This document shows, in pieces, positions 1 through 46,190 of a stretch of 46,190 nucleotides of DNA (the first letter of the stretch is position 1; each line of letters opens with the position of its first letter). Both the position numbers and the translations under genes were made by a program. Under the pieces are notes generated by a model, which was given only the letters and a program-made list of their open reading frames with translations, searched no databases and was not told the origin of the DNA. Source of the DNA: a virus; the IMG/VR virus record IMGVR_UViG_3300024999_000165, positions 1 to 46,190 of that record; one strand, 5' to 3'.

Positions 1-1
1 C

Positions 2-208
2 TTACTCTATTCTGAGGTCGAAAAGAGCAAGGAGGCTCTGAAAAGTGCTATAAAAGCTGAAAAAGACGAATGAGTCAAGAACCAGCTGGTTCAAAGCTAT
101 GACGATATCCAATTACTATGCGCTAAGCTAAAATCCCTGATAGATGAAGATGAGGGATATGAGGAGAAAGAAGAGCCTAAAGTCTTAACTAAGAAGAATG
201 TTCTATAA
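2..208 (+). CDS. 3' part of junction-spanning small protein
   Basis: This is the C-terminal part of a gene that starts at 45865 near the end of the window and crosses the circular junction. Its first bases duplicate the window end. Joining 45865-46190 to 130-208 gives an intact 134-residue reading frame with one in-frame TGA (Gly) at 71-73 and a TAA at 206-208. The product is charged and probably helical, with an acidic tail. It overlaps the terminase start at 198. Its place just before the large terminase could suit a packaging accessory, but I recognise no family. Confidence 0.7.
4..129. repeat. Terminal direct repeat (left copy)
   Basis: These 126 bases are identical to 46065-46190. The reading frame of the junction gene stays intact when one copy is removed. 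The length is typical of an assembler overlap on a circular or circularly permuted molecule. It could instead be a true short terminal repeat, but the repeat sits inside a coding sequence, which favours the overlap explanation. Confidence 0.9.
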
Positions 209-1811
209 TTCACAGCTAGAGAGACAGATATGGGAAAATATAAGGAACAGGGCTAGAATGCTTGATGAGGCAGAGAAAGACCCTGTTCTTCAAGCCTGTA
301 TAATCAGGAAGTGTATGGCAGACCCTGTGTACTTCTTCGAGAACTTCCTATGGACGATGAAGAACGACACCTTCTTCACTAAAGATATGCCTAGGGATAT
401 ACCCTTTATGCCCTTCGAGTACCAGAAAGAGCTGATAAGGAGGATTTGGAAGGATATCCAAGAATGAAAAAACATATTCATAGAGAAATCACGTCAGATG
501 GGTATAACGTGGCTGATGATGGGCGTATTCTACTATTGATTCCTATTTCATAGGCAAAGATACCTCATAGTCTCCCAGAAGCAGGAGTATGTGGACAAGG
601 CTTGAGATATGCGTAGCTGTTTCGAGAAGCTCCGTTATTTCACTCGTCTTATGCCTAAATGGATGCTTCCTGAAGACTTCTCTGCCGATGTATGAACCAG
701 ATGGAACAAATATATGGCTATGTCCTTGCCCGATGGCTCCTCTATTACCTGAGAATCCGCTAACCCTAATGCCTGAACCTGAGGTACCTATCATTGCATA
801 TTCCTAGATGAGATGGCAAAGATGCAGAATGCCAGCCAAATTAACACTGCCTGTGCAGCTGCAACCCCTTGCATAATCTATAACTCCACCCCTCTAGGGG
901 AATGAAACGAATATTACCGGATGAGGCTTAAGGCCAGAGAGTGAAAGATAGACTGAGTGACTCTTCACTGGTCTTTGCACCCTCTTTATGACCAAGCTTG
1001 GTACGACTGGAAGACAGCCTGAATGACTCCTGAGAAGATAGCCCAAGAGCTGGAAATCAGCTACAACGCTTCAGTCGAGTGAGCTGTCTATAAGAGATTC
1101 CACCCGAAGCCAGTATGAGACATAGAGATAGGAGACTTCAGATATGACTATACCCTACCCCTATACTGTTCTATAGACAATTCCCATTGAGGTACGGATA
1201 ATCACGCCATAATAGTATTCCAGACCACTCCTCTATGAAAGATACGCATAATAGACACCATACAGCTTCCGTCCAAGACTTCAATCACCGAATGTGCCTC
1301 TTTCCTTGCTAAGCAACCTATCGCCTGATTCGTTATGGACGATTATACCTTTAATTTCTTCTCTAAGTGGAAGACATACAAGCCAGCAGTATTCATAGCA
1401 GACCCCTATGATACCCACACGACCTGGAACGATACCTCCATAAGCAAGGAATATGCCAAATTCGGGATAAACCTAGTCACTCCTATGACAGTTATGGGTA
1501 CGAAAGGAAATGTAGCCGAACAGATAAGGATTACGCAATCCAACCTTAACAGGCTTGAAGTCAGCGAATGAAGCACAGACTTCATATCCGCCATACAGAA
1601 CGCAAGATACCCTGAAAGGCAAGAGACCTCCCAAAGCACCGCAACCAATTATAAGCCTATACACGATTGGACCTCTCACTTCCGTACAGCTCTGGAATAT
1701 GCCATACTGTTCATAACAGAGCAGGAAGAGCTTAAGCCTAGAGACAGGAAACTCCAGAAGTATGAGATAGGAGACCCTATCACAGGAACTGTAAAAGTTG
1801 TTTACAAATAA
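198..1811 (+). CDS. terL: Terminase large subunit
   Basis: Predicted phage DNA-packaging motor of 537 residues, an ATPase plus nuclease that docks on the portal. The N-terminal ATPase half has a Walker A-like EKSRQMGITW at residues 96-105 and a Walker B IFLDEM with D204 and E205. It is followed by a coupling-type NSTPLGEGNEYY segment. The C-terminal half has an RNase H-like nuclease start, CSIDNSHGGTDNH, with D327, and a second acidic stretch MDDY near residue 380. Many glycines, including one in SHGG, are TGA. The ATG overlaps the preceding gene by 11 bp, and the portal follows after 38 bp. Family assignment is secure; the TerL subfamily is not determined. Confidence 0.93.
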
Positions 1812-1828
1812 GCTGTTTTAGATACAAT
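1801..1828 (+). promoter_or_regulatory. Putative promoter before the portal
   Basis: TTTACA (1801-1806) and TACAAT (1823-1828) are separated by 16 bp. This is the short spacing used by the other promoters in this genome. It overlaps the end of the terminase gene and lies just upstream of the portal. It lacks the A-rich upstream block of the repeated promoter family, so it is a sequence-only prediction. Confidence 0.4.
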
Positions 1829-1849
1829 AATTGAAATAACCCACTTCCA

Positions 1850-3877
1850 ATGAAAAAAGAGCTGCAAGAGATAAAATCACCCCTCACAGACATTGAGCCT
1901 AAGGATATGCTCAAAAAGATTGAGACAATACCTTATGATGCTCCGGAAGGAGATAAGGATACGTTATGATTCGTAATGAACAGATTCAACAAGATGCTAT
2001 CGAAAAGAGGGCAGATTGATAGGAACTGGCAGATATATCAGATGCAGTTCGAAGCTGTCTATATGCCTTATACGGATTGACGCTCAAGAAGCAATGTCCC
2101 TCTGGAATGGGCGATAATAGAGCTATTCGTTTCGGAAGCAGTCAGCCGTAAGTCCATACCTACCTTCAATGCCGAATGAGGCACTGATGTGGTCAGGGAA
2201 GAGGTAATCAAGAGAGTCTGGGACTATGATTTCAGGACCCAATCACGTGAAGACCAGCTATACAAGGCAGAATACCTGACAGGAATGTTCGGTACTGCCT
2301 TTTATTTCAATTGATTCGAAAGCTCAGTCAGAGTGATACGAGACCCAGAATACAGGAATTGAAAGCTGATATGAATCAAAAAGCAGCTGACTAAGAATAA
2401 GATTCTGCTAGAGGCAGTGGATATAAGGAACGTATACTTCGATGACAGGGTTACAGATTATGAGAAGGCTAATGACTGCGTATATATAGAATACATAACT
2501 CCTGAAGAGTTTATGGCATTGGCGGATAACCCTGACTGAGGATGGATTGTGGATGCGATAAAATCTACTTGAACCACAGTCAAGGCTAACCAGTCTTATT
2601 ATACAAATGAAGAGAGAGGAATGCAGAATTCCTGACTAGTAGAGATTATGCACTATTGGAACAAGCAGAGTGATGAATATGTCGTATTAGCTAACAGAGA
2701 AGTGCTTATAAAAGAGACTTTCATACCTTATTCCCATAAGGAGCTGCCGATAACCCCTAGACAATACTGATATAATCCTTTCTCACTATATGGAAGATGA
2801 CTATGTGAGGCTCTCCTTAACTTTAAATCAGAGATAAACACCTTGAAGGAGATGATTATGGACAACGTAAAGAGGTCTAATAACTCTATGTTCGCCATAG
2901 GATGATGACTCAGCTTCGATTGAGAGAGCTTCTGATTCAACAATACGACAGTCAAGTTCCAAGGCCAGATGAATGATGCTAATTTCCGTGAGCTTAGAGG
3001 TACACCGCCTAACCCTGCGATATTCGAGTATCTCCAAGAATTGCTGAAAGAGATAGCTATGTTCGTTGGAATAGACCCAGCTGGGATAATATGAACAGCA
3101 TCTTCTACTGCATTCGAGACAGCAGTAAAGACAGAATCAGCCCTTAAGAGAGTGAATGTAGCGCTCCAGAATAGGGATATGGCTCTTAACCACGTATATA
3201 GGAAGCACCTACAGAACTTGCAGCAATTCTTCCCTATCAAGACTGCTCAATGATTGTTGGAGATAGATAAAGAGACAGGAGAGGCTAAAACTACTTGACA
3301 AGAGGATTATCCAAGTATAATGCTGAAAGATGAGAAATACATATGAGGAGAGTTCGTACAGTTCGAAGGAAAATTTCCTTTTGAAGTCAGACCAGAATAC
3401 ATAAGAGGGCAGATAGACGTAAACGTGGCAACAAACTTCAACGCCCCAACGCTCAAGCAGTTGAAAAGGCAGAATCTGTCAGACTTCGTGAAGCTGGTGA
3501 ATGATATGACTACTGCGATACAGATGAATCCAGCCCTATGACAGGCTCTTAAAGTAGAAGACTTCATAAAGCAGGCAGCATTCGACTACGACATAGACCT
3601 AGACAGCATCTGAGGATTCAAAGACAGTCTGAATAACGAGAAGGATACTCTACTGAAGCAGATAAGGGCTATGACCTGAGTCGATACCGATGCTGAGATG
3701 CTCCCAGGCCAGCCTTGACAAGCCCCAGAGCAGCAATCTCCAGGGGTGAGCAAGACTCCGCAGATACTCCCTAATGTAGGATGAGACATCGAAGCCTGAT
3801 GACTTCCTCCGGTAAGGACTCCTATGACACCTAACATAACCAACCTATGAAAAGAAACAGCTATGATGGCTTGATAA
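1850..3877 (+). CDS. Portal protein
   Basis: A 675-residue protein immediately after the large terminase, in the usual portal position. The N-terminal half carries mixed alpha/beta segments. A long helical stretch around residues 400-460 (starting near DPAGIIGTASST) resembles the stem/wing region of portals. The C terminus is Pro/Gln-rich, as in barrel or disordered tails. It would form the dodecameric vertex ring for DNA passage and tail attachment. The length lies within the range of podovirus portals. The call rests on position, size and overall pattern, not on a catalytic motif. It overlaps the next gene by 31 bp. Confidence 0.78.
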
Positions 3878-4194
3878 TAGTAGACGAGGAATATCTCTTA
3901 GAATTAGAGGCATTCAAGAAAGAACGCTCATATATCCCTGATATGGATACCAGCAAGCTTACATATAAGGATATAGTCAGAATCGACACTTATAAGGAAT
4001 CCTTCTTGAATTACCTTAAAGAGGCTCGAAAATCCATATTCAACGAAAGGGCGCTCAACGTATGACGGGAAACCGAGCTGCTATGAGCCTACAACGCACT
4101 ATGACACCTTATGGCTGATTTAAGCAGAATAGAAGACACAAGAGCTGCATTCGAAACAAGAAGAGACGAGGCTAAAAAGAAGTCAAAGACTTAG
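3847..4194 (+). CDS. Hypothetical protein after portal
   Basis: A 115-residue charged, predicted helical protein with three TGA codons read as Gly, ending in a Lys-rich tail. Its ATG lies inside the portal 3' end, so the two are probably translationally coupled. The position between portal and scaffold suggests a morphogenesis accessory role. I do not recognise a family. Confidence 0.75.
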
Positions 4195-4212
4195 ACCATT
4201 TGTTTTTCGGCT

Positions 4213-4260
4213 TCCTGCCTATTAGCCAAAGGTAGGCAGGAGCTGAAGGATAAAACCTTC
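4213..4260 (+). terminator. Two hairpins between head genes
   Basis: TCCTGCCTA (4213-4221) pairs perfectly with TAGGCAGGA (4233-4241) around an 11-nt loop. A second small stem, GAAGG/CCTTC, follows at 4245-4260. There is no long U tract, so this may be an attenuator or an RNA-stability element rather than a strong terminator. A CCTGCC/GGCAGG hairpin recurs at 28377-28397. Confidence 0.45.
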
Positions 4261-4291
4261 ATAAAACTTTATATACTTAACCAGAGACCCT

Positions 4292-5005
4292 ATGGAAATA
4301 GAACACTCTGCTGGGGAAGAAACAAGACAGGACCCTCAAACTGTTGAGACTACTCCACAACAAGAAGACCCGAAAGAAATCCGCTACAAGGAACAACTCG
4401 AGGGTAGAAGGCTACAAGCTCAGCAAGCCGAAGAGAAGGCAGCTAAGATTGAAGCGATGTTCATTAAGACAGCAACCGATAAAGTTGAGCAGAACAATGA
4501 ATACCTCTTAGAGATTTTCGAAGAAGACCCTGCGCTAGCCGATAAGGTAGCAAAGCAATTCTGAGAAAGAAATGCTAAGGATGCTATTGCAAAGATAGAG
4601 GCAGCCAAAAGCTGAAAGGCATTCGATAAGAAGGAAAAGCCAGTCGACCCTGAAGAGCTTTATAAAGAGTTCGAGGAGAGAATGGCTAAAAAGGAAGCCG
4701 TAAAGGCTGCTGAAAAAGCCTTCGAATGACTTGATAAGGATGAAAAGGCACAAGCCAAGGAGATGTTCAAAGAACTCACCGAGGGCAAGAGCTTATCCGC
4801 AGCTAAACTGGAAGAGATTGCCGAAATGGCAGCATTCTATGTTACTAAAGACAGCGTCAAAGACTCAAAGATAGCAAAACTAGCCTCAACCGCACTAGGC
4901 TGAAAAGGCACTACTTCCCAAAAAGCTACTTCCCAAAAAGCTACAGATAGCTGAGAGGAACTTGCCAAAGCTATGGGATTGGGACATTTATATTCTAAGA
5001 ACTAA
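4292..5005 (+). CDS. Probable capsid scaffolding protein
   Basis: A 237-residue, highly charged, Ala/Glu/Lys-rich protein predicted to be mostly helical, lying between the portal and the capsid genes. That composition and position are typical of phage scaffolding proteins, which guide capsid assembly and then leave. A 15-bp unit (CTACTTCCCAAAAAG) is tandemly repeated at about 4911-4940, giving a repeated TSQKA segment near the C terminus. TAAC lies 10 nt before the ATG. The function is inferred from context and composition. Confidence 0.6.
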
Positions 5006-5011
5006 ATCATA

Positions 5012-5584
5012 ATGCCAGCTAAAAATGAAAACAAGGGTATCGAACTGAACCTCGATATCGCTCCGAAGGCTTCAGATGAAGCCAAAACTCCTACACAACT
5101 AAAAGAAGCTCCGTCCATAGACCTAATCAAGGACGAATGAAAGACTAAGAATGTCGATTATAGTGAACAGATACTAGACAGGCTGCAACGTCTGGAAGAT
5201 GAGAACAGGGCGCTTAAAATCGCACAGGATGAGCTGAAATCCAATGAATTCAGCGAAGTTCTCAAGAAAAGAAGAGAGAAATATGCCTGACCTCACAAAT
5301 ATTCATTCAAGACATATAATGGTAAGCCTATCATAAGTCTCAAAACAGTATCTAACAATGTTAGCAGAGATTATGTAAAAGGCGGATATATCGTAGACCA
5401 GAAAGTGGAATTGACCTTTGCGGACAATACCAAGACTACTGTAAACTATGATGACTTTTCCCATAATTACCAAAGAAGCGAGAAGATATTCGTAGAGGAA
5501 GAATCTACCAGATGATGAAAGAGATATTACAAGTTCAAGGTGGACTGAGAAATCTTTGAAGTCGAATGAAGTATCATTAACTAA
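5012..5584 (+). CDS. Hypothetical head-region protein
   Basis: A 190-residue protein. The first 75 residues are polar and include a short coiled-coil-like segment (ILDRLQRLEDENRAL). The rest is a beta-rich domain with alternating hydrophobic residues. It is six bases downstream of the scaffold-like gene, within the capsid block. I recognise no family; a minor head or assembly protein is possible. Confidence 0.75.
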
Positions 5585-5591
5585 TTGAAAG

Positions 5592-5960
5592 ATGTTTATA
5601 GGAACAAGAGAAATTGAAAAGATTGAAGACGGAATCGTTTTCTTTGTGGACGGAGGCAAGACGAAGTATACTGATAAGGCGCTAGAATATGTCGTGACGA
5701 AAGAAGCGATAGACGATAGCGAATTGCAGATGCTGACAGTCGACAGCGTAGCTACTGATATCCTTAAGGTATTAGAAGAACACGACATCAGATTCTTCGA
5801 CATTAATATGATAATGCAGAAGGTCAAATGGAGCTGTGATTCTTATACGGACAGGATGATGGCTAAGGCTGCCTGACTGGCAAATGAATTCGATGGCATT
5901 ACAGACAAACAAGTACGTAATATCAGAGTTTCTCATACAAAAGATTTTCTTAATTCTTAA
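5592..5960 (+). CDS. Hypothetical small head-region protein
   Basis: A 122-residue protein with an N-terminal beta-strand-rich segment (MFIGTREIEKIEDGIVFFVD) and a helical C-terminal half. One TGA is read as Gly. It lies between the preceding unknown gene and the decoration-like gene, and is probably co-transcribed with them. No family is recognised. Confidence 0.75.
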
Positions 5961-5972
5961 CTTTTTACCCCA

Positions 5973-6461
5973 ATGTGAAAAGCAGTTACAGGCTTGAATA
6001 AGCCTAACCAAACTCGTAACTTCTATCCTTCAGATGACAAATGGGAAATGAAATCATTTCCTTTCAAAGAATCTACGGCTATGGAAGAGGGTTCTGCAAT
6101 TGGTATTGAAATCTCAAGCAACACTACTACTGGTAATGTTACGCTTATGGGAGTTGAAAATGTCACTGGTGCTGACTTTGTCGGTATCCTAGCAGAGCCA
6201 ATAGTTTCTACTGATGCAGACTATGCAACAGCAGGAAAGCTGAAATCAGTATGGGTCCGCAAGACTCCTATCGCTGAAGCTTACTTTACAGTAGGCGCAG
6301 GAACTTTCACTGCCGCTGACGTGTTCAAGACAGTTGAAATCCATTCAGACTCAAAATCACTTGCTGTCGATACAGCTTGAAAGGGAGCAAGAATCACAAG
6401 TTATATCTCTTCTACTAGAGGTACTTGTAATTTCGCTCTGCCTACTACTGAAACAGCTTAA
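5973..6461 (+). CDS. Putative capsid decoration protein
   Basis: A 162-residue Thr/Ser/Gly/Ala-rich beta protein directly upstream of the major capsid gene. This is the usual place for a decoration or capsid-stabilising protein, which would bind the outside of the shell. The second codon is TGA (Gly), so a standard-code caller would begin only at 5994 and lose the N terminus and the last 27 residues. TAAC lies 11 nt before the ATG. The role is inferred from position and composition. Confidence 0.55.
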
Positions 6462-6487
6462 TTTTAACTCTTAAATAAAACGGAAAA

Positions 6488-7501
6488 ATGGCTCCACAAT
6501 TAAATACGGCTACTCTCCCACAATTGACAGACCTAGTCACTAGGATGTTCGAAAAGGGGTTAGAGCAAGTTCCTCAAGTCCTAAGGAAATCAGGGCTTAT
6601 CAATGAGATGGCTATTCCAGAAGGAACAGGACAATTCAGACGTTTCTCTGAGCTTCCTGACAGAAACCTATACGCAACGACTAAAGATGAAGGCGCTAAT
6701 GCAGACCAGGCTCGAATCCAATACGGATATGAGAAAGATATGCAAATCAAGCGTATCGGTCTTGACGTAGGAATCACAGTCGAAGAAAGAAAGCAAAACA
6801 AATACCCAGAAGTAATCAGACGTCTTACTGACCTATCTGAAGTATGTCCTAGCAAAATCGAGTTAGACCTTAATCACAGGTTCACATTCGGATTCGCTAC
6901 ATCATATACTGATAATTCAGGTGATGTAGTAGATACTACTGTCTGAGACGGATTCGCACTATTATATACTGCACATACCCTAACAGGTTCTGCATCTACT
7001 TATAATAATATCGTCCCAGGTCATCCTCAATTCTCTAAGGGTGCTTTAGCTGCTGCTAAGAGACTTACAGTAGAAGAGACTTACAACAACTTAGGTGAAA
7101 AGGTATCTATGGACTTCAATGTGATTATCTGCTCTGATGACGAAGATACTAACAACCAAATCGACGAACTTCTTAAGTCTACTGCTGATATCACTTCAGC
7201 TAATGCAGGTACTTTCAATGTATATGCTAATACAATGAAGAAAATCAGACTTCCACTTCTAGCTACAACTGCTACTGGTGCTGTCGATACTTCAAAGAGG
7301 AAATACTGGGGAATTGCATCTACTAAAGATACTCAAATGCACTTAGGTATGTCTGAGGCTCCATATCTCAAGACTCCTATGGACGGAAACAATGGTGAAG
7401 ACTTCTCTACTGAGAACTGGAACTATGCTTCTAGAGCTGCATATGGTATCGCTACCACTGGTGCTAGATGGATAAAGTTTTCTAAAGGTGACGCTTCTTA
7501 G
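6488..7501 (+). CDS. Major capsid protein
   Basis: A 337-residue protein following scaffold- and decoration-like genes, with the length and mixed fold expected of an HK97-fold capsid subunit. It has a long N-terminal helical region and a central alpha/beta domain. It contains only one TGA codon (6944-6946) among 25 glycines, whereas roughly half of the glycines in the tail collar gene are TGA; this suggests selection for fast decoding. It ends with TAG. Identity comes from context, size and composition, with no single signature motif. Confidence 0.75.
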
Positions 7502-7556
7502 TTAATAAGATTTAAAGTTTTTTCCATTTACTTATAAATGAGAGGGTTGGAGGTGG

Positions 7557-7562
7557 TATAAT
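7557..7562 (+). promoter_or_regulatory. Putative extended -10 promoter
   Basis: TATAAT is preceded by TGG (an extended -10, TGn) in the 75-bp gap after the capsid gene, 15 bp before the next ATG. No good -35 hexamer is visible at the expected spacing. It may restart transcription for the appendage genes. Confidence 0.35.
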
Positions 7563-7576
7563 TTAACTTCAAAACT

Positions 7577-8581
7577 ATGTCTTTTAATCAAAACGCTGGA
7601 TACTGAAATGCTATGCTATCAGCCATCCATACAGCAGTATGAGGAACATTCTGAAACGTATTCGTTGTGTTCAACTCAAGTGATTCGGATGAAGGAAATT
7701 ACCAACATATGCAAGATTTGTTTATTAATGATTCTGACTGACGTGTCAGATTCTACACTAGTCTGGCTACTGCTTATGCAGCGACTGAAAGCAATAACAA
7801 TGATGTTATCATCCTAGATGGTAATTCATCACATCAGCTTACAGCTATGCTTACTGTCTCTAATAGCAGAGTCCACTTCGTATGAATGGATTACTTACTA
7901 GGAATAAGCAGACCTTACGGAGCAAGTTCAAAAATCAATTACGCAGATGGAATTGCTACGGCTGACCCATTTATGATTAAAAATACTTGAGTCAGGAACA
8001 GTTTCAGGGGTATCAAGTTCACTAACAACAACACAGACGCACAAGTCGTGTGAACTGTCTGAGAGGGATGAGAATACGCCTACTACGAAAATTGCGAGTT
8101 CTATAACTCAACAAACCTCGATTCCGACACTGTAGCGGAATTAGTACTTGGTTGAGATTCGCCAATATTCAAGAACTGTGTATTTGGTTCATTGGCTGAT
8201 TTAGTTGATGGCGATAAGATAAGGCCAGCTGTATTGGTCGACGGTTCAGTCGTATGAACAGTAAATACTTCAAGAGATGTCCTATTTGATAATTGTAGAT
8301 TCTGGAAAAAAGCAGGATGAACGACTACATCAATGGTTAAGATTACAGCTGATGGAGACATTGAGAGAGGTATGGAATTTCACGACTGCCAATTCCTAGC
8401 TAATGTGCTAGGTGCAGTACCTGCTGTTGCTATCGACTCAGTATCATTAACGAACGCAAGAGTTATCTTAACTGGTGATACCTGTGCTTCCGAATGTACT
8501 AAAATCGCTACAGCTGTTTGAGTATTTAATTGTACACCAGCTAGAGTTGCAACTGCAACAATCTGAATACAAACTACTTAA
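7577..8581 (+). CDS. Beta-helix virion protein
   Basis: A 334-residue protein. From about residue 130 it has recurring coils with the pattern aromatic-x-N/D-C-x-F (YENCEFYNS, FKNCVFGSL, FDNCRFWKK, FHDCQFLAN). This spacing is typical of right-handed parallel beta-helix proteins such as phage spikes and head fibres. The position after the capsid gene fits an exposed structural protein. No catalytic pair for polysaccharide cleavage can be assigned by eye. Many glycines are TGA. TAAC lies 9 nt before the ATG. Confidence 0.65.
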
Positions 8582-8596
8582 TTGTACTTCCCCTCT

Positions 8597-8624
8597 ACCA
8601 TTTTGTCAGACTCGACAAAATGGT
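8597..8624 (+). terminator. Strong hairpin without U tract
   Basis: ACCATTTTGTC pairs perfectly with GACAAAATGGT, 11 bp around a 6-nt loop, 16 bases after the beta-helix gene stop. No U run follows. It could act as a terminator in this host, or as a processing or stability element between appendage genes. Confidence 0.5.
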
Positions 8625-8656
8625 GGGATGGAACTTATAACTAACAAAATAAAGCT

Positions 8657-9052
8657 ATGGCAATAAGACAAGTCGTGAACTACGACATTTGAACACAAAA
8701 TACTACAGCAGGTGTGGCTAAGACTATATTTTCTAAAGATTTCAGAAATGTTATTTTTGATGTGATATCAGCTACAAGTGCAAATCAGGTAATTAAATTC
8801 GTGGCATCAAAACAGGAATCTAAACCAGACTTCAACTCTGCTGTATCTACAACTAACAGATGGCAATATGTGCAAGTGATTGATTTATCTACTGGTAATC
8901 CTGTTGACGGTTCTACTTGATATACGTTCAGTTGAGTCGAGAGTAAACAATTCGAGCTTAATCTTAACGGAGAGAACTGGGTTGGGTTATATCTTGCATC
9001 AGGTTCTGCTGGTTCAATCAATTCAGCAGTAATACTTACCGACAACCAATAA
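8657..9052 (+). CDS. Hypothetical structural protein
   Basis: A 131-residue beta-rich protein without charged helices, within the appendage block. It has TGA-encoded glycines in YDIGTQ, DGSTGYTF and FSGVES. It ends in TAATG, which supplies the next start. Probably a virion component by context; no family recognised. Confidence 0.75.
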
Positions 9053-9672
9053 TGTATGCTCCTCTCAATCAGGACATAAACAGGCTAATTTTCGAAAGAG
9101 ACAGAATCAAGGGTGAGGTAGCCCTTCTTCTTAAGGAGAGGGATTCTATAAGAGAAGAGATTGCAGAACAAAGGAGATGAAAGACTGTTATCACCTTAGA
9201 AGCTGCTACCCTATGAGATGTGAAATTCTTATTGGAGGAGCAGTCTTTAATTTTATCAAGAATTAATTGAAAAACCTATTCGGACTTCCTTGCCAATTAT
9301 TCGAGGCAAGAGGCACACTTGAAGACAATAGAGGCACGAATACTGGTAAAAGAGGCTGAACTATCAAAATTCAGTGATTTAAAAGCGATAATTCAATCTC
9401 AAGAAGTTATTATAGATTCACAAGAAAGAGAAATCAAGGATAAGGTTTCAGAATTGAACGGATTATGGGATGAGAGGATAAAGACAAAGAAAGAGGTTGA
9501 GGATGAAAGAAAGAAGATTAATAAGGAAATAGATAAGAATCAGAAATTGCTAGACGATATAATGGAAGAGAAGCAAACCCTGCTCAAACTCAGGTCCGAG
9601 TTGGAAATGAAAGAGAAGAGATATTTAAAATTAACCTCCAAGCAAGATGTGAAGAGTAGATTCAAGAAATAA
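9052..9672 (+). CDS. Coiled-coil protein
   Basis: A 206-residue protein. From residue 10 to the end it is almost entirely charged and helical, with heptad-like spacing of hydrophobic residues (for example KTKKEVEDERKKINKEIDKN). It overlaps the previous stop by one base (TAATG), indicating translational coupling. It sits between structural genes and may be a fibrous or chaperone component; the function is unknown. Confidence 0.75.
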
Positions 9673-9727
9673 ATTCTGACAGGTTCCGACCAATTATTCG
9701 GAATTCGAATCAGACTGAACATTTCAT

Positions 9728-10252
9728 ATGGTCGGTGATGCGACTGTATGGAAAGATATAAAATTTCCAATGGCTCCACCAAAGACTACCTGAGCGGGCA
9801 ATCCGACATTGGCCACTTATAACGGGAATATGAGATGATATGCATTCGCTCTTGATGATGCTCACGATTTCGACCCACAAGAAATTGATCACGATGCAAA
9901 AATAGATTCAACAGCTGTATGGCATATCCATTGGCTATCAAGGAGTAATGATGGTACGGAAAGGAAAGTGAAGTTTGAGTTGGAATATGCCGTAGAGCCA
10001 GCGAGCGGAGTACTTCCATCTCCCACTACTGCTTCTGTTGAAATTACAATACCATTAGGTACAACAGTAAATACGGTACATAGGGATAATATAACTACGT
10101 TCGTCATACCAGCCATTGCCAGACTGGCTTATGCTAGGATAAAGAGAATTGCGTCATCTGGGACGGAACCGTCGGTAGACCCAATAATCGCGGCAATACA
10201 CTTTCACTATGAGATAGATACTATAGGAAGCAGACAAATCTTAACTAAATAA
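9728..10252 (+). CDS. Putative structural (fibre-associated) protein
   Basis: A 174-residue beta-sandwich-like protein lacking long helices, with segments such as STAVWHIHWLSRSNDGTERK and a C-terminal HFHYEIDTIG. The ATG at 9728 is the first in frame after the coiled-coil gene. A standard-code call would begin only at 9968 because of TGA codons. It lies immediately before the tail-fibre-like gene. The structural role is inferred from context. Confidence 0.65.
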
Positions 10253-10256
10253 CATT

Positions 10257-10952
10257 ATGGCAAGAACAGAAGCAATCTTATTGAACGATGAGATTATAAC
10301 AGTTGAGGAGCTAAATGGAATAGCTAATAATTCGGTAATATATAAGGATAATTCTTGAGTATACAGAGCAGTAGCCTTATGAGATTCTTGAGAATTATTA
10401 CAGAGCAATTGAGCTACATCCGCACCCTCATTCGATGTCAATTTAAATACCATAGCCCCCCTCGCTTCTCCTACTTTCACTTGACTCGTAACGACACCTG
10501 CAATCAAGATAACGACTTGAGCTGGAGACTGAAAGGTTGCCACAAGCGATGCTGATTGAAATCTAACTTGGGAAACTCCAACTTGATGATGAGGTTGAGC
10601 AATAGAACTCCAAGACACCCAATGACAGAACTATTCTTGACAGATAATTGGAATCTTCAACGCAACTACTAGCTGAACCCTTACAGAAGTTACGCTTATA
10701 AGCGATGCAATCCCAGTCGGTGCTGATGCTACTCTTGAATTAAGGAAGAATTCCTATACATCTGGAAGTGTGTTGAGTTCTGTACTAACTATCGCAACTA
10801 CAGATACACTAACTAACTGAAAAAAACAAGTAAGCACTACTAGCTTTACTTCTGCTACGATAACAGATGGTGATTACTTTGTGGCTTATCTAGTGACTAG
10901 TTGAACAACAAGCCCTCTGATGAATGCTAAGTGTGTAATTCGTTATTCTTAA
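10257..10952 (+). CDS. Tail/head fibre-like protein
   Basis: A 231-residue Thr/Ser/Gly-rich protein. Residues 55-110 contain the phage-fibre repeat signature APLASPTFTGLVTTPAIK followed by GKVATSDADGNLTW. Such segments occur in trimeric tail fibres and appendage shafts. The C terminus is a beta-rich head domain. It adjoins the LamG-domain protein, and the two may form one receptor-binding or accessory fibre. Most glycines in the second half are TGA. Confidence 0.65.
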
Positions 10953-10956
10953 ATAA

Positions 10957-12924
10957 ATGACAACAAAGGTAAAAACGCTAGACAGAACCCATCTCGTCGG
11001 AGAATGGCTTCTTGACGGTTCGTGAACTGACTCGTCAGGTAATTGAAATAATGGTACTTTGACAAATGTGACATTTACAGATACTTTTCGTGGTTATCAA
11101 AGTCAATGTGGGGTTTTTAATTGAAGCTCGAGCAAAATTACAATCACAGACACACCAATATTGAAGCCCACATGACCATTCACTATTTGAATAAGGGTCA
11201 ATACAAGCTCCTCAGCTAACCAAGGATTTTTCCAGTCTTGGTCTCAATTATGATGATGAGCCTGAGTTCTAGCTTGAATTAGACTCTGGATAGATGCAAG
11301 TGCGTCTCCTGTTTTGATATTCGATATATGAAAAAACACATGAGCAGTCGAGAACGTAGATTGGAAACAATTGACGATAGCATCATCTATTGTAACTGAC
11401 GGAAAACCACATTTCATAGAAGCGAAATACGACTGAACCAAGATGTATTTAATTGTAGATAATAAAGAACAGGCGAATGTTAGTTGGACTTGAAATCCTT
11501 GATACAACGCCACCAATTATATAAGGATATGATGTTTGAATAATAACGGAACCGACCTATTCTACTGAACAGTTTGAACCATCCAGACAGTAAGGCTCGA
11601 TAACGTCGCAACAAACGAAAAAGAACATCAAACAAGATACCAAGAAGGACTTCGCCAACTCTCTTGACAATGATATGGAAGTTTGTTTGATTGACTTGTA
11701 GCACAATACGATTTCCAATGAGATGCACAAGATGTGATAGGAGGAAACAATGGTACTGTGACAGGTACTACACTCACTATAGACCGGTTCGGAATAGCTA
11801 ATAGTGCTTATAGTTTTAATGGGAGTGGTGATTATATAGACTTTGTAAATCCGTCTTTAACAGAACTAACTTATTCTGTATGGTTAAGAATAAATAACAC
11901 AAGTAAAACTAATCATTTTCCACTGTTTTGATGTTGGGGTTCTTGATGATTGTATTTTTCATATAATCATTTAACTTCGTGACAACTTACTGTTTGAAAT
12001 TATTATGCTTGAAGTTGAGATAGAAAAATAGATTGTTGAAGTTTAACTCAATGACAATATTATAATTTAGTATTAACAAGAGATGCTGCTTGAAATTGAA
12101 TCGTATATAAAGACTGAATACAAATAGCTAGTTGAAGTTTATGGTCTATTGGAACGTCAATAACTTGAGCTATATGATGAAGTAGCTGACTATTCGCAGA
12201 ATACATCATTGACAATGCAGAAATATATAATAAAGCAAAAACACCAGAAGAAGTTAAACTCCTCTACCAACTATCCTCAACAACTCCCAACCTACTTCCT
12301 TGGAAATCCAATTTCCCTACAAGCCTCCAGAACTGATTGAAGCTATGGCTTAATGAACAAGGGCGAGACCTCTCTTGAAACGGGAACCACTGAACTCTTG
12401 TGAATTGACCGACTGTGGCAAGAAGGATAGGAGAGAAAGGACTTGATTATAATGGAAGCAATCAATATACGAATCTCCCTAGTATATTAACTCCAACTTG
12501 AGATTTTACTTTTTCTCTTTGGACTCTGGCAACAAACAATAGCCAAACCTGAGATAAGATGCTAATAATAAATCAATTCAATACTACCGCTGTAGGTCAC
12601 GCCATTAGATATAGCGGAGGGAATTTGCAATTTTTGAACAGCAATAATACCGCTTGGGTTTGAGGTTTGGTTGATATAACTGCTGGATATAATCATATAG
12701 TATTAACATACTCATCTTCTGCTGGATATATCCTGTATCTTAATAGTAAGGTATTTGCAACAAGCTCCGCCACTACTACATTCTCTGACCCAAATAGCGA
12801 GAACAAGATATGAGCCTACAGCTCTAATTATTACAATTGAAAAATTACTAATCCGATAATTTTAAATCGAGCACTTTCTCCGCAGGAAGTAGAGGCAGAC
12901 TTTTACGCTACTTTTATAAAATAA
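10957..12924 (+). CDS. Triple LamG/concanavalin-like adhesin
   Basis: A 655-residue protein with three tandem laminin-G/concanavalin-A-like lectin domains, at about residues 10-235, 244-440 and 455-655. Each domain opens with the typ­ical pattern: WLLDGSGTDSSGNGNNG, YDFQGDAQDVIGGNNG and WLNEQGRDLSGNGNHG. Domains of this family bind glycans, so this is a candidate receptor- or surface-binding virion protein. It is followed by a gene of unknown function and then the lysis genes. TGA density is high. The domain call is strong; which glycan is bound is unknown. Confidence 0.8.
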
Positions 12925-12944
12925 TTTTTAACAAAAACAATCAA

Positions 12945-13427
12945 ATGTTCAGATACATCTATTGAACCACACGTTCTAGGAACTATGACAGTTCGCTTAC
13001 ATTAGACCAGATATCAATGAACTGAGGATACACGACCGAATTCTTCAACAAAGGGCAATTCAGAGACTTCGAGGAAGCAGGGATTGTGACATTATCAATG
13101 CCCATTCCTAATGAAAGGTTCACGGCTAGGATTCCTAAGATAGACGAGAACGAGAATGTGATAGGCTCCGTGCCTAAGCTCACTCGTTTCGTAATGATGA
13201 AGTATTCAGACCTATTCACGACTGAGGGGGATTTAAAGCTATCTATAGAGAAAAGCTCTTCCGATACTGTGGTCGATGTATTTGCAGATAATGCAAGTGC
13301 TATCGAGTGGATAAAAGCTAACACAGACTTAGTGGAAATCGAACCTTGATATTTTCTAATAAGAGAAGCAAGCGAGGGTATAATTCCTATATGACCTATT
13401 GAGGCAGTTTATTTGGATTTGAGATAA
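12945..13427 (+). CDS. Hypothetical structural protein
   Basis: A 160-residue alpha/beta protein with TGA-encoded glycines at residues 7 (RYIYGTTR) and later in EPGYFLIR and PIGPIEA. It stands between the LamG adhesin and the lysis genes. The next gene starts one codon later in the same frame. No family recognised. Confidence 0.7.
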
Positions 13428-13766
13428 ATGAAAGAATACTGGGAGCTTACGGACATCGAGATAATGGAACTTAGGCAAAAGGGGATTATCAATTGATTCT
13501 GACCTCGTAATTCTCCCATTCTTCATACTATTTTAAAATGGCTGACTCCTACAATGGATGAGGCCTCAGCAGATATCCACGATTATAATTATTATAAGGG
13601 TGGGGCGGAATCTGATAGGTCCAGAGCTGATGAATGATTCCTGAAATATATGCTTATAGATTGCCAGAAGCTAGATTGAATAAGACGAGTATACTATGTA
13701 CTTTTAGCTTATTTATATTATAACGCAGTGAGGCTATTCGGTTGGAAATATTTTAATTACAATTAA
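13428..13766 (+). CDS. Phospholipase A2-like protein
   Basis: A 112-residue protein with GFGPRNSP near the N terminus, then SADIHDYNYYKGG and SRADEGFLKYML. The HD-x-x-Y followed by a later ADxxFL resembles the catalytic helix of phage-type phospholipase A2-like proteins, where the His-Asp pair activates water to cleave the sn-2 ester. Two membrane-leaning segments follow. Its place just before holin and endolysin suggests a membrane-disrupting role in lysis or entry. Similarity is judged by motif only, and catalysis is unproven. The ATG follows the previous TAA directly. Confidence 0.5.
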
Positions 13767-13767
13767 A

Positions 13768-13795
13768 TTGATTTTACGATAAAAACTCTTATAAG
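13768..13795 (+). promoter_or_regulatory. Putative lysis-module promoter
   Basis: TTGATT (13768-13773) and TATAAG (13790-13795) with a 16-bp spacer, 22 bp before the holin ATG. Spacing and -35 sequence match the repeated promoter family at 17514-17541. Confidence 0.5.
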
Positions 13796-13817
13796 TTTAA
13801 TTATAACCTAAAGCACT

Positions 13818-14270
13818 ATGATAGGGACTGGAACAGTAGCGACAATTAAAACAACCTGATATATAGGTGCATTCACATTATTTCAGTTTTTAGGGATACC
13901 TGAGATGCAGATGTGAATACTCGGAACTCTTATGGTAATAGATTTTATAGCCTGAGTCTGAAAGCAATATAGGTTAGACCCCCGCAATATAACAAGTCAC
14001 TGAGCCTGGTTATGAGTTATGAAGAAAACAGCTACCCTAATGTCAATATTATCGGTGGCTCTCATAATTAAATGACTTGAGCTTGATGCAGACAATTGGA
14101 TTAAATGAATGCTGGGTATACTTATGATGGCTGAGTGATATTCAATCGTCCAGAACATATACACTATAAGAACCGGAATATCATTACCAGAATACGATGT
14201 TGTGTCGATATTATTGAAAAAGTTATGAGAAGCCTTAAGAGACGCAATTGATAAATCAGTAACTAAATAA
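13818..14270 (+). CDS. Holin
   Basis: A 150-residue membrane protein with hydrophobic segments at about residues 15-35, 38-50, 70-90 and 95-115. It ends with a conserved-looking RTGISLPEYDVVSILLKKL segment and a charged tail. This matches the toxin-secretion/phage-lysis holin family (Holin_4 type), which permeabilises the inner membrane to release the endolysin. The endolysin gene follows 420 bp downstream. Several membrane glycines are TGA. TAAC lies 10 nt before the ATG. Confidence 0.8.
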
Positions 14271-14272
14271 AA

Positions 14273-14410
14273 ATGCATATATCCACCCCATTATTAATTA
14301 TAATAGTCCTGATACTCATCTGAGTATTAATATCTATATTCAACTTAAACGCCAAAGTTAATCATATTATGACCCTATTAGATAACACAGAAATACAATG
14401 GCAGCAATAA
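14273..14410 (+). CDS. Small membrane protein (lysis accessory)
   Basis: A 45-residue peptide with one N-terminal membrane helix (about residues 5-25) and a polar tail. It begins two bases after the holin stop. Position suggests a lysis accessory or holin regulator; sequence alone does not show it. Confidence 0.6.
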
Positions 14411-14475
14411 AGAGAAGAAAACTCATTTTGAAACCTTTAAAAAGGACAATTAAACCTTGGCAAAAAGTAGGTTAA
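14398..14475 (+). CDS. Possible basic micropeptide
   Basis: A 25-residue open frame rich in Lys/Arg (MAAIKRRKLILKPLKRTIKP) that overlaps the end of the preceding small gene by 13 bp and fills the gap to 14493. Composition and tight packing suggest a real gene, but it is too short to be sure. Confidence 0.35.
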   Translation: MAAIKRRKLILKPLKRTIKPWQKVG

Positions 14476-14492
14476 TTATTAACTTTCTATTT

Positions 14493-14687
14493 ATGAACTA
14501 TCACGCATTACCGAAAGGCCAACAGGAGCTGATTAATGCAATAACATTAGATTGAAACGCAAGGAGGGATGAATTTCGCCAAAAAATGGTTAAAGGAGAA
14601 ATGACACAGGAGGAATATTCTGACAAATATCTTGAATTACACGAAGAGATAAAACAAAGGATATGTAATATATTATTAAGCAATTAA
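14493..14687 (+). CDS. Hypothetical small protein in lysis module
   Basis: A 64-residue charged, mostly helical protein with one TGA (Gly). TAAC lies 9 nt before the ATG. It sits between the holin-side micro-genes and the endolysin; the function is unknown. Confidence 0.65.
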
Positions 14688-14690
14688 TTT

Positions 14691-15494
14691 ATGTCTATAA
14701 TAGAAATGGATGCCTGCTGGGATGAACCTAGAGGAACGGATTTCAGCTATGAGGAGCTTTTCTGACTTATGAATGACGCTCTTAAGGCTTTCCCTTTGGG
14801 GAGTATTCATATTCAGAATCAAGGTACAGACCCCCTTATGTTGATGAGCTGTACAAGGCAATGACTAGCTCATATCACCAACGGGAATAATATCCTAGCT
14901 CAATGAGAACAAGAGGATTGATTGGCTAAAAGAGTATGGTTGGAATATTGCAAGACAGTACCTTTCGCTAAGACAGACTGAGCTTCCTTACAATCATCAT
15001 TGGACCAATTCTTGGCTCAGAAGCTCATAAGCGGATATTCCAAAACATATACCATAGAGGCTATGAAGTCAGCAATCGACAGCTGAAGATTCATATTCAC
15101 TTGAAGTCAGAATGGAGATTGGGCTTATGTAAGTCAGACTCGTAAATATAGATTAAGGACCGATAATAGGACTAGAGGACACGCTATCTGTATAGTTGGG
15201 TACAATACCGCTTGATGGATTGCACTTAACTCCTACGGACCAGAAAATGGTGTTTTTGAAATCCCATACAATCTTACCCAAACACTATTCTCAAGATATG
15301 CCATATCGGACTTTGAGGATGCAGAGAAGATTTTATCATTTAAGAGAGATGTGATGCAAAAAAACATACAGAAGGCAATCGATGCCTGAATAACCAACTG
15401 AAGCAGACAGGATAAGCCTGCTACAAGATGAGAGGTTATGACTATGATGTGAGCGCTGATTTCACTAATCGAGGTAAAGATATGAAAATTGTAG
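14691..15494 (+). CDS. Endolysin, papain-like cysteine peptidase with SLH-like tail
   Basis: A 267-residue predicted lysin. The N-terminal domain has the papain-fold order: an oxyanion-type Gln in QNQGTD, a catalytic Cys54 in MSCTRQG, His164 in RGHAICIVGYN and Asn180 in ALNSYG. The C terminus (about 226-257) resembles an S-layer-homology motif, AIDAGITNG then KPATRGEVMTMM, as in cell-wall-binding tails. It would cleave peptide bonds in the host envelope after holin action. Being a peptidase rather than a glycosidase is unusual but known in phage lysins. Thirteen or more glycines are TGA. Confidence 0.75.
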
Positions 15495-15691
15495 CATTCG
15501 AGATTGACCTCTCTCAAGAGCGTCATCCCAGAGACTTCTGATATATCTACCGGAAGATATCTTACCTCAGAATATCAAAATGAATAAAGGTCAGGGTGCG
15601 TGATTATCATCCTTGTATAAAGGCTTACGAAAATTGAAAGAAAAATGCTCTGAAAAGGAAATTTCAAGAGAATCTCGAAAGTTATATTTAA
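15482..15691 (+). CDS. Hypothetical small basic protein
   Basis: A 69-residue Lys/Arg/Tyr-rich protein whose ATG overlaps the endolysin stop by 13 bp, so it is probably coupled to it. A strong promoter begins just after its stop. No family recognised. Confidence 0.65.
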
Positions 15692-15698
15692 ATAAAAT

Positions 15699-15725
15699 TT
15701 GCTTTTCTATACTTTTCATTATAAT
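15699..15725 (+). promoter_or_regulatory. Promoter for the RNA/tRNA block
   Basis: TTGCTT (15699-15704) and TATAAT (15720-15725) with a 15-bp spacer. The -35 and flanking CTTTTC match the repeated promoter family at 17.5, 19.45, 24.36 and 27.43 kb. It directs transcription into the structured leader and tRNA. Confidence 0.65.
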
Positions 15726-15742
15726 ACAGGCACACTCAATGT

Positions 15743-15835
15743 AATATATGGAAAACAAAAACAGATACAAAAATCCGATTGTGTTTTTCCATATAAAGCA
15801 AGCCTATCTTGAGGTAGCTAATCAAGATAGGGGCT
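15743..15835 (+). ncRNA. Structured leader upstream of tRNA
   Basis: Two long hairpins precede the tRNA. ATATGGAAAACA near 15745 pairs with TGTTTTTCCATAT near 15783 (one bulge). AAGCCTATCTTGA (about 15799-15811) pairs with TCAAGATAgGGCTT (about 15822-15835), 13 bp with one bulged G. The same stretch holds a 30-codon frame (15748-15840) ending in a TAG that overlaps the tRNA 5' end. It may be a processing or regulatory leader. Confidence 0.5.
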
Positions 15836-15838
15836 TAT

Positions 15839-15913
15839 AGCGGATTAGAGTAGTGGTTCACTCGATGGTCTCATAAGCCATAAAAATTGGTTCAATTCCA
15901 ATATCCGCCACCA
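15839..15913 (+). tRNA. tRNA with CAT anticodon (Met or Ile2)
   Basis: A cloverleaf can be drawn: acceptor AGCGGAT/ATCCGCC with an A1-C72 mismatch, D arm GAGT/ACTC with GG in the loop, anticodon stem ATGGT/GCCAT with loop CTCATAA, 4-nt variable loop, T arm ATTGG-TTCAATT-CCAAT, and encoded CCA. The anticodon is CAT. The anticodon stem lacks the three G-C pairs of initiators, so it is elongator Met or, after lysidine modification, Ile2. An A-rich/T-rich tract follows. Confidence 0.8.
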
Positions 15914-15929
15914 TTTTTTAAAAAAAATT

Positions 15930-15956
15930 TTGCGATTTTAGAAAATTTATTATAGT
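15930..15956 (+). promoter_or_regulatory. Putative promoter for small RNA
   Basis: TTGCGA (15930-15935) and TATAGT (15951-15956) with a 15-bp spacer, just after the tRNA. A hairpin-rich segment with a clear terminator follows, suggesting a short independent transcript. Confidence 0.4.
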
Positions 15957-15962
15957 TCAGCT

Positions 15963-16060
15963 TATAGATATTTTACAACTGGTAGAGTAAAGTATCTCTA
16001 TACTTTTAGCAAAAAAGTAAGTCCCCCAAAAAATTCTACCAGGTTTTAAGGGGGATTTTT
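15963..16060 (+). ncRNA. Small structured RNA of about 100 nt
   Basis: The segment contains successive hairpins: TAGAG/CTCTA (15983-15987 with 15996-16000), TACTTTT/AAAAGTA (16001-16007 with 16013-16019) and the terminator stem. GGTAGA at 15981 could instead pair with TCTACC inside the terminator loop, giving an alternative fold. No reading frame of note is present. It is bounded by a promoter-like sequence and a terminator. Confidence 0.5.
16022..16060 (+). terminator. Rho-independent terminator
   Basis: TCCCCC (16022-16027) pairs with GGGGGA (16050-16055), with inner A/T pairing possible, and is followed directly by TTTTT. It is the most canonical terminator in the window and closes the RNA block before the replication gene. 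Confidence 0.75.
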
Positions 16061-16085
16061 GCTGTGTTATTCTTAAAAATAGACA

Positions 16086-16160
16086 ATGGAAAGAAAAACG
16101 ATTAAACCTAGTTTAAGATTTAAAATATTCAGTAGAGTTTTAAGAAATTATAAATTATAG
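16086..16160 (+). CDS. Possible basic micropeptide
   Basis: A 24-codon open frame rich in Arg/Lys between the terminator and the replication initiator gene, ending in TAG three bases before the next ATG. It could be a leader peptide or chance. Confidence 0.3.
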   Translation: MERKTIKPSLRFKIFSRVLRNYKL

Positions 16161-16163
16161 ATT

Positions 16164-17006
16164 ATGGCCAAACAGAGATATATAAATACAAAATTCTGGG
16201 AAGATAATTACATCATAGACCTGGATGCCAATGAAAAGCTGTTATTTCTATACTTCATCACAAATGAAAAGGTAGATTTATGTTGAATTTATGAGATACA
16301 CCTTAAGAAGATAATTATGGAAACCTGAATGGATAAAGATACAATTAAAAAAATATTAGATAAATTCACAGCCGACAAGAAAATCTATTATATAGATTGA
16401 TACATCTATATAAGAAATTTTAAAAAAAATCAATCTATAAACCCTAAAATAGAAGAATGAATAAAAAGAAGCCTATGAAACATACCAAGTGATATTTTGG
16501 TTAAGGTAAGCCAACTAGATAGCCTATATATAGGCTATGATAGCCTATCATACTTTAACTTAACTAAACTTAACTTAACTAAACCTAAACTTAACTTAAC
16601 AGATAATATAGATATTATCAAAAAAACCGAAAAGGAATGTTCGGTTTCTGACGAAACACAAACTAGCAAAGCTATTGTACCTATTGAATGAAATACCGAT
16701 ATGAGAAAAAAAGAAGTAGTGTCTGTGATAGAGTTCATAAAGAGCATAGTGAGTGAAAGCTGACAGGCTTATAAGGCAGGAAAATACGAATATGAGAGAG
16801 CCAAGAACATATTAACCTGAAAAGACATTGACTGACTATGCAAGAGAATAGGACAAACAAGGGAGGAATTCATAAGCAATATATTCTACACTGCTAATAT
16901 GCTCCCCTTCTGGAGATGAAAGATTTATAACGCTGAGACCTTCTATAAGCACTATGCAGTAGTCTACAATGAGGCAGCATCACTAAAGAATACGACAGTA
17001 ATCTAA
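16164..17006 (+). CDS. Replication initiator / replisome organizer-like
   Basis: A 280-residue protein. Residues 1-120 resemble the N-terminal winged-helix domain of phage replisome organizers: an opening YINTKFWEDNYI, then NEKLLFLYF and the strand-turn IYIRNFKKNQSINPKIEEGI. The C-terminal part (from about 185) is helical and could bind a helicase or loader. The middle of the gene encodes NLTKLNLTKPKLNL from AACTTAACT-type DNA repeats, as in phages whose origin lies inside the initiator gene. It would mark the origin and recruit host replication proteins, since no polymerase or helicase is encoded here. Confidence 0.7.
16519..16600 (+). repeat. Iteron-like repeats and palindrome (candidate origin)
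   Basis: A 20-bp perfect palindrome (ATAGCCTATATATAGGCTAT, 16519-16538) is followed by a further TAGCCTATCA, then by tandem variants of AACTTAACT/AACTAAACT from 16556 to 16600. Their location inside the initiator gene is the classic arrangement of an initiator-bound replication origin. AT-rich sequence on both sides could unwind. Confidence 0.6.
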
Positions 17007-17016
17007 CCCAAATATT

Positions 17017-17487
17017 ATGCAGAAAATATGACCGAATGCCAAAACTATAAGAGCCATAAAGCGAGATAAGGAGTTCTTCTATGTCACTCAGAAGCAGGTA
17101 GACAGAATAGAACTGGCAAGGAAGCTTAGGGATGATATGATTAAAATTGAGGATGAGGATACCAAACAGCTATTATTCTGGGGAAAGCCAGCAGATATAG
17201 TGGAATATAAGGAAGACCTGTCACAGATAAATTTAAAGGCAAGGTCGGAAGATGATAAGGCAAAAGACGAATGGCTCAAGCAATATCTGGAGAACGAGAA
17301 GAAGAAGAAGATATGGTCGATAGAGAAGATGAAAGAGCCTGGAATGAGGGAGATGTACGATGAGTGTATAAAGAATACCCGAGAGAAGCTCAGCACAGCC
17401 ATAGGGAAGGAATATATAGGAGAGAAGTTCGTCAAGAGATATGCTTTATGCGTCTGGAGGAAGATGAATAGCTGCCCTTTTAACTAA
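17017..17487 (+). CDS. Hypothetical protein after initiator
   Basis: A 156-residue, highly charged, helical protein with a coiled-coil-like centre and a C-terminal YALCVWRKMNS. It has only one TGA (residue 5). It follows the initiator by 10 bp, so a replication accessory such as a loader is possible. No motif proves this. TAAC lies 9 nt before the ATG. Confidence 0.65.
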
Positions 17488-17496
17488 AAAAGAAAA

Positions 17497-17541
17497 GAAA
17501 ATATAAAAAAAACTTGATTTTCTTAAAAAAGGTATTATAAT
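17497..17541 (+). promoter_or_regulatory. Repeated-family promoter, copy 2
   Basis: A-rich upstream block (AGAAAATATAAAAAAAAC), -35 TTGATT (17514-17519), 16-bp spacer and -10 TATAAT (17536-17541). It is nearly identical over about 45 bp to copies at 19.45, 24.36 and 27.43 kb. It drives the tRNA-like elements that follow. Confidence 0.75.
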
Positions 17542-17562
17542 GGCACTGTTCTTTAAAAATTT

Positions 17563-17637
17563 ATGGCACTTGACTCCTGACCTTGATGGGGGAGGACGGC
17601 AATAAGGATAAGAGGGTGCGATACCCTGAAGTGCCAT
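17563..17637 (+). ncRNA. tRNA-like element A
   Basis: The ends ATGGCACTT and AAGTGCCAT form a 9-bp acceptor-like stem. A T-arm-like hairpin AGGG-TGCGATA-CCCT lies at 17613-17627. CTCC/GGAG could form a D-like arm. No standard anticodon arm can be drawn. The T loop starts TGC rather than TTC. A second copy of TGGCACT lies at 17541-17547 and could compete for the 3' strand. It is a tRNA relative or degenerate tRNA, not a confident decoding tRNA. Confidence 0.5.
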
Positions 17638-17643
17638 CATTTA

Positions 17644-17729
17644 TGGGAGAGTAGGAGCTAGGAGTAAGCGAGTAGTAGAAAGCAATTTGTCTATTTTAAA
17701 ATCCTGAGGTGCAAGTCCTCAGCCTCCCA
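17644..17729 (+). ncRNA. tRNA-like element B
   Basis: TGGGAG/CTCCCA close the element, and CTGAGG-TGCAAGT-CCTCAG makes a strong T-arm-like hairpin directly before the 3' closing strand. GCT/AGC (about 17658-17670) may form a D-like arm and TAGA/TCTA an anticodon-like arm with a poorly defined loop. As in element A, the T loop reads TGC in place of TTC. A T run (17732 onward) follows, perhaps a terminator. The anticodon is uncertain. Confidence 0.5.
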
Positions 17730-17758
17730 CTATTTTTTATACATTAACATATTGCATT

Positions 17759-17878
17759 ATGCCAGCAACAGATAAAAGACACAAAAAGAAAGAGAAGGAC
17801 AGGATTAAGAAAGTAGATGATTTGAAGATAACCGACAATCAGCTCTTCAATCACTGAATAGGAACATATTATAACTAA
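17759..17878 (+). CDS. Hypothetical small basic protein
   Basis: A 39-residue Lys-rich peptide with one TGA (Gly). It follows the tRNA-like elements, and ATTAAC lies 10 nt before the ATG. Function unknown. Confidence 0.55.
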
Positions 17879-17945
17879 GCTATCGGAGCTTAATAGTTCC
17901 GTCTATGGGGAAGCCCACCATATATTTAATACTAATCAACATACT

Positions 17946-18458
17946 ATGGAAATAGATGATGAACTAAAAGACCTTGTAAAACAGGCAAAAGAATTATCAG
18001 AAGTCGAAGATAAGTCTTCTTCTGTTATTTGACAGCTTCTGAAAAGAATGGTAGAATGACAGGATAATGAAAACCGATTCTCTGAACTTGAAGGTCTGAT
18101 AGATAGGGCTGAAGCCTGAGATGTCGGAGCAAGAGCTAAAATGGATTATCTTATCTCCAAAAAAGACACTACAGAGCTTATCGTAAGCTGATTCAAGACT
18201 TATGATGATGTTCAATCCGCCCTTAACCTATTAGGACAGAAAGGATATACCTGGAGAGATGATATGTCACTTTCTATCGAGCTTCCTGAGGTGAGAAAGC
18301 AATTTGACGAGAATATGGCCAGCTGAGTATGATTCAGACTATGCATACCTAAGACTGTCACATACGCACAAGAAAAGACGGATATCAAGAAATATCCCAT
18401 TCCTTACAACCCTTTAAGTAAGGAGATAAGCTTCAACGATTTATCCAATAACATCTAG
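17946..18458 (+). CDS. Hypothetical protein
   Basis: A 170-residue protein with a helical, acidic N-terminal half and a C-terminal alpha/beta half (GFRLCIPKTVTYAQEK). TGA encodes at least seven glycines. The 67-bp gap before it contains a small ATGGG/CCCACCAT hairpin. It is in the replication/recombination module with no recognised family. Confidence 0.7.
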
Positions 18459-18463
18459 TAGCT

Positions 18464-18727
18464 ATGGCGATTCAAGAAAGAGAAGAAGTGATGTATATAC
18501 AAGACATAGTCTTAGCTGCTACGCTAAAATATTTCGGATGCGAATATATCTGAGTTGAGCTTAAAAGCATATCCAAAGAGATATACGAATTCAAGTTCAT
18601 AAGGAATCCAGAATTAGACTCTCTGGTAGATAAATATCTTAAGCAAGAGCTGCTTATAGAGCCTAACATATTCATCTGAATTTACAAGACATTCAAGAAT
18701 ACACTTTACTTACAAATGCGAAGATAA
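18464..18727 (+). CDS. Hypothetical protein, DUF5659-like
   Basis: An 87-residue protein. Pattern YIQDIVLAATLKYFGCEYIG, then a phenylalanine-containing strand and LDSLVDKYLKQELLIEP, resembles the small DUF5659 family found in phages. The resemblance is weak and of unknown function. The stop overlaps the next ATG (TAATG). Confidence 0.6.
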
Positions 18728-19227
18728 TGAAAAACCAGTTTAAGCCTTGCAAAGTATGCTCGAAGATGATGCCTAAAGGACTTAATAGCGTCTGTTCGGC
18801 AAAATGCCAAAAAGAGAAGGAGAAGATAAAGAAAAGGACTAGAGCCATACAGAAGAAGATGTCGGTCAGCTCGCTTGCGAAAGTAGCTGACGGACTATGG
18901 TCTAAAGTAGTAAGGAAAGCCTGAAAATGCTCCTATTGCTGAAAGAGGGAAAATCTTAACGCCCACCATATCTTCAGCAGGAACAATAAGTCTGTAAGAT
19001 GGGAGCTATCGAATTGAATCAGCCTATGTAGCTGATGCCATACTTTCAATCCATTCTTCAGTGCACATAAGACACCTTGTGAATTCACCTATTGGCTAGA
19101 GAATTACAGAAGCAAAGCTCATCTGATGAAATTGCAAGAATTAGCCCATATTCCTCTTAAGGTAACTCCGGAATATCTACTAGAGAAGATAAGGTCACTT
19201 AAATTAAACCTCGATGACGAGATGTAG
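18727..19227 (+). CDS. HNH-type / NinG-like recombination protein
   Basis: A 166-residue protein with an N-terminal zinc knuckle-like CKVC...CSAKC (residues 8-26), a basic helix, then CSYCGKRENLNAHHIFSR and LCSGCHTFNPFF. Two CxxC pairs flank the AHH motif typical of zinc-bound HNH nucleases. The N-terminal Cys cluster plus basic helix resembles phage NinG (Rap), which acts on recombination junctions. Position beside ERF and NinB-like genes supports a recombination role. Several knuckle glycines are TGA. Confidence 0.7.
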
Positions 19228-19345
19228 AAATTGTAATAAGATTAACAGATATGAGCATCTGAACTCATATTGCTGTTTTGACTGCTTTTTAATCTATAAA
19301 CACAAGCTATTATGAAACTTTCCTACTGCTGCGAAGCAAAGATAG
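19214..19345 (+). CDS. Zinc-ribbon-like micro-protein
   Basis: A 43-codon frame overlapping the HNH gene by 14 bp. It opens MTRCRNCNKINRYEHLNSYC with a second CFDC pair, giving a four-cysteine zinc-ribbon pattern. It overlaps the next small gene by 34 bp. The regular CxxC spacing suggests a real product; function unknown. Confidence 0.5.
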
Positions 19346-19434
19346 TCAGACACTCCATAACTAAGCTGGTATTATGCACAAAATGCTGAACTGCCTGCAA
19401 ATGCTTCGACAAAGGCAAACAGCAAGAAGACTAA
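19312..19434 (+). CDS. Zinc-ribbon-like micro-protein
   Basis: A 40-residue peptide with CC near the N terminus, then CTKC and CKC, consistent with a small zinc-binding fold. One TGA (Gly) lies between the cysteines. It ends at the start of a repeated-family promoter. Confidence 0.55.
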
Positions 19435-28376: not shown

Positions 28377-28458
28377 CCTGCCTCTTTAGAGGGCAGGTAT
28401 CGGGCAGGGAATGAACCGCAAGAAATCTCATAGGATTCAGATTCCCTTACCGATACTT
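28377..28458 (+). ncRNA. Structured intergenic RNA leader
   Basis: AGGTATCGG (28395-28403) pairs with CCGATACTT (28450-28458), and GGGAAT (28407-28412) with ATTCCC (28441-28446), forming one long two-part stem. A competing hairpin CCTGCC/GGCAGG (28377-28382 with 28392-28397) shares bases with the long stem, so the two folds exclude each other. The arrangement suggests a regulatory switch or processed RNA before the gene at 28478. Confidence 0.5.
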
Positions 28459-28477
28459 ACCCTTTAACCAGCCATAT

Positions 28478-28624
28478 ATGAACAGACATCAGATAGTGAT
28501 GGCAGTAATGATAGCCATACTGATACAGCTTACATATAAGTCGGTAGAATACTGCAACTCCAATATGCCCAACCCTTATCAGGTAACACCAGAGCTATGA
28601 GCAGATGGAAACGTAGAAAGATAA
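28478..28624 (+). CDS. Small membrane protein
   Basis: A 48-residue protein with an N-terminal membrane helix (MAVMIAILIQL) and a polar tail. It follows the structured leader and overlaps the next gene by 28 bp. Function unknown. Confidence 0.5.
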
Positions 28625-28851
28625 AGCTCCTATTCAAGGATAGCTCTATGCTCCGGGATTACTTTCTTGAAGATATCCCCAAGTCAAGGGCCTGAAAAGC
28701 TAAAAAACTAGCTATAGCGGAGTTTCAATCACTGAAAGGTAAATATACCTCCCCCGATGGGATAAAGCGTAAGGTGATGATTCTAATAAGTGCTTTATAC
28801 CTATTATTCCCCACCACCACATTAGCAATAACAATCAATATATGAAAATAA
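28597..28851 (+). CDS. Small protein with C-terminal membrane helix
   Basis: An 84-residue protein with a basic N terminus (MSRWKRRKIKLLFKD) and a hydrophobic C-terminal segment (about 60-80). Tail-anchored or signal-like topology is suggested. It overlaps both neighbours by short stretches. Function unknown. Confidence 0.5.
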
Positions 28852-29174
28852 TATCCTGATTCGAAAAAAAGGCTGACGTAGAAGATGTACTCAGATATAT
28901 TGCAGATACTACCCACCTATTATGGCGCTCAAGAGAGCCACCCCTTGTCGCTCGCGAGTGGGAAAGCTCTTTTTGTCCAGGATTCGCCTTATATATAGAG
29001 AATAATCAAATCGCATACTGAAATACACTAACTGGAATATTAAAACAATGAACACCTATCACACACTTTCGAAATTTTATAAGAAAGGCTTCAAAAATAG
29101 ACGTCCAAGCAAATACCTACGCTGATATTATCCTCAAAGACCTCAAGGAATTACGTAGTTCATTAACCCAATAA
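28842..29174 (+). CDS. Hypothetical protein
   Basis: A 110-residue alpha/beta protein with FCPGFALYIENNQIAYGN in the middle and a helical C terminus. Three TGA codons. Overlaps the preceding stop by 10 bp. No family recognised. Confidence 0.6.
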
Positions 29175-29177
29175 TTT

Positions 29178-29606
29178 ATGAATAATAAAGAATTGCAATT
29201 ATGCAAGAATATCGGAAGGAAGGATTTGAGTTTTGGATGTGTTATTAAGATAACTACAAATCCATCAGAAGAATATAATAAAGAATATATTCTGTTGAGT
29301 ATTGTGAGTATTTGGGCTTGAGATATTACAATATACACAGTTTGGGATAAAGAAAATAACAGGACATTACAATTTAGAAAAATAGATGAAATCATATCCC
29401 ATCCATTATTACTTACGGATGTGTTGAATGGGTTGAGTGACAAGTGATTTAGATACAATGTTTTCAATCTTGAGTACAAGACTTGATTTAATATATGGGA
29501 TAATTGAGCCGATGAAATATTAGAAGTAAACCTATCCAAGCCTCTATTCTCAGACCAGAGTGAAGAGTTCAAGGAAGCTATATTTTTATTATTTAATATC
29601 AAGTAA
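29178..29606 (+). CDS. Hypothetical protein of AT-rich accessory block
   Basis: A 142-residue alpha/beta protein. Its C-terminal VNLSKPLFSDQSEEFKEAIF resembles the end of the interrupted frame downstream (FDLAKPIQSQDLQSLLAII), suggesting distant paralogy. Base composition and codon use here are more AT-rich than in the structural modules, a possible sign of acquisition. Function unknown. Confidence 0.6.
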
Positions 29607-29607
29607 T

Positions 29608-29892
29608 ATGAACAACGAAGCTTACGAACAGATAAGGGAGATGCTAGATAAGGAGGGGATATTGAATAAGGAACTTACCAGAAATTGTATAGTAATAATT
29701 CCAGGCTGTCCTTATAACGAATGAATTGTAATATTGGATTGAAATGAAGAGTTCTGATATGATAAGGATAATAATATAAGGATTAAAGATTGAGTTATTT
29801 CTGAAATCATCTGACACGATTGGGGGTATGCAGAATTGCTTAGGTGGTTTTATAAGAAAGAAAAACATTGAGGGAAAATTAGTACTTGGTAG
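29608..29892 (+). CDS. Hypothetical protein ending at an in-frame amber
   Basis: A 94-residue product with seven or more TGA-encoded glycines, ending at TAG (29890-29892) after KISTW. The same frame stays open for another 46 codons beyond the TAG with protein-like sequence resembling the previous gene's C terminus. The product is therefore probably truncated by a nonsense mutation, or read through. Function unknown. Confidence 0.55.
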
Positions 29893-30033
29893 TATAAAAC
29901 TTCTGATTGAATACTACAATGTGAACATATAGAATTTGAGAATAATCATATTGATGAGTTATTCCACTTCGACCTAGCCAAACCAATCCAATCCCAAGAC
30001 CTACAAAGTTTACTTGCGATAATAAAGAGATAG
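29893..30033 (+). pseudogene. Downstream remainder of the amber-interrupted gene
   Basis: In-frame continuation past the TAG: YKTSDGILQCEHIEFENN and then FHFDLAKPIQSQDLQSL, ending at TAG 30031-30033. No suitable start lies inside it. The sequence keeps coding character and one TGA glycine. Either the TAG arose recently from TGG or TAT, or this is readthrough. Confidence 0.45.
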
Positions 30034-30034
30034 T

Positions 30035-30193
30035 ATGAAAAAAAATTTAATAAGAATATTATTCTTATTTGCCATAATGGCTACGATACATTTTTGAGTA
30101 AATCTACATTATAGTAACTCTTGGCACGATATGATATATTTTCTTCTAGGTTGTTGGAATGTAGTGTGGACTTTTGAGATTTGTAAAAAGTAA
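30035..30193 (+). CDS. Small two-pass membrane protein
   Basis: A 52-residue peptide with hydrophobic segments at about residues 5-21 and 33-46 and a Lys-rich end. It starts one base after the preceding stop. Function unknown. Confidence 0.5.
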
Positions 30194-30213
30194 TAACATT
30201 AACCAATAGAACT

Positions 30214-30597
30214 ATGACAACAATAAACCCCCTTCACTATCCATCTCTAGCTAATTGCAAAAGGCTGTGAGAGTTGGAGTTCGGGGAGACAGACTTAAGG
30301 ATGGAAGTAATTTGGCATAATTATGAATTTGTGTCAATTTGTAAAAATACACCAGAGATTTGTGACCATTACATATGATTGCCTTGCCCCTCAATCGCTG
30401 AGTTGTTGGATAGGATGCCAATAGAAGTTACTTTCTTCCCTGGAAATACTAATTGAATACTAGCGATAGATAGGTATTTGGATTGAAGCTATTGTGTAAG
30501 ATATACTTGGACTCCTGCCGAAACCAAATGAACTCTCCCAGATGCCTTATCTCTAATGTGGGTATGGTTGAAAGAGAATAATTATATAACCCAATAA
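30214..30597 (+). CDS. Hypothetical protein
   Basis: A 127-residue protein opening TINPLHYPSLANCKRLGELE, with WHNYEFVSIC and a C-terminal LPDALSLMWVWLKEN. The pattern is common among small accessory proteins of phages in other phyla, but I cannot name the family. ATTAAC lies 10 nt before the ATG. Six TGA glycines. Confidence 0.65.
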
Positions 30598-30602
30598 ACC
30601 CT

Positions 30603-31376
30603 ATGAACAACTGGAGAGAAGAGCTATTTAAGCTGATATTCTGACGTTGATATAAAGAAGCTATGGAAAATTATAATAATGGTTCATATACTATAAATCC
30701 TGTTATAATACCATTCATTGAAACATTATTGAAAGAAAAAGAAGAAGAGATAGAAAGATTAAGAAAAACTTTAGATTTACGCAGATATTTTTGATTTGCA
30801 GAAACTTCGAATGAAGACTTTGAATCTATATGCCAACACATAAACTATAATTGGGTAAAAGATATAAATGGAGTTTATATTGATATGGAACTTAAGATAT
30901 CACAAGCCTATGAGAAATGAAAGGAGGAAGATATTACAAAAATAATCTGACAATCAGAAAAAGATTTGAAAAAAGAGCTGACGGATAATGAATTTTCAGA
31001 TATAAGAGATTATATAAAAGATTCAGAATTTACTATGGCTAGGGACGCAATAAATGAGATTATAATTGATAGATATAAGAAATGAAAGGAGGAAGTGATA
31101 AGTGAAGCAGAACAAATAGTGGAATATGAAAAAGGAAATTGGGATTATGAAGATGGGGAGAGAGAGGTAAAAGAGGCTTGTAAGACTAAATCCCATCTAG
31201 CCACTTGATATAAGATATTGGCAGAGACCCAATTGCCTAATTATTGAAGTGAATTATTCATTCTAGAGAATCCAGATACTAAGTTCCCTATGAGATATGT
31301 TAATCAATTCCTATATGACCCCAAAGATGGTTATGACAAGGAATTCGAAGAATTAGAAGAAAGCCTATTTATCTAA
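30603..31376 (+). CDS. Hypothetical acidic helical protein
   Basis: A 257-residue Glu/Lys/Tyr-rich, mainly helical protein with an N-terminal coiled-coil-like segment (EKEEEIERLRKTLDL). Two similar stretches, AYEKGKEEDITKII and RYKKGKEEVISEAEQ, hint at an internal repeat. No family recognised; end of the AT-rich accessory block. Confidence 0.65.
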
Positions 31377-31388
31377 CCTTAAGGAAAT

Positions 31389-31523
31389 ATGCTGAAATGA
31401 ACTCACGAAAGGCAATGAGAGAACTGAAGATGAGAGATAGAGACTCTCTACAAGACAAAGAAAGGCAAGAAGATGCTGAAGAGGCAATTGCCTGACGGAA
31501 GATGGATAACACTTAAAAACTAA
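31389..31523 (+). CDS. Hypothetical micro-protein
   Basis: A 44-codon frame with several TGA glycines, ending TKKGKKMLKRQLPDGRWITL. That end resembles small phage proteins with an LPDGRW motif. A competing frame (ATG 31397 to TAA 31516, 39 residues, charged) overlaps it fully. I prefer the first because of its ending, but only one is likely real. Confidence 0.4.
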
Positions 31524-31535
31524 TTATAAGATTCC

Positions 31536-31562
31536 TTGACTTTCCTTCAAAAAACATATAAT
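31536..31562 (+). promoter_or_regulatory. Promoter of the modification cassette
   Basis: TTGACT (31536-31541) and TATAAT (31557-31562) with a 15-bp spacer, 32 bp before the HTH-like gene. It lacks the shared A-rich upstream block but matches the -35/-10 spacing. Confidence 0.6.
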
Positions 31563-31594
31563 GAAAACTAAATAACTTTATAAATGCAACAGAA

Positions 31595-31837
31595 ATGATA
31601 GAAATAAGCGTATATAGCCTGCCTCAGATAGCGAAAATGGAATGAATCTGCTATTTGACAGCTTATAAGAGAGCTAAAGCCTGAAGGTACATACAAGTGA
31701 ACTGCGTGTCCAACCAGAAAGGCAATATAGTGAAGAAATATATTCCACCAACAGAGCTCGCCAAGATTTATCAGGCGCTCATATTAATTTCTAAACCCCA
31801 AGACAACTATGTGAAAGCAGATAGAGAAGACTCTTAA
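31595..31837 (+). CDS. Helix-turn-helix-like small protein
   Basis: An 80-residue protein with SLPQIAKMEGICYLTAYKRA followed by a strand and a KYIPPTELAKIY helix. This order resembles small AlpA/MerR-like or Mu-type winged-helix DNA-binding proteins. First gene of the cassette, so it could regulate it. It overlaps the ParB-like gene by 29 bp. Confidence 0.5.
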
Positions 31838-32459
31838 GATAACAGAAATCACACCTTATGCCAAAAACATCAAGAAACACTCTGATGAGCAGATTGAGCA
31901 GATTGCTTGAAGCATTGAACAATTCTGATATATCCAGCCAATATGTGTTGATAGCGATAATACTATCGTTATAGGACACTGAAGGTTCGAAGCTGTAAAA
32001 TACCTATGATGGAAAGAAGTCAAGGTAATAGAGCTGAGCTGATTCAAAGAAGAGGATATAAGAGCCTTGAGAATCGCAGACAACAAGATGAACGAATCCC
32101 CATATGATTTCTCTAACCTGTCCAGTGAGCTTAAGGAGCTTTCAGCCCTATTCGATGTGAAGACGCTGTGATTCACCGATATGGAGCTGGCTAACCTATG
32201 AATCCTTATGGAGACCAAGAAGACAGCCCAAGAGGCAGAAGATTCGCTAGACTCTTTCAGCCTGGACCTGGACGATATAGGAGAGGCTATGGAAAGGCAA
32301 TCGGTTCCCTCTGAGATAATGGGAAGCCAAAATCAGAAGAAGCCCATAACATTCTTCTGCGACAATGAAGAGTATGAGATTCTCTACCCTATATTCGCCA
32401 CCACCAAGAAGTGGGAAGCGAATACACAGCTTTTAATTGAGATGGTTAAAAAAATCTAA
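31809..32459 (+). CDS. ParB/Srx-fold nuclease-like protein
   Basis: A 216-residue protein. Residues 8-100 match the ParB/sulfiredoxin N-terminal domain: LKITEITPYAKNIKKHSD, then IVIGHGRFEAVKYLGWKEV. The GHGR motif is at residues 56-59 with Gly58 from TGA (31980-31982). The C-terminal half is acidic and of unknown fold. ParB-fold proteins in phages act as nucleases or as phosphotransfer enzymes in base-modification clusters. The neighbouring radical SAM and glycosyltransferase genes favour the latter. Confidence 0.75.
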
Positions 32460-33719
32460 ATGTTCACATTCCTACCTGAAAAATACGCCAGCCCACGCTG
32501 GAGCTGAGAGTATATAGACTGCTCTATGCCTATGACATTCGACACCTATTCCAACTGCGGATATGGGTGTCTTTACTGTTTCTCCACTTTCCAAAGAAGC
32601 ATAGGGAAACCTAGGGATAACTACGTGAAGAAGCAAGTAAAGAGGATAAATGTAGACAAAGTGAAAAGGATGTTCTCCGAGCCTGATAAATTCGGATGAC
32701 AGTTCAAAGACTACATAAAGTGAAAGTACGTATTGCAATGGGGATGACTCTCAGACCCTATGTGTCCTATCGAGGAAGACGGATGAGCAGGATTGGAAAT
32801 GATGCAGTTCTTCAACGATATAGAGTACCCTGTGAGGTTTTCCAGCAAATCAGACCTTATACTGAGGGATGACAGGTATCTCAAGGAATTCGCGAGATGA
32901 AAGGACAGATTCGCATATATGGCATCTATCATCACTTATGATGAACAGGTGGCCAAAAGGATAGAGGCTTGAGTTCCTACCCCCCAAAGAAGGATGGAAG
33001 TATTGAAGACCCTGTCTGACGTATGAGTATGGACTGTCCTCAGGCTGAGACCTTATATAATAGGTGTTACAGACAGGACGATAAAGGATACTATCAATGC
33101 AGCGTGAGCCGCAGGGGTGAAAGCTTGCTCTACCGAATTCTTCTGCGTAGAGTCACGCAGCACTCCAGAGATAAGGAGAAAATTCAAAGGGATTAGCGAT
33201 GAATGCTGATTCGATATATTCGAGATGTACCGACAGCACAGCAACACCAACTGATATATGAGGCTGAGCAAGAAATTCACACAGCCATATATGGATGAGC
33301 TTAAGAAGCTATGCGACAAGAACAATATACTCTTAGCCAGCTCAGACCCTAAGCACAAGGAGGTGAACTTCTCCAACTCTTGCTGCGGACTGCCTAACGC
33401 CTGAGTGTTCGCACAGGTCCACAGAGGTCAGTACCTTCCGGCAATCAACCTAGCCAAGATAAAATGATACGTTACCTGGGATGACCTGGAGAAGGTAAGC
33501 ATACTCAAGGACGTTAAGTTCTGACAGGCTGATGGGCTGAACCAATGAAGCTGAAAGCTAAGAGCCAGATACTGAGACCTGAGCATAAGTGATAAGATAA
33601 AGGAATTCTGGAACAACCCTAAGAGTGCCAATAGCCCATATAAGCTATTCGAGTGACTCCTAGAGCCTAAGTGAGTAGACCAGAAATGAAACATAATCTA
33701 CCTGTACAAATGAAGATAA
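32460..33719 (+). CDS. Radical SAM enzyme
   Basis: A 419-residue protein with a CX3CX2C cluster motif, CGYGCLYC, at C33, C37 and C40. This is the 4Fe-4S site that activates S-adenosylmethionine. A GG-containing strand (LQWGGLSDPMCP) and RFSSKSDLIL follow as in radical SAM barrels, and the layout recalls spore-photoproduct-lyase-like members. More cysteines (CGFD, SCCG) lie in the C-terminal part. It starts directly after the ParB-like stop and overlaps the glycosyltransferase gene. A role in modifying DNA bases is inferred from the neighbours. Confidence 0.8.
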
Positions 33720-34447
33720 ACATAGCCATACCAAGCCACAACAGAGTGGATATGCTCAAGGAGAAGACCCTCAAGCTCTTAGAATGATTATGAGAGATAA
33801 CCATATTCGCCAACCCCAAGGGGGAGGCGGATAAGTACCGCAAGGAATTCCCCGATATCAGGATAGTGGAGATAGAGGAATTCAGCTGAATGGGTAAGCT
33901 TAGGGCGGATATACTATCTCATTATCAAGAGTGAGACTATATCCTTATGGTAGACGATGACATCTGAGAGCTTAAGCAGCTCACTACCGGAAAGTGCAAG
34001 CTCAGGACCCTCGATAAGCAGGCAGTATACCAGTTCATCTATCAGGCATTCGATGCCCTGCAAGAGAAAGGCAAGAAGCTATGGGGAGTATGCCCTACCG
34101 ACAACCCTTTCTATATGTCTGATAAGGTGTGCAACAATAAGTTCATCATCTGATGCTTTATGGGTTTAATCAAGACTGACCTGGAATTCGACCCAGAGAT
34201 ATACTGAAAGGAAGACTACGACTTCACTATGCAGAACATACTATGCTTCGGATGAGTAGACAGATATGACTATATAACCACCGACAACAAGTACTGAACG
34301 ACCAAAGGAGGACTGCAAGATACCAGCAGAGCGAATATAGCCCAGAGGGACATACAGGTATTGAAGAGCAAATACGGCTCGATGATTAAAGACAACCCCC
34401 GAAGAGAGAACGAGATACTCCTAGACGTAAAGAGATACTGATGATAG
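33710..34447 (+). CDS. TET-associated-type glycosyltransferase
   Basis: A 245-residue GT-A-fold protein: INIAIPSHNR at the N terminus, ILMVDDDIGEL with D82-D84 as the metal/sugar-nucleotide DxD, LWGVCPTDNPFYM, GCFMGLIKTDLEF, KEDYDFTMQN and a final GGLQD. This motif series fits the glycosyltransferases found with phage DNA hypermodification systems (TAGT family), which put sugars on modified bases. It overlaps the radical SAM gene by 10 bp. Confidence 0.7.
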
Positions 34448-34511
34448 GCAAAAAGCCCTTTTATGATATAAAGAGAGGAGAAGGAATATTAACCATTAAC
34501 TTCTAAGGCAG

Positions 34512-34979
34512 ATGATTATAGCATTCGATGTAGACGACACCCTCATAGTACCAGCAGTAGCCACAGGGCTTCCAATAGACACTCCTAACTACGAGAACAT
34601 AGCAATGTACAGATGGTTCCAATCGCAATGACACACGATGGTGGTATGGAGCTGAGGATGAACAGACTATGCCAAGCACTGGGCAGATAAGCTATGACTG
34701 GAGCCTCACTACATATGGGAGAAGCAAGACAGATGAGAAGCCTGAAGACCTGACATATGCTTCGATGACTGCGATGTAGACCTGGCTAAGGTGAATCTTA
34801 AGGTAAAGAGGCTGAATAACAGGATAAGCAGAAAAGAATGGAATAATTTACAACATAATACAATCAGACTATGGAATATCAAGAAATATTATCATTTGTT
34901 AAAAGGATGAAACAAGTACATCTATGAGATGATAAAGAAATATATGATGCTGAAACTGAACAGAAAGAAAAACAATTAA
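34512..34979 (+). CDS. HAD-superfamily hydrolase
   Basis: A 155-residue protein with IIAFDVDDTL (nucleophile D6, acid/base D8), VVWSGGG as motif II and RPDICFDDCD as the C-terminal acidic motif. These are the HAD phosphatase hallmarks. It probably removes phosphate from a small substrate or modified nucleotide in the same cassette. The last 36 residues overlap another plausible frame (34871-35074), so the true C terminus may be shorter. Confidence 0.75.
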
Positions 34980-35074
34980 CAGATAATCTCATTCATTTCT
35001 TTCATCAAGAGATGAAGACATATAAACCAAAGCTATTTACTCCTAAAACGCAGAAGAAGCCAAATGGAAACTAA
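34871..35074 (+). CDS. Hypothetical small protein overlapping HAD 3' end
   Basis: A 67-residue charged protein (MEYQEILSFVKRMKQVHLGD...) with one TGA. It overlaps the HAD gene by 109 bp in another frame. Its composition looks protein-like and it extends well past the HAD stop, so it is probably real. Function unknown. Confidence 0.5.
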
Positions 35075-35177
35075 GAGCTCAGAATACATATATGATGCTC
35101 CTGCTGACAATGCACAGGCAAACACAGACCACACACTGAAATACAATGAGAAGATTAAAGAGACGACACATACATAA
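35064..35177 (+). CDS. Hypothetical micro-protein
   Basis: A 37-residue polar, Asp/Thr/Ala-containing peptide without TGA, overlapping both neighbours by short stretches. Function unknown. Confidence 0.4.
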   Translation: METKSSEYIYDAPADNAQANTDHTLKYNEKIKETTHT

Positions 35178-35259
35178 AGCAATAAGAAGAGCATATAATG
35201 TAAATATAGGAAAATGAATATACGATGTGATAGAGAGAAGCCTATGATATACTGATTAA
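35146..35259 (+). CDS. Hypothetical basic micro-protein
   Basis: A 37-residue Arg-rich peptide (MRRLKRRHIHKAIRRAYNVN) with a possible nucleic-acid-binding character, overlapping the previous micro-gene. Two TGA glycines. Function unknown. Confidence 0.45.
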
Positions 35260-35270
35260 CTTAACAACAA

Positions 35271-35495
35271 ATGGAACTAATAAGCATTTGAACGAAATGT
35301 AAGACTAAGATAGGAGGATATGAGTGAATCATAACAGAGATATGGATAAAATGAGATGCCATATTATACAATGTATCCTATAATCAAGACTGATTAAAAA
35401 ACCTATTCTTCTATGAGATTGAACTAGATCTAGAAGATACAAAGAAAGAAACTATATGATTTAAAATACAAGAAAATGGCAAGAGCAAAGCATAA
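35271..35495 (+). CDS. Hypothetical small beta-rich protein
   Basis: A 74-residue protein with alternating beta-type strands (GGYEGIITEIWIKGDAILY), perhaps a small SH3-like or KOW-like barrel. It overlaps the small-terminase-like gene by 20 bp. Function unknown. Confidence 0.55.
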
Positions 35496-35997
35496 CTGGA
35501 CAGAGATAAGAGCAGCCTATATGAAATCGGATGCAATAGATGTTGCACCATTCACTAGGGAGAACTATGGAATTGATACAACAGGGTGAAATGGCGCTAA
35601 TCAGGTCAAATGATGGAGAGAGGAGAAGCTAGCTATGCTAGAGAGAGCCAAAGCAAAAGCCTTAGAGGAAACAGAGGCTAAGATGGTAGAGATATACAAG
35701 CCATCTATGGAAGAGCTGTCAGAGATGCACAAAGGTATCAACCTATTATTCAAGGCAAGCATCAAGAAGGCTATAAAGGACAGCATAGACTCCAAGACCT
35801 GAGAGGTATTGGTCAACCCTAACATCTATGAGCTGGAGAAGCTCTGGAAGATAATAAAGACAGAGAAGTGAGAGCCTACCAGCAACATAAAGCAAGAGAC
35901 TAAGGTAACCTGAACCCTAGAGGTCAAAGACATATCTAAGATGACGGACGAAGAGGTGGATGAGTACGTGAAAAATAAGTTGAAATCTCAGCCATAA
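35476..35997 (+). CDS. Terminase small subunit-like protein
   Basis: A 173-residue protein opening RAKHNWTEIRAAYMKS, with GWREEKLAMLERAKAKALEE and a helical centre, then an acidic/basic C terminus. The N-terminal helix-turn-helix-like region and the order resemble phage small terminases, which recognise packaging sites and feed DNA to the large subunit. It lies next to the late tail genes rather than beside terL, and the circular map puts about 10 kb between them. The assignment is by pattern. Confidence 0.55.
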
Positions 35998-36007
35998 TCG
36001 TTATAAT
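35980..36007 (+). promoter_or_regulatory. Late tail-module promoter
   Basis: TTGAAA (35980-35985) and TATAAT (36002-36007), 16-bp spacer, 28 bp before the adaptor ATG. It begins within the previous gene's last codons and probably drives the tail/ejection genes. Confidence 0.6.
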
Positions 36008-36035
36008 GCAGGAAGTTTAACATTTCTCCCTCATT

Positions 36036-36971
36036 ATGGCAAACACACAGACCCTTCAGGATATCAGAAACATAGCCTACTGAATAATCAAACAGCCGCA
36101 AGACTCCTCAGCCTATCCTCTTGCTCTGTTCGATTCATTCGCCAACAAGGCACAGAACGACATATGCTACGGCAATGTCACCAACTTGCAGACTCAAGAG
36201 CAGCTAGCGAAGGTGACGTTGCCTTTTTTGGACTCTATGAAGTTCTATTCTTCCAGTATGAAGAACACCCTTACAGAGGCAGCGACAGTATGAAGTACAA
36301 CTTTAGCCTGCTCTACTGAATCCTTCTCTACAAGCTGATTCATCTATATGAAATGAAACATAGTCAGCTATGCAGGCATAGACGCTGATTGACTGACAGG
36401 GATACCAGCCACAGGAGAAGGCTCCATACAGTTCGCATTCGAAGCTTGAACTCCCATAGTGCAGCTATATGAGCTTCCGGATGATTTCGCACAGCCAGTA
36501 TCAGCAACCTACAATAAGAGCCAGAAGCTTAAGAACATAGACCAGAGAGATATAGTGCAGGAAGTTCCCATATCCCCTTACCTACAGAGATACTTCCGCA
36601 ATGACTTCACAAGCGACACCCAATCCATAGAGTACTACTACGCAGTGATAGACGCAAGATACCTCCTATTCATAGTGCCTAGCGTAGCAGGCAGGATGCT
36701 CAGGTTCGACTACCAAAAAGCCCCAGTGCAGATGGCAGACGCTACAGACCTGGCTACTATACCTGATGACTATGTGCTTAACACAGTCCCATACCTGGCA
36801 ATATCAGAGATGATGGCTAACAGATGAGAGATGAATGAAGCGCTTATGCTCAATGGATTCTGATTCAATAATGCCAAGAATATGTACAAGTTCTACCAGA
36901 CACAGAAATGAGAGCTTCAATTCAACATAAGAGTCAGGACATCTAAGGATTATCTATACCCTAATATCTAA
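36036..36971 (+). CDS. Head-tail adaptor (gp11-like)
   Basis: A 311-residue protein. Features include a helical N terminus, a Thr/Ser-rich beta insertion (about 75-145), and a C-terminal FIVPSVAGRMLRFDYQKAP then IPDDYVLNTVPYLAISEMM. This layout resembles podovirus tail-tubular A/adaptor proteins that join portal to nozzle. The nozzle-like gene follows after one small gene. Glycine TGAs abound. The fold call is inferred from resemblance and order. Confidence 0.55.
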
Positions 36972-37022
36972 AAAGGTTTAAACAAACTCGGGGTTCTATT
37001 ATATTTTTTAAATGAAAACACT

Positions 37023-37265
37023 ATGTTCGTACTTAAATCAAAAGCCGATAGAATCGGAGAAGAGCTGACACAAAAGAGACTAGAGATAGAGCAGCTGACC
37101 GAAGCATATCTAACCCTGTTCAGCACTGCTATGAGAGCAGAGCAGTCAGCAATGAATATGGATGCTGCCAAGGCAGCCATACAACAAGAGCTAGAGCAGA
37201 ACAAGAACGAAGAGACCAGAGCATCCCTCAAGAGGATTCTTAATATCATTAACGCAAAAGCCTAA
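37023..37265 (+). CDS. Small helical protein
   Basis: An 80-residue protein, entirely helical and Ala/Glu-rich with coiled-coil periodicity and only one glycine (encoded GGA). It sits between adaptor and nozzle-like genes and shares the TAATG junction with the latter. Probably a structural or assembly helper. Confidence 0.65.
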   Translation: MFVLKSKADRIGEELTQKRLEIEQLTEAYLTLFSTAMRAEQSAMNMDAAKAAIQQELEQNKNEETRASLKRILNIINAKA

Positions 37266-39094
37266 TGAGCTTCTCCACTGCAAAGTACATAACCCTCAGC
37301 GATAAGCAATGACCCATCTTGACAGGTGGGCTTATAACGAATTCAGAGCCTTGGATGATTCCATATAAGAATACTCCGAATGCACAGAATTTCAGAGTCA
37401 ACGGAAGGTGAATATCCATTCGAGAGGGCTTCTACCAGTTCTGAGACATACTAGGTGCCACAGGACATCCAATGGGGATTGCAGCCTATTATAGGTCAAT
37501 CCCTACCGATGATTCCATTATATTGAGATATAACAGCGATTCTACACACAAGCTGGTATCGGTGCATCCCACTACCTGAGTCCAAACAGAGATAGATACA
37601 GGAACTAACATAGCATCAGACAACAGAATGAATTTCGTAGGAGCGAATGATTCCTTATATTGTCTTAATGGTTCTGACCGCATATGAAAGATAAGTTGAA
37701 CATCTTACTCAACGATAAGTACCGGAAGTATAGATTTCCAATGAACAGGAATCAACGATATGACAGTAACTTACTGAGTCGTATGACACATATTCAACAT
37801 AGTTATATATTCAGCAGCATCTAGCCCAGACCAATTCGCTTGGAACGTAGATGGATGAGCATATACTTTCTGAGTTGGTATAACTTGAGGAGCCCAGTTA
37901 TTAGCTTACTGAACATCAGTCACATTCTTTGATGTCAACTGACATACACAAGACGATGTCTGGATAGTCAACACCTGATTCTTAGCATCCTTCGGGACTT
38001 GGTTCGACAACTCCTTATTCATAGCAGGAGACCCTGCAAGACCGAATAGGCTATACAAGAGCGCAGCTAACAGCCCAGATTCATATACAGGCTCAGGCTC
38101 AGACATATTCGACTCCCCTTATCCTATCAGCTGACTTGCTTGAGCGGGACAGACCTTATATGTCTTCAGCAGGAATACGATAGATATGATAAACAACAAT
38201 TCAATAAAGCAGGTAGGAGATATCCTAGCATATACCTCAATACCTCTTGAGGCAAACGAAGGGGCATCCAACCACGAGAGCATAGCCGTATACTGAAAGG
38301 ACTGCTATTACCTATCTGCCTCTAACAAGATTAAGAAGCTTACTCCCAACAGCCAGCTATTCTATGATGTGGCAGAAGTATCACACAGGACTGGCAAAGG
38401 AATAGACAGGACAATGGAAAGGCTAGACAAGGACCAATCCCAATCATTCGCTTATGTCATACCTGAAAAAGGGCTGATAAAGTGGCACGTGAAATCCAAA
38501 GGCTCTTCCTTCAATGACATCTGCATAGTCTATAGCGTGATATACGATGAGTTTATGCTAGACACTAAGAAGACCTTCTTAGCCTGAATCAATTATAACA
38601 CCAAGAACTACACCATATCTCAGATAGAGCCTAAGCTGTACAGGGATGAAGAGTGATATACCGATGACGATACCCCTATCCAGTTCATCTATGAGACCAA
38701 AGCTCTGGACCTATGAGAGCCTACCATACTCAAAGAGATGTGGCAGGCTAGGACATTCCTATGAATCAACTCTTTAGCTGTAGTCAGTCAGGATATATTC
38801 AAAGACTGACAGCTGGTAGATACTAAGACCATAGATAAGGATGACCTTCCTTATGATATAGACTGAATAGGGACTCAAGAGATATGAACATTCGCCATCT
38901 GAGAAGAGGCTGACTTGACAAAAGTATCAGACCTGATTAACATATCGGTAGTAAGGGATAAATGAAACCTTCAACAAAGGTGACAGGTATTCAATGTAAG
39001 ATGGAGCTGCTCAACCCTATGAGCTAGAGTCAATCTCCAGCAATTCACACCTAGAATGGAACTATTATCTCAATTGACAGCAAGTACACAATAA
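37265..39094 (+). CDS. Tail nozzle protein (gp12-like)
   Basis: A 609-residue beta-rich protein. The N terminus has NTPNAQNFRVNGRGISIREG, typical of podovirus tubular/nozzle proteins with propeller-like repeats. Further strands follow with a DPARPNRLYKSAA segment and a C-terminal NVRWSCSTLGARVNLQQF. It would form the short tail tube below the adaptor. More than 25 glycines are TGA, so standard-code callers see only fragments. Two stop codons in a row (TAATAA) end it. Confidence 0.65.
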
Positions 39095-39114
39095 TAATAT
39101 AACCCAACACCTTT

Positions 39115-40197
39115 ATGCAGACATATGCAACCTGAGCCAAGTTAATCTTGACACGCAAGCTTCAGCCTACAGATACTTCCTTATATGCGGACAGAGACCT
39201 TTGAGTAGATAAAGGAAGGCTGTATCTCGTAGACAATAATAATGCGGAATGGATAGAATTCAACTGAAGCCCTACTCTTTCTTGAACGGAATACGTTTAC
39301 CCTAACCTGGTCAGAGGGCTTTCGCAGACAGCAGACCCTTCCACAGCCTGAACAGGACTGACCTGGCTAGCAGTTACGGAGGCTAAGCTAGTAGCTATGC
39401 ACGACCAGTTATTCGACAAACAGGAGAATCAGACGCTTACCAAGTCCATATCCTTCTCTGGAGCCACTAACCCTTGAATCAGAGCTAATAATCTTACAAC
39501 AACACAAAGGTTAGCTCTTACTCCTTCTAATTGAACAATAGTATATGATACTACTCTATGAGAGAATTATCAGTATATAGGAGGAACGTGGTATGCAATA
39601 GCAGCAGGAAGCACACAGCCTAACGCCAGTGACACAGTTGCCTGAAAGGTAGAGATGACTACACAGGCTGAATTCGATGCCTGAACTACAACAGGTACAA
39701 CCTGAGCTAAGATAGTTCCCACAGTAGTGGAAATCATAGCAGGAGCTAAATACATATGAATAACCTGAGAAGTCAAGATATGGACGACAACATCAGCTCC
39801 CGATTCTTGGCTAATATGCGATTGAAGTGCAATGTCCAGAACAACCTACGCCCCATTGTTCACTGCTATCGGCACAACCTATTGAGCAGGAGATTGAAGC
39901 ACGACATTCAATATCCCAAATCTTAAAGGTAAGATTCCGGTAGGATATGACGCTGCTCAAACAGAGTTCGATACCTTATGAGAATCAGGATGAGAGAAAA
40001 CACACATTCTCACCACAGCTGAGATGCCATCGCATACCCATACATTCACCACAGGATACACTGGAGGGGCTACTGCGATAGCAACCTGAGGACAATATTC
40101 GGCAGGATGAAGCGCCACTACGGATTCAACAGGAAGCTGAAATGCTCACAATAATCTACAACCTTACGTGACGCTCAATTACATAATCAAGATATAG
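39115..40197 (+). CDS. Tail collar domain fibre protein
   Basis: A 360-residue protein. The N-terminal half holds fibre-like segments. Residues 235-360 are a clear phage tail collar domain (PF07484 type): APDSWLICDGSAMSRTTYAP, FNIPNLKGKIPVGYD, GGEKTHILTTAEMPSHTHTF and a terminal LQPYVTLNYIIKI. Such proteins cap fibres or baseplates and help binding. Of 41 glycines, 21 are TGA, including the conserved CDGS. TAAC lies 11 nt upstream. Confidence 0.85.
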
Positions 40198-40224
40198 AAC
40201 CTATCATTTTAATTAAAAAAATCT

Positions 40225-43200
40225 ATGCCAGTAACAAACCCTAAAGAAGCGTCAGGACAGAATACACTGCTGAATAATCAGGACAATGACATAAACTCCA
40301 CTCTTGCCCCAGCTCCTATCGAGCCTAGCAAGCCAACGGACATATCAACAATGTCAGTCACACCAAAGATAGAGACAGCCCCTACGCCTAAGATGGGGGT
40401 ACAGGCTACCGATGGTCCTCAATCCAAGGTAATCAACACCAAGGAGGCTCCAGCAGGAACTCCAGCTCCTATGCCTTGAAGCGTATGGAACTGACAGAAC
40501 TATGAGATGCCAGCTCCGAAGAAGGAAGAGGTGGTCGCAAAGCCAGACCAGACCATAGGGAAGACTCCTGAGCAAGCTAAAATGGAAGGGATGGACTCTA
40601 TAATCAAGAGCTTAGACCCTCAAGGCTCTTTCTCCCCTGAAGAGATAGCAGCAATAAAGAATGCAATAGGATGAGAGGACCCAGAGGCTTATATAGCAGC
40701 CCTTAAGGGGCAGTCTTCCATACTTGCGGATAAGGCTAAGTCTACCCTCGATGCTTATAGGACTACCAGAGACCTGTGATTGAAGCAAGAGAGGACGAAT
40801 GAGCTGAATCAACAAAGGGCAGATGCGACCATAAAGCAATATAATGAGGCTATAATGAAGCAGAAGCAGGCTATGGACAATATGGCTAACAATCTATGAG
40901 TAGTACAAGGTACGGCAGGAAGGCTTAAGAGCAGGAATATGGTGAATGCCATAGGACAGGTGCTAGGCAATGCCCAGAACCACTATGCCGAACTCGTAAA
41001 GTCCAAAGACAGAGACCTTCTGACCATAGCCAATGACCTGAAATATGAGACAGAGCTTATATGAAACCAATATAACGATGCCGTAACCTCAGAGCAGCAG
41101 GATATGCTCAAGAAGATAGCATCCCTTGATTCCACAGGACGCCTCAATACGAGAGAATGACTGTTGCAGGCAAGGAACTTCGTGCAGTCTACCCTAGAGA
41201 ATACCTATTCCCATTCACAGCAATATTATAACGCACTCAACGCCTTAGACCTCAAATATACCAATCTTAAGACAGAGAAGGCTGTAACGAATAAGTATGA
41301 TGACAATGTCACAACCCAGATGAACGACTGATATCTCTACAATGCAAGCTGACAGAGGATGACAGACCCTAACGGAAACTACCTCAAGGTAACCAAGCCA
41401 GCAGGATGAACCGCTATAACTAAAGAGCCTATATCCCTTCCGGATGGCTCTATGGCTATGATATATCAGACAACATGAGAAGACTGACAGGTCAAACTGG
41501 AAACGGTAAAGGTATCAGGGACAGAGTCACCAGAGGTAAGTTGAGAGATGATATCCTGAATTGCCAAGGCAATGTCATCAGGAGCGATAAACACCGACAC
41601 TCTAAAGGCAATGAACCTATCTCCTTCCACTATCCAACAGATAGTCTCACAAGTAGTCAAGGAACAGAAACCTTGAGAATGAGTAGAATGGACTAAAGTA
41701 TGAGAACATTATGACGAGAACACTTGAGCTATGATAGATGACTACGGATTCGTAAACAAAGTAACCCAAGAAGTCGGGGGTACTATAAACTCTTCACAGT
41801 GAACTGTTAATAGTGGCTCGACAGACCTATCTTCCCTATATACCTGAAACAACTGACCAGCCTTCGCCAACAACAACCCTTGAAACATAAAGGATACAAG
41901 CTTCGGCGGTACAGCATGAGGGCAAGGAGGATTTACTAAGTTCAATTCAGTAGAAGACTGAATCAAAGCCCTAATGGCTAAGATAGAATATAACAAGGCT
42001 AACTGAGTAACAGAACAGAACGGAAGTGCCTATAACTGAAATATGTCGCTTACTTCCTACTTCAAGAAGTACGCACCAGCAGCAGACAATAACAACCCAG
42101 TAAAGTACGCCCTAGCAGTTGCAAAGGGTGCTTGAGTCACTGCTGATACCAAGATTAAGGACGTGCCTACCGATGTTATGGCTATGGAGATAATGAAGCA
42201 CGAGAACTGAGCCTTATACAAGGAGTTAATAAAGAGGTGAATCCTATGACCAGAAGGTATAAACCTATGAAATCAAACCCAAGAGCAGGAACAATCATCC
42301 TACGACCCAAACAAGGCAGCTGACTACAAGAGATACCTAGAGGGCAAAGGAGCTCCTACCGACCTTAAGTTCAATACAGGAAACTACAACAAGTTCGTAG
42401 CAGAAGCTAAAGCCTACGAACAGGAGAATCCAGAGAAGAATGCAACCCTGACAGACGACCAACGCACAGCTCTATTCCAAGCCACTAATCAATTCAAAGG
42501 TAACCAAGTGGTTAAAGACTATGAGAATATGGTATGACAGACAGCCAACATTATAGCTTCTATCGGAAGCAAATCATGACCTTGAGATATTGCAGCAGTA
42601 TACCAGTTCATGAAAGTGCTAGACCCTAGCTCAGTAGTACGTGAAGGAGAGTTCGCAACAGCAGCATCCTCTGCATGACTAGCAGGCAAGATAGGAAATA
42701 TGTTCACCAAGCTTGAAAACTGAGAGATGTTGAATAGTGAACAAAAATCACAGTTCAAATCCCTCATGACACAGTATATGAAGAACAAATCCAAACAATA
42801 CGACAGACTATACTGAGATATGAAAAGAGTACTTGATAGTGCATGAGTGCCTAAGGAAGCATACCCAACAAGTGCAAGTCAAGACGCTATGAGAGTATTA
42901 TATAATAAAGTAAGCGATAAGGATAAGGCGAGTATACAGAATCAAGTCTATCAGGATATGGCTAAATGACGTTCTCAAGAAGATATTAAAAAGGAATTCG
43001 AACAGAAATGATACTCTACCGAGTGAATCAAGTTCAAGTTTAATACGGGAACTTCTAAATTCAAGGACGGAAGCCAGATAACATTCGACTGAAAAGGCAA
43101 ATACTCCCTATTCGACAAGACCTGAAAACTGATACATAAATGAACAGAATGAGACAACTACCAAGCTTCTAAATCCTCGTTTACTTCCAAAGCATGAAAA

Positions 43201-43227
43201 ACGTATAATCTTAACGATTACAGATAA
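40225..43227 (+). CDS. Large virion/ejection protein with cell-wall-lytic domain
   Basis: A 1000-residue protein. Residues 1-110 are Pro/Thr-rich. Residues 130-380 are helical with Gln/Asn-rich coils. Around residue 545 comes FANNNPGNIKDTSFGG, then FNSVEDGIKALMAKIEYN and SYFKKYAPAADNNNPVKYAL. This NNNPGNI plus aromatic/APxxDN pattern marks virion-associated peptidoglycan-degrading modules (PRD1 P7/lytic-transglycosylase-like). The C terminus is Lys-rich with repeated tails. It probably leaves the virion with the DNA and opens the wall. About 50 TGA codons are present. Confidence 0.7.
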
Positions 43228-45845
43228 TGCCATTACCAGACTACCAGAAGCTATTCAACCCTTCGGCGGCAATAACCAACCCACCAGCTACTCCCAACAA
43301 GCCTTCAATCAATTTCGACTGGAGGACATTTCATTTCGGTCAAGAAGCGGCAGATAAACTAAGTACCACAGCTCCAGCAACATGACCTTGAACAACAAGC
43401 GTACCCAAGCCTATACAGGTTCTAGGTAAAGCAACTGCAAAGCCAGTGGCAAAACCAGTACAAAAGCCATCAGCGAAACCAGTTACACCATCCATTGTTC
43501 CCAAGGTTAACGCAAGCCAAGGGTTATTCGATACCTATATGGCAGACCCTTCTATATCAAAGCAAGGCAAAGCCAAATTACTTACGCAGCTTCAGAACTG
43601 AGAGATAACAGAGGATGACGCTAATCAGATAATCACCCAGATATATAAAGACAAACCACAAGCACCCAAAGAGGATATATTCAAGAACGACCTCCAACTC
43701 CCTATGGCTCCGACCGTCCCATATACAGAGATGGGTGACAAATACAACCCTAAAGCCTTCCTAAAAAATGTCTGAGCTACGGCAGTCAATGTACCTTCCA
43801 GCATATATAATATTGCAGCATGAACAGCTAATCAGATAGGTACGGTAATCCAACACCCAATAGAATGACCTAAGAAACTATTAGGCGAGGCTGTAAGCTG
43901 AGTAGTAGACCCAGTGAAAAAGACTGTCGAGGATTATAAATCTCAATGAGCCCTAGGATGAACCTCTTCTTTACTGGAGAGGACATCTAAATTCGCGACT
44001 GAGAACCCAGCAGCATCAATCTTAGTATGAAAAGCAGCCTCAAACCCTAAACAGGTACTCCAATGAGTCAAAGACACGGCTAAGACAGTAAAAAACGTAG
44101 TTAAGAACCCTATCCAAACACTCTGAACAGTCGCAAAAGAAACCAAACAAGCATTAAAGGCAGGCTATCAATGACCTAAGCTTAACTGACAGAAGTTCGC
44201 AGAAACTCTATCAACCAAGGCAAACAGATTCAACGCTTTAGACGAGCAGAAGTTCACTGAAATGACAGGCGAGACTCCTTGAGAGTTCGCAGTAAAGCGT
44301 GGAATGAACAAGACAGGACAAGAGGCGGTCAATAAATCGGTCGAAAACTGGCAGGAATCAATGAAACAGGCTGATGATGCCTTCCAGAGTATAGATGGAC
44401 AATTCAGATTCACCTGAAAAGGTAAGGATTATCTGAAGGAGATGGCAAATGACCTAAAAAACAGACTCAAGAACACCGAATCACCTAAAGCAGATAGAAT
44501 TGCTCGCCTAAGTGCCAAATACGATATAGAAGGGCTCTCAATGCCCGAAATCAACGAACTTAAACGTGAGTATGCACGCAACTTCAAATATACATGGGAA
44601 CAGCGTACAAGTGAATCAGCTCAAAGGTCTACCAACTTACAGAATTATGTAAGAGAATGGCAAGCAAAGACGGCTTGAGAGAACGGACTAACTAATATAC
44701 ACGATATAAACAAGAACACCCAAGGCTGGAAAGCTTATGCAGACAACCTAGCCAAGAAACTATCAAGGTCACAAGCTAACAATCCAGTTTCCCTTACTGA
44801 CTGGGTGGCTCTTTCATGATGAAATCCAGAGAACCTTGCTCTATTCCTAGGGAAGAAGGCATTCGAAAGCAAATTTGTAAAGGAAATCGGCATAAAAACT
44901 TTTGGTAAACAGGAGAAACCCTCTATTATAACAGCAGACAAAGAAAGTATCTTAAAATCTAACGTTCAAAAGAAATATGATTCTGATTCTCTGGTTCCTA
45001 GTAGGAGCGATGGTAGCAATCCATCACTGGTAAGAAAAGAAAAACCTCTGCAACTCAAATGACCTAGCTGAAAACCAACCATAAAAGGACAGGATTTCGG
45101 TGATAAATGACCCACTACGTGACCTTCTGTGATAAACCCTAAACCTCTAAAGGGATGACCAGAATGAACGCTAGACAAGGACACAGAGGCTAGATACTGA
45201 AAGACAGGCAATGAATTCTGAAAATCAAAGACCCAACCTCTATTCAAATCAATCAAGGATATTAAATTCTGAGGAGAGAACCCTGACATATTACAGCAAG
45301 AACTATCCAAGAAGAAACTCGCAGAAGAAAAAACAATGCAAGATTCTACTAAACTAACCAGAAAAACCAATGAAACTCCAAAAGTGAACAAATCTGATGC
45401 AGACACTACCGCTGCTACTCATCAAAGGCTTATCGAAGCTAATAAAGATGTGCTTGAAAAAGGCAAGAAGCTAGACCTCTGAGACTGAAAATACGCAGTT
45501 AAAGACCCACTAACAGGTAAGATAAGCATAAGAGATAAATCTGAGTTCAATAAGAAATGAGGATTTGTTTGACAACAGGAATTTGTGAAAGCCAAAGACC
45601 CATTCGATATAGAATGACCTACTTCGACATTCCTAGAAGACCCATATTTAAAAAGCCTTGCAAAAGGAAAAGAAGGAGATAAATTCCTAGAGATTGACTT
45701 AGTCAAGAATAAAGATACAATAATGAAGAACGCAAGCAAGGTATATCAGCTTATCTGACCTACTATGTGAGCTAAGATAATGCTGGATATATTCTGAACG
45801 AATCCTTTTGCAGAAGACAAGAAGAAAGGCAAGAGGAAGAAGTAA
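43227..45845 (+). CDS. Second large internal virion/ejection protein
   Basis: An 872-residue protein. The N-terminal 110 residues are Pro/Lys-rich with an Ala-Lys-Pro-Val-type repeat near residues 65-90. Ala/Gly-rich, partly hydrophobic helices lie at about 185-270, then long charged helices, and the C-terminal third is Lys/Gly/Pro-rich and low in order. It starts on the last base of the previous stop (TAATG). Size, composition and position next to the lytic ejection protein suggest an internal protein delivered with the genome. No enzymatic motif seen. Confidence 0.65.
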
Positions 45846-45864
45846 AACATTAACCCCAAGAACT

Positions 45865-46190
45865 ATGAAAGAGCTATTGAAACAACTGCAATCAGCCTAT
45901 CTACTATCTCTCCAGACGCATATAACACTGCTCACGAAGTGTTATACCCGCCACAAAGGTACAGAAGAGACCTATGAAGGCTTATTCAATATATTTCACA
46001 CGCTGAGCGAGAAAAACGAGCAGATTATCCCCTCTAAAGGAGACGCCAATGGCTTGGTGGTGAAACTCTATTCTGAGGTCGAAAAGAGCAAGGAGGCTCT
46101 GAAAAGTGCTATAAAAGCTGAAAAAGACGAATGAGTCAAGAACCAGCTGGTTCAAAGCTATGACGATATCCAATTACTATGCGCTAAGCT
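45865..46190 (+). CDS. 5' part of junction-spanning small protein
   Basis: Starts MKELLKQLQSAYLLSLQTH with TAAC 10 nt before the ATG, and continues across the circular join to 208 (134 residues in total). A TTG at 45808 gives a longer frame inside the preceding gene, but ATG 45865 is better placed. The protein is charged and helical; it precedes terL. No family recognised. Confidence 0.7.
46065..46190. repeat. Terminal direct repeat (right copy)
   Basis: Exact copy of bases 4-129. It supports a circular map of about 46,061 bp. See the left copy for interpretation. Confidence 0.9.

Follow-up and report, generated by a model that had tools for sequence, protein, structure and literature searches.

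A ParB and radical SAM gene pair as a candidate oxygen-independent counterpart of TET/JBP in phage DNA hypermodification cassettes

The stretch of DNA analysed here, referred to as the window, is an entire virus record of 46,190 bases. It encodes a terminase, a portal protein, Erf and other phage genes, and yields long collinear ORFs once TGA is taken as a sense codon, with 310 in-frame TGA codons across 16 of its genes. With TGA read as glycine (table 25), four clean and abutting ORFs emerge at 31809-34979, and the earlier note's description of four packed genes (ParB-N, radical SAM, TET-associated-type glycosyltransferase and HAD-like protein) holds under this code, with the genes running head to tail (Table 1). 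Table 11 and the reading of TAG as glutamine were rejected, as they give short ORFs only in the cassette region. Reading TGA as tryptophan opens identical frames, but code-11 relatives of the radical SAM protein have glycine at the aligned sites of its 21 TGA codons in 57% (mean), and tryptophan in 0%. The loci L002-L005 also use TGA as glycine. Code 25 is the code of Absconditabacteria (SR1) and Gracilibacteria, and the host of the window phage is probably a code-25 bacterium.

Table 1. Genes of the cassette region and packaging genes of the window
Feature	Coordinates	Strand	Evidence and remarks
Terminase large subunit (context)	198..1811	+	phrog_2 E 3e-25
Unassigned 80-aa ORF	31595..31837	+	overlaps ParB gene; helix-turn-helix-like by eye
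ParB-N (ParB/Srx fold) protein, 216 aa	31809..32459	+	PF02195 E 7.6e-8; PHROG 620 ParB-like E 6e-44
Radical SAM enzyme (rSAM), 419 aa	32460..33719	+	PF04055 E 2.7e-8
TET-associated-type glycosyltransferase (TAGT), 245 aa	33710..34447	+	from ATG; GTG 33671 possible; PF20691 E 4.9e-15
HAD-like protein, 155 aa	34512..34979	+	HAD matches below cut-offs
Probable terminase small subunit (context)	35476..35997	+	phrog_6299 E 4.7e-4; homologues in L002-L005

The 80-aa ORF had no match in Pfam, PHROG or NCBIfam. Its counterpart precedes ParB in L002 as well (68% identity over 50 aa), and it is probably co-transcribed with the ParB gene. The earlier note had placed the cassette behind one promoter, which is no more than a possibility: no sigma-70-like plus-strand site is listed upstream of 31595, and the region has about as many such sites as shuffled sequence does. 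By eye, TTGACT and TATAAT can be made out 15 nt apart. RNA structure in the leader (31377-31594) was not unusual (z 0.03).

The family assignments of the first three cassette genes exceed their Pfam cut-offs, with 32.7 bits for ParB_N (cut-off 26.3), 34.6 bits for Radical_SAM (cut-off 29.5) and 56.4 bits for TAGT (cut-off 27.5). The ParB gene abuts that of the rSAM, and its product may be the DNA-targeting partner of this enzyme. R12, D83, D169, G200 and G201 are invariant in the TAGT alignment, and the predicted TAGT model (pLDDT 89.2) is GT-A-like. The earlier note had named clustering with protein or glycan families as a finding that would speak against its reading of the glycosyltransferase; no such clustering was seen by sequence, where GT2 scored 14 bits, below its cut-off. 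The fold itself is generic GT-A, and the top structural matches are UDP-sugar enzymes, including wall teichoic acid transferases. Sequence family points to transfer of a sugar to a base handle as the probable function of TAGT. The fourth gene, which had been counted as a phosphatase of the cassette, fared less well. Its HAD score is 13.5 against a cut-off of 27, and its ortholog was seen only in L002, a near-identical phage, where it lies about 770 bases away from TAGT; it was rejected as a conserved cassette part, and it is doubtful that it belongs to the cassette.

Elsewhere in the window, the product of a gene at 23694-24038 carries at its N terminus a methylation motif like that of type IV pilins (MRKGFTLIELLVVITILG), and PF07963 matches one window ORF. 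An SPFH/Band 7 protein (22910-23767) adjoins this gene. At 24776-27097, a VWA-like protein comes after an AAA_5 (MoxR-like) ATPase, and the two form a pair of the chaperone type. A long protein of the structural region (10957-12924) has a probable Laminin_G_3/lectin-like match.

Viral contigs were searched with the window rSAM and with an alignment as queries, giving 134 and 163 contigs, respectively, with the top 80 retained in each case; the family statistics are based on the best 80 of the 134. The CX3CX2C motif (C33, C37, C40) as well as C21, C229, C308 and C309 are invariant in all 80 relatives. Among 47 two-flank loci, ParB was found near the rSAM gene in 41, a P-loop kinase in 28, an amino acid:DNA transferase (ADDT) in 20, a phage AdoMet synthetase in 18, GNAT in 16 and TAGT in 11. 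The identity of ADDT had been doubted because of one member below the cut-off, and this doubt was overturned by a scan of 24 members, 21 of which match PF18724 (best E 7e-18). Since the same parts recur round the rSAM gene in many viral contigs, the arrangement in the window is not a matter of chance. The packaging genes lie downstream of the cassette in the window and in its relatives. TAGT as a query found no relatives among the viral contigs, and no plasmid carried the rSAM at E 1e-20.

The 5hmU-type P-loop kinase with ADDT, and TAGT, are two alternative modules beside the ParB-rSAM pair. TAGT alone was found in 11 of the two-flank loci, kinase and/or ADDT alone in 30, both in none and neither in six (Fisher p 7e-7, relatedness of the loci being uncorrected); the single-flank locus L070 carries TAGT as well as the kinase/ADDT module. 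On a tree of 103 rSAM sequences, at least 18 module changes are needed over 86 labelled rows, and within the code-25 clade the kinase is found in L004 and TAGT in L005. Three pairs of near-identical rSAMs stand beside opposite modules, namely L047/L097 (95%), L067/L071 (93%) and L025/L028 (93%). Since rSAMs of 93-95% identity are found with opposite modules, it is most likely that the step of the rSAM precedes the TAGT as well as the kinase/ADDT steps.

Several of these loci hold further proteins. A second, shorter radical SAM protein lies near the cassette rSAM in L003 (12241-13077), L004 (3618-4631) and L041 (4903-5760). Upstream of TAGT in L025 (1000-2000) is a weakly APH/choline kinase-like protein, whose cluster is also present in L047, L057 and L067 and which possibly serves in sugar or base tailoring. 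ADDT-type cassettes include a GATase_6 (glutamine amidotransferase)-like protein (L074, 7261-7911; cluster also in L037, L075 and L076), and within the kinase ORF of L022 (6657-7439) a unit of about 30 residues (RYGGVDRITND...) is repeated almost unchanged.

The structure of the window rSAM was predicted with a pLDDT of 93.2. Its best match in the PDB is spore photoproduct lyase (SPL; 4fhf, Z 20.3, rmsd 3.0 over 260 residues), followed by SuiB (Z 16.5). The two proteins share the predicted fold, the CX3CX2C motif, a remote profile similarity (E 1.5e-4 with clostridial SPL) and, in the case of clostridial SPL, a cysteine upstream of the motif. They differ in that the structural alignment gives only about 11% identity, the window rSAM is unmatched by the Pfam SPL family (PF20903) at E <= 1 and, unlike SPL, it is located in a phage modification operon. 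A Selenomonas relative of the rSAM reaches E 0.002 with PF20903, below the cut-off, and PDB sequence searches with the rSAM, TAGT and M6 gp53 as queries gave nothing useful. The position of C141 of B. subtilis SPL is occupied by G or L in the rSAM family, which has no cysteine of this type. In two MAFFT runs, and hence by sequence alignment only, C21 aligned with the C74-type cysteine of C. acetobutylicum SPL. Alignment with this catalytic cysteine would favour hydrogen return over net oxidation, and would speak against hydroxylation; C21 may serve in hydrogen return, adduct formation or electron relay. The SPL reaction passes via a thymine allylic radical in DNA. In the C141A mutant this radical is captured as TpTSO2-, and in SPL without the donor cysteine it is an external agent that captures it (PMC3742179, PMC5368176).

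ParB_N and SPL-like folds perform partition and DNA repair elsewhere, and teichoic acid transferases are among the structural matches of TAGT. One could hence read the locus as a set of unlinked functions, in which the SPL-like enzyme repairs DNA, ParB serves plasmid partition and the glycosyltransferase alters host surface glycans. We regard this as very improbable in view of the clustering, which is conserved in many phages, the match to the TAGT family, the strict alternation with kinase/ADDT, the parallel TET cassettes described below and the lack of a Pfam SPL match for the window rSAM.

Profile searches of the window record found no homologue of TET/JBP, C5-methyltransferase or thymidylate synthase, in agreement with the earlier note, and a Pfam scan of the other 49 window ORFs revealed no base-modifying enzyme among the 25 of 29 families listed. 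The same holds more widely, as Tet_JBP and thymidylate synthase (PF00303) were each found in none of 43 rSAM records, the window record included in the profile search for Tet_JBP. The TET search detected its positive controls: Indlovu, Prairie and S-CBWM1 each gave a match adjacent to TAGT. C5-methyltransferase occurs in merely six of the 43, which suggests that prior 5mC is not generally needed. Because many viral records are fragments, such gene absences are indications rather than proof.

TET phages of aerobes have the same parts, arranged as ParB-TET-TAGT or ParB-TET-ADDT-kinase. Among 80 TET viral contigs, ParB is present in 59, ADDT in 41 and TAGT in 15, ADDT and TAGT never co-occur, and neither the rSAM nor AdoMet synthetase was found in any. 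The rSAM was also absent at E 0.001 from nine TET or M6 phage records. HMMs built from the rSAM loci match the parts of isolate phages: TAGT those of S-CBWM1, Prairie and Indlovu (E 5e-46 to 9e-29), ADDT the gene 3 products of MossRose (1e-20) and Prince (2e-11), and ParB those of Terij, MossRose and Prince (E 1e-17 to 5e-12). In the isolates whose TAGTs are nearest, Tet_JBP adjoins TAGT, and ParB is close by in Indlovu and Prairie. Prince has, in order, ParB, an annotated 'thymidine hydroxylase', a 'DNA glycosylase', a kinase and the terminase, and MossRose likewise has the ADDT version. A possible thymidine hypermodification system of the order ParB, tet-like, aGPT-Pplase2 and 5hmU kinase is found in Rhodococcus phage Tonitrus (PMC11955845). 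In the rSAM cassettes, the rSAM gene takes the place of TET among these common parts. With TAGT over its cut-off and ParB, TAGT, ADDT and kinase shared with the TET cassettes, the suggestion that the gene set is a phage DNA base-hypermodification cassette is well supported, and we hold it with high confidence. That the ParB-rSAM pair replaces TET/JBP as the handle-making step, independently of oxygen, appears to us probable, with less assurance.

The rSAM could instead be a late tailoring enzyme acting on a hydroxymethyl base that another enzyme, of phage or host and so far undetected, supplies. Among rSAMs, the nearest functional analogue known to us is that of Pseudomonas phage M6, which is a tailoring enzyme. 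M6 encodes gp54, annotated as 'terminase small subunit' and which we take to be a 5hmU kinase, the rSAM gp53, annotated as 'DNA repair photolyase', and gp58, a thymidylate synthase homologue. The kinase profile of the rSAM loci matches gp54 (E 9e-14). When 20 proteins were searched, the rSAM profile matched gp53 at E 4.5e-7; a search of the M6 genome with it at E 0.001 gave no match. With the ADDT profile, gp55 was not significant and gp51 weak, and the M6 ADDT gene was not identified. Late tailoring sits poorly with the absence of TET and of a thymidylate synthase homologue in the 43 rSAM records, with TAGT loci that have no amino-acid adduct to tailor, and with near-identical rSAMs that serve either module; we consider it unlikely.

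Full-length rSAM matches in bacterial and archaeal genomes came from Bacteroides, Prevotella, Phocaeicola, Lachnospiraceae, Selenomonas, Oscillospiraceae, Victivallales, Spirochaetaceae and similar taxa. By record title these are mostly gut and rumen MAGs and other anaerobic lineages, with one hot-spring MAG, and the hosts of rSAM cassettes that can be named are anaerobes. The 92 Prairie-type TET phages have Mycobacterium, Microbacterium, Arthrobacter, Gordonia, cyanobacteria, Rhodococcus and Stenotrophomonas as hosts. This contrast, which is sampling-biased on both sides, fits an O2-independent substitute for TET. The source metagenomes of rSAM and TET contigs (60 and 73 ids) share none, which counts for little, as few shared ids would be expected by chance. 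The cassette was also seen on chromosomal contigs of Bacteroides fragilis S82 (L088) and of the rumen species Selenomonas ruminantium S137 (L105), probably as prophages; the S. ruminantium one would be a convenient test system.

In the mechanism that we propose, the cassette would act after replication, on the bases of DNA, which ParB may position or target. On its SPL-like scaffold, the rSAM would use SAM and a [4Fe-4S] cluster to form a 5'-deoxyadenosyl radical, and this would take hydrogen off a pyrimidine methyl, most likely that of thymine. The radical site would then be turned into a reactive handle, most simply 5-hydroxymethyl, onto which TAGT, going by its family, would add a sugar. 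The rSAM would thus be an O2-free stand-in for the Fe(II)/2-oxoglutarate TET/JBP enzymes of homologous cassettes in phages of aerobes. The enzymes known to us that oxidise the methyl group in DNA, be it on thymine or on 5-methylcytosine, all use O2. Methyl hydroxylation by an rSAM would be unusual, and a different handle is possible. That the rSAM specifically hydroxylates thymine is a tentative proposal, to which we give a little less than even credence. The wider reading, in which an SPL-like rSAM with ParB would functionalise (hydroxylate) the thymine methyl in DNA without oxygen, as a widespread anaerobic counterpart of TET/JBP that feeds glycosylation or aminoacylation in phages of anaerobes and, in the window, even in one with a code-25 host, is likewise plausible but held just short of an even chance.

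The different handle could lie on cytosine or 5-methylcytosine, or be an amino, thio or carbon-linked group, with TAGT acting next. Phages do use handles other than hydroxymethyl, one example being 5-carboxymethylcytosine, where a ParBc protein is encoded close by (PMC12783734), and the six rSAM records with a C5-methyltransferase would suit a cytosine base. However, a C5-methyltransferase is missing from most rSAM records, the substrate of SPL is thymine, and two 5hmU-pathway enzymes, kinase and ADDT, occupy the same position as TAGT, which makes a handle other than 5-hydroxymethylthymine improbable. The earlier note's view that base and chemistry could be new can be made more precise: the rSAM takes the place of TET/JBP and the route would be new; the end product need not be, and is possibly of a known type such as glycosylated 5-hydroxymethyl-dU. 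If the proposal is true, replacement by the rSAM would explain DNA hypermodification by phages of strict anaerobes, offer a new DNA-editing chemistry with a concrete enzyme to assay, and tie the fold of a repair enzyme to base modification.

Three known systems invite comparison. Thymidine hypermodification in M6 (5-NedU) shares with the relatives of the window a homologous P-loop kinase and a distantly similar rSAM. It differs in that it starts from a thymidylate synthase homologue and its rSAM is only remotely similar; the window in turn uses TAGT and has neither 5hmU kinase nor ADDT in its cassette, although both are present in many of its relatives. Base J synthesis by JBP1/2 and a glucosyltransferase resembles our proposal in that the thymine methyl is functionalised and then glycosylated, and differs in that JBP is an O2-dependent dioxygenase. 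The third comparison is with the ParB-TET cassettes of the actinobacteriophages Indlovu, Prairie, Prince, MossRose and Tonitrus and with the TET-TAGT pair of Synechococcus phage S-CBWM1, in which ParB, TAGT and ADDT are homologous to those of the rSAM cassettes and the sugar or amino-acid modules are likewise alternatives, often beside the terminase. Unlike these, the rSAM cassettes have an rSAM in place of the O2-dependent Tet_JBP, often add a phage AdoMet synthetase and, where the hosts are known, belong to phages of anaerobes.
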